This document shows positions 1 to 64,000 of a stretch of 64,000 nt of DNA, one piece after another. The DNA is from Palleronia sp. THAF1. GTDB taxonomy: Bacteria > Pseudomonadota > Alphaproteobacteria > Rhodobacterales > Rhodobacteraceae. The stretch covers positions 2,337,001-2,401,000 of the forward strand of contig NZ_CP045420.1 in the NCBI RefSeq assembly GCF_009363795.1, written 5' to 3'. A program made the translations under genes and the position numbers. Position 1 is the first letter of the stretch, and each line of letters starts with the position of its first letter. The notes beneath the pieces are model-generated. The model did not search any database, was not told where the DNA came from, and worked only from the letters and a program-made list of their open reading frames with translations.

Positions 1-489
1 AAAATCGGCCCGCGCGGTCGCGGCGCGTTGCTTCTACTTCCGGGTCTTCTGGGCGCGACGCCGGTGGGTGCCATACCGGGTGTTCCGACGATACTGGGCT
101 TGTTCACCATCCTGATCGCCCTGCAGATCGTCATGCAGCGCAGCAAGTTGTGGCTGCCGGGCTTTATTCGCCGCCGTTCGGTGTCTGACGGAAAACTATC
201 GAGCGCGATATCCAAGTCGCGCGGCCCGGCCCGCTGGATCGACAGACACTTCGGCAAGCGCCTGCAGGTCCTGACACAACAGCCAGCCACCACCATCGCC
301 GCGCTGTTCTGCATCGCACTCGGCGCGATTCTGCCTCCGCTGGAGGTGGTCCCCTTCGCCGCCCTTTTGCCCTTTGCCGCAATCGCCCTGCTCGGCATTG
401 CACTTACATTGCGCGACGGTTTGCTGATGGCCGTGGCCTTCGCGGCGAGCGGAGGCGCGCTTTACGGTGCCTGGACGTTGGCGTTCTGA
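1..489 (+). CDS. ExoD-family exopolysaccharide synthesis protein (5' truncated)
   Basis: The reading frame is open to the left edge, so the N-terminus lies outside the window; a TTG at 28 is only an internal codon. The visible part begins with a glycine/arginine stretch running into a hydrophobic segment ending in a Pro-rich GVPTILGLF motif, then a basic loop and two C-terminal hydrophobic segments (about residues 95-155). This is the layout of the C-terminal half of ExoD-like inner-membrane proteins linked to exopolysaccharide production. The biochemical role of the family is not established. Its last 28 bases overlap the end of the convergent Lrp gene. Confidence 0.7.
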   Translation, partial: KIGPRGRGALLLLPGLLGATPVGAIPGVPTILGLFTILIALQIVMQRSKLWLPGFIRRRSVSDGKLSSAISKSRGPARWIDRHFGKRLQVLTQQPATTIAALFCIALGAILPPLEVVPFAALLPFAAIALLGIALTLRDGLLMAVAFAASGGALYGAWTLAF

Positions 490-926
490 CCGCGCGTTTT
501 CGGCGAAGCCATGACCACGAAAGTCGAGATGGATTGAACCTGCGGCAGATCGCCCAAGATGTTCGTATGGAAGGTCTTGTAGGCTGCAATGTCCGCAACC
601 TCCACGCGTAGCAGATACTCTGATGCACCCGTAATGTTGTGACATTCGACCACCTGATCGGCCGTTGCCATCGCCGTCTCGAAAGCCGCCTGCGCGTCTC
701 GCGTGTGGGTGCCCAAACCGACGGTCACGTAGGCCACGAACCCCAGCCCCATCGAGCCGGGATCCAACACGGCACGGTAGCCCGCGATCACGCCCGAACG
801 CTCTAGCGCCTGCACGCGGCGCAGGCAGGCCGATGGCGACAACCCGACCTTCTCGCTTAGCGCAAGATTCGAAAGTCGCCCATCGGCTTCAAGAGCACGC
901 AATATCGAAGCGTCAATTCGGTCCAT
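462..926 (-). CDS. Lrp/AsnC family transcriptional regulator
   Basis: A 154-residue protein of normal Lrp/AsnC length. An N-terminal winged HTH covers about residues 3-50 (LSEKVGLSPSACLRRV is the recognition region). A RAM/AsnC ligand-binding domain (about 65-140) includes the GASEYLLRVEV strand. Such proteins form dimers or octamers that sense an amino acid and bind AT-rich sites. It is divergent from a LysE/RhtB exporter 83 bases away, the classic arrangement in which the regulator controls amino-acid efflux. The ligand cannot be told from sequence. The 3' end overlaps the convergent ExoD-like gene. Confidence 0.9.
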   Translation of the reverse strand: MDRIDASILRALEADGRLSNLALSEKVGLSPSACLRRVQALERSGVIAGYRAVLDPGSMGLGFVAYVTVGLGTHTRDAQAAFETAMATADQVVECHNITGASEYLLRVEVADIAAYKTFHTNILGDLPQVQSISTFVVMASPKTRGQNANVQAP

Positions 927-1008
927 TCAGAACAATATACGTCGTAAAATCAGATTGAGTAGAGAACTTTGCAACCAAATACACCCAGCTGCGCGCTATA
1001 TTAGCTCC
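927..1008. promoter_or_regulatory. Divergent lrp-lysE promoter region
   Basis: This 82-base AT-rich gap lies between the divergent Lrp regulator and the LysE-type exporter. It contains runs such as aacaatatacgtcgtaaaat and is the only place an Lrp operator and both promoters could sit. No perfect palindrome was found, so the operator position is inferred. Confidence 0.4.
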
Positions 1009-1587
1009 ATGACACAAGAAAATTTCATCGCCCTCGCCCTCTTCGCCATCGTCTCGACCGGCACGCCGGGACCGAACAACCTGATGGTCATGGCCTCAGG
1101 TGCCAACTTCGGTGTTCGGCGCACCTGGCCGCACATCCTCGGCATCGCCATCGGCTTTTCCGCGATGATCTTCCTCGTCGGCGCAGGGCTGTCCCGCGTG
1201 TTCGAGGTGGTCCCATGGCTCGACACGGCCCTTCTGATCGCGTCCGCTGTGTTCCTTGCCTACCTTGCATGGAAGATCGCGACCGCAGCACCACCGGACC
1301 CCGACGCGCCGCGCGGATCGCCGTTCACTTTCGTGCAGGCGGCCGCGTTCCAATGGGTGAACCCAAAGGCCTGGGCCATGGCGCTGACCACCGCGACCGT
1401 CTACGCGCCCGGCGCTGCTGCCACCGCTGGAATGGTCTTCGCCGCCGTGGCCGTGCCTCTGATCGTCCTGTGGGCCATCGCCGGTCGCGGCGTTGCCCGT
1501 TTTCTGACCGCTCCCCGTGCCCTGCGCGCCTTCAACTGGACAATGGCCGCCCTTTTGATCGCATCGACGCTGCCCGCACTTATGTGA
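1009..1587 (+). CDS. LysE/RhtB family amino-acid exporter
   Basis: A 192-residue membrane protein with about six hydrophobic segments. It carries the family signatures TPGPNNLMV near residue 20 and QWVNPKAWAMAL in the second half. The family exports amino acids or derivatives such as lysine, homoserine, threonine or cysteine pathway compounds. I chose ATG 1009 over an upstream in-frame TTG at 955 because MTQENFIALALF begins directly at the first membrane segment, as usual for the family. Divergent from the Lrp gene, which probably regulates it. Substrate unknown. Confidence 0.88.
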   Translation: MTQENFIALALFAIVSTGTPGPNNLMVMASGANFGVRRTWPHILGIAIGFSAMIFLVGAGLSRVFEVVPWLDTALLIASAVFLAYLAWKIATAAPPDPDAPRGSPFTFVQAAAFQWVNPKAWAMALTTATVYAPGAAATAGMVFAAVAVPLIVLWAIAGRGVARFLTAPRALRAFNWTMAALLIASTLPALM

Positions 1588-1657
1588 CATGACAAACGGG
1601 TGACAACGCCTGCGGTCGGGCGTATGCAGCGGCGACTCTTCCAGCACCGGACCTGCC

Positions 1658-3136
1658 ATGCCCGCGATGCCCTTGTTCCACCCGTTCGAGCCGCGCGACG
1701 ACGACAAACTCCGCGAGGAATGCGGCGTCTTCGGCGTCACCGGCGTGTCAGAGGCCGCGAACTTCGTGGCTCTTGGCCTGCACGCCCTGCAACATCGGGG
1801 GCAAGAGGCTGGCGGCATTGTCAGCCACGACCCCGAGCATGGGTTCAACTCTGCCCGCCGCTTTGGCTACGTGCGCGACAACTTCACCAAGCAATCGCTG
1901 ATGGAAACACTGCCCGGCCCGCTCGCCATCGGTCATGTGCGCTATTCCACCACCGGATCGAAGGGTCAGACCCAGATCCGCGACGTGCAGCCGTTCTTCG
2001 GCGAATTCTCCGCCGGTGGCGCGGCGATTGCCCACAACGGCAACATCACCAACGCCGACGCCCTGCGGCGAGAGTTGATCGAGCGCGGCTCGATCTTCCA
2101 GTCCTCCAGTGACTCCGAATGCATCATCCACCTCATGGCGCGTTCGTTGCAGCGCAAGGTGCCGGAGCGCATCCAGGACGCCCTGCGCCGTGTCGAAGGT
2201 GCGTTCTCTATCGTGGCGATGACGCGCACCAAGCTGATCGGCGTGCGCGACCCGCTGGGCGTGCGCCCCCTGATGCTGGGCCGCGTGGGTGATGGCTGGG
2301 TCCTTTCGTCCGAGACCTGCGCGCTCGATATCATCGGCGCCGAATTCATCCGCGAAATCGAGCCGGGCGAGATGGTGGTGATCGAGAACGGCGAAGTCGC
2401 CTCGCATCGTCCGTTCGCACCGCAAAAGTCCCGCTTCTGCATTTTCGAGCATGTCTACTTCAGCCGCCCCGATTCGATCCTTGGCGGGCAATCCGTCTAT
2501 GAAACCCGCCGCCGCATCGGCGTGGAACTGGCCCGCGAAGCCCCGGTAGAGGCCGACTATGTCTGCCCCGTCCCCGACAGCGGCACCCCAGCCGCCATCG
2601 GCTACAGCCAGGAATCTGGCATCCCCTACGCCATGGGGATCATCCGCAACCAGTACATGGGCCGGACCTTCATCGAGCCGACCGAGCAGATCCGCAACAT
2701 GGGTGTGCGTCTAAAGCTGAACGTGAACCGCGCGCTCATTCGCGGCAAACGCATCGTGCTGGTGGACGATTCGGTCGTGCGCGGTACGACAACGGTGAAA
2801 ATTCGGGAAATGCTGCTGGACGCCGGTGCCGCCGCCGTCCACTTCCGCATCGCCTCGCCCCCCACCGCATGGCCGTGCTTTTATGGCGTCGACACTCCCG
2901 ACCGCGAAAAACTGCTCGCCGCGAACATGGACGAAGACGAGATGTGCGCGCACCTCGGCGTCGACTCGCTCCGCTTCATCTCTCTCGACGGTCTGTACCG
3001 CGCCGTCGGCGAAGCCGAGGGCCGCGACCCCGCATCGCCCCAGTATTGCGACGCCTGCTTCTCCGGCGAGTATCCGATCACACCGACGGATCGGATCGAG
3101 AAGGGCTTTCAGTTGAAACACGTCGCGGCGGAGTAA
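1658..3136 (+). CDS. purF: Amidophosphoribosyltransferase (glutamine PRPP amidotransferase)
   Basis: First committed step of purine synthesis: PRPP plus glutamine gives phosphoribosylamine. The 492-residue protein has a 21-residue propeptide before CGVFGV, making Cys22 the predicted N-terminal nucleophile after self-cleavage. The PRPP loop is IVLVDDSVVRGTT. Cysteines in FCIFEH, WPCFYG and CDAC match the four 4Fe-4S ligands of the Bacillus-type enzyme, so this is the iron-sulfur form. Start at ATG 1658, 70 bases after the exporter. It is followed by a strong hairpin shared with bioY. No cvpA partner lies next to it here. Confidence 0.97.
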   Translation: MPAMPLFHPFEPRDDDKLREECGVFGVTGVSEAANFVALGLHALQHRGQEAGGIVSHDPEHGFNSARRFGYVRDNFTKQSLMETLPGPLAIGHVRYSTTGSKGQTQIRDVQPFFGEFSAGGAAIAHNGNITNADALRRELIERGSIFQSSSDSECIIHLMARSLQRKVPERIQDALRRVEGAFSIVAMTRTKLIGVRDPLGVRPLMLGRVGDGWVLSSETCALDIIGAEFIREIEPGEMVVIENGEVASHRPFAPQKSRFCIFEHVYFSRPDSILGGQSVYETRRRIGVELAREAPVEADYVCPVPDSGTPAAIGYSQESGIPYAMGIIRNQYMGRTFIEPTEQIRNMGVRLKLNVNRALIRGKRIVLVDDSVVRGTTTVKIREMLLDAGAAAVHFRIASPPTAWPCFYGVDTPDREKLLAANMDEDEMCAHLGVDSLRFISLDGLYRAVGEAEGRDPASPQYCDACFSGEYPITPTDRIEKGFQLKHVAAE

Positions 3137-3162
3137 CTTCTTCTACCTCAAGCCAGAAACGC

Positions 3163-3190
3163 AAAACGCCGCTCCGAAGAGCGGCGTTTT
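3163..3190. terminator. Bidirectional intrinsic terminator between purF and bioY
   Basis: A perfect 12-bp stem (aaaacgccgctc with its complement gagcggcgtttt) encloses a 4-base loop, CGAA on plus and TTCG on minus. Flanking A and T runs give a U-tract in both directions. It sits 26 bases after the purF stop and 24 bases after the bioY stop, so it should end both convergent transcripts. Confidence 0.92.
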
Positions 3191-3213
3191 TCATTGTAAC
3201 ACCGTGGAAGAGA

Positions 3214-3792
3214 CTACCGCTTCAACGTCTTCAAACCACCGGCCACCAACAAGGCAGCCAGGACGGCCTTCAGCGCGTCACCGATCAGGAACGGCTGCAT
3301 CCAGCCGGACCACAGGGCGGCGGCCTCGGACGAGGCCCAGCTTGCGTCGACGCCCATCGCGGAGGCGACGGCCAGCGGCCAGGCAAGGCCAGGCACGTAC
3401 AACAGCACGGATGCGGCCAGCGTGGCGCCGAGCATCACCAACAAGGACGCGCGGGCGGCAAGCCCCGCGATATAGGCCATCGCGACATAGCCCAGAAGGA
3501 AACCGCCGGTCGGTCCGGTCATATAGGCCAGCCCGGCACCGCCATTCGCGAAGACCGGCAGGCCCATCGCGCCCTCGGCCAGATAGGTCAGCACGGCCAG
3601 CGCGCCCATGCGCGGACCCAGCGACAGACCAACCGTCAGCACGGCTAGCGTCGACAGAGTGATCGGCACCGGCCACATCGGCACGGCGACCTGCGCGGCG
3701 ATCGCGATGAACAGCGACGCGGCGACGATCAAGGCGCCCTGCTGCCAGAGCGTCTGATCCGGGCGGCGAAGAAGGGGGGTCGCGTGGGTCAT
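3214..3792 (-). CDS. bioY: Biotin transporter BioY
   Basis: A 192-residue membrane protein with six hydrophobic segments. The family pattern is clear: VPMWPVPITLSTLAVL near the N-terminus, then GPTGGFLLGYVAMAYIAG in the middle. BioY is the substrate-binding S component for biotin uptake, working alone or with BioM/BioN energising subunits, which are not in this window. Single-gene unit on the minus strand. I looked for a BioR-type operator (TTAT..ATAA palindrome) upstream and saw none. Confidence 0.92.
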   Translation of the reverse strand: MTHATPLLRRPDQTLWQQGALIVAASLFIAIAAQVAVPMWPVPITLSTLAVLTVGLSLGPRMGALAVLTYLAEGAMGLPVFANGGAGLAYMTGPTGGFLLGYVAMAYIAGLAARASLLVMLGATLAASVLLYVPGLAWPLAVASAMGVDASWASSEAAALWSGWMQPFLIGDALKAVLAALLVAGGLKTLKR

Positions 3793-3888
3793 GTCGGTCT
3801 CCTGTTGGCTTGTGTCCGTTCTTCACCCCACGCGGGTCCGCGTCAAGCCGTCTTGCCTATTGGCCATCTTTTGACCATCACGCGGGCC

Positions 3889-4545
3889 ATGGAAAAGATT
3901 GCCCTTATCACCGGCGCGTCTCGGGGCCTTGGGGCCGCACTGGCCGAGACGCTGGCTGCCACGCACCACGTCGTCGCCGTCGCCCGCACCACCGGCGCCC
4001 TGGAAGAGCTGGACGACCGCATTCAAGCCGCCGGCGGCAAGGCTACGCTGGCCCCGATGGACATCACGAACGCCGACGCGATGGCGGTTCTGTGCCGTGG
4101 CATCCACGATCGTTGGGGACACGTGGATGTCTGGGCGCACACGGCCGTCCACGCCGCCCCCCTGTCGCCCGCGCCCCACGTCGCGGCGAAGGACTGGGAA
4201 AAGAGCGTCGCGATAAACGCCACCGCCACGGCAACGCTGATCCGCTTCGTCGAGCCGCTGTTGCTGGCCGCCGAGGCCGGGCACGCGTTGTTCTTCGAAG
4301 ACGCGCGCGGTGGGGTCAAGTTCTTCGGCTCTTACGGCGCGACGAAGGCGGCGCAGATCGCGCTGGCCCGAAGCTGGGCGGCGGAAACGGCCAACACCGC
4401 ACCGCGCGTGTCGGTGCTTGATCCGGCGGCGATGCCCACGGCAACGCGCGCCCGGTTCTTTCCGGGAGAGGATCGCTCCGGGCTGGCAGAACCGATGGCA
4501 GAGGCGAAGCGGCTGTTGGCGCAGGCGGGGATTCAAGACGCTTAG
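3889..4545 (+). CDS. SDR family NAD(P)-dependent oxidoreductase, YciK-like
   Basis: A 218-residue short-chain dehydrogenase. The cofactor motif TGASRGLG is at residues 8-15 and SYGATK gives Tyr149 and Lys153. The usual catalytic serine about 13 residues before the Tyr is not evident: the segment reads LFFEDARGG, so activity may be altered. I set the start at ATG 3889 because an earlier in-frame start would run into bioY and add 35 residues not found in the fold. Substrate unknown; the overall pattern resembles the YciK group. Confidence 0.85.
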   Translation: MEKIALITGASRGLGAALAETLAATHHVVAVARTTGALEELDDRIQAAGGKATLAPMDITNADAMAVLCRGIHDRWGHVDVWAHTAVHAAPLSPAPHVAAKDWEKSVAINATATATLIRFVEPLLLAAEAGHALFFEDARGGVKFFGSYGATKAAQIALARSWAAETANTAPRVSVLDPAAMPTATRARFFPGEDRSGLAEPMAEAKRLLAQAGIQDA

Positions 4546-4729
4546 GAGATCGCCCGCATCGTGGGGGCGGTTCGGGCGCTACCCGGTCGTACACACCGGG
4601 CGGAAGGCCTGTTCGACAGATCGCGCTTTGACAGAGTCTCCCTTGCAACGGTCGCTTCCCGGACCGCGCCGCCGTATTGCCGCCTCTGCCGCCCACGCCT
4701 AGACAGGTCCAAACCGCAGCGGGGTCCTC

Positions 4730-5512
4730 ATGCGCATTCTCATCACCAATGACGACGGCATCGCCGCGCCCGGCCTGCAGGTCCTGACAGGAATCGCCAC
4801 CGAAATTGCGGGCGATGCGGATGAGGTTTGGACCGTCGCCCCCGCCTTCGAGCAATCGGGCGTCGGCCACTGCATCAGCTACGCGCGGCCCACCATGGTG
4901 CAAAAGCTGGAAGACCGGCGCTACGCCGTCGAAGGCTCTCCCGCCGATTGTGTGCTGGCCGCGATCTACGACATCATGCCGGACCGCCCCGACCTGATCC
5001 TGTCGGGCGTGAACCGGGGCAACAATGCCGCCGAGAACGTCCTGTATTCCGGCACCATCGGCGCTGCGATGGAAGGCGCGCTGCAAGGCTGCGCTGCCAT
5101 CGCCCTGTCGCAATATTACGGCCCCAACAACAACGCGCTCGATGATCCGTTCGAGGCCGCCCGCGTCCACGGTGTCGAAACGGTTCGTCGCCTCATCGAC
5201 GGCGCGCAGTGGGACAGCGCCGATTACCGCCTGTTTTACAACGTGAACTTCCCGCCCTGCGCCGCTGCCGACGTGCAAGGCCGCCGCGTCACCGCCCAGG
5301 GATGGCGCACGGACGCCGATCACGGCATGACGCCCCATATTTCCCCTTCCGGTCGCCGCTTTCTCTACGTCACCGGCGGTCCGCAGCAGACGCCAACCGC
5401 GCCCGGCACCGATGTGGAAGCGAACCTGCGCAACTTCATCTCCATCACCCCCATGCGCGCCGATCTCACGGCCCATGATCTGGTCGCCTCGCTCAAGGAC
5501 ACGCTCGAATGA
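4730..5512 (+). CDS. surE: 5'/3'-nucleotidase SurE
   Basis: Survival protein SurE, a metal-dependent nucleoside monophosphate phosphatase linked to stationary-phase survival. The 260-residue protein starts [10 protein letters not shown], with metal ligands Asp8 and Asp9. It has GSPADCV and the LSGVNRGNN segment that completes the metal site. The last four bases (ATGA) overlap the pcm start, giving translational coupling. With pcm and the NlpD-like gene it reproduces the surE-pcm-nlpD order known from many proteobacteria. Confidence 0.96.
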
Positions 5513-6150
5513 CCTTCGACGCCGAAGCGCGGATGCGGCTGCTGTTCGCCCTGCGCTCGAACGGGATCACGGACGAGCGTGTGCTGAATGCCATGGAAAA
5601 GATCGACCGCGCGCGCTTCGTGCGCGGCGTGTTCCAGCCGCGCGCCTATGACGACACGCCCCTGCCCATCGAATGCGGGCAGACGATATCCCAGCCCTCG
5701 GTCGTTGGCATGATGACCCAGGCGCTGGACGTTCGGCCCCGCGACAAGGTGCTCGAAATCGGCTGCGGCTCTGGCTACCAGGCCGCGATCCTGTCGCAAC
5801 TTGCACGGCGCGTTTACACGCTGGAACGCTACAAGCCGCTGGCCCGCAGCGCGCAGACGACCCTGCAACAGCTGGATATCTCGAACGTCACCGTGCTGGC
5901 CGCGGACGGCGCGGTCGGGTTGCCCGAACAGGCCCCGTTCGACCGCATTCTCGTGACGGCGGCGGCAGAAGACGTGCCACCGGCCCTATTGGCGCAATTG
6001 CGCATCGGGGGTATCATGGTGGTGCCCGTGGGGCAGTCCGATCACGTGCAGACGCTTCTGAAAGTTACCCGAACCGAAGCAGGACCGGACTATACCACGC
6101 TGGGCGAGGTGCGCTTCGTGCCCTTGGTCGAGGGCATGGGAGACGGCTAA
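5509..6150 (+). CDS. pcm: Protein-L-isoaspartate O-methyltransferase
   Basis: Repairs age-damaged proteins by methylating L-isoaspartyl residues with S-adenosylmethionine. The 213-residue protein has the SAM-binding motif [13 protein letters not shown] near residue 80, preceded by [13 protein letters not shown], the conserved substrate-site segment, and the later [17 protein letters not shown] strand. Its start overlaps the surE stop by four bases, so the two are one transcription unit. Confidence 0.96.
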
Positions 6151-6246
6151 AACGACGCGGCCAAATCGCTGGCGGCAGGGGCAAAGGCAGACGGGACGCG
6201 CGCTTCGGCAAGAAAGCGCCGCCCGTGAACAGGAAGGGACGCAAAG

Positions 6247-7437
6247 ATGATCCGCAGGACAGGAGCCACTGGGCTGTTGCTCGTCACCGCACTTGGCCTA
6301 TCGGGTTGCGCCGAGAACGGCATGATCGACTTCGATCTGCGCGACAACATGGGTATGGCCTTCGATACCAGCCCCGCCGTCGCCCGCGTCGCCGCGCGCC
6401 CCACGCCCGACAATCGCGGCATCATCAGCTACCCAGGCTATCAGGTGGCCGTCACACAGCGGTCCGAGACCATCAACGACGTCGCCGCGCGTCTGGGCCT
6501 GAACGGGGCAGAACTATCCCGCTTCAACGGCATCCCTCAAGACGTCGTGCTGCGTAAGGGAGAGATCGTCGCCCTGCCGAACCGCGTGGCCGAACCCTCG
6601 CCCGCCACCGGCGCGCCGGTCACCGGCCCGATCCTGCCACCCGCAGCCCCGATCACGACGACATCACTGGAAGACCGCGCCACCGCCGCCATCAACCGCG
6701 GCGAGACTGCGCCCACCCCGGTCGCCCAGCCCGCCACACGCGCGCCTGCACCCGCAAACACCGGCATCGAGCCGGTGCGCCACAAGATCAGCCGCGGCGA
6801 AACCGCCTTCTCCATCGCCCGGCGCTACGGCGTTCCGGTGCAAGCACTCGCCGACTGGAACGGTCTGGACGGTCAGATGACCGTGCGCGAAGGCGCGTTC
6901 CTGTTGATCCCGCCCGTCACCGCCGTCCCAGCCGCGCAAACCACACGCCCCGGACAAGGCAGCGTCGCCCCGGTACCGCCCTCCTCCACACAGCCCCTGC
7001 CAGACGAAGAAGCCACCCAAGAACCACCGAAAGAGACGCCACCTTCCCCCGCGCTAGAGGCAGAGACGACCACCGCCTCCCGCTCGGACTCCGCGTTCTC
7101 ATACCCGGTTCAAGGCAGCGTCATCCGCGCCTACGCCCCCGGTAAGAACCAAGGTATCGATATCGCCGCCGCCGCAGGCACGCCGGTCAAGGCCGCAGCC
7201 TCCGGCACGGTCGCAGCCATCACGCGCGACACCGATCAGGTGCCGATCCTCGTCGTGCGCCATCCGAACAATCTTCTGACGGTCTATGCTGGCGTGGACG
7301 GTATCACGGTCAGCAAAGGCGACAGCGTGAAGCGCGGCCAGACCATCGCGGAAGTTCGCGCAGGCTCTCCCGCAGCGCTACATTTCGAGGTACGAGAAGG
7401 GTTCGAGGCCGTCGATCCGGCGGACTACCTGGACTGA
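6247..7437 (+). CDS. nlpD: NlpD-like lipoprotein: two LysM domains and a degenerate LytM (M23) domain
   Basis: A 396-residue envelope protein. A lipoprotein signal ends in the lipobox LSGC with Cys21. LysM domains at about 63-110 and 177-221 should bind peptidoglycan, joined by Pro/Thr-rich linkers. The C-terminal LytM domain (about 284-394) lacks the zinc-ligand pattern: NQGIDIAA has Gln302 where active enzymes have His, YAG replaces YAH, and ALHF has Ala377 at the first His of HxH. This matches NlpD/EnvC-type amidase activators rather than active endopeptidases. Position after surE-pcm supports the NlpD name. Confidence 0.9.
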   Translation: MIRRTGATGLLLVTALGLSGCAENGMIDFDLRDNMGMAFDTSPAVARVAARPTPDNRGIISYPGYQVAVTQRSETINDVAARLGLNGAELSRFNGIPQDVVLRKGEIVALPNRVAEPSPATGAPVTGPILPPAAPITTTSLEDRATAAINRGETAPTPVAQPATRAPAPANTGIEPVRHKISRGETAFSIARRYGVPVQALADWNGLDGQMTVREGAFLLIPPVTAVPAAQTTRPGQGSVAPVPPSSTQPLPDEEATQEPPKETPPSPALEAETTTASRSDSAFSYPVQGSVIRAYAPGKNQGIDIAAAAGTPVKAAASGTVAAITRDTDQVPILVVRHPNNLLTVYAGVDGITVSKGDSVKRGQTIAEVRAGSPAALHFEVREGFEAVDPADYLD

Positions 7438-7467
7438 CAACCCGCCGGGAGCAGCCGATCGGGCAAC

Positions 7468-8304
7468 CTACCCCAGCCGGACGCCCCGGCGCCCCGCCAG
7501 GTCGGTGAAGTACTGCCACGCGACACGGCCGGACCGCCCCCCGCGCGTCGCCTGCCACTCGATGGCCTCGGCGCGCAGGGTGGCGTCATCGATCTCGACC
7601 CCATGCGCGTCGCAATAGCCCCGGATCATCGCAAGATATTCGTCCTGATCGCAGGGGTGAAAGCCCAGCCACAGACCGAAACGATCCGAGAGGGACACCT
7701 TCTCTTCCACAGCCTCACCGCCGTGGATTGCGCGCGACGACTCGTTCTCGATCATGTCGCGCGGCATCAAGTGCCGACGGTTCGAGGTCGCATAGAACAG
7801 CACATTCTCTGGCGGCCCGGCGATCCCCCCGTCCAGAACTGCCTTCAACGACTTGTAATGCTGATCGTCGTGGCTGAACGACAGATCATCGCAGAACAGC
7901 AGGAAGCGCAGATCGGGCGCGGCGCGCAGATGCTCCAGAAGGTGCCCCACCGATGGCAGGTCCTCGCGCTGCAACTCGACGATCTTCAATGGCGCATTCT
8001 GCGCCACGTCGGCATGGACCGCCTTCACCAAAGAAGACTTGCCCATCCCCCGCGCGCCCCACAGCAGCGCATTGTTCGCCGGGAAACCGCGCGCGAACTG
8101 CCGCGTGTTTTCCAAAAGGATATCACGCGCCCGGTCGATCCCGACCAACAGTGCCACATCCACGCGGCTCACTTGCTCTATCGGCACCAACCGCTCGGGG
8201 TCCGTCTGCCACAAGAATGCGTCGGCCGACCCGAAATCAGGAGCTTCCATCGGACGGGGCGCCATCCGGTCCAACGCATCCGCGATACGGGTCAGATCGT
8301 CCAC
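7468..8304 (-). CDS. DUF815 family AAA-type ATPase
   Basis: A 278-residue P-loop ATPase of the DUF815 family. Walker A is GARGMGKSS (residues 83-91) and Walker B is in LLFCDDLSF. ATSNRRHLMP looks like sensor 1. The start is GTG 8304 with a strong AAGGAGG upstream on the minus strand. Family function is unknown; the fold is AAA/DnaA-like. It lies 44 bases after tatC on the same strand and may be cotranscribed with the tat genes. Confidence 0.88.
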   Translation of the reverse strand: MDDLTRIADALDRMAPRPMEAPDFGSADAFLWQTDPERLVPIEQVSRVDVALLVGIDRARDILLENTRQFARGFPANNALLWGARGMGKSSLVKAVHADVAQNAPLKIVELQREDLPSVGHLLEHLRAAPDLRFLLFCDDLSFSHDDQHYKSLKAVLDGGIAGPPENVLFYATSNRRHLMPRDMIENESSRAIHGGEAVEEKVSLSDRFGLWLGFHPCDQDEYLAMIRGYCDAHGVEIDDATLRAEAIEWQATRGGRSGRVAWQYFTDLAGRRGVRLG

Positions 8305-8312
8305 GCGCCCCT

Positions 8313-8337
8313 CCTTCTTTCTTTTCTCAAATACTCA
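8313..8337 (-). repeat. Intergenic repeat motif, copy 1
   Basis: A 25-base segment just after the tatC stop. It matches 23 of 25 positions with 22789-22813 after the sulP stop. On the minus strand it begins TGAGTATTTG and ends AAAGAAGG. In this copy the 3' part supplies the Shine-Dalgarno of the DUF815 gene. Similar GAGTATTT-containing motifs are, from memory, frequent after genes in Rhodobacterales. Confidence 0.55.
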
Positions 8338-8348
8338 TCGACGGGATA

Positions 8349-9251
8349 TCAGGGGCGCTTCGTGTCGTCCTCTGGCTCGTCGTCGGCAAGGTCTTCGTCG
8401 TCGTCGAAGTCGTAAAGCTCTTCGTCTTCACCCAAGACACCCTCGGCCCGCAATTCTTCGGTCCGCTTTTTCTCGACGCGGCGCACAAGGAAGATGGAGA
8501 TCTCGTAAAGACCGTAGACCACGACGAACAGGATCACCTGCGTTATCACATCGGGCGGCGTCACCAAGGCGGCCAGCAGAAGGATGGCCACGACGGCATA
8601 CTTCCGAACGGCACCCAGCCCGTGCGACGTGACCAGCCCCGCCTTGCCCATTAGCGTCAGCAGAACCGGCAGTTGGAAGCACAGCCCGAAGGACACGATG
8701 AACTTCATCGTCAGGTTCAGGTATTCCTGCGCCGAACCTTGGAACACGACCGACAAGGGTGCTGCCTGATCCGGCAGAACAGCCTCTCCGGTCTGACCAA
8801 ACTGCTGGAAGCCCAGGAAGAAGTCGTAAGCCAGAGGGGTGACGACGTAGAACGCGAAGGACGCGCCGAGCACGAACATGAACGGTGAGGCAACAAGAAA
8901 CGGCAGCATTGCGCCCTTTTCCTGTCGGTACAGCCCCGGTGCCACGAACCGCCACATCTGGTAGGCGATCATCGGGAACGCTAGGAACAACCCGCCCAGT
9001 AGCGACACCTTGATCGCGACGAAGAAGCCTTCCTGCGGGCTGATGAAGATCAGGTCACAGTCCTGCCCACGCTGGGAAAGCTCTTGGCACAGCGGCCCTG
9101 TCAGGAAGTTGAAGATGGGCGTGGCGACCGTGAAGCACAGCACCATGCCGATGATAAACGCGATGGCGGACCGGATCAGGCGCGTGCGCAACTCGGCCAA
9201 GTGCTCGATCAGCGGCGCCGCGCTATCTTCGATCTCGTCGTTGGCGCTCAT
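8349..9251 (-). CDS. tatC: Sec-independent protein translocase TatC
   Basis: Core receptor subunit of the twin-arginine translocase, which binds RR signal peptides in the inner membrane. The 300-residue protein starts with HLAELRTRLIRS, the conserved cytoplasmic N-terminal motif, and has six hydrophobic segments. About 40 residues after the last segment are strongly acidic (Asp/Glu rich, to DDEPEDDTKRP), longer than in E. coli TatC. The start overlaps the tatB stop by four bases. Third gene of tatA-tatB-tatC. Confidence 0.97.
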   Translation of the reverse strand: MSANDEIEDSAAPLIEHLAELRTRLIRSAIAFIIGMVLCFTVATPIFNFLTGPLCQELSQRGQDCDLIFISPQEGFFVAIKVSLLGGLFLAFPMIAYQMWRFVAPGLYRQEKGAMLPFLVASPFMFVLGASFAFYVVTPLAYDFFLGFQQFGQTGEAVLPDQAAPLSVVFQGSAQEYLNLTMKFIVSFGLCFQLPVLLTLMGKAGLVTSHGLGAVRKYAVVAILLLAALVTPPDVITQVILFVVVYGLYEISIFLVRRVEKKRTEELRAEGVLGEDEELYDFDDDEDLADDEPEDDTKRP

Positions 9252-9736
9252 TCTTTGGGTTCATCCGCTGTCAGGGGCGTATCGGCGGCGGTGCCGGTGT
9301 CTTTCACAGGCGCGGCGGGTTCAGGCACCGCGTCCGGAGCGGCAGCAGTCTTCCGCGCTTCCATCCGCTTCGCGGCGGCGGTCTGGATGCGATCCCGCTC
9401 TGCCTGCCGTTCTTCGCTTAGAGCGCTGGTGTTCGGCCCGGCCTTGCGCGGCGATTTCATGGGATCCCACTTCTCGAAATCTCCTGCCGCGTCCTTCAGC
9501 TTGTCCAAGCCAAATTTCTTCGGGTTCGCCATTCCTTTGAGATCGCGAGAGATATCCTTGACGCCCGACTCATCGGCAGCGTCTTCCATGGCGCGCTGAA
9601 AATCGCGCGCCATGCCTCGCATCTTGCCGGTGAACCGGCCCAATTGGCGGAACATCCCCGGCAGGTCGTTGGGCCCCACCACGATCAACGCGACGACTCC
9701 AATGACCAAAAGCTCGGTCATGCCGATGTCGAACAT
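9248..9736 (-). CDS. tatB: Sec-independent protein translocase TatB
   Basis: Partner of TatC in signal-peptide recognition. The 162-residue protein starts MFDIGMTELLVIGVVALIVVGP, the typical single TatA/B membrane helix with its conserved Glu, followed by an amphipathic helix and a long Ala/Pro-rich tail. The FDIG start and length distinguish it from TatA. Overlaps tatC by four bases and follows tatA after 26 bases. Confidence 0.95.
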   Translation of the reverse strand: MFDIGMTELLVIGVVALIVVGPNDLPGMFRQLGRFTGKMRGMARDFQRAMEDAADESGVKDISRDLKGMANPKKFGLDKLKDAAGDFEKWDPMKSPRKAGPNTSALSEERQAERDRIQTAAAKRMEARKTAAAPDAVPEPAAPVKDTGTAADTPLTADEPKE

Positions 9737-9762
9737 GGCGCGCGCCCCCTAAGGCCTGAAGA

Positions 9763-10002
9763 TCAGCTCTTGTGGGTTTCGCTGTCCGAGGTCTGCACCA
9801 TCGGCGTTTCCACCTCGTCGTGCGACTCGACGCGCTTGGCTTCGGCTTCGGACTCGTCCTTGCCTTCGCCGACGCCCTTCTTGAAGGCAGTAATGCCTTT
9901 GCCGACTTCGCCCATCAAGGACGAGATCTTGCCGCGTCCGAACAGGACAAGGACGACAACGGCGATAAGCAGCAGGCCCGGTAGGCCGATATTGTTGAGC
10001 AT
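9763..10002 (-). CDS. tatA: Sec-independent protein translocase TatA
   Basis: Pore-forming subunit of the Tat pathway. A 79-residue protein: membrane helix in the first 20 residues, then [17 protein letters not shown], the hinge and amphipathic helix typical of TatA, and a charged tail. I chose ATG 10002 because it has a good GGAGAG site upstream; an earlier in-frame start at 10035 adds 11 charged residues before the helix. First gene of the tat operon. Confidence 0.95.
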
Positions 10003-10077
10003 GGGTCTCTCCCTTTCGCCCCGGCTGGAACGCACCTTACCTAAGCGATCGTGCGGCAGAGTTGAAGGAGCAATCGC

Positions 10078-11175
10078 TCACGATTGCGGTGGCAGATGCA
10101 CGGCCTCGCCCGTAGCCGCAGATTTCTGTGCCGCGAGCCCCATTTCAACGGCCCGCGCGCCGTCCGCCAGCGTCACTTCGACCTCCGCCCGGCCCAAAAC
10201 AACCTCCCTGAATCGCTGGTGCTGATAGAAGGTCGCGCCGTTATGATCACCTGCTTCCAGCAACCGCGGATCGACCGGAAGTTCCAGCGTTTCCGGCCCC
10301 TTGGGATGGCGGGGGCTGACCACAAGCTGCGCCGTCGGGCTGGGACCAAGCGCTTCGGGCCAGAAGCGCGTCGGTCCAGGCACGAACGCCTCGACCTTGC
10401 CCGCGTGACCCGTCAGCGCGATCTCTTCCTGCCAGCGACCGCCCTCGGCGAACATGCACAACTCCAGCATCGCCCGCGCACCACTTTCGAAATCAACCAG
10501 CACGTATCCGCTGTCCAGAATGTCCGGCACGCGATCCCCGTAAACCTCGTCCTTGTGGTTCAGTTCCTGCCCCGCGCTGGCCATGATCCGTACCGGCTCG
10601 GACTGCAGAATCAGGCGCATCAGATCGAAGAAATGGCAGCATTTCTCGACGAATGTGCCGCCGGTGAAAGCGTTGAAGCGGTTCCAGTCACCGACCTTGT
10701 CCAGAAACGGAAAGCGATGCTCACGAATCGACAGCATGCGCGGTGCGCCGGTCGCGCCGGTCGCCTTGTCGATCAACGCGGCGATGGGGGGCATGTAGCG
10801 GTATTCCATCGCCACCCAGACCGGGGCCGGATAGTCGATCGCCGTCAAGGCCGCGGCCTGATCTTCGCTTGTGTACAACGGCTTTTCGATCAACAGCGGC
10901 AGGGCCCGGCGCTGCGCAATCTCCATCATTTCAGGGACATGCAAAAAATTCGGCGATGCGATGACCAGCGCATCCAGCGGGTCGTGCGCCAGCAGCTCGG
11001 CAATTGATCCGTATTGCACCGCATCCGGTACCAGCGCGCGGGTATGCCTTGCCATACCGGGGTCAGGCTCCAGGAATGCGACGACCTCGGCCCCATCCAG
11101 AAGCGCGATATTGCGGATGTGCTCTTGCCCCATCATCCCGCATCCGATGATGCCGTATTTGACTATTTCGTGCAT
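10078..11175 (-). CDS. Gfo/Idh/MocA family protein; possible NAD-dependent sulfoquinovosidase (GH188-like)
   Basis: A 365-residue protein with an N-terminal Rossmann domain (YGIIGCGMMGQEHIRN) and the EKP motif (IEKPLY near residue 97). GDWNRFNAFTGGTFVEKCCH is in the C-terminal domain. Most members oxidise or reduce sugars and inositols with NAD(P). Some members of this structural family are NAD-dependent glycosidases (GH109, GH188), and GH188 acts on sulfoquinovosides. Because the divergent operon resembles sulfoquinovose monooxygenase genes, a glycosidase role is attractive, but this is inference. A generic sugar dehydrogenase is the default alternative. Confidence 0.8.
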   Translation of the reverse strand: MHEIVKYGIIGCGMMGQEHIRNIALLDGAEVVAFLEPDPGMARHTRALVPDAVQYGSIAELLAHDPLDALVIASPNFLHVPEMMEIAQRRALPLLIEKPLYTSEDQAAALTAIDYPAPVWVAMEYRYMPPIAALIDKATGATGAPRMLSIREHRFPFLDKVGDWNRFNAFTGGTFVEKCCHFFDLMRLILQSEPVRIMASAGQELNHKDEVYGDRVPDILDSGYVLVDFESGARAMLELCMFAEGGRWQEEIALTGHAGKVEAFVPGPTRFWPEALGPSPTAQLVVSPRHPKGPETLELPVDPRLLEAGDHNGATFYQHQRFREVVLGRAEVEVTLADGARAVEMGLAAQKSAATGEAVHLPPQS

Positions 11176-11295
11176 TCGCAGCCCTGACCTTCGTCGCGTT
11201 TACCCGCCAACTATTCATTTCCGTGCATCACGATGAGCATGGGAACCCGGCTTCGCCCGCCGCTTCACTAACCGCAATTGATGCACCCCCACAGG

Positions 11296-11312
11296 GCTGC
11301 TACGCAAGCAGC
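11296..11312. promoter_or_regulatory. Candidate operator (inverted repeat) before the monooxygenase operon
   Basis: Perfect 6-bp arms GCTGCT / AGCAGC separated by five bases, three bases upstream of the AAGGAG ribosome-binding site of the monooxygenase gene. The palindrome could be a repressor site in the 152-base gap between the divergent Gfo/Idh gene and the operon. No regulator gene lies next to it. Confidence 0.35.
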
Positions 11313-11327
11313 ATAAGGAGCCTTCCC

Positions 11328-12482
11328 ATGACCGTTGTCCCTGTCACCTCAGCCGATCTCGACGCCGCAGAGGTCTCTTGGTTCGCCGCCCTGTGTTCCG
11401 ACGATTACACGCAGTTGGGCGTACCCGATGGTGATCTGCGGTCAAGCTGGACACACTGCCGCGACATCGCGCTGGAGGCCGAGCGTCAATCTTTTCGCAA
11501 CATTTTGTGCCCATCATCCTATCAGGTCGGTCAGGACACGCTGTCATTCGTCGCCGGAATGGCACCGCTTACGGAAAGGATGAATTTTCTGGCCGCGATC
11601 CGCTGCGGAGAGATGCAGCCGATCATGCTCGCGCGCACGGTCGCGACACTGGATCACATGCTGGAAGGACGGCTGACTTTGAATGTCATCTCGTCCGACT
11701 TTCCGGGGGAGAAGGCTGACAGCGACTACCGTTACCAGCGCAGCCGCGAGGTGGTGGAGATTCTGAAACAGGCTTGGACGCAGGATACGATCACCTATCA
11801 CGGACAGGTCTACGATTTCGATGCCGTCCCGACGGACCCCGCCAAACCCTACCAGACCGGCGGTCCTCTGCTCTACTTCGGCGGCTACTCTCCGTCGGCG
11901 CTGGAATTGTGCGGCCAGCATTGCGACGTCTACCTCATGTGGCCCGAACCAAAGGACCAGATCGCCGAACGGATGCGCGCCGTGAACGACGTGGCCGCCC
12001 GCTATGATCGCACGCTCGACTACGGCCTGCGCGTCCACATGATCGTGCGCGACACGGAAGCAGAGGCGAAGGAATACGCCGAACACCTGACCGCTCAGCT
12101 TGACGACGAGATGGGAAAGCTGATCCGCGAGCGCGCCCATGACAGCGGTAGCCTGGGTGTCAGCCATCAGGCCCGTGCGCGCGAATTGGCGGACCAGTTC
12201 GGCTATGTCGAACCCCACCTCTGGACCGGCATCGGCCGCGCGCGGTCGGGCTGCGGCGCCGCACTGGTAGGATCGGCGGACCAGGTCCTTTCAGAAATCG
12301 AGGCGTACCGGAAAATGGGCATCCGCTCGTTCATCTTCTCGGGTTACCCGCATCTGGACGAGTGTCGCCATTTCGGCCGACTGGTCATGCCTCAGTTGAC
12401 AACCTGCTCGCTACCCCATGTCTACGGTCGCGTACCGGACACCACTCCGGCCACGCCCCTTGGAACAGGAGACCGCCGCTGA
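11328..12482 (+). CDS. FMNH2-dependent alkanesulfonate/sulfoquinovose-type monooxygenase (SsuD-like, LLM class)
   Basis: A 384-residue bacterial-luciferase-like monooxygenase. It closely follows the SsuD pattern: LARTVATLDHMLEGRL, PLLYFGGYSPSALEL, DVYLMWPEP, GLRVHMIVRDTEAEA, LVGSADQV and FIFSGYPHLDE. Such enzymes use reduced flavin and O2 to release sulfite from a C-S bond. ATG 11328 has AAGGAG eight bases upstream; an earlier in-frame ATG adds 35 residues without family character. The stop overlaps the aldo/keto reductase start (TGATG). With that gene and a flavin reductase it matches SmoC-SmoB-SmoA of the sulfo-SMO route. Confidence 0.87.
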   Translation: MTVVPVTSADLDAAEVSWFAALCSDDYTQLGVPDGDLRSSWTHCRDIALEAERQSFRNILCPSSYQVGQDTLSFVAGMAPLTERMNFLAAIRCGEMQPIMLARTVATLDHMLEGRLTLNVISSDFPGEKADSDYRYQRSREVVEILKQAWTQDTITYHGQVYDFDAVPTDPAKPYQTGGPLLYFGGYSPSALELCGQHCDVYLMWPEPKDQIAERMRAVNDVAARYDRTLDYGLRVHMIVRDTEAEAKEYAEHLTAQLDDEMGKLIRERAHDSGSLGVSHQARARELADQFGYVEPHLWTGIGRARSGCGAALVGSADQVLSEIEAYRKMGIRSFIFSGYPHLDECRHFGRLVMPQLTTCSLPHVYGRVPDTTPATPLGTGDRR

Positions 12483-13369
12483 TGGACCGCGTCAGACTTT
12501 CGCCCGACCTGGAGATCAGCCGCATCGTTTACGGCATGTGGCGGCTGGCCGATGACGGCGCCGACACGGCGCCCAAAGCCGTGCAGGAAAAGATCGAAGC
12601 CTGTCTCGAACAAGGCATCACCACCATGGATCAGGCCGACATCTACGGCGGATACATGGCCGAAGAAGTGATGGGAGCCGCGCTGACACCCAATCTGAAA
12701 CGCCAGATCGAGGTTGTCACGAAATGCGATATCGTCGCGCCGGCAGGGCGTCACGCGAAGGCACGCATCAAGCACTATGACACCAGCCGCGCGCATATTG
12801 TCCGCTCTGTCGACACCTCGCTGCGGCTGATGGGGATCGACCGGATCGACCTTCTGTTAATCCACCGCCCCGATCCGTTCATGGACCAGCACGAGACGGG
12901 CCGAACGCTGGACGCGTTGGTCGCTCAGGGAAAAGTCCGCGCCGTTGGCGTGTCGAACTTCAAGCTGCACGACTGGACCCTGCTGCAATCCGCGATGACA
13001 TCGCCGCTGGTGACGAACCAGATCGAGATGAGCCTTGGCCACGTTGCCCCTTTCACCAACGGCGATCTCGCCTATCTGCAAGAGCGCAACGTCGCACCGA
13101 TGGCATGGTCGCCCTTGGGTGGCGGCGCACTGATGACTGGCACCGGCGCGCTGGAAACCGCGATGGACGAAGTCGCCGCACAGGCCGGCGTGGACCGTGC
13201 CGCCGTTGCGGTCGCCTGGCTTCTGGCGCATCCGGCCGGTATCGTTCCGGTCCTTGGCACCAACAATCCGCGCCGCATCCGCAGCATCTCTGACGCGGAG
13301 AGGGTAAAGATGGATCGAGAAACATGGTTCCAGCTTTACACCCACGCTCTGGGCCAAGAGGTTCCATGA
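12482..13369 (+). CDS. Aldo/keto reductase (YdhF/SmoB-like)
   Basis: A 295-residue aldo/keto reductase. Predicted catalytic tetrad: Asp50 and Tyr55 in MDQADIYGG, Lys81 in VVTKCDI and His128 in LLLIHRPDP. NADP-binding segments include RAVGVSNF and the late PVLGTNNPRRI. It resembles the YdhF branch (GMWRLADDG near the start). In the sulfo-SMO pathway, SmoB reduces 6-oxo-glucose from the monooxygenase to glucose; the position between monooxygenase and flavin reductase supports that role. Another aldehyde substrate is possible. Starts inside the preceding stop and ends inside the next start. Confidence 0.87.
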   Translation: MDRVRLSPDLEISRIVYGMWRLADDGADTAPKAVQEKIEACLEQGITTMDQADIYGGYMAEEVMGAALTPNLKRQIEVVTKCDIVAPAGRHAKARIKHYDTSRAHIVRSVDTSLRLMGIDRIDLLLIHRPDPFMDQHETGRTLDALVAQGKVRAVGVSNFKLHDWTLLQSAMTSPLVTNQIEMSLGHVAPFTNGDLAYLQERNVAPMAWSPLGGGALMTGTGALETAMDEVAAQAGVDRAAVAVAWLLAHPAGIVPVLGTNNPRRIRSISDAERVKMDRETWFQLYTHALGQEVP

Positions 13370-13851
13370 CCGACCTTCAGCCATTCACGCAACGCGAGCT
13401 GCGCGACGCTTTCTCGCGTTTCGCCACCGGCGTCACTGTCGTCACGACGGAGGCCGCGTCCGGGCCTCTGGGCATCACCGCGAACTCCTTTACCTCGGTG
13501 TCTCTGGACCCGCCGATGGTGTTGTGGCTGCCCGCCAAATCCTCGCGCCGTTTCACGCCGTTCACCGATTGCAAGACCTTCGCGATCCACGTCATGGGCG
13601 CCGGGCAAGAGACGATCAGCAACGGCTTCGTATCCGAAGGCGATCTGTTCGACGATCTCGACTGGACCCGAGCCGATGACGGCACACCGCTGATCCAGGA
13701 CTGCCTAGCCCGCTTTCACTGCGAAACCCACGCGGTGCATGACGCGGGTGATCACGCCATCGTCGTCGGCCGGGTTTTGGACGCGCAACACCGCAAGGGA
13801 GATCCGCTGATCTTCGCGCAGGGCCGCTATGGGGGGTTCGCATCGAGCTAG
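13366..13851 (+). CDS. Flavin reductase (NAD(P)H:FMN oxidoreductase) partner
   Basis: A 161-residue flavin reductase-like (split-barrel) protein. Family features: FSRFATGVTVVTTE at the start, ITANSFTSVSLDPPMVLW for flavin binding, and a C-terminal GRYGGF. It would supply FMNH2 to the monooxygenase two genes upstream (SmoA/SsuE-like role). ATG 13366 overlaps the aldo/keto reductase stop by four bases, so the three genes are coupled. Its end overlaps the convergent PsiE-like gene by four bases. Confidence 0.88.
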   Translation: MTDLQPFTQRELRDAFSRFATGVTVVTTEAASGPLGITANSFTSVSLDPPMVLWLPAKSSRRFTPFTDCKTFAIHVMGAGQETISNGFVSEGDLFDDLDWTRADDGTPLIQDCLARFHCETHAVHDAGDHAIVVGRVLDAQHRKGDPLIFAQGRYGGFASS

Positions 13852-14309
13852 TCGAGCGGGCGATCCTCTACCTTCAACATCATGCGCCGGTCCTCGACCC
13901 ATCGGATGCCCACCAGCCCGACGGCCAGCGCCAGAACAGCGGCGGCGATCCCCAAAAGGAACGGCCCCGTCGCCTGATCCACTTCCAGCACGATCAGCTT
14001 GCGCACCACGGCCAGCATCCCGATCACGATGACCGTGCGCAACTGGCCTAGCCCATGATCGCCCGCCACCATCTGCCGGATCGAATGCGCCAGCTCCAAC
14101 GCGATGACGGCGGCAAGAACACGGTCGAAAAGGATCTGGAACTGTCCGTATTCCAGCGATCCGCCTTCCGTCAGCGTCAGCATCCAAAGCGTCGCGAAGA
14201 ACGACCAGGTCGCCAGAAGCACGACGACGACCATACCCAGCAGGATCACGGCGGCGATCGCGCGCTCCAACCAGTGGTACATCCGCATGATAGCGCCGTC
14301 TTCTTCCAT
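13848..14309 (-). CDS. PsiE-like membrane protein
   Basis: A 153-residue protein with four hydrophobic segments. The pattern resembles phosphate-starvation-inducible PsiE: FDRVLAAVIALELAHSI, then LRTVIVIGMLAVVRKLIVLE. Function of the family is unknown. I prefer ATG 14309 (MEEDGAIMRMYHWLER), which has a GAGGG site upstream, over a start at 14426 that would add 39 low-complexity residues and overlap the lysC leader. Confidence 0.75.
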   Translation of the reverse strand: MEEDGAIMRMYHWLERAIAAVILLGMVVVVLLATWSFFATLWMLTLTEGGSLEYGQFQILFDRVLAAVIALELAHSIRQMVAGDHGLGQLRTVIVIGMLAVVRKLIVLEVDQATGPFLLGIAAAVLALAVGLVGIRWVEDRRMMLKVEDRPLD

Positions 14310-14431
14310 ACCACCCTCACTTGATGACCTTAAGGAAGGATAGGCCGACACGTCACAAGGGCGAGGGTCTTGCGCGCCCGCACCGCCCCCCGTATTGGGC
14401 CAGCGATCCAATACAAGGGGACGCATCGGCG

Positions 14432-15670
14432 ATGTCGCGTCTGGTGATGAAATTCGGCGGCACCTCTGTCGCCTCTCTCGACCGCATCAAGCGGGCGGCC
14501 AAGCGCGTCGCGCGTGAGGTGGCCAATGGGCACGAGGTGATCGTGATCGTCTCGGCCATGTCGGGCAAGACGAACGAGCTTGTGGGCTGGGTGAACGAAA
14601 CCTCGCCCTTCTACGACGCCCGCGAATACGATGCGGTCGTCTCGTCGGGTGAGAACGTGACCGCCGGGCTGATGGCGCTGACCTTGCAGGAAATGGACAT
14701 CCCGGCCAGGTCTTGGCAGGGCTGGCAGGTGCCGCTGAAGACCAATGGCACCCACGGGGCCGCGCGGATCGAAGAGATTCCGACCGCCAACATGGACGCC
14801 AAGTTCATTGAGGGCATGAAGGTCGCGGTCGTCGCGGGCTTCCAAGGCATTAGCCCCGAAGGCCGCATCACCACGCTGGGGCGCGGCGGCTCGGACACCA
14901 CCGCTGTCGCCTTCGCCGCCGCCTTCGATGCCGTTCGCTGCGACATCTATACAGACGTCGATGGCGTCTACACCACCGATCCGCGCATCACCGCCAAGGC
15001 CCGCAAACTGGACCGCATCGCGTTCGAAGAGATGCTGGAGCTGGCGTCGCTGGGCGCGAAGGTATTGCAAACACGCTCGGTGGAGCTGGCGATGCGCTAC
15101 GGCGTCAAGCTGCGGGTGCTGTCGAGCTTCGAGGAATACGATGAAAATGCAGGCACGCTCGTCTGCGCGGAGGATGAGATCATGGAATCCAATGTGGTGA
15201 ACGGCGTCGCCTATTCGCGCGACGAGGCGAAGATGACGCTGCTGGGGGTCTACGACAAACCGGGCATTGCTGCTGCGATCTTCGGGCCGCTGGCCGAAGC
15301 CGGGGTAAACGTGGACATGATCGTTCAGAACATATCCGAAGGCGGGAAGACGGACATGACGTTCTCTTGCCCCGTCGATCAAGTCGCACGGGCGCGTCAG
15401 GCAATAGAGGCAGCGCGCGGTGAAGGCCTTTATGAGTTCGATGAGCTGGTCGCCGATCAGGACACCGCGAAAGTGTCGGTCGTGGGCATCGGGATGCGCA
15501 GCCACACGGGAGTCGCGGCGCGCATGTTTCAGGCGTTGCGCGACGAGAACGTCAACATAAAGGTCATCTCGACCTCCGAGATAAAAATCTCTGTCCTGAT
15601 CGACCGGAAGTACATGGAACTGGCGGTGCAGGCGCTGCACGATGCGTTTGAGTTGGAGAAGGCGCGGTAG
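14432..15670 (+). CDS. lysC: Aspartate kinase
   Basis: Phosphorylates aspartate, opening the lysine, threonine, methionine and diaminopimelate pathways. The 412-residue protein has the kinase signature VMKFGGTSVAS at the N-terminus, RGGSDTTAVAFAAAF in the middle and two C-terminal ACT domains (VVNGVAYSRDEAKMTLLGV and KVSVVGIGMRSHTGVAARMF), which bind the feedback inhibitor. ATG 14432 has an AGGGG site upstream; a longer in-frame version adds unrelated residues. Monofunctional enzyme. Followed 79 bases later by ptsP, as seen in related alphaproteobacteria. Confidence 0.96.
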   Translation: MSRLVMKFGGTSVASLDRIKRAAKRVAREVANGHEVIVIVSAMSGKTNELVGWVNETSPFYDAREYDAVVSSGENVTAGLMALTLQEMDIPARSWQGWQVPLKTNGTHGAARIEEIPTANMDAKFIEGMKVAVVAGFQGISPEGRITTLGRGGSDTTAVAFAAAFDAVRCDIYTDVDGVYTTDPRITAKARKLDRIAFEEMLELASLGAKVLQTRSVELAMRYGVKLRVLSSFEEYDENAGTLVCAEDEIMESNVVNGVAYSRDEAKMTLLGVYDKPGIAAAIFGPLAEAGVNVDMIVQNISEGGKTDMTFSCPVDQVARARQAIEAARGEGLYEFDELVADQDTAKVSVVGIGMRSHTGVAARMFQALRDENVNIKVISTSEIKISVLIDRKYMELAVQALHDAFELEKAR

Positions 15671-15749
15671 ACCGCGTCCTTTCCACCGGGCGACCCAAAG
15701 CCTAGAACGGGTGTGACGGCGGCCTTTCGCACGTCGAGGGAGTAAAGCC

Positions 15750-18014
15750 ATGCCAACGGGCAGCGAAAGCGAAAGCCGCAAGCTACTCAAGCGTCTGCGC
15801 GAAACCCTTGCCGAGGAAAGCGAGGGACAGGAACGGCTCGACCATATCACATCGATCATCGCCGAATGCATGGCAACGGAAGTGTGCTCGATCTACCTGT
15901 TCCGCGATGCCGAGACGTTGGAGCTGTGCGCCACCGAAGGCTTGCAGCGCGAGGCCGTCCACCAGACCCGGATGCGGCTGGGCGAAGGTCTGGTGGGCCG
16001 GGTGGCCCGGATGGGCCAGAACATAAACACCGCCGACGCCCCCGCGACACGCGGCTTCCGCTACATGCCCGAAACGGGGGAAGAGAGGTATTCGTCCTTT
16101 CTAGGCATCCCGATTTCGCGATTGGGCGAACGCTTGGGCGTGCTAGTCGTCCAATCAAAGATCGCCCGCACCTTCACCGATGACGAGGTCTACGCCCTCG
16201 AAGTCGTTGCGATGGTGCTGGCAGAGATGACAGAGCTGGGCGCGTTCACCGGCGAGGGGGCGGCGCTATCCGCCCGCCACCAGCACCCTGCCCTGTTCCG
16301 TGGCCTCGTCGGCCAAGAAGGCACGGCGCGCGGGCACGTCTGGCTGCACGAGCCGCGCGTGGTCGTGACCAATCCCATCGCTGAAGACCCCGACAGCGAA
16401 AAGGAACGGCTGGAAGAGGCCGTCAAACAGCTGCAGGTCAGCGTCGATGACATGCTCGACGGCGCCGGTATCGCCGACAAGGACCAGCGCGATGTGCTGG
16501 AAACCTACCGGATGTTCGCCCACTCGCGCGGCTGGCTGCGCCGTATGGAAGAAAACATCGACCGCGGCCTGTCGGCAGAAGCCGCCGTCGAGAAAGAGCA
16601 ATCCGCCGCGCGCACCCGCCTGCAATCCGCTCCCGATCTTTATATCCGAGAGCGGATGCACGATCTGGACGACCTGTCGCGCCGCCTGCTGCGCATCTTG
16701 ACGGGGCAAGGCAAGGAAACGGGGGCAGAGATGCCCGGCGACCCCATCCTCGTCGCCCGCGATATCGGACCGGGCGATCTGCTGGACTACGGGCGGTCGC
16801 TTCGTGGCATCGTGCTGGAAGGCGGATCGGTCGGCAGCCATGCCGCCATCGTCGCACGCGCACTGGCGATCCCGCTGGTGATCCACGCCCGCGCTATCAC
16901 GACAGAGGCGCTGAACGGCGACCAGATCCTGGTGGATGGCGAACAGGGCATCGTGCACCTGCGGCCAGAGGACAACATCATCTCTGCCTTCAACGACAAG
17001 ATCGCGATGCAGGCCAAGGCGCAGGAACGCTATGCCGACCTGCGCGACCAGCCCGCGCGGACGTTGGACGGCACCACCATCGCGCTGACGATGAACGCTG
17101 GCCTGATGGCCGATCTGCCCTCGCTGGAAGGCTCCGGGGCCGAGGGTGTCGGCCTGTTTCGGACCGAATTGCAGTTTCTCGCCAACCGCAACGTTCCCAA
17201 GCGCGGGCATCTGGCGCAGCTTTATGGCCGGGTCATGGATGCGGCGAAAGGCAAGCCCGTCGTGTTCCGCACGCTCGACATCGGGTCCGACAAGGTCCTG
17301 CCCTACATGAAGCGCCCCGAAGAACCGAACCCGGCGCTGGGGTGGCGCGCGATCCGGGTCGGATTGGATCGGCCCGGCGTGATGCGCATGCAGCTGCAGG
17401 CCCTGATCCGCGCCGCCAATGGGCGCCCCCTGCACGTGATGTTCCCCTTCATCGCGCAGCTGGACGAATACCGCACCGCCCGCGCATTGCTGGAAGACGA
17501 GATCGAGCGCGAGCGGCGTCTTGGCCGCGTGCTTCCCGAAAGCGTGAAGATCGGGTCGATGCTAGAGACGCCGTCCATGGCCTTCGCGCCCAGCGCTTTC
17601 TTTCGCGAGACGGATTTCATCTCTATCGGCGGCAACGATCTCAAACAGTTCTTCTTCGCGGCGGACCGCGAGAACGAGCAAGTGCGGATGCGCTACGACA
17701 CGCTGAACGTGTCGTTCCTGAACATGCTACAGATGATCGTGAACCGATGCGCCGAAACCGAAACGCCCGTCAGCTTCTGCGGAGAAGACGCTGGCCGCCC
17801 GATCGAGGCTTTGTGCATGTGTGCCATCGGCCTGCGCGCCCTGTCGATGCGCCCGGCCTCTATCGGCCCGGTCAAGCATCTGTTGCGCCGTGTTGATCTG
17901 GCGGGTGTCCGCGCAGCCATTGATGAGGCACGCGATTCAGGTCAGCAGAGCGTGCGTGAGACCGTGAAAGCCCATTTGCAGGAGCAGTTGGCAGGGCAAA
18001 CTGGCGCTGTCTAG
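15750..18014 (+). CDS. ptsP: Phosphoenolpyruvate-protein phosphotransferase PtsP (EI-Ntr)
   Basis: First protein of the nitrogen-related phosphotransferase chain: takes phosphate from PEP and passes it to NPr. The 754-residue protein has an N-terminal GAF domain (about 1-165) that senses glutamine or oxoglutarate in relatives. The phosphohistidine domain has His364 in GSVGSHAAIVAR. The C-terminal PEP-binding barrel includes GVGLFRTELQF, IGSMLETPSMAF, SIGGNDLKQFFF and SFCGEDAGRP. Its end overlaps the convergent EcsC-like gene by four bases. Confidence 0.96.
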   Translation: MPTGSESESRKLLKRLRETLAEESEGQERLDHITSIIAECMATEVCSIYLFRDAETLELCATEGLQREAVHQTRMRLGEGLVGRVARMGQNINTADAPATRGFRYMPETGEERYSSFLGIPISRLGERLGVLVVQSKIARTFTDDEVYALEVVAMVLAEMTELGAFTGEGAALSARHQHPALFRGLVGQEGTARGHVWLHEPRVVVTNPIAEDPDSEKERLEEAVKQLQVSVDDMLDGAGIADKDQRDVLETYRMFAHSRGWLRRMEENIDRGLSAEAAVEKEQSAARTRLQSAPDLYIRERMHDLDDLSRRLLRILTGQGKETGAEMPGDPILVARDIGPGDLLDYGRSLRGIVLEGGSVGSHAAIVARALAIPLVIHARAITTEALNGDQILVDGEQGIVHLRPEDNIISAFNDKIAMQAKAQERYADLRDQPARTLDGTTIALTMNAGLMADLPSLEGSGAEGVGLFRTELQFLANRNVPKRGHLAQLYGRVMDAAKGKPVVFRTLDIGSDKVLPYMKRPEEPNPALGWRAIRVGLDRPGVMRMQLQALIRAANGRPLHVMFPFIAQLDEYRTARALLEDEIERERRLGRVLPESVKIGSMLETPSMAFAPSAFFRETDFISIGGNDLKQFFFAADRENEQVRMRYDTLNVSFLNMLQMIVNRCAETETPVSFCGEDAGRPIEALCMCAIGLRALSMRPASIGPVKHLLRRVDLAGVRAAIDEARDSGQQSVRETVKAHLQEQLAGQTGAV

Positions 18015-18820
18015 AGGATGCGTTTCGGTGGATCGATCCGCAGACGGAACTCTCGCAGCAGCACTTCAACGTCCGTGCCGCTGTCGCGCGCCAGTGCCCG
18101 TAGGCCGAAATAGACCCGCGCCATCTCCTGGTAGTAGCTGGTGAAGGCGTAATTCGTCGCCGCGCCCGCCGCCGCACCGATCACCGGCACCGCCTGCGCG
18201 GCCAGCTTCTGGCCCAAGACGGTCGCCAGACGCGGCGCGACCTTCGCGATGATGCCGTGGACGGCGGGGCCGCTGAGGGTGATGCGCGTCGACAGGAACG
18301 CCATATCCGTGCCGTCGTCGCGCGACAGCGGTCCAGCGGCGGCGAACACCTGCAGACACTGCGCCCGCACAGTTCGGTCAGTCACATCGAAGCCTTCGTC
18401 GGCGGCGATACCCTGAATGGCCCGCAGGAGTACCGTTGTCGTGACGGGCAGTTCCGCCATCGCCGTCGACAAGCCACCGGCACCACCCACGGCACCCATC
18501 GCCGTCGTCGCCACGGTATTAAGCCAGTCGGGCCGGTCGCGCAGCCGCCCGCGAGAGACGCTTGCGGCATCGAAGGCCACCTCCAGAGCGCGCTTTGTGG
18601 CCGTGTCCAAGCCTTGCCTTACCGACATGGGAAGACGTCCCAGCAGGTCTTCGGCCTGCCCGCCGATCAGCCCAAGAACCTGCATGCCCACGCCATCCGC
18701 AGTGCGGAACCGGTCCGCGAGCGCGTCCAGCGCGGCAGAGGTTTCGGGCGACAGATCTTCGGTCTCTACGGGTGTTTGTGCCATGGGGTTGAAGATGGGG
18801 CGCGGCGATTGGTTTGCCAA
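18011..18820 (-). CDS. EcsC family protein
   Basis: A 269-residue protein resembling the EcsC family: LGRLPMSVRQGLDTATKRALEVAF, a Gly/Ala-rich hydrophobic middle (AMGAVGGAGGLSTAMAELPV) and a second one (AVPVIGAAAGAATNYAFTSYY). EcsC proteins accompany an ABC exporter in Bacillus, but in proteobacteria they stand alone with unknown function. Start could be ATG 18820 or 18784. Downstream end overlaps ptsP; upstream lies a 22-bp perfect inverted repeat. Confidence 0.8.
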   Translation of the reverse strand: MANQSPRPIFNPMAQTPVETEDLSPETSAALDALADRFRTADGVGMQVLGLIGGQAEDLLGRLPMSVRQGLDTATKRALEVAFDAASVSRGRLRDRPDWLNTVATTAMGAVGGAGGLSTAMAELPVTTTVLLRAIQGIAADEGFDVTDRTVRAQCLQVFAAAGPLSRDDGTDMAFLSTRITLSGPAVHGIIAKVAPRLATVLGQKLAAQAVPVIGAAAGAATNYAFTSYYQEMARVYFGLRALARDSGTDVEVLLREFRLRIDPPKRIL

Positions 18821-18865
18821 GATGCGTTACGCTGGACGTCGGACAGACCATGAGGCCTTGGCGTT

Positions 18866-18914
18866 AACATCTTTTTTTCGTAGCTGAAAAACTCAGCTAC
18901 GAAAAAAAGATGTT
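18866..18914. repeat. Perfect 22-bp inverted repeat, 5-base loop
   Basis: Arms 18866-18887 and 18893-18914 are exact complements around AAAAC. The arms contain a run of seven T (or A) and the core CGTAGCTGA. It is far more AT-rich than its surroundings. It lies 69 bases after the stop of the GNAT gene and 45 bases before the EcsC-like start, both on the minus strand. It could be a terminator of the GNAT transcript, a processing site, or the relic of a small mobile element. Confidence 0.75.
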
Positions 18915-18982
18915 GCCAGATCAAATAAGATTGGTTTTTCAATAGCCTAAGCAGCATCCGAAACGACCCTGCGATCTTCAAT

Positions 18983-19459
18983 TCATCCCGCGCGCGTCAC
19001 CGCCCCTGCAACGCCATCCCAAGCACCCGGCACCAGCGCGATGCCCAGCACACGCTCGGGATTCGTTGGCGGCGGCATCTCTACACCGACCAAACGCGTA
19101 AAACCGAACCGCCCGTAGTAGGGCTCATCCCCCACCAGCATCACGCGCGGATGGCCCAGCGCGGCAGCCCGCGACAGGCTGTCTTGCATCAGGAACGCGC
19201 CCAGCCCCTCGCCCTGCCGTGTCGGGTGCACCGCGACCGGCCCCAGCAACAAGGCGTCCACGCCGCCCACACGCACCGGCCAGTAGCGGATCGCCCCACC
19301 GATCACCCCATCCTCGCGCGACACAAGGCACAGCTCCGGCACCGGCGCCACGCCGTCGCGCAGCCGGTAGGACGACAGCAGCTCGCGGCCCGGCGCAAAG
19401 CTCAGGTCGTACAGGGCCTCGACTTCCCAGATGTCCTGCGGCGTCTCGGTGCCCAGCAT
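18983..19459 (-). CDS. GNAT family N-acetyltransferase
   Basis: A 158-residue acetyltransferase. The acetyl-CoA loop is in LLGPVAVHPTRQGEGLGAFL (R-Q-G-E-G-L), followed by the YYGRFGF segment common in YhbS-like members. Substrate unknown; this subgroup is usually annotated only as N-acetyltransferase. Start ATG 19459 has GGAGGGG upstream on the minus strand. Stand-alone gene, divergent from the flavin reductase-like gene at 19527. Confidence 0.88.
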   Translation of the reverse strand: MLGTETPQDIWEVEALYDLSFAPGRELLSSYRLRDGVAPVPELCLVSREDGVIGGAIRYWPVRVGGVDALLLGPVAVHPTRQGEGLGAFLMQDSLSRAAALGHPRVMLVGDEPYYGRFGFTRLVGVEMPPPTNPERVLGIALVPGAWDGVAGAVTRAG

Positions 19460-19526
19460 GTCCCCTCCACGGCTGGCGCGCCGCCTAGCACGCCGCTAGG
19501 GTCCGGGCAAATACGAAGGAGCCTGC

Positions 19527-20132
19527 ATGTTCTACCGCCCCGAAGACGGCCACGGCCTGCCGCACAACCCGTTCAATGCAATCGTCGCGCCTCGCCCCAT
19601 TGGCTGGATCTCGACGCGCGGCTCTGACGAATCAGAGAACCTTGCCCCCTATTCCTTCTTCAACGCGGTGGCCTACACACCGCCGCAGGTGGTCTTCGCC
19701 TCGACCTCGACCAAGCCAGACCGCGATGGCACCAAGGACACGGTCGCCAACATCCGCGACACCGGCGTGTTCTGCTGCAACGTGGTGTCGGACGCGCTGA
19801 AAGACCCAATGAACGAAAGTTCCGGTCCGTGGGACAAGGACACCGACGAGTTCGCGCACACGGGGCTGGACCGTTCCGAGTGCCAGACGATCCCTTGCTC
19901 GTTCGTCACGGCCGCCCCCGCCGCGCTGGAATGCCGAATGACCCAGATCGTGACGTTGGAAGGAGAGGCGAACTTCCTCGTCATTGCCACCGTCACCGGC
20001 ATCCATATCCGTGACGATGCGCTGAAGGACGGCCTGTTCGACTACATGGCCTTTGGCCCGGTCGCGCGCATGGGCTATCGCGACTTCACGACCGTGCGGG
20101 ACAAATACGCGATGCCGCGTCCGGGCGAGTAG
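19527..20132 (+). CDS. Flavin reductase family protein (FMN-binding split barrel)
   Basis: A 201-residue protein with the flavin reductase-like fold: AIVAPRPIGWISTRG, LAPYSFFNAVAYTPPQVVF, and the EANFLVIATVTGIHI strand. The AxRPIGW start places it in the group distinct from SsuE/HpaC, often annotated as flavoprotein or flavin reductase of unknown partner. No monooxygenase is adjacent, so the partner is unknown. AAGGAG lies upstream of ATG 19527. Confidence 0.85.
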   Translation: MFYRPEDGHGLPHNPFNAIVAPRPIGWISTRGSDESENLAPYSFFNAVAYTPPQVVFASTSTKPDRDGTKDTVANIRDTGVFCCNVVSDALKDPMNESSGPWDKDTDEFAHTGLDRSECQTIPCSFVTAAPAALECRMTQIVTLEGEANFLVIATVTGIHIRDDALKDGLFDYMAFGPVARMGYRDFTTVRDKYAMPRPGE

Positions 20133-20195
20133 CCCGGTGCCGCAAAAGCTGCTAATGTCGGAGAACAAGCGATGGAGGAACCGGTGAACAAAGCT

Positions 20196-20222
20196 CTTTG
20201 AACCCTGAAACACAGTTCAAAG
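20196..20222. repeat. Short inverted repeat before the acetyltransferase gene
   Basis: Arms CTTTGAAC and GTTCAAAG are perfect over 8 bp with an 11-base loop, 15 bases upstream of ATG 20238. This may be a hairpin in the leader or an operator. There is no adjacent regulator and no further evidence. Confidence 0.3.
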
Positions 20223-20237
20223 ACGAAAGGGCCAAGC

Positions 20238-20891
20238 ATGCCCCGTTTCCCCGATCCCACTCGCCTGCATCCCATCACCCTACCCGACGGCACGCCGCAC
20301 GAAGGCACGATCAACCTGTCCGTTGCGCTTGCGGATCATCCAAATATCCACGCTGGCGACTACAGCTACTACTCCGACCCGCATCCGCCGTCCGACGTTG
20401 GCGACTGGGCGGCGCGGCTCGCTCCTTACCTCTACGCGGGCGCCCCCGATCACCTGCACATCGGCCGCTTCTGCCAGATCGCAGCGGGCGTGCGGTTCAT
20501 CACGGCCTCGGCCAACCATGACGCGCGCGCCCTTTCCACCTTCCCCTTCGCCGTATTCGACCCCGAGCGGATGCGAAGCTTCACCCCCGACATTCGAGAC
20601 ACCACCGTAGGCCACGACGTCTGGATCGGCACTGGCGCGTTGATCTGTCCGGGCGCGCAGATCGGCGATGGGGCTATCATCGGCGCAGGCGCAGTCGTGC
20701 GCGGCACAATTCCCGCCTATGCGCTCGTCACTGGCAACCCGGCCCGCGTCGCACGCATGCGGTTCGATGATGCCACGATCGCCAAGCTGCTGACTCTCGC
20801 GTGGTGGAACTGGTCAGCGGATCGCATCGCGCAGGCAATACCCGCCCTGATGGCCAACGATATCGACGCCCTGACCCGATGTGCCCCGTAG
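20238..20891 (+). CDS. CatB/Vat-type hexapeptide O-acetyltransferase
   Basis: A 217-residue left-handed beta-helix acetyltransferase. It has HIGRFCQIAAGVRF, then ASANHDARALSTFPF, where the His is the likely catalytic base as in xenobiotic acetyltransferases of the CatB/Vat type. Hexapeptide repeats follow (VGHDVWIGTGALICPGAQIG, DGAIIGAGAVV) and the GNPARVARMRF end cap. Members acetylate chloramphenicol, streptogramins or sugars; the physiological substrate is not predictable, and resistance should not be assumed. Confidence 0.88.
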   Translation: MPRFPDPTRLHPITLPDGTPHEGTINLSVALADHPNIHAGDYSYYSDPHPPSDVGDWAARLAPYLYAGAPDHLHIGRFCQIAAGVRFITASANHDARALSTFPFAVFDPERMRSFTPDIRDTTVGHDVWIGTGALICPGAQIGDGAIIGAGAVVRGTIPAYALVTGNPARVARMRFDDATIAKLLTLAWWNWSADRIAQAIPALMANDIDALTRCAP

Positions 20892-20980
20892 TGGTCGGGC
20901 GAAACACCGACAACGCAGGGTGACGCTTTCCATCCCGCCCCCGCGCCATAGGTGACGGCTCAACCCAAAGGAGCCATCCC

Positions 20981-21988
20981 ATGAAAGCCATCCACGTTCC
21001 CAAGGGCGGCGGTCTCGACAATCTGACCGTCGCCGATATCCCCGACGCCGCCGATCCCGGTCCCGGAGAGATCAGCGTTCGACTCCACGCCTCGTCGCTG
21101 AACTTCCATGACTACGGCATCGTGTCCGGCAACATGCCGACAGAGGACAACCGCATTCCCATGGCCGACGGCGCCGGAGAAGTCACGGCGATCGGCGACG
21201 GTGTCACCGAATTCGCCACCGGCGATGCGGTCGTCTCGACCTTCTTCCCCGACTGGATCGACGGCCCGCCCCCGCTGGCCGATTTCACCCGCACGCCCGG
21301 CGACGGCTTGGACGGCTACGCCCGTGAAGCCGTCACCCTTCCCGCCTCGTGGTTCACCAAAGCTCCCGATGGTTGGACCCACGCCGAGGCCGCCACCATC
21401 ACCACTGCAGGCCTGACCGCTTGGCGTGCTTTGGTCGTCGACGGCGGCCTGAAGGCGGGCGACGATGTGCTGGTCCTCGGCACTGGCGGCGTATCGATCT
21501 ACGCGCTGCAGATCGCGCTGGCCATGGGCGCGCGTGTCTTCGCCACCTCATCCTCGGACGCCAAGCTGGAACGCCTTGCGGACATGGGCGCCTCCGGCAC
21601 CGTCAACTACAAGACCGACACCGACTGGGGCAGCACCATCGCCAAGATGACCGACGGACGCGGCGTCGATCACGTGGTCGAGGTCGGCGGCCCCGCGACC
21701 CTGCAGCAATCCATCAAGGCCTGCCGCATCGGCGGTCATATGGCCCTGATCGGCGTGCTGACGGGCCGTTCGGGCGACATCCCCACCGCCGCGATGATGG
21801 CCAAGCACCAGCGGCTGCAAGGCCTGATCGTCGGCTCCCGCAACATGCAGAAGGACATGGTTCGCGCCATGGAAACGACGGGCCTGCGCCCCGTGCTCGA
21901 CAAGGAGTTCCCGCTCGACCAGATCGCCGACGCCTTCCGGCACGAAGAATCAGGCGACCATTTCGGCAAGATCACGCTGTCGATCTGA
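20981..21988 (+). CDS. MDR superfamily NAD(P)-dependent alcohol dehydrogenase / quinone reductase
   Basis: A 335-residue medium-chain dehydrogenase. N-terminal GroES-like domain with SSLNFHDYGIVSGNMP; nucleotide-binding motif LVLGTGGVSIYALQIA near residue 160. The cysteine and histidine ligands of zinc alcohol dehydrogenases are not evident in the N-terminal domain, so it is likely a zinc-free quinone oxidoreductase-like member. C-terminal DHFGKITLSI is typical. AAGGAG precedes the start. Substrate unknown. Confidence 0.87.
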   Translation: MKAIHVPKGGGLDNLTVADIPDAADPGPGEISVRLHASSLNFHDYGIVSGNMPTEDNRIPMADGAGEVTAIGDGVTEFATGDAVVSTFFPDWIDGPPPLADFTRTPGDGLDGYAREAVTLPASWFTKAPDGWTHAEAATITTAGLTAWRALVVDGGLKAGDDVLVLGTGGVSIYALQIALAMGARVFATSSSDAKLERLADMGASGTVNYKTDTDWGSTIAKMTDGRGVDHVVEVGGPATLQQSIKACRIGGHMALIGVLTGRSGDIPTAAMMAKHQRLQGLIVGSRNMQKDMVRAMETTGLRPVLDKEFPLDQIADAFRHEESGDHFGKITLSI

Positions 21989-22082
21989 CCCCCAAGCCCC
22001 GTCGCCCCCCGGTCCGTTTGTCGCGGAACCTCCGGGCCCCGCACGCGCGTTGGTGGGGCGACACGTAACAAGGACCAGTTCA

Positions 22083-22502
22083 ATGAGTAACAAGACCGAC
22101 GCCCTCAAGACCCTGCACACCCACCTGATCGACAGCGTCGACGGTTACCAGCAGGCCCACGACAATATGAACGGCGAGCACAAGGCCTTCATCGAGCGCT
22201 GCCTGTCCGAGCGCCGCGGCTTCCACGACACGCTGCATACGCAACTCGCACAGGACGGTATCGAGACGGACGAATCCGGCTCCACCGCCGCAGCCGCGCA
22301 CCGCGTCATCTTCAACATACGCGATGCGATCTCGTCCGGCGACGCCGGCATCATGGCCGAGTGCGCGCGGGGCGACAGCCATCTGAAGTCCGCCTACGAC
22401 GACGCCATCGACCAGACGAAGGGTGAGCCCGGCTACGACTTCCTGACCGAGCAACGCGCCAAGGTCGAAGCCGCCGTCAAGGAAGCTGAGACGCTCAGCT
22501 AA
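22083..22502 (+). CDS. PA2169/DUF2383 family four-helix-bundle protein
   Basis: A 139-residue, largely helical, acidic protein. It has the DUF2383 pattern: LKTLHTHLIDSVDGYQQAHD, then a helix with RRGFHDTLHTQL, then ECARGDSHLKSAYDDAI. The family has a ferritin-like four-helix fold and is associated with stress conditions; no activity is known. I use ATG 22083 (MSNKTDALK) rather than an upstream in-frame GTG/ATG that adds 11 residues. A 30-bp palindrome follows 37 bases after the stop. Confidence 0.85.
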   Translation: MSNKTDALKTLHTHLIDSVDGYQQAHDNMNGEHKAFIERCLSERRGFHDTLHTQLAQDGIETDESGSTAAAAHRVIFNIRDAISSGDAGIMAECARGDSHLKSAYDDAIDQTKGEPGYDFLTEQRAKVEAAVKEAETLS

Positions 22503-22527
22503 GCTTGTCGAGGGGGCGCTGAGCTAT

Positions 22528-22731
22528 CTAAAACAGGCAAACGCCCACGCAGACGTCTGCGTGGGCGTTCTCGTTCAGGCTGACATCTGCGCAGACGTCC
22601 ACATCGCCCGGCCCGATCTGTGAAAAGTCCGCTTTCGCCAGAAGTCGCTGTAGCTGCAGGCCGCGGTTCGGATTGGCGTTCTGGACCCATTCAATCTTGC
22701 CTGTGCTCAGGACCCTTTGATCTGCTTGAGG
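22528..22731 (-). other. Start-less open frame downstream of sulP; possible gene remnant
   Basis: The 341 bases between the DUF2383 gene and sulP hold no normal gene. On the minus strand 68 codons are open, and the product has plausible protein composition (IEWVQNANPNRGLQLQRLL, then DFSQIGPGDVDVCAD). There is no ATG, GTG or TTG start in a sensible place. It may be a decayed gene end or chance in GC-rich DNA. Its 3' part is the 30-bp palindrome at 22540. Confidence 0.2.
22540..22569. terminator. 30-bp perfect palindrome, probable terminator-like hairpin
   Basis: AACGCCCACGCAGAC is followed directly by its exact complement, giving a 30-bp palindrome. It lies 37 bases after the stop of the DUF2383 gene. 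There is only a weak T-rich stretch after it (CTCGTTC), so it may be a rho-independent-like or processing hairpin, or a protein-binding palindrome. Confidence 0.55.
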
Positions 22732-22788
22732 CTAAGGCCATCGCCACCACCCATAACGCAAGATAGGGCAACGCTATCCAGCGCCACC

Positions 22789-22813
22789 CCTTCTTTGTTT
22801 TCCCAAATACTCA
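22789..22813 (-). repeat. Intergenic repeat motif, copy 2
   Basis: This second copy of the 25-base element at 8313-8337 differs at two positions. It lies 30 bases after the sulP stop on the same strand. As in copy 1, the minus-strand reading starts TGAGTATTTG and ends AAAGAAGG, downstream of a minus-strand membrane-protein gene. Confidence 0.55.
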
Positions 22814-22843
22814 GACCACGCCGACAACAGGCGCTCCATTCGC

Positions 22844-24466
22844 TTAGTGTCCGCCACCCACCATGCCGGTGCGCACACCGTAATCGACAGCTACGCCATA
22901 TTCCGGATCGTCCTCGTCCTCTGTTACCAGCTGCCCAGCGCGCCGCAGCAAACGGTGGCAGTCCTTGGACAGATGCCGCAGCTCCAGCGTCTTGCCTGCG
23001 TCCTGATACTTGCTGGCGACCGTCTCGATCGCCGTCAGCGCGGACTGATCGGCCACACGGCTGCCCGCGAAGTCGACGATAACCAGCGATGGGTCCTGCG
23101 CCGGGTCGAACAGCTCGACGAAGCCCTCGGCCGAACCGAAGAACAGCGGCCCCTGCACCGAATAGACCTTGGCTCCTTCCGGCGTGGTGTGCGTCCGCGC
23201 GAAGATACGCGTCGCGTTCTGCCACGAATAGGCCAGCGCCGAGACGATAACGCCTACGACCACGGCCGTCGCCAGATCGAAGGCCACGGTCACACCCGTC
23301 ACCAGCACGATGACGAAGGCATCCACCAGCGGCACGCGGAACAGAATCTTCAACGAGTTCCAGGCGAACGTCCCGATAACCACCATGAACATCACGCCCA
23401 CCAAGGCTGCCAGCGGAACCAGCTCGATCACCGGAGCCGCCACAAGGATGAACGCCAGCAGGAACAGCGCTGCTGAAATCCCCGACAGTCGCGTCCGCCC
23501 ACCGGACTTCACGTTGATCATCGACTGGCCGATCATAGCACAGCCGCCCATGCCCCCGAAGAAGCCCGTCACGGTGTTCGCCGCGCCCTGCGCCAGACAT
23601 TCCTTCGACGCGCCGCCCTTCTCACCCGTGATCTCTCCCACAAGGTTCAGGGTCAGCAGGCTTTCGATCAACCCGATCGCAGCCAAAATGACGGCGTAGG
23701 GCAGGATGATCTGCAACGTCTCAAGCGTGAACGGCACCATCGGAATGTGGAACGGCGGAAGCCCACCCTCGATAGAGGCCAGATCGCCGACCAGCGGCGT
23801 ATCAAGCCCAAGGCCCAGCACCAGCGCCGCTGTCACGCCGATCCCGGCAAGCGGTGCGGGCACGATGTTGGTCACGCGCGGAAGCAGCCAGATGATCAGC
23901 ATGGTCACGCCCACAAGCCCCAGCATCAGGCCCAGAGCCTGCGGCGGCAGCCAGTCGCCACCGGCCATACCGTGACCGGTAATCTCTGCCGATCCGGGCA
24001 CCTGGAATTGCGACAGTTGCGCCAGGAAGATGACGATGGCCAGACCGTTGACGAAGCCCAGCATCACCGGATGCGGCACCAGCCGCATGAACTTGCCCCA
24101 GCGCAGGATACCGACGACGATCTGGATCAGCCCCATCAGCACCACGGTCGCGAACAGATACTCCACCCCGTGCTCGGCCACGAGGCTGACCATGACGACT
24201 GCCAGCGCCCCGGTCGCGCCAGAGATCATGCCCGGCCGCCCGCCGAAGATCGCTGTGATCAAACCTACGATGAACGCAGCATATAGGCCCACCAGCGGAT
24301 CGACCCCCGCCACGAAGGCGAACGCCACCGCTTCAGGCACCAGCGCCAGCGCCACCGTCAGACCCGACAGCAGCTCTGTCTTCATCTGCCGCGGATCGCC
24401 GGCCCCGCCCTTGCGGCTGCGCACGCTGATCGCGTCCGCCAGGTTTGCCATCAATGCTCTTGCCAT
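22844..24466 (-). CDS. SulP family anion transporter with STAS domain
   Basis: A 540-residue inner-membrane transporter. SulP features: LSGLTVALALVPEAVAFAFV at the start, GLYAAFIVGLITAIFGGRPG, and 10-12 hydrophobic segments. A C-terminal STAS domain follows (about 405-520, with VYSVQGPLFFGSAE and VIVDFAGSRVADQSAL). The family moves sulfate, bicarbonate or dicarboxylates. The substrate cannot be assigned and no sulfate-assimilation gene is adjacent. Confidence 0.92.
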   Translation of the reverse strand: MARALMANLADAISVRSRKGGAGDPRQMKTELLSGLTVALALVPEAVAFAFVAGVDPLVGLYAAFIVGLITAIFGGRPGMISGATGALAVVMVSLVAEHGVEYLFATVVLMGLIQIVVGILRWGKFMRLVPHPVMLGFVNGLAIVIFLAQLSQFQVPGSAEITGHGMAGGDWLPPQALGLMLGLVGVTMLIIWLLPRVTNIVPAPLAGIGVTAALVLGLGLDTPLVGDLASIEGGLPPFHIPMVPFTLETLQIILPYAVILAAIGLIESLLTLNLVGEITGEKGGASKECLAQGAANTVTGFFGGMGGCAMIGQSMINVKSGGRTRLSGISAALFLLAFILVAAPVIELVPLAALVGVMFMVVIGTFAWNSLKILFRVPLVDAFVIVLVTGVTVAFDLATAVVVGVIVSALAYSWQNATRIFARTHTTPEGAKVYSVQGPLFFGSAEGFVELFDPAQDPSLVIVDFAGSRVADQSALTAIETVASKYQDAGKTLELRHLSKDCHRLLRRAGQLVTEDEDDPEYGVAVDYGVRTGMVGGGH

Positions 24467-24901
24467 ACCCGCATCCTTCGCCCATCACGCGTCGCGGTCC
24501 GGTTGGCTGAAAGGCTACCGGCACAGAGGCGACGCGACTGTAAGATTTGCGGCGGCTCTGGCACGCGCCCCCCCGAAAAGCAACCCCACAGCCCTTGCGT
24601 AAACCGTCGCCAAGTATCAGCCCCCATGCCCATCAACCGAACGGAGTCGGAGACCTCCGACTGAAACGTAGCAGCCCTCGACTTCGCGTGGCGGTTAGAG
24701 ATGGTGGGTATGCGCGCTTGCGCTGACCCGGTCGGCGCTCGGGTGGCTTCACACCCCGCTGTCACAGGTCTTGTCCAGCGCGACTAGGCTTGCACGCGCG
24801 CCCGACAGAAGTCCGACACTCTGCCGTCGCCGCGCAGACCACCCTTTTCGCGCCCCGCAAGCCCCGCTACCGTCACGCGAAACGGCACTAAGGAGCATCC
24901 C
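24467..24901. other. 435-base intergenic region without a recognisable gene
   Basis: Between the divergent sulP and mtnP genes. No open frame with coding character, tRNA or clear terminator was found. A short inverted repeat (AGTCGGAG / CTCCGACT around two bases, near 24645-24662) is the only structure seen. The mtnP ribosome-binding site AAGGAG is at the right end. It must hold the promoters of both genes and could hide a small RNA. Confidence 0.5.
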
Positions 24902-25774
24902 ATGGGCAGACTGGCGATCATCGGCGGATCGGGCATCTACGACATCGACGGCCTTGAAGGGGCTGAATGGCAGACGGTCGACACCCCTTGGGGCACCCCG
25001 TCCGACGCCATTCTGACGGGCACATTGGGCGGTACCGAAATGGCCTTTCTGCCCCGCCACGGACGCGGCCACGTCCACTCTCCCACCACCGTCCCCTACC
25101 GCGCCAACATCGACGCGCTGAAGCGGTTGGGAGTGACGGATGCCATCAGCGTCTCGGCCTGTGGAAGCTTCCGCGAAGAGATGGCTCCGGGCGATTTTGT
25201 CATGGTGGATCAATTCGTTGACCGCACTTTCGCACGTGAGAAGTCCTTCTTCGGAACCGGCTGCGTCGCCCATGTCTCGGTCGCGCACCCGGTCTGCGAA
25301 CGCCTACGCCAAGTCGCGCTGGATGCCGGTCGCGCCGCCGGGATCACCATGCACGACGGAGGCACCTACCTAGCGATGGAGGGACCGCAGTTTTCGACCG
25401 CCGCGGAGTCAAAGCTGTACCGCGACGTCTGGAATTGCGACGTGATCGGCATGACCAACATGCCCGAAGCCAAACTCGCCCGAGAGGCCGAAATCTGCTA
25501 CGCGAGCGTCGCCATGATCACAGACTACGACAGCTGGCACCCCGACCACGGCAGCGTCGACATCACCGACATCATCGCCACGCTGAAAGGCAACGGAGCC
25601 AAAGCCCGTGACCTTGTGACGGGGATAGCCAAAGTCCTGAAAACAGACAGGGATCCGTGCGAGCACGGCTGCGACAGGGCGTTGGAATACGCCATCATGA
25701 CCGGCCCCGACGCCCGCGATCCGGATGTCGTCGCGAAACTTGATGCCGTGGCCGGTCGGGTCTTGGGCAATTAA
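24902..25774 (+). CDS. mtnP: S-methyl-5'-thioadenosine phosphorylase
   Basis: Splits methylthioadenosine, the by-product of polyamine and homoserine-lactone synthesis, into adenine and methylthioribose-1-phosphate. The 290-residue protein starts LAIIGGSGIYDI, the phosphate-binding start of the family, then FLPRHGRGH with its conserved His, DGGTYLAMEGPQFSTAAE, and VIGMTNMPEAKLAREAEICY. The adenine could be reused by apt, the next gene. The start has AAGGAG seven bases upstream. Confidence 0.95.
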   Translation: MGRLAIIGGSGIYDIDGLEGAEWQTVDTPWGTPSDAILTGTLGGTEMAFLPRHGRGHVHSPTTVPYRANIDALKRLGVTDAISVSACGSFREEMAPGDFVMVDQFVDRTFAREKSFFGTGCVAHVSVAHPVCERLRQVALDAGRAAGITMHDGGTYLAMEGPQFSTAAESKLYRDVWNCDVIGMTNMPEAKLAREAEICYASVAMITDYDSWHPDHGSVDITDIIATLKGNGAKARDLVTGIAKVLKTDRDPCEHGCDRALEYAIMTGPDARDPDVVAKLDAVAGRVLGN

Positions 25775-25949
25775 CGGAAAGTTAGAGATTTCGGCGTAGA
25801 CCGAAGGGCGTCATGTCAGGCTCTCCACCGACCGGGCCGTGTCAGCAAGAACGGGGTTGTTCGCGCAGGCACGGCCCACCGCTTCCCCTTGGCCCCCCTG
25901 CCCCAAGGCGCTAGGTGTGCGGACGGATGCAGCCCAAAGGGACAAGGCC

Positions 25950-26501
25950 ATGACGCAGAGCAAGACGGCGCGCAAAAGCGTTCGCGACTACATCCGCACA
26001 ATTCCCGATTTCCCGGAACCGGGCATCATGTTCCGCGACGTGACGACCCTGTTCGCCGATCCGCGCGGCTTCCGCATCTGCATCGACCAGCTGCTCGATC
26101 CCTTCGCCGACCAACGCTTCGACAAGGTCGCGGCCCTGGAAGCACGCGGCTTCATCATGGGCGGGGCCATCGCGCACCAGTTGAACGTGGGCTTCGTGCC
26201 GATCCGCAAGAAGGGCAAGCTGCCCGGCGACACGCTGTCCGAAGACTACAAACTGGAGTACGGCGAGGCCACGATGGAGGTCCACAACGACGCTCTGGAA
26301 GCAGGCGAGAAGGTGCTGCTGGTCGATGACCTGCTGGCCACCGGCGGCACGGCAGAGGCAGGCGTGAAGCTGTGCGAGCGCTTGGGCGCTGAAATCGTCG
26401 GCTGCGCCTTCATCATCGACCTGCCGGATCTGGGCGGGCGCAAACGCCTTGAAGGTTTGGGCCTGCGCGTCGAAGCGCTTTGCGCGTTCGAGGGCGACTG
26501 A
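25950..26501 (+). CDS. apt: Adenine phosphoribosyltransferase
   Basis: Converts adenine and PRPP to AMP. A 183-residue protein of typical length: [20 protein letters not shown] at the N-terminus, [18 protein letters not shown] and the PRPP loop [18 protein letters not shown] 25950 follows an AAGG site and matches family length; a longer frame from 25839 adds a non-conserved extension. Placed after mtnP, it completes methylthioadenosine-to-AMP salvage. The next gene starts 8 bases after its stop. Confidence 0.95.
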
Positions 26502-26508
26502 CACCCCC

Positions 26509-27204
26509 ATGTCCGACCGCCCCACCATCGGCTTGCTTCAATGCGGGGATGTGCGCGCTCCGCTTAGCGACACGCACGGCGATTACCCGGAACTCTATGT
26601 ACGACTTCTTGGACCGGGGTTCGATTGGCGGGTCTTCCGTGTCCACGATGGCGACATTCCGGACGATCCGACCACTTGCGACGGCTGGCTGGTCTCTGGT
26701 TCTCGCCACGGCGCCTACGAGGATCACGATTGGATCGCCCCGCTGGAAACGCTGATCCGCTCCATCCACGGCACGCGACCGCTGATCGGTATCTGTTTCG
26801 GCCACCAGATCATTGCGCAGGCCTTGGGTGGGCGGGTTCAGAAATACAGCGGCGGCTGGGCAGTTGGGCGTCGCGCCTATGATTGGGCCGGGCGCACGGT
26901 GCATCTGAACGCGTGGCATCAGGATCAGGTCGTGATGCCTCCGCCGGGGGCGACCACGATCCTGACCAACCCCTTCACCATCCACGCCGGTCTTGCCATG
27001 GGCGACACCCTGACGCTGCAACCGCACCCAGAGTTTCCGCCTGCCCTTATCGCTGACATGATCCCCGCCGTCGGGCGCGGCACCGTGCCCGACGACCTGC
27101 TAACGCAGGCCAGCGCCGATCTGCCGCTGCCGGTGGACAATGCCTTAACCGGCGACGCGCTCGCCGCCCATTTCCGAAGGACGATCCCATGGCCGACTGG
27201 CTGA
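26509..27204 (+). CDS. Class I glutamine amidotransferase-like protein
   Basis: A 231-residue GATase-1 domain protein. The nucleophile is Cys96 in IGICFGHQIIAQALGG; the His173 and Glu175 pair is in QPHPEF. These stand-alone proteins resemble GuaA-type amidotransferases and are often gamma-glutamyl hydrolases. It overlaps the next gene, a glutamine-synthetase-like ligase, by 16 bases, so a paired gamma-glutamylation/deglutamylation function (as in PuuA/PuuD) is a reasonable inference. ATG 26509 follows the apt stop closely. Confidence 0.87.
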   Translation: MSDRPTIGLLQCGDVRAPLSDTHGDYPELYVRLLGPGFDWRVFRVHDGDIPDDPTTCDGWLVSGSRHGAYEDHDWIAPLETLIRSIHGTRPLIGICFGHQIIAQALGGRVQKYSGGWAVGRRAYDWAGRTVHLNAWHQDQVVMPPPGATTILTNPFTIHAGLAMGDTLTLQPHPEFPPALIADMIPAVGRGTVPDDLLTQASADLPLPVDNALTGDALAAHFRRTIPWPTG

Positions 27205-28544
27205 CCCACGCACCGCAAGCCGCCCGCGATTATCTGGATGGGCGTGCGCCGGAAGAGATCGAGTGCATCGTCTCGGACCTGCCCGGCATCGCGCGGGGCA
27301 AGGCGATGCCCGGCCCGAAGTTCGCGCGCCAGTCCCGGTTCTTCCTGCCGCGCACGATCTTTCATCAGACGATCACCGGCGGTTGGGCCAGCGTTCCCGT
27401 GCCCGAGAGTGCCACGGAACCGGACATGATCCTGACGCCGGACTATGGGACAGCCACCGCAGCGCCTTGGACTGCCGACCGAACGCTTCAGGTCATCCAC
27501 GACATGGAGCTGCAACAGGGCGGCCCCGTCCCGGCGGCCCCGCGCAACGTGCTGAAGCGCGTCATCGCCGCCTATGCAGAGCTTGGGCTGACCCCTGTCG
27601 TCGCGCCGGAAATGGAATTCTACCTTGTCGCCCGCAACACCGATCCCGGTCAGGCCATCGTGCCGATGATCGGACGCACGGGCCGCCAAGCGGCGGCACG
27701 GCAGGCCTATTCCCTGTCGGCGGTCGATGAATATGGCCCCGTCATCGACGACATCTACGACTTCGCCGAAGCGCAGGGGTTCGAGATCGACGGCATCACC
27801 CAAGAAGGCGGCGCGGGGCAGCTGGAAATCAACCTGCGCCACGGCAACCCCATCAAGCTGGCAGACGAGGTCTTCTTCTTCAAACGTCTAATCCGCGAAG
27901 CCGCCCTGCGGCACGGGTGCTTCGCTACCTTCATGGCCAAACCGATCGAGCGTGAGCCGGGATCGTCGATGCATATCCATCACTCGGTTCTGGACGCCGA
28001 TGGCCGCAACATCTTCTCGAACGATGACGATAGCGAAAGCGACGCGTTCCGGCACTTCATCGGCGGCTTGCAGGAACACCTACCCTCGGCCCTCGCCCTT
28101 CTCGCGCCCTACGTGAACAGTTACCGCCGCTACGTGAAAGACTTTGCCGCGCCGGTGAATCTGGAATGGGGCCGCGACAACCGCACCGCTGGATTACGCA
28201 TCCCCGTAGCCGACGCGCAGGCGCGGCGGGTGGAAAATCGGATCGCGGGCATGGATTGCAATCCGTATCTGGGGATTGCAGCCTCACTGGCCTGCGGCCT
28301 ACTGGGATTGCGCAACAAGCTGGAGCCGCGCGCCGAACGGACCGGCACCGCCTACGGCGAAGAGCAAGGCGTGCCCCGCGGCCTGTTCGACGCGCTGGAG
28401 TTGTTCGACGGGGCGACCGAGTTGCACGACGTGCTCAGCCCCGAGTTCGCGCAGGTCTATTCCTTCGTAAAGCGCGAGGAATACGACGAATACCTGCAAG
28501 TGATTTCTCCGTGGGAGCGGGAGCATCTGCTGATCAACGTCTAA
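27189..28544 (+). CDS. Glutamine synthetase family ligase (gamma-glutamylpolyamine synthetase-like)
   Basis: A 451-residue GS-fold ligase. It carries MEFYLVAR, GITQEGGAGQLEINL (metal and glutamate binding), EPGSSMHIHHSVLD and NLEWGRDNRTAGLRIP, which parallel GS active-site motifs. The N-terminal part lacks the classic GlnA DGSS-like pattern and the adenylylation tyrosine loop. It fits the PuuA/GlnA3/GlnT group, which attaches glutamate to amines such as putrescine or ethanolamine. The start has AAGGA upstream inside the preceding gene. The amine substrate is unknown. Confidence 0.87.
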   Translation: MADWLTHAPQAARDYLDGRAPEEIECIVSDLPGIARGKAMPGPKFARQSRFFLPRTIFHQTITGGWASVPVPESATEPDMILTPDYGTATAAPWTADRTLQVIHDMELQQGGPVPAAPRNVLKRVIAAYAELGLTPVVAPEMEFYLVARNTDPGQAIVPMIGRTGRQAAARQAYSLSAVDEYGPVIDDIYDFAEAQGFEIDGITQEGGAGQLEINLRHGNPIKLADEVFFFKRLIREAALRHGCFATFMAKPIEREPGSSMHIHHSVLDADGRNIFSNDDDSESDAFRHFIGGLQEHLPSALALLAPYVNSYRRYVKDFAAPVNLEWGRDNRTAGLRIPVADAQARRVENRIAGMDCNPYLGIAASLACGLLGLRNKLEPRAERTGTAYGEEQGVPRGLFDALELFDGATELHDVLSPEFAQVYSFVKREEYDEYLQVISPWEREHLLINV

Positions 28545-28648
28545 GGGGGCTTCGGTGCGGTGGCGCAGGGCGGTGTGTGCGTTGCGGGCCTTGCAACGCT
28601 GCACCGCAGCGTCAAGTTAGAGCGGGTTGCCCGCCCGGAGACTCCGCC

Positions 28649-29884
28649 ATGACTAGCCCGACTGAAACCCACATGCCCCCCGGCGCGCGTGCCGCGTTGG
28701 GGCGTCGTGAATTCGTGGCTTTGGTGGCCTTCGTCATGGCGCTGAACTCGGCGGCCATCGACGTGTTCATCCCCGGTCTGCGCGACATCGCGGCAGAGTT
28801 CGGCGTGGAATCGAACGCCCGCCAGTTGGTCATCACCGCCTATGTGGTGGGCTTCGGCGCGGCGCAGTTGATCTATGGCCCCCTGGCCGACCGCTACGGG
28901 CGGCGACCCATCCTGCTGGTCGGACTTGCTATTTACCTAGCCGGGTCCGTCGCGTCGATCTTCGCCCCCAGCTTTGGCGCGCTTCTGTTCCTTCGGTTCG
29001 TGCAAGGTGTGGGGGCCGCGGCCACGCGCGTCGTCGCGACCGCCCTGGTGCGCGACCGGTTCGAAGGCGCGGCAATGGCGAATGTCATGTCGCTGATCAT
29101 GATGGTCTTCATGATCATGCCGGTTCTTGCGCCGAACCTGGGATCGCTGGTGCTGCTGTTCGCCGACTGGCACGGGCTGGGCGGTGTGATGGCACTGGTC
29201 GGGCTGATCGCGCTGGTCTGGGTCCTGCTTCGCCTACCAGAGACGCTTGCGCCCGAAAACCGCCGCCCTCTGACCGGCGCGCGGCTGGCAGAAGCGTTCC
29301 GCATCGTCGCCAGCAACAGGATTGCTGCGTTCTACACCTTGGCGCAGGCGGCATTCTTCGGTGTGCTGCTGGCCTTCGTTAACATGGCCGAACAGATCTT
29401 TACCGAGACCTATGATCTTGGCCGCGCTTTCACCCTGATCTTCGCGGTGATGGCGACCTTCATGGCCGCCTCGTCCTTCGCCAACTCGCGGCTGGTCGAG
29501 CGTCTGGGCACCCGACGGCTTAGCCACACCGCATTGGTCGCCTACCTGATCGTCGTGGCGATCCATCTGGTGCTGGCGGCCATCTACGGCGGCATCACGC
29601 CTTTCTGGATGTTCCTGATCCTGTTCTCGGCCAGCCTGTGCTGTTTCGGCTTCGTGCCGCCGAACTTCAACGCCATCGCTATGGAGCCGATGGGCCACGT
29701 CGCGGGTGTTGCTTCGGCTGTGCTCGGCGCGTCGCAAATGGTGATCGGCGGCGCTTTGGGGGCGGCCATCGCGTTCTTCTATGACGGCTCGCTTTACGCG
29801 CTGTTGGCCGGATCGGTCGGGTTGGCCGTCGTGTCGCTGGGCATGGTCGCCATCGCTGAGCGCGGGCGACTGTTCACCAGCTAG
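28649..29884 (+). CDS. Bcr/CflA-type multidrug MFS transporter
   Basis: A 411-residue, 12-segment MFS protein. The first segment has NSAAIDVFIPGLRDIA with the embedded Asp typical of the Bcr/CflA group, then GPLADRYGRRPILLVGL (motif A) and RFVQGVGAAATRVVATALVRD. Bcr/CflA pumps export bicyclomycin, chloramphenicol, sulfonamides or dipeptides. Start at ATG 28649 after CGGAG; longer in-frame versions overlap the ligase gene and lack membrane character. It could export a product of the preceding ligase pathway. Confidence 0.88.
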   Translation: MTSPTETHMPPGARAALGRREFVALVAFVMALNSAAIDVFIPGLRDIAAEFGVESNARQLVITAYVVGFGAAQLIYGPLADRYGRRPILLVGLAIYLAGSVASIFAPSFGALLFLRFVQGVGAAATRVVATALVRDRFEGAAMANVMSLIMMVFMIMPVLAPNLGSLVLLFADWHGLGGVMALVGLIALVWVLLRLPETLAPENRRPLTGARLAEAFRIVASNRIAAFYTLAQAAFFGVLLAFVNMAEQIFTETYDLGRAFTLIFAVMATFMAASSFANSRLVERLGTRRLSHTALVAYLIVVAIHLVLAAIYGGITPFWMFLILFSASLCCFGFVPPNFNAIAMEPMGHVAGVASAVLGASQMVIGGALGAAIAFFYDGSLYALLAGSVGLAVVSLGMVAIAERGRLFTS

Positions 29885-30432
29885 CCGTTCAGCTTGTTCA
29901 GCGCGTCCTGCATCTGCTTCAGCTGTTTGCGGATCTCGTCCATCTCGGTGGTGTCAGCCTTTGGCGCGTCGGCCTTCGGCTCGGGCTCGTCGCTGGTATC
30001 GGTCCCAACGGACCAGCCACCGCCGGTCATAGCCTTCAGGAAGGCTTCCTGTTGTTTCTGCATCACCTCGAAGCCCGGCACGACGGTCATCGGGGTCATC
30101 ATCTTCTGCTGGCTCTGGCGCAGCATGTCGAAGCTCATCTTCAGGAACTCCGGCACGACGGAATTCGCCTGCGTGGTGTAGGACCGCACAAGATCGGTCA
30201 GCACGTCTAGGGGCAGGACGCTTTGGCCCTTCGATTCGTTTTCGGCGACGATCTGCAGAAGATACTGGCGGGTCAGGTCATCGCCCGACTTGAGGTCGAC
30301 GATCTGCACCTCGCGGCCATCGCGGATAAAGCCCGAAATATCGTCTAGCGTCACGTAATCGCTGGTCTCCGTGTTGTAGAGACGGCGCGACGCGTAGCGT
30401 TTGATCAGAAGCGGTTTGATTGTGTCGGCCAT
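29881..30432 (-). CDS. phaR: Polyhydroxyalkanoate synthesis repressor PhaR
   Basis: Represses phasin and PHA genes and binds to PHA granules, coupling expression to polymer. The 183-residue protein has the PHB/PHA accumulation DNA-binding domain (KRYASRRLYNTETSDYVTLD) followed by an accumulation-regulator domain (LTRQYLLQIVAENES, SYTTQANSVVPEFLKMSFDM). The C-terminal tail is acidic and Pro/Ala-rich. The end overlaps the convergent MFS gene by four bases. TGC-rich sequence upstream suggests autoregulation. Confidence 0.95.
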   Translation of the reverse strand: MADTIKPLLIKRYASRRLYNTETSDYVTLDDISGFIRDGREVQIVDLKSGDDLTRQYLLQIVAENESKGQSVLPLDVLTDLVRSYTTQANSVVPEFLKMSFDMLRQSQQKMMTPMTVVPGFEVMQKQQEAFLKAMTGGGWSVGTDTSDEPEPKADAPKADTTEMDEIRKQLKQMQDALNKLNG

Positions 30433-30447
30433 AGTCTGTTCCCGGAT

Positions 30448-30480
30448 CAGCAGAATGCTGGATCACCTTGCTGCACTGCG
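30448..30480. promoter_or_regulatory. TGC-rich candidate PhaR site upstream of phaR
   Basis: Within 50 bases upstream of the phaR start are four TGC/GCA elements, including CAGCAGAATGCTGG and TTGCTGCACTGCGG. PhaR of Paracoccus is known to bind TGC-rich DNA, so this is a likely autoregulatory operator. It lies between the phaP terminator and the phaR start. Confidence 0.4.
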
Positions 30481-30487
30481 GAACAAA

Positions 30488-30520
30488 ACGCAAAAAGAAA
30501 GGGCGAGCCGAAGCTCGCCC
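30488..30520 (-). terminator. Intrinsic terminator of the phasin gene
   Basis: On the minus strand an 8-bp GC stem (GGGCGAGC / GCTCGCCC) with a TTCG tetraloop is followed by TTTCTTTTTG. It lies 53 bases after the phasin stop and upstream of phaR, so it separates phaP transcription from phaR. Confidence 0.92.
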
Positions 30521-30573
30521 AGTCACAACGCCGCCAGGGAGGAGAAGACGACGTATTCTTTAAGCTGTCGCGA

Positions 30574-31026
30574 TTACTTCGCGCCGGCGGTCTTCTTGGC
30601 GGCGGAGGAAGCCGAGTCGGTGGCCTTCTTGGCGGCGGCGGTCATGTCCTCGGACACGTCCTTGCCAGCGGCCAGCATCAGCTCGACGGTCTCCATCTGG
30701 ACCTTCTTCGCGATCTCGGCGAACTGCGCCATGGTTTCGGACGTCATCTCGGCCTGAGCGGAGGCGAAGTCGGTCATGGCCTTCGAGTAGTCGGAGGGCT
30801 CATCACGAACGACGGCGATGTCGTTGATCTTGGCCAGCGTGTCCTTGGTCCACTTCGAGGACACTTCGGTCGACTTCTCGGCGGCTTCCAGTGCGACTTT
30901 CGACATCTTCTCGCCGAAAGAGGCGTAGCTCTTGAAGCTGTCCTGCATGGCGGACATGTCCGTCGGCATCGACGCCATCATCTCTTGCATCATCTTGGTG
31001 AAGTCGGGGGTTTCGGTCTTGGCCAT
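30574..31026 (-). CDS. phaP: Phasin (PHA granule-associated protein)
   Basis: A 150-residue, Ala/Lys/Glu/Met-rich, almost entirely helical protein of the phasin_2 type (SFKSYASFGEKMSKVALEAAEKS, FASAQAEMTSETMAQFAEIA, Ala-Lys-rich tail). Phasins coat PHA granules and control their size. ATG 31026 has AGGAG upstream; a longer frame to 31221 runs through the regulatory region. It lies between phaC and phaR on the same strand and has its own terminator and probable PhaR-controlled promoter. Confidence 0.93.
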   Translation of the reverse strand: MAKTETPDFTKMMQEMMASMPTDMSAMQDSFKSYASFGEKMSKVALEAAEKSTEVSSKWTKDTLAKINDIAVVRDEPSDYSKAMTDFASAQAEMTSETMAQFAEIAKKVQMETVELMLAAGKDVSEDMTAAAKKATDSASSAAKKTAGAK

Positions 31027-31106
31027 GATAGCTCTCCTAGCTTCGGTTGCGGGTGGGGCGGTCCAGTTGCTTGGGCCGATCCCCGTGATTGCGATGACAC
31101 ACACAT

Positions 31107-31152
31107 AATGCCGCATCGCAGCATTGCAAGAGGCATTCTGCATTGCAGCATG
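31107..31152. promoter_or_regulatory. TGC-rich candidate PhaR operator upstream of phaP
   Basis: A dense run of TGC/GCA elements about 80-125 bases upstream of the phasin start, including the near-palindrome CTGCATTGCAG and GCAGCATTGCAAG. Such clustering is known for PhaR binding sites in Paracoccus phaP promoters. The local sequence is otherwise unremarkable. Regulation is inferred from motif and gene context. Confidence 0.5.
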
Positions 31153-31264
31153 AAAACTCACGCAGCCGCAGCATGGCCCGAAGAGCGCGCCAAGGCATTG
31201 ACTTGCAATATGAATCTTCAAAAATCCGCGGCAGCCTGGTACTGACAGGCAGCGCCGCTACGCG

Positions 31265-31303
31265 AAAAAGTTTCCCCTAGGGCACGCCGCAGGTGCGAAA
31301 CTT
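31265..31303 (-). terminator. Probable phaC terminator overlapping its stop codon
   Basis: On the minus strand AAGTTTC and GAAACTT form a 7-bp stem around an inner GCAC/GTGC stem, followed by CTTTTTCG. The hairpin begins inside the phaC stop codon. This would end phaC transcription just before the phaP promoter region. Confidence 0.65.
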
Positions 31304-33104
31304 ACCCGTCGGGACTTTCTGTGACGTAAGTGCCGGGCGCATCGCCCAATGTCTTGCGACCGCCGCCGGGTTTGCGCGCCTTCACCTTGTCCCCGGATCG
31401 CCCGGCCAGCCAATCGCCCCAGCGCATCCACCAGGTACCCTCGTGGAAGTCCGCAGCCGTCTGCCAGTCTTCGGGCGTGCCGGACCAATCGCCGTTCACG
31501 TAGTGCCCGTACTTCTTCTTCGACGGCGGATTGACGATGCCCGCGATGTGACCAGATTCAGACAGCACGAACGTCTTGTCGTCCGAACCCATCTTCTGAA
31601 CACCGCGGAACGACGATTTCCAGGCGGCGATGTGATCGGTCTCGCAGGCGACCGCCATCAGAGGCACGGTCACTTCGTCCAGCGTCACCGTCTCTCCGAG
31701 GATTGGAAAGCCGTCGGTCGCCAGCTTATCGCCTTGGCACAAGCCCCGCAGATACTCGACCGCCATGTCGCGCGGCAGGTTGGTGCCGTCGCCGTTCCAG
31801 TAAAGAAGATCGAAGGCGGGCGGCGCCTCCCCCAGCATGTAGTTGCGCACGGCAGGACGGTAGACGAGATCGTTGGACCGTAGGAAAGAGAACGTCCGGC
31901 TCATGTAAAGCGAGTCGAGATACCCGTTGCGCTGCACCTCTTCCTCGATCCCGTCGACGAAATCGTCGTTCAGGAAGACGCCGACCTCACCCTGATCGGA
32001 GAAATCGGTAAGCGTGGTAAAGAACGTGGCCGCGTTGACGCTGTCATCGCCGCGTTTCTTCAACAAGGCCAGCGTCATCGACAACGTGGTGCCCGCGATG
32101 CAGTAGCCAACGGCGTTCACCTTGTCTTGCTTGATGATCGTCTTGACCTGGCCGATGGCCTCCAGAAAGCCTTCCTCGACATACTGGTCCATGCCGACAT
32201 CGGCGTATTCGGCGTTCGGGTTCTTCCAGCTGACGACGAACAGGGTGAAGCCCTGATCGACGATCCAGCGGATCAGGCTGTTCTTCTCTTTGAGATCCAG
32301 AATGTAGAATTTGTTGATCCAGGGCGGGAAGATGATCAGAGGTGTCGCGTGGACCTGATCGGTCGTGGGCGCGTATTGGATCAGCTCCATCATGCGGTTG
32401 CGGAAGACAACCTTGCCCGGCGTGGTCGCGAGGTTCTCGCCCACCTTGAAGGCGTCAGGATCGGCGAGCGTGACGACAAGCTCGCCGTTGTTACGCTCCA
32501 GATCGCGCACCAGGTTCTCCAGCCCATCCACAAGGCTTTTGCCTTCGGTCTCGACCGCGCGTGCCAAGGCCTCCGGGTTGGTACCCAGGAAGTTCGTTGG
32601 ACTCATCATGTCGACGATCTGTTGACTGAAGTGCTGCAGGCGCGACTTGTCCTTGGGGTCAAGACCGTCGATGTCAGAGACGGCCCTGCTGACCAGCTCG
32701 GCGTTCATCAGGTACTGCTGCTTCAGGTAATTGAACATCGGATGGGTCTGCCAGACTTCGTTATCGAAGCGACTGTCATCCTTCACCTTTGACTCCGGTG
32801 GCGTCAGATCGCCTGCCATCAGCTTCTTCTGCGCCTCGACGTAGTGGCCAAGCGTTTTCCCCCAGTAGTCGATCTGCGTCTGCATGATCTTGGTAGGGTT
32901 ATCCATCATCTCGCGCATGAAGGCGGTGCCGGCCTTGGCGTAAAGTTCCGGCGAGGGGCCCTGTAGCGATGCGGGCACCTGCTTTTTGCGGGACATGACC
33001 GTGGCCAGCCGCTCTGACAATTGCTCCATCCGGGCGAGGTTTTGCGACATCTCTTCCGAATAATCGCCCAGCACATCAGTGCTTTTTTCTTCTGTAGTTG
33101 CCAT
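31302..33104 (-). CDS. phaC: Class I poly(3-hydroxyalkanoate) synthase
   Basis: Polymerises 3-hydroxyacyl-CoA to PHA. The 600-residue protein has the lipase-like box GYCIAG with nucleophile Cys335, and catalytic Asp490 (CETDHIAAW) and His519 (SESGHIAG). PPWINKFYILDL and the long N-terminal domain are typical of class I, which works without PhaE or PhaR subunits. Divergent from the depolymerase gene phaZ, 141 bases away; phasin and phaR follow downstream. Confidence 0.97.
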   Translation of the reverse strand: MATTEEKSTDVLGDYSEEMSQNLARMEQLSERLATVMSRKKQVPASLQGPSPELYAKAGTAFMREMMDNPTKIMQTQIDYWGKTLGHYVEAQKKLMAGDLTPPESKVKDDSRFDNEVWQTHPMFNYLKQQYLMNAELVSRAVSDIDGLDPKDKSRLQHFSQQIVDMMSPTNFLGTNPEALARAVETEGKSLVDGLENLVRDLERNNGELVVTLADPDAFKVGENLATTPGKVVFRNRMMELIQYAPTTDQVHATPLIIFPPWINKFYILDLKEKNSLIRWIVDQGFTLFVVSWKNPNAEYADVGMDQYVEEGFLEAIGQVKTIIKQDKVNAVGYCIAGTTLSMTLALLKKRGDDSVNAATFFTTLTDFSDQGEVGVFLNDDFVDGIEEEVQRNGYLDSLYMSRTFSFLRSNDLVYRPAVRNYMLGEAPPAFDLLYWNGDGTNLPRDMAVEYLRGLCQGDKLATDGFPILGETVTLDEVTVPLMAVACETDHIAAWKSSFRGVQKMGSDDKTFVLSESGHIAGIVNPPSKKKYGHYVNGDWSGTPEDWQTAADFHEGTWWMRWGDWLAGRSGDKVKARKPGGGRKTLGDAPGTYVTESPDG

Positions 33105-33121
33105 CTTAACTTCCCCTCCCT

Positions 33122-33155
33122 ACGCTGCAGGGCAGAATTTGCGCTGCGCGTGCAC
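33122..33155. promoter_or_regulatory. TGC-rich stretch in the phaC-phaZ divergent region
   Basis: Just upstream of phaC the sequence reads TACGCTGCAGGGCAG, then TTGCGCTGCGCGTGCAC, another cluster of TGC/GCA elements like those before phaP and phaR. It could be a PhaR site for phaC, phaZ or both. GC-rich DNA makes such words common, so support is modest. Confidence 0.35.
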
Positions 33156-33245
33156 AGGAACCTGAAGGGTTCCACCGGTCGTTGTAATACTAGCGGAACG
33201 GGGCGTGATGTGTAGCCCGAACGACGTGACGAGGAAGGACGAATT

Positions 33246-34574
33246 ATGCGAGCGATGATGTCTTACGACTGGATGGAGACGATGCGCGTCACCAGCCAAT
33301 GGATGGGTGCATCGGCGCAGGCCATGGGCTCTTATCCGGTGAACGGTCTCGCGCCGAACCCGTACTTCCAGATGCTGTCCGCTTGGGGCGACGTGACAGA
33401 GCGCAGCTTCAGCCGGATGGTCGTCAAGCCCGACTGGGGCATAGAAGCCATCGTCGCCGAGGATGGGCGCGACCATATCGTGACGCCGGAAGTCGATCTG
33501 GAACAGGATTTCGGAGACCTCGTGCGTTTTCGCGTTCAGGGTCGCCCAGAGAAGAAACGAAAGATCCTGCTGGCCGCGCCGATGTCAGGCCACTACGCGA
33601 CACTCCTGCGTTCGACCGTGCAGTCGCTGCTGCCCGACGCCGAAGTGTGGATCACCGACTGGAAGAACGCCCGCGACATTCCCGTCTCGGCCGGAAAGTT
33701 TGATGTTGAAGATTACACCAAGTATCTGGTGTCCTTCATGCAGCATCTTGGCCCCGACACCAACCTCGTCGCTGTTTGCCAGCCTGTTCCGCTTGCGCTG
33801 GTCGCGACCGGATGGCTTGCGCAGAACGATCCTGACAGCCAGCCCGCATCGCTTACCCTGATCGGCGGCCCGGTCGATCCCGACGCCGCCGCGACCGATG
33901 TGACGGACTTCGGCCGCCGCGTGACGATGGGTCAGCTGGAACGCGCCGTTATTCAGCGCGTCGGGTTCAAGTACGCCGGTGCAGGACGGATGGTTTATCC
34001 GGGATTGCTGCAGTTGGCGTCCTTCATTTCGATGAACGCCGAGACCCACGCAAAGTCTTTCTCGGAACAGATCATGCGTGCCGCCAAGGGCGAAGCGGGC
34101 GACCACGACCGTCACAACAAATTCTACGACGAATATCTGGCTGTCATGGACATGACGGCAGAGTTCTATCTTTCGACGGTCGAGCGCATCTTCAAGGATC
34201 GTGAGATCGCGCATAACGCATTTCACATCGACGGTACCGCCGTCGACATGACGAAAATCACAAGCGTGCCGACGATGATCGTAGAGGGCGAGAACGATGA
34301 TATCTCCGCCCCCGGACAATGCATCGCTGCGCTGGACATCTTGACCGAGTTGCCGAAGGACAAGACCCGCGCGCACCTGGAGCCGGGAGCCGGTCATTAC
34401 GGCATCTTCGCAGGCAAAAGCTGGCGCAACAACATTCGGCCGCTTGTGCTGGAGTTCATCGACCAAGCCGCGCAAGGCGGGTCCGTTGCGACACCTGCGA
34501 ACGATAAGAAAGCGCCGGGCCGACGCAAGAATCTGAAGACGGGTACGGATGGAGATGGCCCCATGCCCGTTTGA
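33246..34574 (+). CDS. phaZ: Intracellular polyhydroxyalkanoate depolymerase
   Basis: Mobilises stored PHA. The 442-residue protein matches PhaZ of the intracellular, lipase-box-less type: YDWMETMRVTSQWMGASA at the N-terminus and LVAVCQPVPLALVATG, in which Cys178 is the likely nucleophile. IVEGENDDISAPGQCIAAL and EPGAGHYGIFAGKSWRNNI supply the acid and His. Start ATG 33246 follows GGAAGG. Divergent from phaC, so synthesis and breakdown share a control region. Confidence 0.95.
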   Translation: MRAMMSYDWMETMRVTSQWMGASAQAMGSYPVNGLAPNPYFQMLSAWGDVTERSFSRMVVKPDWGIEAIVAEDGRDHIVTPEVDLEQDFGDLVRFRVQGRPEKKRKILLAAPMSGHYATLLRSTVQSLLPDAEVWITDWKNARDIPVSAGKFDVEDYTKYLVSFMQHLGPDTNLVAVCQPVPLALVATGWLAQNDPDSQPASLTLIGGPVDPDAAATDVTDFGRRVTMGQLERAVIQRVGFKYAGAGRMVYPGLLQLASFISMNAETHAKSFSEQIMRAAKGEAGDHDRHNKFYDEYLAVMDMTAEFYLSTVERIFKDREIAHNAFHIDGTAVDMTKITSVPTMIVEGENDDISAPGQCIAALDILTELPKDKTRAHLEPGAGHYGIFAGKSWRNNIRPLVLEFIDQAAQGGSVATPANDKKAPGRRKNLKTGTDGDGPMPV

Positions 34575-34640
34575 AGCGGGTGAACTCGGGGCAGCAGGCT
34601 TCCGAAGCTTCCTTGCGGTCAGTCCATGAAGACGGAACGC

Positions 34641-34661
34641 ACTTGGCGGTTGCCGCCAAGT
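34641..34661. terminator. Hairpin downstream of phaZ
   Basis: ACTTGGCGG and CCGCCAAGT form a perfect 9-bp stem with a three-base loop, 66 bases after the phaZ stop. There is no U-tract, so it may be a weak terminator or a 3' stabilising structure. The rest of the 223-base gap shows nothing recognisable. Confidence 0.4.
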
Positions 34662-34797
34662 CGCGCCAACCATTGGCGCAATGTCTCGACTTTCTCCATC
34701 TTGCGTGCTTCCTCTACCAAGGCCGCTGCATGCCGTATCAGCTACGGCACATATCTAATCCTCGGTCCGAAGCCGAAAAGGCGAGTGCTTCGAAAGA

Positions 34798-35772
34798 TCA
34801 GGGCGCCGACAGGCGCGACATCCAGCCAAGGATCAAGTCCGTCACCGGATCGGTCAGTGCGGGACTTAAGATATCACCCGCAAGCACGTGGTTCGAGGGG
34901 TCGACCCCCTCGCCCGCGCCGAATTCGACGAACTCTTTCGCCCCGCCCCACAGCGCCATGCCATTGCGTGTCGCTTCGGGTTTCACGACCGTGTCCGCGC
35001 TGGAATAAATGACCAAGGCGGGCTGGTCCGCGCGTCCCAAGTCAGCGCTTTGCAGACGATCCACGCTGGCCTGCATCGGGATCGCCGCGATGGTCGGATA
35101 GCGTTCCGTCCAGAACTCGGCCTGCCGTTCGTTATGCGGTTCCCATGACCGGGTCTCTCCCGCCAACACGGGCACCCAGGTTTCGGCGAACGGCCAGGTT
35201 AGCAAGAAAGCCGCCGGGTTTTGCGGGGCAAAGTTGGGCGAGATCAGCACAACGGCATCAATGGCTTCCGCGGTGGCAGGATCGCTGGCCGCGATCGCTG
35301 TCATCGTCCCACCGGTCGAGGTTCCGATGACCAGCACCCGATCACCAATGCGCTGTGCTATGGCCAGTGCCTCGGCCGTATCGCGCGCCCAAGCGTCGGC
35401 GGTTGCTTCGGCCATTGCCGCACTGTCGCGCGCGTGGCCGGTATAGCGGGTATAGAACAGGTTGGCTTGCAGGCCCTCGGCGACGCGTTCGGGCACGGGG
35501 CGGATCTCTTCGGAACTGGCCGAAAAGCCGTGCAGATAGACCACCGCCCAATCCGTCGTGCCCCCCGCCTCGCCTGCCCAGACGATCCGCTTTTCGGTGC
35601 CCGGCACGATATCGTCGTACGCGGCTTCCTGCTCGGACAGCCAAGCGTTGAGATCATCGCCAAGCGCCACATCTGACGGGGCGGGCATCGCCGACATGGT
35701 CGCGCGCGGCCCGAAGACCCACAGCGCGCCGAGCACAAGCGCGATGAAAATCGCCCACCTTACGACACGCAT
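34798..35772 (-). CDS. Membrane-anchored alpha/beta hydrolase
   Basis: A 324-residue alpha/beta hydrolase with an N-terminal hydrophobic segment (VVRWAIFIALVLGALWVFG) that should anchor or export it. VVYLHGFSASSEE forms the oxyanion region, IGTSTGGTMTAI contains the nucleophile Ser (GTSTGG), and NHVLAGD gives the His. The start ATG 35772 lies 13 bases inside the upstream hydrolase gene; the longer frame adds 14 polar residues before the membrane segment. Probably an esterase or lipase; substrate unknown. Confidence 0.82.
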   Translation of the reverse strand: MRVVRWAIFIALVLGALWVFGPRATMSAMPAPSDVALGDDLNAWLSEQEAAYDDIVPGTEKRIVWAGEAGGTTDWAVVYLHGFSASSEEIRPVPERVAEGLQANLFYTRYTGHARDSAAMAEATADAWARDTAEALAIAQRIGDRVLVIGTSTGGTMTAIAASDPATAEAIDAVVLISPNFAPQNPAAFLLTWPFAETWVPVLAGETRSWEPHNERQAEFWTERYPTIAAIPMQASVDRLQSADLGRADQPALVIYSSADTVVKPEATRNGMALWGGAKEFVEFGAGEGVDPSNHVLAGDILSPALTDPVTDLILGWMSRLSAP

Positions 35773-36497
35773 GTCAGCACCTCTTCTATCGCCGTCTCGA
35801 TCAGCGACAGACACGCAGGGTCAGAAAAGCGATGATCGGCGCCTTTTACCAGCGTCAGCCGCACATCGCCTTTTAGATGATCCAACAGCCGCAGCGCCGT
35901 CTCGCGGCTCACGTCGGCATCTTCTGTGCCCTGCAATAGGCGGACCGGGCCAAACGCCGCCACGGGATCGCGCAGCACCAAGTGGTTGCGCCCATCCTCG
36001 ATCAGGCGGCGCGTGATGATGTAGGGATCGCCATACTCCGACGGCAGCGCCACGCGGCCCTCGGACTTCAAGGTCGCCCGCTGGTCTCCGTCGAAACCAG
36101 CCCACATGGAATCTTCGGTGAAATCCGGCGCCGCCGCGATGCCGACCAATCCGGCCACACGCGCCACGCGCCGCTGCACCAGCAGGGATATCCAACCGCC
36201 CATGGACGACCCGACAAGCACCACCGGCCCCTCGGTCAGCGTCTCGATCGCGGCCACCGCGTCTTCGGTCCAATCGCCGATGGCGCCATCCTCGAACGCG
36301 CCAGAGCTTTCGCCGTGGCCCGAGTAGTCGAACCGCAGGAACGCTTGGCCACGGGCTTTTGCCCACGTCTCTAGATGCACCGCCTTGGTGCCGCCCATAT
36401 CGGACTTGAACCCGCCCAGAAAGACGATCCACGGCCCCTGCCCCGGCGTCTTGTGGTAGGCGATCCGGCGGCCCTGCTGCGTATCGAGAAACTTCAT
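35760..36497 (-). CDS. Alpha/beta hydrolase (carboxylesterase / thioesterase-like)
   Basis: A 245-residue serine hydrolase. LGGFKSDMGGTKA near the start, FDYSGHGESSG, the nucleophile box LVGSSMGGW and the late GADHRFS give an alpha/beta hydrolase pattern similar to mitochondrial ABHD10-like thioesterases. It overlaps the next hydrolase by 13 bases and follows the MFS gene by 17 bases, so the three minus-strand genes form one likely transcription unit. Confidence 0.85.
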   Translation of the reverse strand: MKFLDTQQGRRIAYHKTPGQGPWIVFLGGFKSDMGGTKAVHLETWAKARGQAFLRFDYSGHGESSGAFEDGAIGDWTEDAVAAIETLTEGPVVLVGSSMGGWISLLVQRRVARVAGLVGIAAAPDFTEDSMWAGFDGDQRATLKSEGRVALPSEYGDPYIITRRLIEDGRNHLVLRDPVAAFGPVRLLQGTEDADVSRETALRLLDHLKGDVRLTLVKGADHRFSDPACLSLIETAIEEVLTCVS

Positions 36498-36514
36498 ACC
36501 TCAACGTCCCTGCC

Positions 36515-37789
36515 TTATTCCACTTCGTCAAGCCGCAACGCGACCACCGCCGCCAGCGCCGACATGCCGGCAAACAACGCCAGCGTGACCCAGGCCCCCG
36601 CTAGTGACGCCAGCGCGCCGAACACGCCCGAGCCTAGAAGCACTACGCCAATCACTGTATTCGACACCGCCGTGTAGGCCGAGCGTTGGCCGTCAGGCGC
36701 CATGTCCACCAAGTAGGTCGACCGCCCTTGCCGGACGCCGTGGTAGGCGATCATTAGGATGAACAGTGTCAGCGGCAGCGCCCACCATGTATCCGCAACG
36801 CCCACCGCCGCCAGAAGAAGCGCCAACGCCAGCGCCAACGCGCCCAGCACACCGCAGGCCATCAGCACCTTGCGGGACGAGCGGTCCGCTAAGCGCCCCC
36901 AGACGTAGGACGACAGGAACGACGCCGCCGAGGATGCCAGCAAAAGCGCACCCAGCCGATCGAAGGTGCCGCCATTTGCACCCAGCAGGATCAGGTATGG
37001 CGGCGCAAGGGCGGTCGCGGTCAGCAGGCCGCGCACCCAGATGAACAGGCGCAATTGCGGATCGTCGCGCAACAACCCCAGTTGCGCCCATGGCGTGCCG
37101 TGCGCCTCGCCCGGATCAGCTTCTTCCTGCAGGGTCGAGAAGATCGCCCCCGCCACGACCCATAGAACAGCGGCAAGGCCCAACGCCGCGATCACCAGCC
37201 CGAGCCGCTGCCCGCCGCCGATTACCAGAAATAGCGCGAAGGTAATCACGCCGATGCTTGCGGCACTGGCTGCGAACCCCGTCGCCGACCCGCGGCGAGA
37301 GGCACCGACGGTCTTGCCCAGCACATCCTTGTAGCTGACCGAACAGACCGACCGCGCCAACGCCAGCACCGCCAGCAGAACACAGATCGCGATACCGGCC
37401 GCGTTCCCGTCCAGCGTCAGCGCCGCCAGAACGATCCCCCCGCAGGCCAGCCCCTGCGCCACTGATCCACCGGCCCATGCCCATTTGCGCCGGCCCATCG
37501 CCTGTATCCGCGGAGCGGTCAGCAATTGCGGCAACAGCGCCAACGACTCGCGGATCGGCACCAGAAGTCCGACGAACACCGACGCCGCGCCCAGATGAGC
37601 GACCAACCACGACAGCACCAGCTTGGGCGACAGCAAGCCGTCCGCAAGCTTCGACATCGAGAGGGCCCCCGCGTGCCGCAGGAACGATCCGGCCTCGTGC
37701 GTTGCCGCAGCGTCGCTTAATCCGCCCTGCCCCGACGTATCGTCGGTCAGTGCCTCAAACACCGTTTCCTCGAAACTTGTCTCGCTCAT
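36515..37789 (-). CDS. MFS transporter
   Basis: A 424-residue protein with about 12 hydrophobic segments. GLLVPIRESLALLPQLL at the first helices, SYVWGRLADRSSRKVLMACG as motif A in the second half, and VRQGRSTYLVDMAPDGQRSAYTAVSN near the C-terminal half are visible. It belongs to a less studied MFS group, and the substrate is unknown. It is divergent from the ArsR-AHSA1 gene, whose operator-like repeats lie between them, so it may be controlled by that regulator. Confidence 0.8.
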   Translation of the reverse strand: MSETSFEETVFEALTDDTSGQGGLSDAAATHEAGSFLRHAGALSMSKLADGLLSPKLVLSWLVAHLGAASVFVGLLVPIRESLALLPQLLTAPRIQAMGRRKWAWAGGSVAQGLACGGIVLAALTLDGNAAGIAICVLLAVLALARSVCSVSYKDVLGKTVGASRRGSATGFAASAASIGVITFALFLVIGGGQRLGLVIAALGLAAVLWVVAGAIFSTLQEEADPGEAHGTPWAQLGLLRDDPQLRLFIWVRGLLTATALAPPYLILLGANGGTFDRLGALLLASSAASFLSSYVWGRLADRSSRKVLMACGVLGALALALALLLAAVGVADTWWALPLTLFILMIAYHGVRQGRSTYLVDMAPDGQRSAYTAVSNTVIGVVLLGSGVFGALASLAGAWVTLALFAGMSALAAVVALRLDEVE

Positions 37790-37864
37790 CTCGAACCCTC
37801 CAGCGGCGCATCACATAGCGCTCGCGGTGCGATTTGTCTGCCCAAGTTCACTATCCGCACCAAC

Positions 37865-37911
37865 AGGTGACTATATTGACACCTTTATAATATGTGATCT
37901 ATGGGTCACCT
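37865..37911. promoter_or_regulatory. Inverted repeats upstream of the ArsR-AHSA1 gene
   Basis: AGGTGAC at 37865 is matched by its complement GTCACCT at 37905-37911, and a closer imperfect palindrome AGGTGACTATATTGACACCT spans 37865-37884. The region is strikingly AT-rich (TTATAATATG). It sits between the divergent MFS and ArsR genes, where an ArsR dimer would bind to autoregulate. Confidence 0.45.
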
Positions 37912-38670
37912 ATGGATCAAGTCTTTAAAGCTCTGGCAGACCCGACGCGTCGCGCCCTTCTCGACACGCTGCGCAATCGCGACGGACAAACCCTGACCCA
38001 GCTGTGCCGCAGCGCAGAAATGACCCGCTTCGGCGTCATGAAGCACCTGGCACAGCTGGAAGAGGCAGGGCTTGTGATCCCCATAAAGAAGGGTCGCTTC
38101 AAGCATCACTATCTGAATGCGGCGCCACTCCAGCAGGCCATCGACCAGTACATCGACCCCTATCGAAAGCCCGCTGCCCGCGGGCTTCTGGACTTGAAGG
38201 CGAACCTTGAAATGGAGGCCGAAATGGCAAACGATACCCCTGATTTCGTGATGTCTACCTACATCGCCTGCTCGCGTGATGCGCTGTGGGACGCCCTGAC
38301 CGACCCGGTAAAGATGGGCCGCTATCACTTCATGGCCGAACGCGTAGAGGTCGAGGGCGACGCCCACGTCTTCTACTTGCCGGGCGGCAACAGGATGCTG
38401 ACCAACCGGACAATCCTGGCCGAGCCAAAATCGCGACTGGAAGCCACCTTCGAGCCACACTGGGAAGAGGTCGCTCCATCACGCCAGGTCTTTCTGATCG
38501 CCACCGAGGGGAGCCACTGTCGCCTTACGGTCGAGCACTACGGGCTGACCCACGCCGTCGTTCCGGGCGCAGGCGTCGCAGATGGCTGGGCGCGCTGGGC
38601 CGCGGGTCTCAAGACCTTCCTTGAAACCGGCGAGACCGCGCGCTTCGCTCATGCGGAGGAATCCGCATGA
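37912..38670 (+). CDS. ArsR-type HTH regulator fused to an AHSA1/SRPBCC domain
   Basis: A 252-residue fusion. Residues 1-100 form an ArsR winged helix (DQVFKALADPTRRALLDTLR, MTRFGVMKHLAQLEEAGLV). Residues 105-250 form an SRPBCC/AHSA1-like domain (TYIACSRDALWDALTDPVKM, ending in LKTFLETGE). No metal-binding ELCVCDL motif is present, so it is not a classic metal sensor. Between the domains GGAGG at 38214 lies five bases before an in-frame ATG at 38224. The stop overlaps the next start by four bases. ATG 37912 was preferred over GTG 37894. Confidence 0.87.
   Translation: MDQVFKALADPTRRALLDTLRNRDGQTLTQLCRSAEMTRFGVMKHLAQLEEAGLVIPIKKGRFKHHYLNAAPLQQAIDQYIDPYRKPAARGLLDLKANLEMEAEMANDTPDFVMSTYIACSRDALWDALTDPVKMGRYHFMAERVEVEGDAHVFYLPGGNRMLTNRTILAEPKSRLEATFEPHWEEVAPSRQVFLIATEGSHCRLTVEHYGLTHAVVPGAGVADGWARWAAGLKTFLETGETARFAHAEESA
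38214..38226 (+). promoter_or_regulatory. Internal ribosome-binding site and ATG at the ArsR/AHSA1 domain junction
   Basis: GGAGG, five bases, then ATG encodes MANDTPDF, exactly at the start of the AHSA1 domain and in frame. It could make the second domain alone, or be the remnant of two formerly separate genes. Confidence 0.4.
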
Positions 38671-39065
38671 CCCCGACTCTTTTCTGGCTGGCCATGGTCG
38701 GCTTTCTGGCGGCATCGCTCTGGATACCGCAGGTGGTCGGCGTAAACATCACGCCCGTCACCTATCCACCAGACAACCGCCCGCCATCGCCCACCGATCT
38801 GGTCCCGTGGGTCCACAGGGCCTTCCGTGCCCATCAGAACCTGCTGGAGCAGGCGATGCCGTTCGGCCTTCTGACGATCATCGCGCATCTTGCGGATGCG
38901 ACGGGCCCCGCCACGGCCTTGATCGCAGCGGTCTTCTTCGCGCTCAGGTTGGCCCACGCCGCTTGGATGATCTCTGGCCGCACTGTCCTGCCGACGCGCC
39001 CGATCATCTTCACCGCCGGTTGGCTATGCTGCATGGCAATGGGAGTCCTTGCGCTGATGGGCTGA
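38667..39065 (+). CDS. MAPEG family membrane protein
   Basis: A 132-residue protein with four hydrophobic segments. The MAPEG signature is [18 protein letters not shown] (R-A-x-x-A-H-x-N-x-x-E), which provides glutathione-contacting residues in relatives. The family includes microsomal glutathione transferases and related membrane enzymes; bacterial roles are mostly unknown. The start overlaps the ArsR-AHSA1 stop (ATGA), so the two are coupled. Confidence 0.85.
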
Positions 39066-39216
39066 TGTCTCCACCCCCACCGCTCCGAAAATGCACATGT
39101 CGACCGGCCCGCCCCAAGCGCGCCGGTTGACACCGCCTCCCCCCTCGGTCACATCCGCGAAACCAGTACTTGCAACCGGGCGTTCCGTGGGCGCCGAACC
39201 GACGAGGAGGCCCACG

Positions 39217-41163
39217 ATGGCCCAGATCTCCCTGACCTTTCCCGATGGCAACGCACGCGACTATGACGCAGGCATCACGCCCGCAGAAGTTGCGGCCTCG
39301 ATTTCCAAGTCATTGGCGAAGAAAGCGATCTCTGCCTCCGTCGATGGACGTCACCACGACTTGCAATGGCCTATCGATGCCGACGCGAAGATCGCCATTC
39401 ACACCATGGACGACGACGCCCCCGCGCATGAGCTGATCCGCCACGACCTGGCGCATATCATGGCCCGCGCCGTGCAGCAGATTTGGCCCGACGTGAAGGT
39501 CACCATCGGCCCCGTCATCAACAACGGCTGGTACTACGATTTCGACCGGGCAGAGCCCTTCACCCCCGAAGACCTCGGCCGGATCGAGAAGGTGATGAAA
39601 GAGATCATCGCCGCCCGCGATCCCGTCCGTACCGAAGTCTGGGAGCGCGACCGCGCCATCGCCCATTACGAGGCGCAGGGAGAGCCCTACAAGCTCGAGC
39701 TGATCGACAGCATTCCCGGCGATGAGCCGTTGCGGATGTACTGGCACGGCGACTGGCAGGACCTGTGCCGCGGGCCGCACCTGCAGCATACCGGCCAGGT
39801 GCCCGCCGACGCCTTCAAACTGATGAACGTCGCCGGGGCCTATTGGCGCGGCGATAGCTCGCGACAGATGTTGCAACGCATCTACGGCGTCGCCTTCAAG
39901 AACAAGAAGGCGCTGGATGCCCACCTGCACATGCTGGAGGAAGCCGAAAAGCGCGACCACCGACGGCTGGGCCGCGAGATGGACCTGTTCCACATGCAGC
40001 CCGAAGCCCCCGGTCAGGTCTTCTGGCATCCCAACGGCTGGAGCATCTACGTCGCCCTGCAAGACTACATGCGCCGCGCCCAACGCCGCGCCGGATATGT
40101 CGAGGTGAACACACCGCAGGTCGTGGACCGCAAGCTGTGGGAAGAGTCCGGCCATTGGGACAAGTACCAAGAGCATATGTTCATCGTCGAAGTCGACGAG
40201 GATCACGCGCGCGAAAAGGCGGTCAATGCACTCAAGCCCATGAACTGCCCCTGTCATGTGCAGGTCTATAATCAGGGTCTGAAGTCCTACCGCGACCTGC
40301 CCCTGCGCATGGCCGAATTCGGATCGTGCAACCGCTATGAGCCGTCCGGCGCGCTGCACGGTATCATGCGCGTGCGCGGCTTCACCCAAGACGACGCCCA
40401 TATCTTCTGCGAAGAAGGCGACATCGAGGCCGAAACCAAGTCTTTCATCGCCATGCTCGCCGCGATCTACAAGGATCTGGGCTTCGAGCAGTTCCGCGTG
40501 AAGTTCTCTGACCGGCCAGAGATGCGCTCCGGGTCTGACGACGTTTGGGACAAGGCCGAGACCGCCCTACGCCAGGCCACCGAAAGCGCGGGCTACGACT
40601 TCGAGCTGAACCCCGGCGAAGGCGCCTTCTACGGCCCCAAGCTGGAGTTCGTTCTGACCGACGCGATCGGTCGCGACTGGCAGTGCGGCACCCTACAAGT
40701 GGACTTCGTGCTGCCCGAGCGGCTGGACGCCACCTTCATCGGCGCTGACGGGGCCAAGCACCGCCCGGTCATGCTGCACCGCGCGATCCTTGGCAGCTTC
40801 GAGCGGTTCATCGGCATGCTGATCGAAAACTACGAGGGCAAGTTCCCCCTCTGGCTCGCCCCCTGCCAGGTGGTCGTGGCGACCATCGTCTCAGACGCCG
40901 ATGACTACGCAGCCGAGGTGGTCGAAACGCTGCGCAACGCCGGTCTGCGGGTGGAAATCGACGCGCGGAACGAAAAGATCAACTACAAGGTGCGCGAGCA
41001 CAGCCACGGCAAGGTGCCCGCTATTATAGCCGTTGGCGCCCGCGAAGTCGAGGAGCGCACTGTGTCCATGCGTCGTCTGGGTGAGAAGCATCAGAAGGTT
41101 ATGTCACTGGACGAAGCCGTTCAGGCTCTGAAGTCAGAGGCGACACCGCCGGACCAACGCTGA
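39217..41163 (+). CDS. thrS: Threonyl-tRNA synthetase
   Basis: Charges tRNA-Thr. The 648-residue protein has the N-terminal TGS domain ([16 protein letters not shown]), the editing domain ([15 protein letters not shown] with HxxxH; later GPHLQHTG), and the class II catalytic core. Zinc ligands fit Cys in MNCPCHVQ, His in QDDAHIFC and His in [15 protein letters not shown]. The C-terminal anticodon domain ends the protein. ATG 39217 has GAGGAGG upstream; an in-frame extension to 39091 is not conserved. Two GC-rich hairpins follow the gene. Confidence 0.97.
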
Positions 41164-41246
41164 CCCCAAACATTTCACCCCGTCACGACCGCGCCATTCA
41201 CGGCGCTGTCAGTGGCCAGCGGCCTGCCCTGCCGCTTGGGTGGGAC

Positions 41247-41286
41247 GGCCGGGCAGGCGTCGACCTCATGCGGCGCTTGCCCGGCC
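41247..41286. terminator. Hairpin A in the thrS 3' region
   Basis: GGCCGGGCA and TGCCCGGCC form a perfect 9-bp stem with a 22-base loop. It lies 84 bases after thrS. No U-tract follows, so its role may be mRNA 3' stability or part of a repeat element with the next hairpin. Confidence 0.5.
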
Positions 41287-41288
41287 AC

Positions 41289-41338
41289 GATCCGGGCCCC
41301 GAGTAACGTGATGCACACTCGGGCGCGGGGCCCGGATC
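41289..41338. terminator. Hairpin B between thrS and the ArsC-like gene
   Basis: GATCCGGGCCCC and GGGGCCCGGATC form a perfect 12-bp stem. An alternative inner pairing, CCCGAGT / ACTCGGG, shares four bases with the left arm. It ends just before the ArsC-like stop at 41344, so it can serve both convergent genes. Confidence 0.6.
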
Positions 41339-41343
41339 ACGAC

Positions 41344-41673
41344 CTAGCCGATCAACTTGGACTGCACGTCGGCGGTCCAGCCAAGATACAGACCGCCCAT
41401 GTCATCCTCGATCACCGGGCGTTTCATCACAGACGGATGCGCGACGATCAGTGGGACGGCCTCGTCGTCGCGCTCGGCATCCGACAATTCGCGCCACGTG
41501 GTCGAGCGGCGGTTGACCAGTTCTTCACCGAACGCGTCGTGGAAACGTTCAACCACCCCCTGCGGCACGCCATCGGCGCGCAGGTCGATGAACTCAACCT
41601 CATGCCCCGCATCGCGCAGGGATTTCAGCGCCTTGCGGCAGGTATCGCAGGTCTTCAGCCCGAAAAGTCGCAT
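41344..41673 (-). CDS. ArsC/Spx-like thioredoxin-fold protein
   Basis: A 109-residue protein of the arsenate reductase (ArsC/YffB/Spx) family. Cys9-x-x-Cys12 in KTCDTCRKAL, EFIDLRADG, and PSVMKRPVIED are the family landmarks. The arginine triad of true arsenate reductases is not clearly complete and no ars genes are nearby, so it resembles the YffB-type group with glutathione-linked redox roles. Stand-alone minus-strand gene, divergent from the cold-shock gene. Confidence 0.83.
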   Translation of the reverse strand: MRLFGLKTCDTCRKALKSLRDAGHEVEFIDLRADGVPQGVVERFHDAFGEELVNRRSTTWRELSDAERDDEAVPLIVAHPSVMKRPVIEDDMGGLYLGWTADVQSKLIG

Positions 41674-41817
41674 TCCACGGGGCCTCCTTCATCCAAAGTT
41701 CACTTGATTTGTCGCGCGCTTTCGCTTCACGATATCTCCTGTCCTGCCGCCCTTGGGCCTATTTGCGGGGCGCAGTGCAGACCACCGCGGCAGCGCGGTA
41801 CGATAAGGAGACATGGC

Positions 41818-42024
41818 ATGCCGACCGGCACCGTCAAATGGTTCAACACCACCAAAGGATATGGATTCATCGCACCAGAGGGCGGCGGCAGTGATGTGTT
41901 CGTGCACATTTCAGCGGTCGAGCGGGCGGGCCTGACCGGCCTCTCGGACAATCAGAAGGTCCAGTATGAGCTGATTTCGGGCCGGGATGGGCGCGATTCG
42001 GCGGGGGATTTGCAGCCCCTGTAG
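41818..42024 (+). CDS. CspA-type cold-shock protein
   Basis: A 68-residue single cold-shock domain. TGTVKWFNTTKGYGFIAPEG holds RNP1 (KGYGFI, residues 13-18) and VFVHIS (28-33) is RNP2. Binds single-stranded nucleic acids and melts RNA structure. AAGGAG lies seven bases before ATG 41818. Followed by a strong GC hairpin. There is no long cold-box-like leader: only 144 bases separate it from the divergent ArsC-like gene. Confidence 0.95.
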   Translation: MPTGTVKWFNTTKGYGFIAPEGGGSDVFVHISAVERAGLTGLSDNQKVQYELISGRDGRDSAGDLQPL

Positions 42025-42031
42025 CGCAAAG

Positions 42032-42057
42032 GGCCCGCACCGGGTCAGGTGCGGGCC
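42032..42057. terminator. Hairpin terminator between cspA and a small secreted-protein gene
   Basis: GGCCCGCACC and GGTGCGGGCC form a perfect 10-bp stem with loop GGGTCA, eight bases after the cold-shock stop and ten bases beyond the end of the convergent small gene. No strong U-tract. Confidence 0.7.
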
Positions 42058-42066
42058 ACGGCTGTG

Positions 42067-42381
42067 TCAGTCGATGCCTTTGCCCAGCGGGATGTAACTA
42101 TCGTTGCCTTTCAAGGGGATAGCGGCACGGCGTGGGGCGTGGCGGACGACGCGCTTCGGAACGTGGCGGCGAACGACCGGGTGGCTAATGGCCTGTTGGT
42201 AGGTGATGTGCTGGTTCGGGGTGCCGCAGCAGATCGTGCCGTCCACCGTCACCGGCTGCAGACCGGCGGGGCAGTAGTTTTCGTGCGTCGGGTAAGCGTA
42301 GACGTTGGGCGTATACATCTCGGCCAGTGCGGGACCGGCGAAGGCCGTCAGTGCGGCGGCGGCGATGGTCGTGCGGATCAT
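42067..42381 (-). CDS. Small secreted protein of unknown function
   Basis: A 104-residue protein with a clear Sec signal (MIRTTIAAAALTAFAGPALA, cut after ALA). The mature part has three cysteines (ENYCPAG, GTICCG), then a basic Arg/His-rich region and an IPLGKGID end. I do not recognise the family. It is convergent with cspA. A small envelope or secreted protein is the safe call. Confidence 0.65.
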   Translation of the reverse strand: MIRTTIAAAALTAFAGPALAEMYTPNVYAYPTHENYCPAGLQPVTVDGTICCGTPNQHITYQQAISHPVVRRHVPKRVVRHAPRRAAIPLKGNDSYIPLGKGID

Positions 42382-42495
42382 GGGCGTCCCTCCGGGGGGT
42401 TGGTGACATCAACTTGGCGTTACGTTAGGCAGCGGACCGCCCCCGGTCAATTCCGCGTGCAGCATCCGTACCGCAGACGTGCAGCTTGAGTGCAG

Positions 42496-42584
42496 CCGAT
42501 GTACGCCGCGCGCCCCGCGGATGTGCACCGCGCGTCAGGCGGATGTCGGGCCAGCGTCGGGCCGATGTACAGCCGCGCGTCCCG
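42496..42584. repeat. Degenerate 22-bp tandem repeat, four units
   Basis: Four adjacent units at 42496, 42518, 42540 and 42562 follow the pattern C(C/G)GATGT.C..C.CGCG.C... with 22-23 base spacing. They fill much of the 211-base gap between the small secreted protein and the DUF2177 gene. Function unknown; may be a binding-site array or a decayed repeat. Confidence 0.5.
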
Positions 42585-42592
42585 ACAGGGGT

Positions 42593-42985
42593 TCAGGTGA
42601 ATCGCATCGTCAGCCAGACCCCGGCCCAAGCCGTGCCGCCGGTCAGGATCGCGCCCCATGCGGTGTCGGTCACGACCATCTGCCACGACCAGTCCTTCAT
42701 CACGGCCATCGAGGTGAACTCGTAGGTGCCATAGGCCATCGCGCCCAGCACCGCGCCCTGGATCAGCGCCTGCATGGGGTCGCCCGCGCGCAGCGCCGGG
42801 AGGGATACGAGGTAGATCAGCCCCGCGACATAGGCGAGGTAGAACCCCGCCGCCGCCCCCAGCAGGGGCGAGTCCCGCATGGCGTCGCCCAGATGGCTTT
42901 GGAACAGGGGCTTCATGACAAGGGTGAGGACGACGGCGTCGATCACCAGAAAGAGCGTGGCGGTGATGAGGTAGAGGAGGATCAT
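42593..42985 (-). CDS. DUF2177 family membrane protein
   Basis: A 130-residue protein with four hydrophobic segments. The DUF2177 pattern is visible: FLVIDAVVLTLVMKPLFQSHLGD, GLIYLVSLPALRAG and YGTYEFTSMAVMKDWSWQMVVTDTAWG. Function unknown. I set the start at ATG 42985 (MILLYLITATL) with AGGGGC upstream; a longer frame adds 19 polar residues. Confidence 0.82.
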   Translation of the reverse strand: MILLYLITATLFLVIDAVVLTLVMKPLFQSHLGDAMRDSPLLGAAAGFYLAYVAGLIYLVSLPALRAGDPMQALIQGAVLGAMAYGTYEFTSMAVMKDWSWQMVVTDTAWGAILTGGTAWAGVWLTMRFT

Positions 42986-43057
42986 GGCGAGGCCCCTGCG
43001 TTGTGCTGCACATGATCTAGCCTGCCTCACGTCCACGGCCATCGCGCAGTTCAGAGG

Positions 43058-43158
43058 GCAGCCCCCGACCGCGGGTGGGGGTGAAGCCCCCGCCGTCGTG
43101 CCGCAGGCACGCCTTTGGCGTGACGGGGGCGGTCGGGAGCTGCCCGGCGATGCCGGGC
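43058..43158. repeat. Highly structured intergenic element (nested hairpins)
   Basis: Arms 43058-43072 and 43129-43143 pair over 15 positions with one mismatch. They enclose a GGGGG/CCCCC hairpin (43077-43091), a GTGCC/GGCAC hairpin (43098-43110) and a competing CACGCC/GGCGTG hairpin (43108-43122). A GCCCGGC/GCCGGGC hairpin follows at 43142-43158. It lies at the 3' border of the low-GC DUF3800 gene. It could be a structured 3' UTR, a REP-like element or an insertion border. Confidence 0.6.
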
Positions 43159-43184
43159 AACGAAGGGAACCGATGGAGTTTTAA

Positions 43185-44027
43185 CTACCTCCACCTTTCT
43201 GAACTTTTGCAGTAAGGCTTATCCATTTGGGGGAGAGGAGTGCCCATATTTCGTTCCACGTAATAAGCATCACCTAAAATCCAGTGGTACAAATTCCTGT
43301 AGCGAAGAGAAGGGTGAATTTTCAAACCTACACCACCTTTGACGCCGCGCGAACTCTCCGGAAATAATGGAACAATTTTTTCGAAATGTTTATCTGCATA
43401 CCCTGAAGAATGCGAGACCTTTGAAGTTGTTATAGAAACAACCAAATCCGCGAGCTGCAAGATTCTAGATCGCGACGCCTCTTGAGAAAATGGCGCCTGC
43501 GCAAGGTTTTGAAACTTCACGAAAGCGGTCCCAGATTCTTTGAGTTCAACGCACTCACATAAGAATTTATCTGCTTCTTTGTGTCCGCCGCCTGGCCGGG
43601 AAACTACGACGAGCCCACTCTCTTTCCCCAAATAGGTGCTGAATCGCTCTAAAGCCAGAAGTGTTGCGTCCATCTCGTGATTAGAAGCCTCATCAGTTGC
43701 CATACTGAGCGTCGGATCACATATAGCAACTAATGTTTGGCAATCATGCTGTGCCGCAATATCTAAAAACTTTCCGTAGAGGTCTTGTCGTTGCTCTCCT
43801 GATAAATTTTTTCGTAGCCAAGACTTTTTCGTTGGCGACCATTTTACATTCTCGCGTGATGGAATCTGATAGTCTTGACTTGCGCATAATTCTTGTAGCT
43901 CATTCTCGAGACTACAAACAGCGTCTGCGTCGACTACAACGCCTCCAACAGATACTAAGTCGTTCATTTTCTCACGTGGATGTGGAGATGCGGAGACTTT
44001 AGAATCGTCTGCGAAGAATACCTTCAC
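43185..44027 (-). CDS. DUF3800 domain protein, low GC, likely acquired
   Basis: A 280-residue protein of the DUF3800 family, which has a predicted RNase H-like core. It starts VFFADDSK with paired Asp and ends with [10 protein letters not shown], the two ends of the family signature. Other acidic residues that could complete a metal site are scattered between. Function of the family is unknown, though members are often in mobile or accessory regions. GC content is about 45% by hand count of two lines, against well over 60% in the flanks. Its start overlaps the thyX stop (ATGA). Confidence 0.82.
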
Positions 44028-44929
44028 CCAATCACCCCCATCACTTCACTCCATTCCCGCTTCGTCAGGCCGCTGGTCTCCTGTGTGACCTCTTCCCCGG
44101 CGAGCATCCTTCGCACCACCTGCACTGCCGTGGCCGAGAGTTGCGCGCCGCCGAGGCGGTATTCCTCGAACGCGGCATAGGCCAAGGGCACCCAGTCCTT
44201 GACGATCCGGCACATGGCGTCGGCGTAGACGCGGATCTCGTATTGGGCGTGGGGGTCGGCGCGCAGGCGCAGGAAGTGGAAGAGGTTGTGCAGGTCCACC
44301 TTCCAGTACCATTGCGTGTAGATGTTCGCGGGCAGGTTCATGCGGGCGAGTTCGCGGGCCAGGCCCTGTTGGCCATCGTCGGACAGCATCGCCTCGTAGT
44401 GATCATAGGCGCGGTTGGAATCGCCCCGCAGCATGTCCAGCACGCGCTGCGCCTCTGCCCCTTCCAGCACGGCCCCCCTGCCCTGATTGTTCTGCGACGA
44501 CTGCGCGGCCAGATGTTCGGGCGCGGGGATGTAGAATTCGCGGTCCAGCACCGAATAGCGGGCAGAGTATTCGTTCACGTTCGCCGTGCGGTGGCGAATC
44601 CACTGGCGGGCGACGAAGACCGGCAGCTTTACGTGCAACTTGATCTCGCACATCTCGAACGGGGTCGAGTGCCAGTGGCGCATGAGGTAGCGGATCAGCC
44701 CCTCGTCATTGCTGACCGCCTTGGTCCCGCGCCCGTAGCTGACGCGGGCGGCCTGACAGATCGCGGCGTCGTCGCCCATGTAGTCGATGACGCGCACGAG
44801 GCCGTGATCCAGCACTTCATGCGCGGTATAGAGGTGCTGCTCCATCCCTGGGCTTGTGGCACGGCGGGTGGTCGCGGTCTGGGCGCGCTGGTCCTCGATC
44901 TCGGCCAGTTGTTCGGGGGTCAGGGGCAT
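44024..44929 (-). CDS. thyX: Flavin-dependent thymidylate synthase
   Basis: Makes dTMP from dUMP with FAD and methylenetetrahydrofolate. The 301-residue protein has the ThyX motif [15 protein letters not shown] at residues 112-126, plus [15 protein letters not shown] near the C-terminus. This type replaces ThyA in many Rhodobacterales. The gene stop overlaps the start of the DUF3800 gene, an unusual partner. Confidence 0.96.
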
Positions 44930-45053
44930 GACGCGTCCTTCGGGCTTGGGAATCGGCTGGTGGCAACTTGCCGGGGGCCGCGGGGAAGCGCCACCGCTTT
45001 ACGCCCACGGCCCCGGCGCTAGGTGCCTGACGGACACAGAAATGGAGGCCGCA

Positions 45054-45488
45054 ATGGCGATCGAATACCTGCACACGATGGTGCGCGCGAAGGATCTGGA
45101 CGCGACGATGGCGTTCTTCGAAATGCTGGGGCTGCAAGAGCGTCAGCGCAAGGAAAGCGAAGAGGGCCGCTTTACGCTGGTCTTCATGTGCCCGCCCGAC
45201 CAGAACGATGGGCGCGCGGATGTGGAAATCACCTATAACTGGGATGGCGACGACAAGCTGCCCGACGACAGCCGCCACTTCGGGCACCTCGCCTATCGCG
45301 TGGACGATATCTACGACATGTGCGCCAAGCTGCAGGACGCGGGCGTGACGATCAACCGCCCCCCGCGCGATGGTCATATGGCGTTCGTGCGCTCGCCTGA
45401 TAACATCTCGGTCGAGTTGTTGCAGCGGGGCGACGCGAAGGAGCCGGCAGAACCGTGGTCGTCGATGGAAAACACCGGACACTGGTAA
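45054..45488 (+). CDS. gloA: Lactoylglutathione lyase (glyoxalase I), VOC family
   Basis: Detoxifies methylglyoxal as its glutathione hemithioacetal. The 144-residue VOC protein has YLHTMVRAKDLDATMAFFE with the N-terminal metal His, HFGHLAYRVDDIYDMC with the second His, and NISVELLQ with the last Glu. ATG 45054 is preceded by GGAGG; upstream in-frame starts are not conserved. Its end overlaps the GTG start of the first DUF1194 gene by 34 bases. Confidence 0.92.
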   Translation: MAIEYLHTMVRAKDLDATMAFFEMLGLQERQRKESEEGRFTLVFMCPPDQNDGRADVEITYNWDGDDKLPDDSRHFGHLAYRVDDIYDMCAKLQDAGVTINRPPRDGHMAFVRSPDNISVELLQRGDAKEPAEPWSSMENTGHW

Positions 45489-46156
45489 GGCTGGCGGCGC
45501 TCGCGTGGCTTCTCTGCGCGGGCGCGGCCTCGGCGCAGTGCCGGCTGGCGCTGGTGCTGGGGCTCGACATTTCCTCTTCCGTGGATGCGGAGGAGGATGC
45601 GTTGCAGCGGCAGGGGCTGGCGCGAGCGTTGGTGGCGCCGGAAGTGATCCGGGCCGCGTTGGCGCTGCCGGACGAGCCTGTGGCCCTGGCCGTGTTCGAA
45701 TGGTCGGGGCGCTGGCAGCAGGACATGATCCTGGACTGGGTGCTGTTGCGGGATGAAACGACCATTCGCGCGGCGGCGGGGGTTATCGCCGGTTCGACGC
45801 GGTCGTATGCCGACTTCCCGACAGCGGCGGGCTATGCGCTTGGCTACGCGACCCAAGTGTTTCAGTCCGCCCCGCCCTGCCTGTTCCGCACGCTGGATAT
45901 CTCTGGCGACGGGATCAGCAACGAGGGGTTTCCACCGACGCTGGCGTACCGTGAGTTTCCGTTCGACGACATTACGGTCAACGGCTTGCCGATCACCGGC
46001 CATGACGACGCTGTTGTGACCTTTTACCGAGACCAGATGATACATGGCCCGGGCGCATTCCTAGAGATTGCGGACGGGTTCGAGGATTTCGAACGCGCGA
46101 TGCGGCGCAAGCTGGAGCGTGAGATGGGCGTGTTGAGCCTGGGCGCGCTGGAATGA
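45455..46156 (+). CDS. DUF1194 family secreted protein, copy 1 (vWA-like)
   Basis: A 233-residue protein with a Sec signal (LAALAWLLCAGAASAQ) and a vWA-like core. LGLDISSSVDAEED contains the MIDAS DxSxS metal motif, and TLDISGDGISNEG is the second acidic loop typical of DUF1194. GTG 45455 is the probable start, inside gloA. Function of the family is unknown; vWA proteins usually mediate metal-dependent protein contacts. It overlaps the second copy by four bases. Confidence 0.83.
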   Translation: MVVDGKHRTLVRLAALAWLLCAGAASAQCRLALVLGLDISSSVDAEEDALQRQGLARALVAPEVIRAALALPDEPVALAVFEWSGRWQQDMILDWVLLRDETTIRAAAGVIAGSTRSYADFPTAAGYALGYATQVFQSAPPCLFRTLDISGDGISNEGFPPTLAYREFPFDDITVNGLPITGHDDAVVTFYRDQMIHGPGAFLEIADGFEDFERAMRRKLEREMGVLSLGALE

Positions 46157-46845
46157 AACGGCTTCTCGCGGCGCTGTACCTGTCAGCCGGTTTGGCGCAA
46201 GCGGAGTGTCGGCAGGCTTTGGCGCTGGGGCTGGATATTTCGGGGTCGGTGGATGCGGCCGAGTATCGGCTTCAGTTGGATGGTTTGGCGACCGCACTGG
46301 ACAGTGAAGCGGTGCGCGATGCTTTGTTCGCGATGCCGGGCACATGGGTGGAACTGGCGGTTTTCGAATGGTCCGGGCCGGGGGATGTTCGGTTGACGGT
46401 GCCTGTTACCCCAGTGGCGGGGCCGGACGCACTGGATCGGGTGATCTTCGCGCTGAAATCAGCAGAGCGCCCTTCTGGCGATCCCTCTACGGCGCTGGGT
46501 GCGGCGATGCGGTATGGCGCGGCGCTTCTGGCCGGTCAAAACTGCTGGCGACGCACGCTCGACATTTCCGGCGATGGCCGGGCGAACACCGGGCCGCGCC
46601 CGCGGTCGGTTCGATCCGAGCTTGGCGATATCACCGTCAATGCGCTGGCCATCGGGGCCGATGACGCACAGGGCGGCGACCGGCGGGCCGTGGGTATTGC
46701 CGAGTTATCCGCCTATTTCCGGGCCGAAGTGATCCATGGGCCGGGGGCCTTCGTCGAGACGGCGCTTGGCTTTCAGGATTACGCTCGCGCGATGGAGCGC
46801 AAGCTGGTCCGTGAATTGGCCGTCGTCGTTATCGGGCGTCAGTAG
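46153..46845 (+). CDS. DUF1194 family secreted protein, copy 2 (vWA-like)
   Basis: A 230-residue paralog of the preceding protein with the same order of motifs: signal peptide (ALYLSAGLAQA), LGLDISGSVDAAEY with the MIDAS DxSxS, AVFEWSG, TLDISGDGRANTG and IHGPGAFVE. The pair came from tandem duplication and has diverged in the middle. ATG 46153 overlaps the first copy's stop (ATGA). The end overlaps the convergent MarR gene by seven bases. Confidence 0.83.
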   Translation: MKRLLAALYLSAGLAQAECRQALALGLDISGSVDAAEYRLQLDGLATALDSEAVRDALFAMPGTWVELAVFEWSGPGDVRLTVPVTPVAGPDALDRVIFALKSAERPSGDPSTALGAAMRYGAALLAGQNCWRRTLDISGDGRANTGPRPRSVRSELGDITVNALAIGADDAQGGDRRAVGIAELSAYFRAEVIHGPGAFVETALGFQDYARAMERKLVRELAVVVIGRQ

Positions 46846-47336
46846 ATGTAGCGGATCTGGTCGCCCCAGTAGCGCTCGACGCGGCGCAGGGTCGAATTGA
46901 TCGTCATGATCTGATCCAGATCGAGCACGTTCTTCTGCTGCATCCCCTGCGCGTGACGGGCGAACAGGCGGGCGACGTTCTGGTGCACTTCCCGCCCCGT
47001 GTCCGTCAGGCTGACACGCACGGCGCGGCGATCAATTTCGCAGCGTTTGTGGTGCATGAAACCCATTTCGACCAGCTTCTTCAGATTGTAGGACACATTC
47101 GAGCCCTGGTAGTAGCCACGCGTCTTCAGCTCGCCTGCGGTCACTTCCTTGTCGCCGATGTTGAATAGCAAAAGGGCCTGGACTGGATTGACCTCCAGCG
47201 TGCCGACGCGTTCGAATTCGTCCTTCACCACATCGAGCAAAAGCCGATGCAGTCGTTCGACAAGCGACAGGCTGTCCAAATATTCGGCGGCGAAACTGCG
47301 ATCCGCCGCCGTTGTCGTATCGGTAAGCATGTTCAT
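46839..47336 (-). CDS. MarR family winged-helix regulator (LdtR-like)
   Basis: A 165-residue regulator. N-terminal helices (YLDSLSLVERLHRLLLDVVKDEF) lead to a winged HTH (VTAGELKTRGYYQGSNVSYNLKKL, the recognition helix) and wing RRAVRVSLTDTGRE. The pattern resembles LdtR, a MarR regulator known from alphaproteobacteria that controls an L,D-transpeptidase. Target here is not in the window. Stand-alone gene. Confidence 0.83.
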   Translation of the reverse strand: MNMLTDTTTAADRSFAAEYLDSLSLVERLHRLLLDVVKDEFERVGTLEVNPVQALLLFNIGDKEVTAGELKTRGYYQGSNVSYNLKKLVEMGFMHHKRCEIDRRAVRVSLTDTGREVHQNVARLFARHAQGMQQKNVLDLDQIMTINSTLRRVERYWGDQIRYIY

Positions 47337-47398
47337 GGCACTCTCCGCCCCAAATCTTTCAGACAGAGCGGTTCTGGCGCATAAACCCTAAGAATTCG

Positions 47399-47689
47399 TC
47401 AAATACGCCCGGTTCTTAGACGAATTGAACGATCTTTTGTGACGGCGGCGATATCGGCGATCAGCGCTGCATAGTCATCGGGCGCATCCTCTTGCCCCGA
47501 CACCCAGCGATACAGAAGCTGATCGTTCTCGCTCAGCATCGTCTCGTAGTGGTGCAAGGCCTCGGCATCCATGTCGCCCAGACGCTCATCCGCGAAGGTC
47601 GACAGGATCAGATCCATCTCTTTGATGCCCCGCCGCATGGATCGCATACGCAGTCGGCGGCGAGCGGTTTCAAGTGTATCTTCGGTCAT
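47399..47689 (-). CDS. sdhE: Succinate dehydrogenase FAD assembly factor SdhE
   Basis: Helps attach FAD covalently to SdhA. The 96-residue helical protein has the RGxxE motif (SMRRGIKEMDLIL), then LHHYETMLSENDQLLYRWVSG, the family core. Its start overlaps the XRE gene stop by four bases on the same strand. No sdh structural genes are in the window. Confidence 0.9.
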   Translation of the reverse strand: MTEDTLETARRRLRMRSMRRGIKEMDLILSTFADERLGDMDAEALHHYETMLSENDQLLYRWVSGQEDAPDDYAALIADIAAVTKDRSIRLRTGRI

Positions 47690-48072
47690 ACGGCGGCCTG
47701 TCGCAGGCGCTTTTCCAAGACGGCCAAACGCTCTGATGCGCGGTGAATTTCGCCGCTGAGCTTGCGCATGTCCCGCAGAATGTCGCCGACGCCTTCGGGC
47801 AGTTCGTCGTCGGACGGGGTTGGCAGATCGTCGCCTTCCCCGGTCAAAAGCCAGCGCAGCGTGACGTTCAGGATGCCGGCCATGATGCTTAGGCGGTTGG
47901 CGCGCGGCTCTGCCTTATCGTTCTCCCACGCTTCGATCGTGGTCAGCTTGACGCCCAGCTTCTGCGCCAGGTCCTTTTGCGTCATCTTCGCGGCCTCGCG
48001 TGCCGCAGCGAGGCGATCACCGAAGGTTGCGGTTTCTTCGGAATACCAATCATCGGCGCTGATATCGCTCAT
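47686..48072 (-). CDS. XRE family HTH transcriptional regulator
   Basis: A 128-residue protein. An XRE-type HTH covers about residues 17-75 (FGDRLAAAREAAKMTQKDLAQKLG, TIEAWENDKAEP). A helical C-terminus (DILRDMRKLSGEIHRASERL) may be a coiled coil for dimerisation. It is coupled to sdhE by a four-base overlap, a pairing that suggests control of respiratory or redox functions, though this is inferred. GGAGG is upstream of the start. Confidence 0.85.
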   Translation of the reverse strand: MSDISADDWYSEETATFGDRLAAAREAAKMTQKDLAQKLGVKLTTIEAWENDKAEPRANRLSIMAGILNVTLRWLLTGEGDDLPTPSDDELPEGVGDILRDMRKLSGEIHRASERLAVLEKRLRQAAV

Positions 48073-48181
48073 GGGGGGCTCCTCTTGTCTGACTGTTGGG
48101 CGGACCTTAAGACGGCAGCGGGCGCATGGCTACATCAGCGCGACCATCCCGCGACACTGTGCGACACCGAAAGGGAACGAA

Positions 48182-48586
48182 ATGGCCGCCGAACTTCCCG
48201 GATACTTTTTTCGTACGCGCGAAAATGGGGCATTCGTCTTCAAGGTCGAGCAGGAAACGCGTCTGCGCCGGATCGAGATGGACCAGATCGCCGTCGTCAA
48301 CATCCGCAACGGTGAGATCAAGCCCCACGGCGACCGGGTTCTGGACGACGAGGATGTGGCGGCGATCCGGGACTGGATGGAGGCCCGTCGCGCGGTCATC
48401 GCAGAGCGCGTGATCGACGATATCCGCCGCACCGTCGATCACCTGAACCAAGTGTCGCACTGGATACAGTCGAAGGCCTCGGACGACGAAGTCGACGCCG
48501 TGACCGACGATCTGCTGCTGTCCATGCACGATCTTCGACAGGTGCTGGTGCGCCGCCGGGCCGAGCGTATCCAGAAGTCTGGCTAG
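48182..48586 (+). CDS. Conserved hypothetical protein
   Basis: A 134-residue protein with no motif I recognise. The first 50 residues look beta-rich (GYFFRTRENGAFVFKVEQ) and the rest helical and charged (DDEDVAAIRDWMEARRAVIAE, then LLLSMHDLRQVLVRRRAERI). GC and codon use match the neighbours, and a GAAAGGGA-like site precedes ATG 48182. Divergent from the XRE gene; convergent end two bases from the DUF4198 gene. Confidence 0.65.
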   Translation: MAAELPGYFFRTRENGAFVFKVEQETRLRRIEMDQIAVVNIRNGEIKPHGDRVLDDEDVAAIRDWMEARRAVIAERVIDDIRRTVDHLNQVSHWIQSKASDDEVDAVTDDLLLSMHDLRQVLVRRRAERIQKSG

Positions 48587-48588
48587 GC

Positions 48589-49416
48589 CTAGTTCATCGC
48601 CGCGCCGGGCGTGTGGAAGGTCAGGCTGGCCCAGAGCGTTTCCCACTGCGGAGCAAAATCCGGGTTCAGATCGTCCGCAGGTTCCCGGAAGACCACCGAG
48701 TCGAGCAGGTATTCCGTGTCTGGAGCGACGTCGATCGTCGCCACGCCATCGGCGTTCGTGCGCGTGGTGGTGATCGTCACTTCGTCGGTCGCGTTGCGGG
48801 CAAAGATCTCGACCTGCTCATCCGCGCGGGGTGCGCCGTCATAGAGCACGCGGATATCGAAGCCGTCCGACAGATCGCCGGTGTACGGGTTTTCCAGCGC
48901 GACGATCTCTGTCGTCAGCCCGTACTCCTGATCCTGCCCTGCGCCCTCGCCGACCGCTACCAGAGACTTGCCGTAGCGCGAATAGACTTCGCGCACGCCG
49001 TCGGCCTCTTCGTACTGCGCGCGGTGGGTGTCCAGAACACCCGCGCCGTCCTTGTGATCGACGAAATCCTCGAACTTCTGCCACGTCTCCCATGTCAACT
49101 CATAGTCTCGGGTGACATGGATCAGCGTGGTCAGGCCCGGCTCTTCCACCGGCACCTGAACGGCGGGGCGGTCGCCGATCCGGCCCGGCACCGGCGCGGT
49201 CTCTCCGCCGGTGGTCAGATCGAAGCGGCGGAAGTTGGTGGGCAGGTACGCATAGGAAGAGCCTTCGAACTCTGTGCCGACCTTGATCGTCGCTTCCAGC
49301 GTGTCGCCGGGTGACAGCATGTAGCCCAGCGGCTCTATCCAGAACTCATGGGCACTGGACGGGGCAGCGAGGGCGCTAAATGACATGGCGACGCAGACAA
49401 ACGGGAGTTTCAGCAC
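48589..49416 (-). CDS. DUF4198-like periplasmic metal-related protein
   Basis: A 275-residue secreted protein. After the signal peptide, predicted cleavage (SSAHEFW) leaves a His at the N-terminus, and a later NADGVATIDV strand is typical of DUF4198 (NikM-related, copper- or nickel-linked) proteins. It has Ig-like beta structure. I chose GTG 49416, with GAAGGA seven bases upstream, over TTG 49431. The start codon abuts the GTG start of the divergent HupE/UreJ-like gene, so each ribosome-binding site is inside the other gene. Metal specificity is unknown. Confidence 0.75.
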   Translation of the reverse strand: MLKLPFVCVAMSFSALAAPSSAHEFWIEPLGYMLSPGDTLEATIKVGTEFEGSSYAYLPTNFRRFDLTTGGETAPVPGRIGDRPAVQVPVEEPGLTTLIHVTRDYELTWETWQKFEDFVDHKDGAGVLDTHRAQYEEADGVREVYSRYGKSLVAVGEGAGQDQEYGLTTEIVALENPYTGDLSDGFDIRVLYDGAPRADEQVEIFARNATDEVTITTTRTNADGVATIDVAPDTEYLLDSVVFREPADDLNPDFAPQWETLWASLTFHTPGAAMN

Positions 49417-50772
49417 GTGGCAATCCTTCAATCGAATTCCGGCAACAGGGTGACTTCGGGCCTTCGGGTGTCAAGCTTGACGGCTGTTCTGATCTGCGCC
49501 CTCGCGATGTTGTCATCTCCGACGAGCGCGCACGAAGTGCAGCCATCCGTCATGGACATCACGCTATCGCCCACGGCAGCCGACCTTGAGGTTGCCGCAA
49601 CGGTCGAGCCGTTCCTGGCCGGGATCGACCTTGACGGGCTGAACGACACCAATGCCAGCGACCGCTCGGACGAAAATGACCGCCTGCGCGCACTACCGCC
49701 GGCAGAGTTGGAAGCCGCGTTCCGCGACGCTTGGCCCGATCTGCAATCAGAGATCGGCCTTCGCGTCGATGGGCAAGATATCCCGCTGGAACTAGGCGAC
49801 GTTTCCGTGCCGGAGGTCGGCAACGTCGAGTTGCCCCGCACGACGACCTTCACCGCAACGGCGCAATTGCCCGAAGGCGACGCGCCGGTCGTCGTGACAT
49901 GGGACAGCCGTCTTGGCGGCGTCGCGGTGCGTCAGCAGGGGTTGAAGCAAGAGGGCTACACAGCCTACCTCTCCTCTGGCGGTGAAACGGCGGAAATCCC
50001 GCGTGAGGGCGCACGCGACGAGAACTGGGCGCTGTCGTTGCTGACCTATATCCCCGTGGGCTTCGAGCATATCGTGCCGCTGGGACTGGATCACATCCTG
50101 TTCGTGCTGGGCCTGTTCTTCCTATCCACCCAGTTGCGCCCCCTGCTGTGGCAGGTCACGGCCTTCACTGCCGCACATACGGTCACCCTGGCGCTGGCCG
50201 CGCTTGGGATCGTGACCGTGCCAGCAGCCGTGGTCGAGCCGCTGATCGCGGCCTCGATCGTCTATGTCGGGGTCGAGAACGTGCTGTCGCGGGGGCTGTC
50301 GCCGTGGCGGCCCTTCATCGTGCTGTTGTTCGGTCTGCTGCACGGATTGGGCTTTGCGAGCGTTCTGGCCGAATACGGTCTGGGATCGCAGAACTTCGTG
50401 GCCAAGCTGATCGGCTTCAACCTGGGGGTCGAGATCGGGCAACTGGCAGTCATTGCGGTGGGATTCATCCTCGTCTTCGCAGCCATGCGCGAATTCGGGC
50501 GGGCCGCTGAGCAGCGGGGCCGCGCGGCGATCTATCTGGCGCTTGCGTTCATCGTGGTGCCCGCCGTCTTCGGCCTGTTCGCGACGTTCGGCATTACTCT
50601 GGACGGTGGTTTGCTGCCTCTGGCGGCCTTGGTCGCCGTGCTGCTGGGCCTGACCGGCGCGGCGCTGGCATCTGAGGGTGACGAAAGCTACCGCCAGAAC
50701 GTCGCCAATCCGGCCTCTATCCTGATCGCGCTGGTCGGTGCGTATTGGTTCGTGGAACGCGTCTTCCTGTAG
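49417..50772 (+). CDS. HupE/UreJ family membrane protein with periplasmic N-terminal domain
   Basis: A 451-residue protein. A signal (VLICALAMLSSPTSAHE) is followed by a periplasmic domain to about residue 200. HupE/UreJ-type membrane segments start with YIPVGFEHIVPLGLDHILFV, where His and Glu/Asp are conserved. HupE/UreJ proteins are linked to nickel or metal uptake. The start used, GTG 49417, has GGGAG nine bases upstream; an alternative GTG is at 49453. Its divergent neighbour is another probable metal-handling protein. Cargo is unknown. Confidence 0.82.
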   Translation: MAILQSNSGNRVTSGLRVSSLTAVLICALAMLSSPTSAHEVQPSVMDITLSPTAADLEVAATVEPFLAGIDLDGLNDTNASDRSDENDRLRALPPAELEAAFRDAWPDLQSEIGLRVDGQDIPLELGDVSVPEVGNVELPRTTTFTATAQLPEGDAPVVVTWDSRLGGVAVRQQGLKQEGYTAYLSSGGETAEIPREGARDENWALSLLTYIPVGFEHIVPLGLDHILFVLGLFFLSTQLRPLLWQVTAFTAAHTVTLALAALGIVTVPAAVVEPLIAASIVYVGVENVLSRGLSPWRPFIVLLFGLLHGLGFASVLAEYGLGSQNFVAKLIGFNLGVEIGQLAVIAVGFILVFAAMREFGRAAEQRGRAAIYLALAFIVVPAVFGLFATFGITLDGGLLPLAALVAVLLGLTGAALASEGDESYRQNVANPASILIALVGAYWFVERVFL

Positions 50773-50790
50773 CGAAGCCAAGACGCAAAA

Positions 50791-50818
50791 TGCCGGTCCC
50801 GTTTTAGCGGGACCGGCA
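50791..50818. terminator. Terminator between the HupE-like gene and galU
   Basis: TGCCGGTCCCG and CGGGACCGGCA form a perfect 11-bp stem with loop TTTTAG. On the minus strand the stem is followed by TTTTGCG, so it is a good galU terminator. It lies 18 bases after the HupE-like stop and 31 beyond the galU stop. Confidence 0.82.
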
Positions 50819-50849
50819 GGCGGGATCGTGGGGAAACACGTTAGAAAGA

Positions 50850-51791
50850 TCAGGCGGCGACGGTGACTTTCGCCGCTGACATCGGGGCCGCGACGGACGC
50901 CAACACATCGGCGAACTCATCGTCCTGCTGCGCCCGGTGAAGGGTCGCCGCCAGCATTCCAGCCTTGGACCCGCAGTCGAACCGCGTGCCGGAGAAGGCG
51001 AAACCGGCCAGACCCAGACGCGCGGCCCCGGCGGCTATGGCGTCGGTCAGTTGATATTCGCCGCCTGCACCGGGCTCTATCCGGTCGAGATCGGAGAAGA
51101 TCGACCCATCCAGCACGTAGCGGCCAACGACGGCCTGGCGCGACGGAGCATCCGTCGCATCGGGCTTTTCGACCATGCCGCGGGCGCGGATGATCTGGCC
51201 ATTGGTCTCGATGGGATCGAGGATACCGTAGGACGACACCTTATCGGACGCGACCTGCATGGAAGCGACCATGTGGCCCACACCGGCGGTTTGATAAGCA
51301 TCGACCATTTCCTTGATGCAGCCTTTGCCAAGGATCAGGTCATCCGGCAGGATTACGGCAACCGCACCGGGCAGCGCGTGGGCGGCGGCGCAGTTGACGG
51401 CGTGGCCAAGGCCCAGCGGCTCGTCCTGCATGACGAAGACGATATCGTGCTCGCACTCGCTGAGCGCCGCCTCTTCCAGCTTGCGCGCGATCTGGTTCTT
51501 GCCTTTGCGGCGCAACTGGCGGGCCAGGTTGGCATCTTGGCGTACGTGCCGTTCGATCGACGCCTTCGAGGGGTGGGACACGAAGATGAAGCGTTCGATA
51601 CCGGCGGCGCGCGCCTCGTCGATGGCGAACTGGATCAGCGGCGTGTCGATGACCGGCAACAGCTCTTTCGGGGTCGCCTTGGTGGCCGGCAGGAAACGGG
51701 TGCCAAGACCGGCGACCGGGAAAATTGCCGTGCGAACGGGCTGCGGAGCATGGGTGGCGCGGCTGGCTTGAGCGGAAATATCGAACATCAT
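50850..51791 (-). CDS. galU: UTP-glucose-1-phosphate uridylyltransferase
   Basis: Makes UDP-glucose, precursor of envelope sugars. The 313-residue protein has AIFPVAGLGTRFLPATKATPKE (nucleotide-binding signature), FVMQDEPLGLGHAV, VILPDDLI and GEYQLTDAI. Start ATG 51791 with AGGAGG upstream. It is divergent from the gpsA-HAD-ggpS operon, which uses a nucleotide-activated glucose donor, so the placement may be functional. The known GgpS donor is ADP-glucose rather than UDP-glucose. Confidence 0.95.
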   Translation of the reverse strand: MMFDISAQASRATHAPQPVRTAIFPVAGLGTRFLPATKATPKELLPVIDTPLIQFAIDEARAAGIERFIFVSHPSKASIERHVRQDANLARQLRRKGKNQIARKLEEAALSECEHDIVFVMQDEPLGLGHAVNCAAAHALPGAVAVILPDDLILGKGCIKEMVDAYQTAGVGHMVASMQVASDKVSSYGILDPIETNGQIIRARGMVEKPDATDAPSRQAVVGRYVLDGSIFSDLDRIEPGAGGEYQLTDAIAAGAARLGLAGFAFSGTRFDCGSKAGMLAATLHRAQQDDEFADVLASVAAPMSAAKVTVAA

Positions 51792-51891
51792 CTGCCTCCT
51801 TGATCGGGTGCGAGACTGGCTCGCTTGCGTTGTCGACAGGTATCAAGGGTAAACCGGGCGCGATTTAGGCAAATCAAAGGAATTTATTAAC

Positions 51892-51905
51892 TACGATTGA
51901 TCGTA
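51892..51905. promoter_or_regulatory. Palindrome in the galU-gpsA divergent region
   Basis: TACGAT and ATCGTA flank TG, a 6-bp perfect palindrome in an AT-rich patch (AATTTATTAAC just upstream). It is 55 bases before the gpsA start and is a candidate operator for the glucosylglycerol operon. Weak evidence alone. Confidence 0.3.
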
Positions 51906-51960
51906 CGCCTTTCCGCATCTCCCCCTTGCCGTTGCCTCTAACACCCACAGGTTAGGCGCC

Positions 51961-53076
51961 ATGGGATTGACCAAGACAGAAGCACGCGCGCTTTCGGCTG
52001 ACGCCGAACCTTACCAACGCATCGCGGTGATCGGCAGCGGCTCGTGGGGGACGGCGCTGGCGTCGGTCGCACGGCGTGCGGGGCGCGAGGTCGTGATCTG
52101 GGGCCGTGATCCACAGACCATCGCCGCTATCCGCGATGATGGCCGCAACCCGAAATACCTTGGCGATGTCGCCTTGCCCGACGGGATCGAGGCCACGACG
52201 GACATGGCCGAGGCCCTGGAGCGGGCAGAGGCCGTGCTGATCGTCACGCCGTCGAAGACCTTGCGCGAGGTCTGCGCCAAGATGCGCCCGCATCTGCAGC
52301 CCGGCGTACCAGTTGCCCTATGCGCCAAAGGGATCGAGGCCAAGACAGGCCTTCTGCTGGGAGAGGTCGCCGCCAGCGAGTTGCCCGGCCACCCCATCGG
52401 CGCGCTGTCTGGCCCTACCTTCGCGCGTGAAACGGTTCTGGCGCACCCCACCGCCGCCACCGTGGCCTTCGATTTCACCTACCGGGACCGGCTGGAGCCG
52501 TCGCAGAGTCCAGCCGCGCGTCTGGCCCTGTCGATGTCGTCCGATAGTTTCCGGCCTTATATCTCCGACGATCTGGTGGGTGTAGAGATCGGCGGCGCAG
52601 TCAAGAACGTCATCGCCATCGCATGTGGCATGATGTCGGGCGCCGGTTTTGCCGAAAACACCCGCGCCGCCCTGATCACGCGCGGCATGGACGAGATGAA
52701 GACGCTGGCCGAGAACCTTGGCGGTCGCCGCGAAACGGTGACGGGCCTGTCGGGTGCGGGCGATCTGACGCTGACGTGTTCTTCCACCACCTCGCGTAAC
52801 ATGAGCCTTGGCACGCAGCTGGGCAGTGGCCTCAAAAGGTCCGAATGCTTCGACGGCAAGCCCGTCGTGGTTGAGGGCGAGGTCAATTCCATTTCCGTCA
52901 TCGACTTGGCCGAGCGCATCGGTGTGACGCTGCCGATCTGTGCGGCGGTCCATGCGGTTCTGCACGACGGCGCAGATATCACGCAGACGTTCCGCGATCT
53001 GTGGTCCCAGCCCATCGAAGCCGAGCCCAAGGGCATGGCGATTCGCTTCCAGCATCCCTTCGGAGACCGCGCATGA
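51961..53076 (+). CDS. gpsA: Glycerol-3-phosphate dehydrogenase [NAD(P)+]
   Basis: Reduces dihydroxyacetone phosphate to glycerol-3-phosphate. The 371-residue protein has GSGSWGTALA at residues 24-33 for NAD(P) binding, and GAVKNVIAIACGMMSGAGF with the conserved catalytic Lys. It is longer than usual because of an N-terminal 20-residue extension and an insertion around residues 175-190. The stop overlaps the HAD phosphatase start (ATGA). As first gene before the phosphatase and ggpS it probably supplies glycerol-3-phosphate for the osmolyte. Confidence 0.93.
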   Translation: MGLTKTEARALSADAEPYQRIAVIGSGSWGTALASVARRAGREVVIWGRDPQTIAAIRDDGRNPKYLGDVALPDGIEATTDMAEALERAEAVLIVTPSKTLREVCAKMRPHLQPGVPVALCAKGIEAKTGLLLGEVAASELPGHPIGALSGPTFARETVLAHPTAATVAFDFTYRDRLEPSQSPAARLALSMSSDSFRPYISDDLVGVEIGGAVKNVIAIACGMMSGAGFAENTRAALITRGMDEMKTLAENLGGRRETVTGLSGAGDLTLTCSSTTSRNMSLGTQLGSGLKRSECFDGKPVVVEGEVNSISVIDLAERIGVTLPICAAVHAVLHDGADITQTFRDLWSQPIEAEPKGMAIRFQHPFGDRA

Positions 53077-53852
53077 CCGAGACACTGCCAACAGACCGCG
53101 ATATCGCCGGGTGCCGCTTCGTGCTGGCGACCGATCTTGACGGAACCTTCCTTGGCGGTAGCGAGGCCGATAGACAGGTCCTTTACGATTGGATCGAGGC
53201 GAACCGCGACACCGTCGGCCTGATCTTCGTGACCGGGCGCGACCCCGCCTTCATCGCCGAGCTGTGCGACGGTGGCGTTCCCTGGCCCGAATACGTCATC
53301 GGCGATGTGGGCACGACGATCGCAAAGGTCCACTCCGGCGATATCCGACCCATCGAGTCTTTGGAGAAGGACATCGCGGAGCTGTGGAACGACTCCGGCG
53401 ACCGCGTCCGCGAGGCGCTTGACGGCGTGTCGGGCCTGACGCTTCAAGAGACCGAATTTCGCTATCGCGTCAGCTATCACCTTCGGCCCGACCTTCTGGA
53501 CAAGGAAACCGTGCGGCAGGTCGAGGATATGGGGTTCGACTGGATCGCCTCTGACGGGAAGTACTTCGACGTGCTGCCCAAGGGTATCAGCAAAGGCCCG
53601 TCCTTGAAAAAGCTGGTGTCGCACCTGGCCATTTCGCCGAACGCCGTATTGGCGGCGGGCGATACGTTGAACGACCTGTCGATGCTGGAATGCGGATTGC
53701 CCGCCGTCGCAGTCGGCGGATCGGAAGACGCTTTGGTCGAACGCGTCGAACCCCTGCCCCACGTCTATATCGCGCAGGCGATCGGTGCCGCCGGTATTTC
53801 CGAGGCAATCGCCGCGCGCGATATGCACGACACACCACCCAACCACGACTGA
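53073..53852 (+). CDS. HAD-IIB phosphatase (probable glucosylglycerol-phosphate phosphatase)
   Basis: A 259-residue HAD phosphatase of the sucrose-phosphate phosphatase type. Motif I is LATDLDGTFLGG (Asp21 and Asp23), motif II is VTGRDP, Lys is in KGPSLKKL, and motif IV is AGDTLNDLSML. Some bacteria carry a bifunctional GgpP-GgpS enzyme with a HAD domain fused to GgpS; here the two parts are separate adjacent genes. It should remove phosphate from glucosylglycerol phosphate. Overlaps gpsA by four bases; ggpS starts 27 bases later. Confidence 0.85.
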   Translation: MTETLPTDRDIAGCRFVLATDLDGTFLGGSEADRQVLYDWIEANRDTVGLIFVTGRDPAFIAELCDGGVPWPEYVIGDVGTTIAKVHSGDIRPIESLEKDIAELWNDSGDRVREALDGVSGLTLQETEFRYRVSYHLRPDLLDKETVRQVEDMGFDWIASDGKYFDVLPKGISKGPSLKKLVSHLAISPNAVLAAGDTLNDLSMLECGLPAVAVGGSEDALVERVEPLPHVYIAQAIGAAGISEAIAARDMHDTPPNHD

Positions 53853-53879
53853 CGCCCAACCTCGCCACAAGGAAGCCCC

Positions 53880-55364
53880 ATGTCTTCGGATCTTGTCATC
53901 GTCTACCACCGCCAACCCTATGAAGAGGTCGAGCGCGACGGAGAGATCGTGCGCATCGAAAACAAAAGCCCCAACGGCATCGTCCCGACGCTCAAAGGGT
54001 TCTTCGGGCGGGTGGACAAAGGGGCGTGGGTGGCCTGGAAACTGTCCGAGACACCGTCGAACCCCGATTTCGAGCGCGTCATCGAGATCGAGGACAGCTA
54101 CGGCAAGTACTCCGTCAGCCGCCTGCCGCTGACCGAGGCGCAGGTCAAATCGTTCTATCACGTCACCTCGAAAGAGGCATTCTGGCCGATTCTGCACTCC
54201 TTCAAAGAAAAGTACGACTACGACCCCGTCGACTGGCCGACGTTCCGCGAGGTCAACTGGGCCTTCGCCGAGGCCGCGGCGAACGAGGCCGCGCAGGGGG
54301 CCGTTGTCTGGGTTCACGATTACAACCTGTGGCTTGTGCCCGGTTACCTGCGCAAGCTGCGTCCCGACCTGCGGATCAGCTTCTTCCACCACACGCCCTT
54401 CCCATCGGCAGACATGTTCAACGTGCTGCCGTGGCGGCGCGAAATTGTGGAATCGCTTCTTGCCTGTGATGTCGTCGGCTTCCACATCCCGCGCTATGCG
54501 GCGAACTTCGTGGGCGTTGCCGAAAGTCTGTTCGACATCGAAACAGGCCCGCGCGAGCCTGTGAACCCCGATTTCGTCAAGGAAGGCGTGGCTTTGAACG
54601 AACGCCGCGTGGCGGAGGTTCTGACCTTCCGCGACCACAAGGTGCGCGTTCTCGCCTCGCCGGTGGGGGTCGACATGGACTTCATCGAAGAGAAAGCCGC
54701 GCTGGAGGATACGCAGATCCGCGCGCGTGAGATCCGCTCTGAGGCGGCTGGCAGCCAGTTCGTACTGTCGGTCGGGCGGACCGATTACACCAAGGGCGGC
54801 ACCGACCAGCTGATGAGCTTCGAGCGCGTGCTGGACGAACACCCCGAGCTGCACGGCAAGGTGCGGCTGATGCACGTGTCTGTCAGCGCGAACCGCAACA
54901 TGACGGTCTATGAGGGCATCCAGAACGAGATCGAAGCCACGGTCGGGCGGATCAACGGTCGTTTCGGCTCTTTCGACTGGACGCCCGTAACCTTGATGAG
55001 CCGCGCGATCCCGTTCGACGATCTGGTCAGCTATTACCGCGCCGCAGATGTATGTTGGATCACGCCGCTGGCGGATGGCATGAACCTTGTCGCCAAAGAG
55101 TTCGCGGCCTGCCGCTCTGACCTGCGCGGCGCGCTGGTCCTTTCGGAATATGCGGGTGCCGCGGTCGAGATGGGATCGGCGATCCTGGCCAATCCGTTCA
55201 GCCACAAGTCCATGGACAAGGCGCTTTTGCAGGCGTTGCACATGCCAGAGAACGAACAGGAAGATCGTATGCGCCACATGCGCGACACGATCCGAAAGTA
55301 CGATATCTCCGCATGGGCGGAAGATCAGATGGCCGGATTTGCAGGCTTCGACGACCCTGCCTGA
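53880..55364 (+). CDS. ggpS: Glucosylglycerol-phosphate synthase (GT20)
   Basis: A 494-residue glycosyltransferase of the GT20 (trehalose-6-phosphate synthase) family. It follows the cyanobacterial GgpS pattern: LVIVYHRQPYEEV, ENKSPNGIVPTLKGFFG, SFYHVTSKEAFWPILHSF, FFHHTPFPSADMFNVLPW and CDVVGFHIPRYAANFVGV. GgpS joins glucose from ADP-glucose to glycerol-3-phosphate. Upstream gpsA and the HAD phosphatase supply substrate and the final step, giving the compatible solute glucosylglycerol. Trehalose-phosphate synthase is the alternative but fits less well. Followed by a hairpin. Confidence 0.92.
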   Translation: MSSDLVIVYHRQPYEEVERDGEIVRIENKSPNGIVPTLKGFFGRVDKGAWVAWKLSETPSNPDFERVIEIEDSYGKYSVSRLPLTEAQVKSFYHVTSKEAFWPILHSFKEKYDYDPVDWPTFREVNWAFAEAAANEAAQGAVVWVHDYNLWLVPGYLRKLRPDLRISFFHHTPFPSADMFNVLPWRREIVESLLACDVVGFHIPRYAANFVGVAESLFDIETGPREPVNPDFVKEGVALNERRVAEVLTFRDHKVRVLASPVGVDMDFIEEKAALEDTQIRAREIRSEAAGSQFVLSVGRTDYTKGGTDQLMSFERVLDEHPELHGKVRLMHVSVSANRNMTVYEGIQNEIEATVGRINGRFGSFDWTPVTLMSRAIPFDDLVSYYRAADVCWITPLADGMNLVAKEFAACRSDLRGALVLSEYAGAAVEMGSAILANPFSHKSMDKALLQALHMPENEQEDRMRHMRDTIRKYDISAWAEDQMAGFAGFDDPA

Positions 55365-55369
55365 GAAGA

Positions 55370-55392
55370 GCACGCCACCGATGGTGGCGTGC
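55370..55392. terminator. Hairpin terminator after ggpS
   Basis: GCACGCCACC and GGTGGCGTGC form a perfect 10-bp stem with loop GAT, five bases after the ggpS stop. AATGCTAAAAC follows; no strong U-tract. It separates the osmolyte operon from the repair operon. Confidence 0.7.
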
Positions 55393-55457
55393 AATGCTAA
55401 AACGTCTGACACCTGAAGACTCTGTGACTCCATGTCCCCTAGTAACGTGCGCTTTGT

Positions 55458-55472
55458 GAACATATAGTGAAC
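55458..55472. promoter_or_regulatory. LexA (SOS) box, GAAC-N7-GAAC
   Basis: GAAC at 55458 and GAAC at 55469 are separated by exactly seven bases (ATATAGT). This is the reverse complement of the GTTC-N7-GTTC direct repeat recognised by LexA in alphaproteobacteria. It ends two bases before the start codon of the radical SAM gene, where a repressor would block initiation. The following genes are predicted DNA repair genes, which strengthens the call. Confidence 0.65.
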
Positions 55473-55474
55473 GA

Positions 55475-56710
55475 ATGGCGCGATTCACACTCGACGAAAA
55501 ACTGGCGATCCTGTCCGATGCCGCGAAATACGATGCGTCCTGCGCCTCGTCCGGCACATCGCGACGCGATTCCCGCAAGGGCGATGGCTTGGGGTCCACC
55601 GAAGGATCGGGCATCTGCCACGCCTACGCACCGGACGGGCGGTGCATCAGCCTGCTGAAAATTCTGCTGACCAACTTCTGCATCTACGACTGCGCGTATT
55701 GCATCAACCGCGTGTCATCGAACGTCACGCGGGCGCGGTTCACGGTGGATGAGGTCGTGACGCTGACGACCGAATTCTACCGGCGCAATTACATCGAAGG
55801 GCTGTTCCTGTCGTCGGGGATCGTGCGCTCGCCAGATGAGACGATGCTCGAAATGGTACAAATTGCGCGCAAATTGCGGGTGGAGCATCGGTTCAAAGGG
55901 TATATCCACCTTAAAACCATCCCTGACGCCGACCCCGATCTGATCGCCGAGGCGGGCGCGCTAGCGGACCGTCTGTCCATCAACGTCGAACTGCCCACGG
56001 ACGCCAGCGTGAAGGCCTATGCGCCCGAAAAGCACCCCGAAACCATCCGCAAGGCGATGGCGGATGTGCGGTTGCGCAAGGACGCGACCAAGGACCGGTC
56101 GCACACCGGCAAGCGGCCCCCGAAGTTCGCGCCCGCAGGCCAGTCCACGCAGATGATCGTGGGGGCCGATGGGTCCAACGATGCTGCTATTCTTGGGCAG
56201 TCGACGCGCCTTTACTCCAGCTACAAGCTGAAACGCGTCTACTATTCCGCCTTTTCGCCCATTCCCGACGCGACCGCCAAACTGCCGCTGATCCGTCCGC
56301 CGTTGGAGCGTGAGCATCGCTTGTATCAGGCCGACTGGCTGCTGCGATTCTACGGCTTCGGGTTGGACGAGATCACCGGCACGACCGCGGACGGTAACCT
56401 TGATCTGCAGATCGACCCGAAGCTGGCGTGGGCCTTGCAGAACCGCCATCACTTCCCGCTGGATGTGAACCGCGCCACGCGTGAGATGCTGCTGCGCGTT
56501 CCGGGCTTCGGCGTGAAGACGGTGAACCGCATCCTGACCTCTCGCCGGCACAGAAACTTGCGATATGAGGACCTTAACCGCATGGGGGCCAGTCTGAAGA
56601 AAGCGCGCGCCTTCATCACGGCGCAGGGCTGGTCGCCCGGCGCGCTGACCGACACGGCTGACCTGCGCGCGCGCTTCGCGCCGCCGCCCGAGCAGTTGAG
56701 CCTGTTCTGA
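55475..56710 (+). CDS. SplB-like radical SAM protein with HhH domain (putative DNA modification/repair)
   Basis: A 411-residue radical SAM protein. CIYDCAYCINR (Cys69, Cys73, Cys76) binds the 4Fe-4S cluster and SAM. A C-terminal helix-hairpin-helix (LLRVPGFGVKTVNRIL) should bind DNA. This matches the family called putative DNA modification/repair radical SAM protein (TIGR03916), related to spore photoproduct lyase in the N-terminal part. The substrate lesion is unknown. It almost always pairs with the next gene, as here, with a one-base overlap. Confidence 0.88.
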   Translation: MARFTLDEKLAILSDAAKYDASCASSGTSRRDSRKGDGLGSTEGSGICHAYAPDGRCISLLKILLTNFCIYDCAYCINRVSSNVTRARFTVDEVVTLTTEFYRRNYIEGLFLSSGIVRSPDETMLEMVQIARKLRVEHRFKGYIHLKTIPDADPDLIAEAGALADRLSINVELPTDASVKAYAPEKHPETIRKAMADVRLRKDATKDRSHTGKRPPKFAPAGQSTQMIVGADGSNDAAILGQSTRLYSSYKLKRVYYSAFSPIPDATAKLPLIRPPLEREHRLYQADWLLRFYGFGLDEITGTTADGNLDLQIDPKLAWALQNRHHFPLDVNRATREMLLRVPGFGVKTVNRILTSRRHRNLRYEDLNRMGASLKKARAFITAQGWSPGALTDTADLRARFAPPPEQLSLF

Positions 56711-58149
56711 TGCCCACGATCCGGGTCCCCACGCGGAACACCGCGCAGGCTTGGAGAGACGCGGCGCGGGGGTTGGTGGCCGGTGGTGTGCCGCCAGAGG
56801 ACGTGATCTGGCAGTATGGTGAATGCGCAGATGACCTGTTCGCCGAAGCGCCCACCGTCCCGCCAACGGGTGATTTGCGCGTACCGAAATCCTTCGTCGA
56901 GCTGACCCAGAACGTGTGCTGGCATGCCGATCCGGAACGGTTCGCCCGGCTGTATGCGCTGCTTTGGCGGCTGCGCGATACGCCCGGACTGATGTCCGAC
57001 CGAGGGGATGCTGGGTTGGCAAAGCTGCGTGAGATGGAAAAGTCGGTCAATCGCGACAAGCACAAGATGAAAGCGTTCCTGCGCTTTCGCGAGATCGACG
57101 CGCTGAACGACACCCGCCGCCGCTTCGCCGCTTGGTTCGAGCCGTCGCACCATATCGTCGAGCCGCTGGCGGGCTTCTTCATGCGCCGGTTCGGAGACAT
57201 GGATTGGGTGATCGTCACGCCCGATCTGACCGCGACGTTCACGGATGGGGACGTTGTCTTCTCGGACGGCCAGCCAAAGCCGCCCCTGCCCGAGGATGCG
57301 ACGGAAGAGCTTTGGTCCACCTATTTCCGGAACATCTTCAATCCCGCGCGCCTGAAGATAAAGGCGATGCAGGCGGAGATGCCGAAGAAATACTGGAAGA
57401 ACATGCCCGAAGCCGCGCTGATCCCGGAACTCATCGCCAGCGCAGAGACGCGGGTGCGGCAGATGCAGGCCAGCGCGCCGACGCTGCCGCCTGTGCGGGC
57501 CGCGAAGATTACGGAGCGACTGATGATGGACCAAGAAATGCCGCCCCCCGCCACCGATCTTGAGGCTTTGCGCCGCGATGCGGGCGGATGCACGCGCTGC
57601 CCGCTGTATTCGGATGCGACGCAGGTGGTGATGGGCGAAGGACCGTTGGACGCGCCGCTGATGATCGTCGGCGAACAGCCCGGCGATCAGGAGGATCTGG
57701 CGGGACGCCCCTTCGTCGGCCCTGCCGGGCAGCTCTTCGATCAGATCGCGGCAGAGGTTGGCCTGCCGCGTGACCGGGCCTTCGTGACGAACGCCGTCAA
57801 ACATTTCAAATTCACCGCGCGCGGCAAGCGGCGCATCCACCAGAAGCCTGACGCTGGCGAAGTGCAGGCCTGCCGCTGGTGGCTCGACGCGGAACGCCAG
57901 CTGGTGAAACCCGGCTTGATTTTGGCGATGGGCGCGACGGCTGCAGGCGCGCTGACCGGGCGCGCGGCGGGCATCATGAACCGCCGCGGCACGTTCGAGG
58001 AAACGCCGGACGGCACGCCGGTCCTGCTGACACTGCACCCGTCCTACCTGCTGCGCGTCCCCAATGCCCAAGCGAAAGAAGCCGCTACCCGCGGCTTCCG
58101 CGCCGATCTGGCGCAGGCTGCCGATTGGTTGAAGGAGCATGCCGCATGA
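56710..58149 (+). CDS. DUF4130-UdgX fusion, uracil-DNA-binding protein
   Basis: A 479-residue fusion. The N-terminal DUF4130-type domain spans about residues 80-245. The C-terminal UdgX-type uracil-DNA glycosylase domain has GEQPGDQED at 321-329, GRPFVGPAGQLFD, and GKRRIHQKP, where His377 is the residue that in UdgX forms a covalent bond to abasic DNA after uracil removal. CTRC (294-297) probably holds the iron-sulfur cluster. The start codon overlaps the preceding stop (TGATG). It is the expected partner of the radical SAM protein. Confidence 0.9.
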   Translation: MPTIRVPTRNTAQAWRDAARGLVAGGVPPEDVIWQYGECADDLFAEAPTVPPTGDLRVPKSFVELTQNVCWHADPERFARLYALLWRLRDTPGLMSDRGDAGLAKLREMEKSVNRDKHKMKAFLRFREIDALNDTRRRFAAWFEPSHHIVEPLAGFFMRRFGDMDWVIVTPDLTATFTDGDVVFSDGQPKPPLPEDATEELWSTYFRNIFNPARLKIKAMQAEMPKKYWKNMPEAALIPELIASAETRVRQMQASAPTLPPVRAAKITERLMMDQEMPPPATDLEALRRDAGGCTRCPLYSDATQVVMGEGPLDAPLMIVGEQPGDQEDLAGRPFVGPAGQLFDQIAAEVGLPRDRAFVTNAVKHFKFTARGKRRIHQKPDAGEVQACRWWLDAERQLVKPGLILAMGATAAGALTGRAAGIMNRRGTFEETPDGTPVLLTLHPSYLLRVPNAQAKEAATRGFRADLAQAADWLKEHAA

Positions 58150-58415
58150 CCGATGCAATCCACGTCACTGTTCAGGGCCGCGTTCAAGGCGTCGGCTTTC
58201 GCGCCTGGACGCAACGCACGGCCCGCGATCTTGGCCTGACGGGATGGGTGCGCAATCGCGACGACGGCAGCGTCGAGGCGGTTTTCGAAGGCGATAGCGA
58301 ATCGCTGCGCAAGATGCAGGAGGCGCTGCGTAAAGGCCCCGCGCCGTCCAAGGTCGCTGACGTGTCGGCACGCGATACCGAAACCGCGGGCGCTGTGGAT
58401 TTTCAGATACGCTAG
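58146..58415 (+). CDS. acyP: Acylphosphatase
   Basis: An 89-residue acylphosphatase that hydrolyses acyl phosphates such as acetyl phosphate. GRVQGVGFR holds Arg19, and Asn37 is in WVRNRDDGSVE; both catalytic residues are present. ATG 58146 overlaps the UdgX stop (ATGA), so it is translationally coupled to the repair genes. Whether this coupling is functional is unknown. Confidence 0.93.
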   Translation: MTDAIHVTVQGRVQGVGFRAWTQRTARDLGLTGWVRNRDDGSVEAVFEGDSESLRKMQEALRKGPAPSKVADVSARDTETAGAVDFQIR

Positions 58416-58526
58416 CCGCGCCCGGCGATTTCGTGATTTGGGCCGCGCGCTACCTCGTGTTAACTAGTTGTGGGCAGAATGACCGGGATAACCCGGCGCC
58501 GAACCATCAAGCTACGAGGCATAGCG

Positions 58527-58826
58527 ATGACAAAATTTATCACCCTGACACTGACCGGGATTCTTCTGGCAGGCACCGTTCACGCTGGCGCCATCGAGCG
58601 TGCGTGCAAGCGATCCGACCGCGCGGCGGGCAAGCAGGCGCTGTGCAGCTGCATTCAGCAGGTCGCGGACGTGACGCTGGACCGTCGCGATCAGCGGCTG
58701 GCGGCCAAGTTCTTCCGCGATCCACACATGGCGCAGGAAATTCGCCAGTCCGACCGCTCGAACCATGAAGTGTTCTGGAAGAAGTACCGCGCCTTCGGCA
58801 GCGCCGCAGAGAATTACTGCAGCTGA
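58527..58826 (+). CDS. Small secreted protein of unknown function
   Basis: A 99-residue protein with a Sec signal (FITLTLTGILLAGTVHAGA). The mature part has three cysteines (ACKRSDR, LCSCIQQ) and a C-terminal ENYCS, and a helical charged region (RRDQRLAAKFFRDPHMAQEI). I do not recognise the family; small cysteine proteins of this kind are common in Rhodobacterales. Starts at ATG 58527; a longer frame from 58470 adds a basic leader. Confidence 0.65.
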   Translation: MTKFITLTLTGILLAGTVHAGAIERACKRSDRAAGKQALCSCIQQVADVTLDRRDQRLAAKFFRDPHMAQEIRQSDRSNHEVFWKKYRAFGSAAENYCS

Positions 58827-59257
58827 TCCAGCAGCCCATCGGCAGCGCGTTCGATCAGCCGCAGTGCGCCGTCGAAATCGCGGGTGTGATAGGGGTCGGG
58901 CACGTCTTGCCCTGCATCCCCCGCGAACGGCGCAAGCAGGCGCACCGGGGTCTTGTTCCCGGTCGGGCGCAGCGCCTCTACATCCCGCTGGTTCTGTCGA
59001 TCCGTCACGAGGATAAGGTCGAACCGCGCGAAGTCATCCGGGCCAACCTGCCGCGCGCGCAGATCGGACAGGTCATATCCGGCCTCCCGCGCCGCCGCGA
59101 TCATCGGACCGTAGGGCGGATTGCCGATATGCCAGTCGCCCGTTCCAGCGCTATCGATCTGCCAATCCAACCCACGCGATTCGGCCTTCGCGCGCAGCAC
59201 GGCTTCGGCGCTGGGTGAGCGGCAGATGTTTCCAAGACAGACGACGAGGATACGCAT
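58814..59257 (-). CDS. Low-molecular-weight protein tyrosine phosphatase
   Basis: A 147-residue enzyme. The P-loop CLGNICRS gives Cys7 and Arg13, and DPY in VPDPYHTRD supplies the acid. Dephosphorylates tyrosine phosphate; in bacteria often regulates capsule or exopolysaccharide synthesis, although no partner kinase is near. The 3' end overlaps the small secreted protein gene by 13 bases on the opposite strand. Confidence 0.93.
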   Translation of the reverse strand: MRILVVCLGNICRSPSAEAVLRAKAESRGLDWQIDSAGTGDWHIGNPPYGPMIAAAREAGYDLSDLRARQVGPDDFARFDLILVTDRQNQRDVEALRPTGNKTPVRLLAPFAGDAGQDVPDPYHTRDFDGALRLIERAADGLLDQLQ

Positions 59258-59299
59258 GACCTGGAACCTAGCCGATCAACTACCGCAGTCGAGCCGCGA

Positions 59300-59974
59300 A
59301 TGATCTTCGTTCTGACCGGTGCGGGTCTGTCTGCCGAAAGCGGCCTTGGCACCTTTCGCGACGAAGGCGGGCTGTGGACGCAGTACGATCTGTCAGAGGT
59401 GGCGACGCCCGAAGGCTTCGCCGCCGATCCCGAAAAGGTGTTGGCGTTCTACAACGCACGCCGCGCCAATGCCGACAGCGCGACGCCCAACGCAGCGCAC
59501 ACCGCTCTCGCACGGTTGTCCCAGCAGACGCAGACCGCGCTGGTCACACAGAACGTCGATAGCCTGCTGGAAGCGGCGGGTGCGCGCGACGTAATCCACA
59601 TGCACGGCCAGCTTGACTGGGCGCTGTGTGCGGGATGCGGTGCACGATGGGACGCACCTGCGGTGATGCAGGTCAGCGATCCCTGCCCCGCATGCGCAGC
59701 CAAAGCGACCCGGCCCGATGTCGTCTGGTTCGGGGAAATGCCCTACCACATGGACCGGATCGAAAACGCCTTGTCGGCTGCCGATCTCTTCGTCGCCATC
59801 GGCACAAGCGGAACGGTCTATCCCGCTGCAGGCTTCGTAGAGATGGCGCGCGCTTATGGCATCGAGACGCTGGAACTGAACCTGGAGCCCAGCGGCGGGC
59901 GGTTCGACGATGGCCTCTACGGCCCCGCAACCGACATCGTGCCAGATTGGGTGGATCGCGTACTCACGGCCTGA
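59300..59974 (+). CDS. cobB: NAD-dependent protein deacylase (sirtuin)
   Basis: Removes acyl groups from lysines using NAD. The 224-residue protein has the NAD motif GAGLSAESGLGTFR, TQNVDSL, catalytic His in HMHGQLDWALC, and two zinc Cys pairs (CAGC, CPAC). Tyr51 and Arg54 in AFYNARR fit the YxxR motif of sirtuins acting on succinyl and malonyl groups, so desuccinylase activity is likely. It is divergent from the phosphatase gene. Confidence 0.94.
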   Translation: MIFVLTGAGLSAESGLGTFRDEGGLWTQYDLSEVATPEGFAADPEKVLAFYNARRANADSATPNAAHTALARLSQQTQTALVTQNVDSLLEAAGARDVIHMHGQLDWALCAGCGARWDAPAVMQVSDPCPACAAKATRPDVVWFGEMPYHMDRIENALSAADLFVAIGTSGTVYPAAGFVEMARAYGIETLELNLEPSGGRFDDGLYGPATDIVPDWVDRVLTA

Positions 59975-59978
59975 AAAC

Positions 59979-60010
59979 GCCGAAAGCCCCGCTGACAGCG
60001 AGGCTTCGGC
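59979..60010. terminator. Bidirectional terminator between cobB and rpmB
   Basis: GCCGAAAGCC and GGCTTCGGC pair with one bulge, enclosing CGCT/AGCG around loop GAC. AAAA before and AATACG after give partial U-tracts. It lies just after both convergent stops. Confidence 0.75.
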
Positions 60011-60030
60011 AATACGTCACATCAAGGCGA

Positions 60031-60318
60031 TCAGGCTGCGGTTGCAGCTTTCTCGATCTCTTTCTTGATCTTCAGCGCACGCGCGCTCAGCTCGTCGGCC
60101 TTGGCTTTCGCCATGAAGCCGTCAAGGCCACCGCGGTGATCCACGGTGCGCAGGGCAGCGGCGGAAATCCGCAGCTTCACGGTGCGGCCCAGCACTTCCG
60201 ACATCAGCGTGACGTCGTTCAGGTTGGGCAGATAGCGACGCCGCGTCTTATTGTTGGCGTGGCTTACGTTGTTGCCCGTCATGGGGCCTTTGCCGGTCAG
60301 TTCGCAAACGCGCGACAT
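60031..60318 (-). CDS. rpmB: 50S ribosomal protein L28
   Basis: A 95-residue ribosomal protein. The L28 pattern is clear: [26 protein letters not shown] is the conserved N-terminal segment, followed by the beta strand [15 protein letters not shown]. Typical length for alphaproteobacteria, which have an extra C-terminal region. Single gene; terminated by the hairpin shared with cobB. Confidence 0.97.
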
Positions 60319-60425
60319 GGGCTGATCCTCGCAGTCATGTCCGGGCGAAAGTCGCCGGGACGGGAATGGGTTTGAGTTGACGCGCGATAAGGTATGAGAC
60401 GCGGGGCGTCAAGCGAAGCCGGGCG

Positions 60426-61415
60426 TCAATCGCGTTGTTCGGGGAACAGTCTCGCCAGCATCTCTGCCGCAGCGGCGGCAGGCGCGGTCTCTCCGCGGCC
60501 TACTGCATCGCCCAGCCGGTCCATCGCCGCGCGGGTATCCGCATCGGCCGTCAGCCGCCGCATCAGCCCCTGCCGCACGCCATCCTCGAACCAGTGGCGG
60601 TTTTGCGCGGCACGGGTACGGTCCCAATGGCCGGTCTTGCGGCGATGGTCCGCAAGCGTGGTCATCGCCTCCCACGCGCCGTCCAGCCCCGCGCCAGACA
60701 CCGCCGATACCGCGAGCGCCTTGGGAAAATCGTCCGGATCGCCGTCACGCCGCCGCATCAGCCGCAGCGCGCCCTGATAATCCGCGCGCGTGGCCTGCGC
60801 GGGGCCGACCATCGCGCCATCGGCCTTGTTTACAAGGATCAGGTCAGCGATCTCCATGATGCCGCGCTTGACGCCCTGCAACTCGTCGCCGCCGCCCGGC
60901 GCCAGCAGCAGCACGAAAAGATCGGTCATTTGGGCGACCATCGTCTCTGATTGGCCCACGCCGACGGTTTCCACGATCACCACATCGAACCCCGCCGCTT
61001 CGCACAGGGCGATGGCCTCTCGCGTGCGGCGCGCGACGCCGCCGAGTTCGGTCTGGCTTGGAGAGGGGCGGATAAAGGCGTTCGGATCACGCGACAGCAG
61101 GTCCATCCGCGTCTTGTCACCCAGAATCGAGCCGCCTGTGCGCGACGAAGACGGGTCCACCGCCAGCACGGCAACCCGCTGACCCGCGCCCGTGCGTTGC
61201 AGGCCGAACGCCTCGATGAAGGTCGATTTCCCGACACCCGGCGTTCCCGACAGCCCGATTCGCACGGCCTGCCGGTCGGGATCGGTCACCGCTTCCAACA
61301 GCGCGATCGCGTCCGCCCGGTGATCCGCACGCGACGATTCGACCAGCGTGATCCCGCGCGACAGGGCGCGGCGGTCGCCGTTCCTGATCCCCTGTGCCAT
61401 CGCCTTCATATCCAT
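60426..61415 (-). CDS. meaB: Methylmalonyl-CoA mutase-associated GTPase MeaB
   Basis: Protects methylmalonyl-CoA mutase and gates its cofactor. The 329-residue G3E GTPase has Walker A GTPGVGKST, DVVIVETVGVGQSE (switch and Walker B) and the guanine motif NKAD (LVNKADGAM). In Rhodobacterales it supports the ethylmalonyl-CoA or propionyl-CoA routes that also feed from PHA turnover; the mutase gene is not in this window. Divergent from hrpB, 60 bases away. Confidence 0.94.
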   Translation of the reverse strand: MDMKAMAQGIRNGDRRALSRGITLVESSRADHRADAIALLEAVTDPDRQAVRIGLSGTPGVGKSTFIEAFGLQRTGAGQRVAVLAVDPSSSRTGGSILGDKTRMDLLSRDPNAFIRPSPSQTELGGVARRTREAIALCEAAGFDVVIVETVGVGQSETMVAQMTDLFVLLLAPGGGDELQGVKRGIMEIADLILVNKADGAMVGPAQATRADYQGALRLMRRRDGDPDDFPKALAVSAVSGAGLDGAWEAMTTLADHRRKTGHWDRTRAAQNRHWFEDGVRQGLMRRLTADADTRAAMDRLGDAVGRGETAPAAAAAEMLARLFPEQRD

Positions 61416-61475
61416 GCCCGCTTGATGCCCGCGCGGGGCTGGGATTGTCCAGCGCCCGCCTGTAGTTCGGACACC

Positions 61476-63863
61476 ATGGACCTGCCAATCGATGCCGTAC
61501 TGGACGACCTGCGCGCCGCCGTCGCGGCATCAGGCCGTGCCGTGCTGCAAGCCCCACCCGGTGCGGGCAAGACGACCCGCGTGCCGCTGGCGCTGCTTGG
61601 CCAGATCACGGGCCGAATCGTCATGCTGGAGCCGCGCCGTCTTGCCGCCCGCGCCGCCGCCGAGCGCATGGCCGCCACGCTGGGCGAGCCTGTGGGGCAG
61701 ACGGTCGGTTACGCCGTGCGGGGCGAGCGCGTCGTGTCCGACGCCACGCGGATCGAGGTCGTCACCGAAGGCATCCTGACCCGCCGCCTGCAACGCGACC
61801 CTGGATTGGACGGCATCGGCTGCGTGATCTTCGACGAGTTCCACGAGCGCTCCTTGAACGCCGATCTGGGGTTGGCGCTTGTGTGGGAGGTGCGCCAAGC
61901 CCTGCGCCCCAATCTGGCGGTGGTGGTCATGTCGGCCACCTTGGATGCAGGGCCGGTGGCCGCATTGCTGGACGACGCGCCCGTGATCACAAGCGCGGGA
62001 CGCGCCTTTCCTGTGACCCCGCGCTGGCTGGATCGCCCCGTGCCCAAAGCCACTCGGTTCGACGCTGCGATGGCCGATCTGATCGCGCAGGCGGTGGCAG
62101 AGGAAGACGGCGGCGTGCTGGCCTTTCTGCCGGGGGAAGGAGAAATCAGGCGTGTCGCATCCCGCCTGAACCTGCCGGGGGTCGAGGTCCGACCGCTTTT
62201 CGGCGCGCTCCCCTTCGCCGAGCAACGCGCGGCCATCGCGCCATCGCGGGGGCGCAAGGTCGTTCTGACGACCGCCATCGCGGAAACCTCGCTGACCATC
62301 GAGGACGTGCGGATCGTCGTGGACGGCGGTCTGGCCCGCCGCGCGCGGTTCGATCCCGGATCGGGAATGACGCGGCTGGTGACGGAACGGGTCAGCCGGG
62401 CAGAGGCGACGCAACGTGCGGGGCGCGCGGGCCGTGTCGCACCCGGAACGGCGTTGAAGCTGTGGACCAAGGGCGAAGACGGCGCTTTGCCCGCCTTCGC
62501 CCCGCCGGAGATCGAGGCGGCGGACCTGACCGCGCTGGCCTTGGAACTGGCGCTGTGGGGCGATCCCATGGGCACCGCGTTGCCCTTTCTAACCCCGCTA
62601 CCAGAGGGCACGCTGGCAGAGGCGCGGGCGCTTCTGACCGATCTGGGTGCCCTGGACGGAGGCGGCATCACCGAGCACGGACGCGCCTTGGTGGCGATGC
62701 CGCTGCACCCCCGACTTGCACATATGCTGCAAATCGGAGGGTCTGACGCGGCTGATCTGGCGGCAATCTTGTCAGAACGCGATATTCTTTGGGATCGCGG
62801 CGCGGACCTCTCGCTGCGCCTGCGCGCCCTTCGGGACCCCCGCGCCTTCAACGCACCGCAGCCCGCCGTTCAGCGCATCAGGCAAGAGGCCAAACGTCTG
62901 CGCCGGTTCGGCAAGGGCGACGGGGCCCTCACCACCGCTCAGCACGCCGCTCTCGCCTATCCCGACCGGATCGGACTGCGGCGCGCGGGTGACGCGCCAC
63001 GCTGGCTTCTGTCGGGCGGCAAAGGGGCGAAGATGGCCGAGGGCGATCCGATGGCTTCCCGGCGCCTGATCGTTGTGACCGACACCGACGGCCACCCGCG
63101 CGAAGCGACGATCCGGCAGGCCATCGCCATATCCGAGACAGAGTTGCGCGCCGTCCATGCGGACCGGATCGGTTGGCATGACGTCTGCGAATGGTCCCGC
63201 CGCGACGGGCGCGTGATCGCCCGCCAACAGGAACGGCTGGGTGCCATCGCGCTGGACGACCGCACATGGCCCGACGCGCCGCCCGACGCCATCGCGCGCG
63301 CAATGCTGGACGGCGTGCGCGAACAGCCCCTGCCCCTGCCCGCGCCCGTCAAACGCTTCCTGTCCCGTGTCGCACTTCTGGACCTGTTCCCGACCGACGA
63401 AGACGCGCTGAAAGACAGCGCCGAAACGTGGCTTCTGCCCTTCCTGACCGGCGTCAAAACCACCGAAGACTGGCGGCGCTTTGACTTGCTGCCTGCCTTG
63501 CAGGCCCGCCTGTCTTACGCCGATCAGCGCCGTCTGGAGGACGAAGCCCCCTCTCATCTGCTGACCCCGCTGGGCCGACGCGTGCCCATCGACTACGGCG
63601 GAGAGGCGCCGCAGGTCAGCATACGCGTGCAGGAACTCTACGGCATGACCCGCCACCCCACCGTTGCAGGAGCACCGCTGCGGCTGGACCTGCTGTCGCC
63701 CGCCAATCGCTCTGTGCAGGTGACGCAGGACTTGCCGGGCTTCTGGACGGGCAGCTATGCCGACGTGGCAAAGGACATGCGCGCGCGCTACCCCCGTCAT
63801 CCCTGGCCCGACGATCCCACGCAGGCCGATCCCACACTGCGCGCCAAGCGCCGAAAGGACTGA
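61476..63863 (+). CDS. hrpB: ATP-dependent helicase HrpB
   Basis: A 795-residue DEAH/RHA-type RNA helicase. Walker A is PPGAGKTTRVPLALL, motif II is DEFHERS, motif III is MSATLD, and motif VI is QRAGRAGR. The HrpB-specific C-terminal domain follows. The bacterial role is poorly known. ATG 61476 was chosen because the N-terminal LPIDAVLDDLRAAVAASGRAV is typical for HrpB; a frame extending to 60951 is meaningless antisense sequence of meaB. Followed 2 bases later by the next gene. Confidence 0.95.
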   Translation: MDLPIDAVLDDLRAAVAASGRAVLQAPPGAGKTTRVPLALLGQITGRIVMLEPRRLAARAAAERMAATLGEPVGQTVGYAVRGERVVSDATRIEVVTEGILTRRLQRDPGLDGIGCVIFDEFHERSLNADLGLALVWEVRQALRPNLAVVVMSATLDAGPVAALLDDAPVITSAGRAFPVTPRWLDRPVPKATRFDAAMADLIAQAVAEEDGGVLAFLPGEGEIRRVASRLNLPGVEVRPLFGALPFAEQRAAIAPSRGRKVVLTTAIAETSLTIEDVRIVVDGGLARRARFDPGSGMTRLVTERVSRAEATQRAGRAGRVAPGTALKLWTKGEDGALPAFAPPEIEAADLTALALELALWGDPMGTALPFLTPLPEGTLAEARALLTDLGALDGGGITEHGRALVAMPLHPRLAHMLQIGGSDAADLAAILSERDILWDRGADLSLRLRALRDPRAFNAPQPAVQRIRQEAKRLRRFGKGDGALTTAQHAALAYPDRIGLRRAGDAPRWLLSGGKGAKMAEGDPMASRRLIVVTDTDGHPREATIRQAIAISETELRAVHADRIGWHDVCEWSRRDGRVIARQQERLGAIALDDRTWPDAPPDAIARAMLDGVREQPLPLPAPVKRFLSRVALLDLFPTDEDALKDSAETWLLPFLTGVKTTEDWRRFDLLPALQARLSYADQRRLEDEAPSHLLTPLGRRVPIDYGGEAPQVSIRVQELYGMTRHPTVAGAPLRLDLLSPANRSVQVTQDLPGFWTGSYADVAKDMRARYPRHPWPDDPTQADPTLRAKRRKD

Positions 63864-63865
63864 AC

Positions 63866-64000
63866 ATGACCCTTCTGGAACAGGTCGCCGACCAACTGGC
63901 CCAAGAGACAATCGCGAAGATCGACGCCGGCGCGGAAGAGGAACTGGTGCGCCGCGTGGCCGAGGCCATCGCCAACGCCAGCCAGACGATGGAAGAAGCC
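63866..64000 (+). CDS. Hypothetical protein (3' truncated by window end)
   Basis: Starts two bases after the hrpB stop, at ATG 63866, and is open to the edge. The visible 45 residues are acidic and helical (LLEQVADQLAQETIAKIDAG, then EEELVRRVAEAIA). I do not recognise it. The tight spacing suggests cotranscription with hrpB. Confidence 0.55.
   Translation, partial: MTLLEQVADQLAQETIAKIDAGAEEELVRRVAEAIANASQTMEEA

What the first reader, a model, noticed from the sequence alone, without database searches (positions are those of the whole stretch)
10078..13851. Candidate compact sulfoquinovose (sulfo-SMO) cluster with a Gfo/Idh-type glycosidase
Seen: an SsuD-like monooxygenase, a YdhF-like aldo/keto reductase and a flavin reductase overlap head to tail by 1 and 4 bases, divergent from a Gfo/Idh/MocA protein. 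Known: the sulfo-SMO pathway of Agrobacterium uses exactly these three enzyme types (SmoC, SmoB, SmoA), and some Gfo/Idh-fold proteins (GH188) are NAD-dependent sulfoquinovosidases. Inference: the four genes could release sulfoquinovose from glycosides, remove sulfite and reduce the product to glucose. No transporter, GH31 hydrolase or regulator is adjacent, so it would be a reduced version or a different organosulfonate pathway.
Basis: partly seen in the sequence, partly recalled or inferred. Interest (0 to 1): 0.75.

Follow-up and report, generated by a model that had tools for sequence, protein, structure and literature searches.

The report
Stripped-down sulfoquinovose-degrading gene cluster
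Four genes of a Palleronia-group bacterium encode what look like the known enzymes that free the plant sulfosugar sulfoquinovose and turn it into glucose and sulfite, but this lineage lacks the transporter and the regulator that its closest relatives keep beside them, so it is a trimmed example of a known pathway.

Summary
The system is not new: GH188 in Roseobacter sulfo-SMO clusters was published in 2023, and SmoC is in 124 of 295 sampled genomes of the family. What is particular is what is missing. Ten genomes of the genus, the window's own included, have SmoC. Seven have sqgA-gntR | smoC-smoB-smoA-dctQ-dctM-dctP; the window genome and two relatives have no close homologue of this GntR regulator or TRAP binding protein. 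A tandem repeat at the smoC promoter, near-exact in 79 of 81 loci with gntR, has decayed in the same three; the promoter-like core is intact in two. The remaining genes are under purifying selection. Best reading: a working, probably constitutive sulfo-SMO pathway fed by an unidentified transporter. A rival, turnover of the cell's own sulfolipid (the genome encodes an SqdB homologue), is possible but gets no support from co-occurrence across the family.

The parts
10078..11175 (-). sqgA: GH188-type NAD-dependent sulfoquinovosidase (Gfo/Idh/MocA fold)
   Evidence: PDB matches 8zn9 (3.2e-154, depositor name 'Oxidoreductase, putative') and SqgA 8qc3/8qc2 (1.2e-113/1.7e-112) against 7.2e-15 for the next; residues K98, Y125, R154, L158, K160, E177, H181, H311 match reported SQ contacts of ArSqgA
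11176..11327 (.). Divergent intergenic region; promoter-like TTGATG-N17-TACGCA kept, upstream half of the tandem repeat lost
11328..12482 (+). smoC: FMNH2-dependent sulfoquinovose monooxygenase
   Evidence: 7olf/7oh2 (1.8e-210, 3.6e-207) against 4.5e-55 for SsuD 1m41; 244 of the 518.2 bits of the SsuD equivalog cut-off; tree
12482..13369 (+). smoB: aldo/keto reductase, 6-dehydroglucose to glucose
   Evidence: 7bby/7bbz (5.4e-124, 6.4e-124) against 7e-60 for YdhF 1og6
13366..13851 (+). smoA: flavin reductase supplying reduced flavin
   Evidence: Flavin_Reduct 3.2e-40; a homologue follows smoB in most related loci (59 of 78)

Best explanation
A sulfolytic sulfoquinovose (sulfo-SMO) cluster. SqgA, with a catalytic NAD+, releases sulfoquinovose (SQ) from sulfoquinovosyl glycerol or similar glycosides; SmoA reduces flavin; SmoC uses it with O2 to split SQ into sulfite and 6-dehydroglucose; SmoB reduces that to glucose. 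In this species and two relatives the cluster has lost its GntR-UTRA regulator, the matching putative operator repeat, and its TRAP transporter, while the enzyme genes stayed under purifying selection. The enzymes are therefore probably made constitutively and fed by a transporter encoded elsewhere. Shown: gene content, homology, residues, losses, selection. Inferred: enzyme activities here, operator function, constitutive expression, alternative uptake.
For: PDB matches and alignments. Eight GH188 contact residues kept. Same order in congeners and on a Rhizobium and a Ruegeria plasmid, there with GntR and TRAP. In G000 the best DctP match is 27% identical, 63.6 bits, and GntR gives no hit at 1e-10. 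dN/dS against G001: 0.083 smoC, 0.149 smoB, 0.108 smoA, 0.146 sqgA; 0.086 for tatC. Tandem repeat within 1 mismatch in 79 of 81 loci with gntR, 5 mismatches in the window. No GH31 match in G000 and a single SqgA match, so SqgA is the only candidate of the two SQase families named in PMC10755693.
Against: No activity data. No transporter identified; DctQ and DctM were searched in the window and fetched stretches, not genome-wide. PDB entries 7olf, 7oh2, 7bby are named by depositors only as methanesulfonate sulfonatase, alkanesulfonate monooxygenase and aryl-alcohol dehydrogenase; that they are SmoC and SmoB is recalled (Sharma et al. 2022, not held). dS is near saturation, so dN/dS is rough and averages over time before and after the loss. 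The repeat pattern was drawn up after looking at these same loci.
Confidence: 0.86

Rival explanations
1. Endogenous sulfolipid salvage: without a dedicated transporter, the cluster recycles SQ released inside the cell from the bacterium's own SQDG.
For: G000 encodes a SqdB homologue (Arabidopsis SQD1 1qrr, 2.2e-96) followed by a GT8-like gene. In the genus 3 of 3 SmoC genomes without the TRAP have SqdB, against 2 of 7 with it.
Against: Across the family no association: SqdB (79% or more identical) in 8 of 49 TRAP-less and 11 of 75 TRAP-bearing SmoC genomes, Fisher p = 0.80; with weaker SqdB relatives 15 of 49 and 18 of 75, p = 0.53; SmoC and SqdB do not co-occur beyond chance (p = 0.87 and 0.26). 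The three genomes group together in the SmoC tree, so the genus count is close to one event. Other kinds of transporter were not counted, so 'TRAP-less' is not 'transporter-less'.
Confidence: 0.1
2. Decaying remnant: transport and regulation are gone and the enzyme genes are on their way out.
For: Other genomes of the genus show decay: G012 keeps smoB, smoA and the TRAP, with no smoC or sqgA match at the locus nor in the genome at the cut-offs used; G004 has a stop inside the sqgA match; G005 has sqgA away from smoC and a degenerate promoter core.
Against: In G000 all four frames are open, constrained, and the promoter-like core has 0 mismatches.
Confidence: 0.06
3. The monooxygenase acts on another organosulfonate (alkanesulfonate, methanesulfonate or taurine).
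For: Same superfamily as SsuD; one close PDB homologue carries the depositor name methanesulfonate sulfonatase.
Against: Under half the SsuD equivalog cut-off, and linked to a sulfoquinovosidase-type gene and an AKR in most loci (75 and 76 of 78); in G002 the same SqgA, GntR and TRAP types accompany a sulfo-ED-like gene set.
Confidence: 0.03

Closest known systems
Roseobacter sulfo-SMO clusters with GH188 SqgA (Kaur et al. 2023, PMC10755693; parts 1-3 of 4 read, supplement not seen)
   Same: Same enzyme types: GH188 SqgA with a sulfo-SMO set, no GH31
   Different: Here gntR and the TRAP transporter found in congeners are absent
Agrobacterium sulfo-SMO (review PMC9594981, passages seen; GH31 membership of its SQase recalled)
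   Same: SQ monooxygenase, flavin reductase, 6-dehydroglucose reductase chemistry
   Different: Agrobacterium has an SQ-glycerol ABC transporter and a GH31 SQase
Rhizobium sp. SL42 plasmid cluster
   Same: Same divergent layout; SmoC 78% identical
   Different: Keeps GntR, TRAP and a putative sulfate-exporter-family gene

Membership tests
sulfo-SMO pathway | SmoC-type monooxygenase distinct from SsuD | tested here: met
   that the PDB references are SmoC is recalled
sulfo-SMO pathway | SmoB-type AKR in the same cluster (SmoB plus SmoC is the criterion used in PMC13372026, passages seen) | tested here: met
   that the PDB reference is SmoB is recalled
[quoted passage not shown]
   Flavin_Reduct; nearest NCBIfam model FerA is below its cut-off, 210.6 of 260 bits, so the exact type is open
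sulfo-SMO pathway | Sulfite and glucose made from SQ | not testable with these tools
   needs assay
GH188 | Sulfonate-binding R166, L170, K172 (ArSqgA numbers) | tested here: met
   R154, L158, K160
GH188 | Other SQ contacts K107, Y136, E189, H193, H321 | tested here: met
   K98, Y125, E177, H181, H311. The paper's Glu163 falls one residue off in my hand count; the glutamate found there is conserved (E152)
GH188 | NAD-dependent cleavage of SQ glycosides | not testable with these tools
   needs assay
SsuD (TIGR03565 equivalog) | Score above the curated cut-off | tested here: not met
   244 of 518.2 bits
Inositol 2-dehydrogenase IolG | Score above the curated cut-off | tested here: not met
   93.5 of 355 bits
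GH109 (family of 2ixa recalled) | Closer to alpha-N-acetylgalactosaminidase than to SqgA | tested here: not met
   2ixa 6.2e-4 against 1.2e-113 for SqgA 8qc3

The most novel reading that the evidence does not exclude
A transporter-free, unregulated sulfo-SMO module rewired from scavenging outside sulfosugar to constitutive internal turnover of the cell's own sulfolipid, the enzymes kept and the uptake and control parts discarded.
Probability: 0.09. Interest if true: 0.6.

Novelty: new member of a known kind. Interest (0 to 1): 0.3.

Why it matters
It adds a further example to a marine sulfur-cycling route and shows that surveys keyed to transporters or regulators would miss apparently intact sulfo-SMO clusters. 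The joint loss of GntR and of a tandem repeat at the smoC promoter names a likely operator that can be tested at once. If the internal-turnover reading held, it would give a bacterial route for breaking down a cell's own sulfolipid.

Tried and rejected
Endogenous-turnover idea: suggestive in the genus (3 of 3 against 2 of 7) but not in the family (p = 0.80), so kept only as a rival. The family TRAP counts rest, which scored at most 6 first-look candidates per genome and used E up to 1e-100. ABC solute-binding protein of L070 as a SmoF-like stand-in: its one PDB match at the cut-off is an arabino-oligosaccharide-binding protein (2.4e-16), so it was not used to search G000, and the alternative transporter stays unidentified. 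The gene caller written is crude and was not used for counts; gene names read off its output are by eye. Structure prediction and scan_promoters_terminators were not run; 'promoter-like' rests on conservation only. Sulfite-oxidation genes of G000 were not searched. The paper search for Palleronia with sulfoquinovosyl found 0 papers.

Full report
Observation. Left are TatB- and TatC-domain genes; right a PsiE-domain gene that meets smoA tail to tail, then genes of aspartate-kinase and PEP-utilising-enzyme type, which I call lysC and ptsP.

Identity of the enzymes. Against the PDB sequences the monooxygenase matches 7olf and 7oh2 end to end (702 and 691 bits) and alkanesulfonate monooxygenases of the SsuD kind at about 191 to 199 bits; it reaches 244 of the 518 bits required by the SsuD model. 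The reductase matches 7bby/7bbz at 416 bits and YdhF at about 206. I recall these entries as SmoC and SmoB; the depositors' names are less specific, and in a search for the entry codes (listing only) no listed title was about them. The Gfo/Idh protein matches 8zn9 ('Oxidoreductase, putative') at 516 bits and SqgA 8qc3/8qc2 at 383/379 bits, the next at 58. 8QC2 and 8QC3 are SqgA by the paper's own data statement. In a tree of 27 rows the window falls in a set of 23 Roseobacter and Rhizobium SL42 SmoC rows (support 87/87); a Novosphingobium and a second Rhizobium monooxygenase, an Emticicia one and E. coli SsuD lie outside, the last two on long branches, with the root placed at the midpoint only.

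GH188 residues. Kaur et al. (PMC10755693, parts 1-3 of 4 read) give K107, Y136, R166, L170, K172, E189, H193 and H321 as SQ contacts in ArSqgA. Counting by hand along the alignment these are K98, Y125, R154, L158, K160, E177, H181 and H311 here, all identical, and all invariant in the five sequences. The paper's Glu163 is one off in my count; the glutamate there is kept.

How common. SmoC at E up to 1e-100 is in 10 of 14 genomes of the genus, the window's own (G000) included, and 124 of 295 sampled in the family, one of them a partial match with a stop. The genus includes Palleronia caenipelagi, pontilimi, salina and rufa, judged by matching contig lengths and coordinates. Kaur et al. report near-universal GH188 in Roseobacter sulfo-SMO clusters. 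So the system is known.

What is missing here. Of 78 loci longer than 12 kb (duplicates removed; the named ones come from the 80 best of at least 591 hits, so biased to close relatives; the window itself not counted), sqgA was found in 75, gntR in 75, smoB in 76, smoA in 59 and this dctP in 35 (with four duplicates 79, 79, 80, 63 and 39 of 82). So lack of this TRAP is common (43 of 78), lack of gntR is rare: L103, L119 (G001) and L120 (G005) only. In the genus, the seven SmoC genomes G003, G004 and G006-G010 have sqgA-gntR | smoC-smoB-smoA-dctQMP. G000, G001 and G005 have neither gntR nor this TRAP at the locus. Genome-wide their best DctP matches are 26-27% identical, and GntR gives nothing in G000 at 1e-10 and 32-33% matches in the other two; DctQ and DctM were not searched genome-wide. 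Their SmoC proteins group together (94/95, just under the tool's mark for firm support), so one loss of regulator and transporter is the simplest account; the genes after smoA differ between G000 and the other two, so later rearrangement is needed. In G005 sqgA lies elsewhere.

Putative operator. Upstream of smoC a tandem repeat TTGATNNANNNTTGATNNA is present with 0 mismatches in 68, 1 in 11 and 5 in 2 of 81 loci with gntR (38 short loci and 4 duplicates were dropped before counting); of 2540 mononucleotide shuffles about 0.1% reached 2 mismatches and none fewer. The pattern was drawn up from loci of the same set, so the comparison between loci with and without gntR is the informative part. 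The downstream repeat doubles as the -35 of a promoter-like TTGATG-N17-TACGCA (0-1 mismatches in 64 of 81). Of four counted loci without a gntR match, L089 starts 201 bases before smoC, so gntR could not be seen, and has the repeat; L103 (Roseivivax marinus), L119 and L120 lack it (6, 4 and 5 mismatches), as does the window (5). The promoter-like core has 0 mismatches in the window, L119 and L103, 4 in L120. L103 looks like an independent loss. A scan of 14 genus genomes with one mismatch allowed found 11 matches: 8 just upstream of smoC or gntR (by the coordinates), 3 elsewhere, against 2 for the reversed control; none in G000, G001 or G005, nor in G012 and G013, which lack both smoC and gntR matches. 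That GntR binds this repeat is inference; in searches for SQ with TRAP transporter and SQ with GntR (listings only) no listed title was on a Roseobacter SQ regulator or transporter.

Still working? dN/dS against G001 is 0.083, 0.149, 0.108 and 0.146 for smoC, smoB, smoA and sqgA, with tatC at 0.086. Against the other genomes it runs higher, up to 0.38 for smoA. Synonymous change is near saturation, so these are rough.

Own sulfolipid. G000 has a SqdB homologue (the NCBIfam model is matched at 2.7e-98 but below its cut-off, 329 of 575 bits) with a GT8-like gene after it. That made internal turnover worth testing. In the genus 3 of 3 TRAP-less SmoC genomes have SqdB and 2 of 7 with TRAP; in the family 8 of 49 and 11 of 75, p = 0.80; counting weaker SqdB relatives 15 of 49 and 18 of 75, p = 0.53. 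Not supported, not excluded.

Verdict. A known pathway in a trimmed form: new member of a known kind, with a testable operator and an unanswered uptake question.

Noticed in passing
L138:7002-19125 (unnamed congener G002): Same SqgA and GntR types, tandem repeat (1 mismatch) and TRAP, but beside a sulfo-ED-like set (SMP-30 lactonase-type, SDR, IlvD/Edd-type dehydratase, HpcH-type aldolase, YeiH-like exporter below its cut-off) instead of smoCBA: looks like a module swap within the genus.
   Followed up: partly
L139 (unnamed congener G012): smoB, smoA and dctQMP remain between tatB and psiE, with no smoC, sqgA or gntR match at the locus: a likely relic.
   Followed up: partly
L103 (Roseivivax marinus): smoC-smoB-smoA-TRAP with no gntR or sqgA match within the stretch, tandem repeat lost, promoter-like core intact: parallel to the window.
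   Followed up: partly
L108 (Rhodobacteraceae MAG): gntR, sqgA and smoC all in one direction, no smoB or smoA match, and a different TRAP downstream.
   Followed up: no
L182 (Rhizobium sp. SL42 plasmid): Roseobacter-type cluster with GntR, TRAP and a putative sulfate-exporter-family gene on a plasmid, suggesting transfer.
   Followed up: no
G000:C1:1670194-1671408 (L147 1162-2379): SqdB-like UDP-sulfoquinovose synthase with a GT8-like gene next to it: the window's organism may make SQDG.
   Followed up: partly
L043, L090, L119: After smoA what looks by eye like the same run of ABC ATPase, FtsX-like permease and further genes appears in different genera.
   Followed up: no
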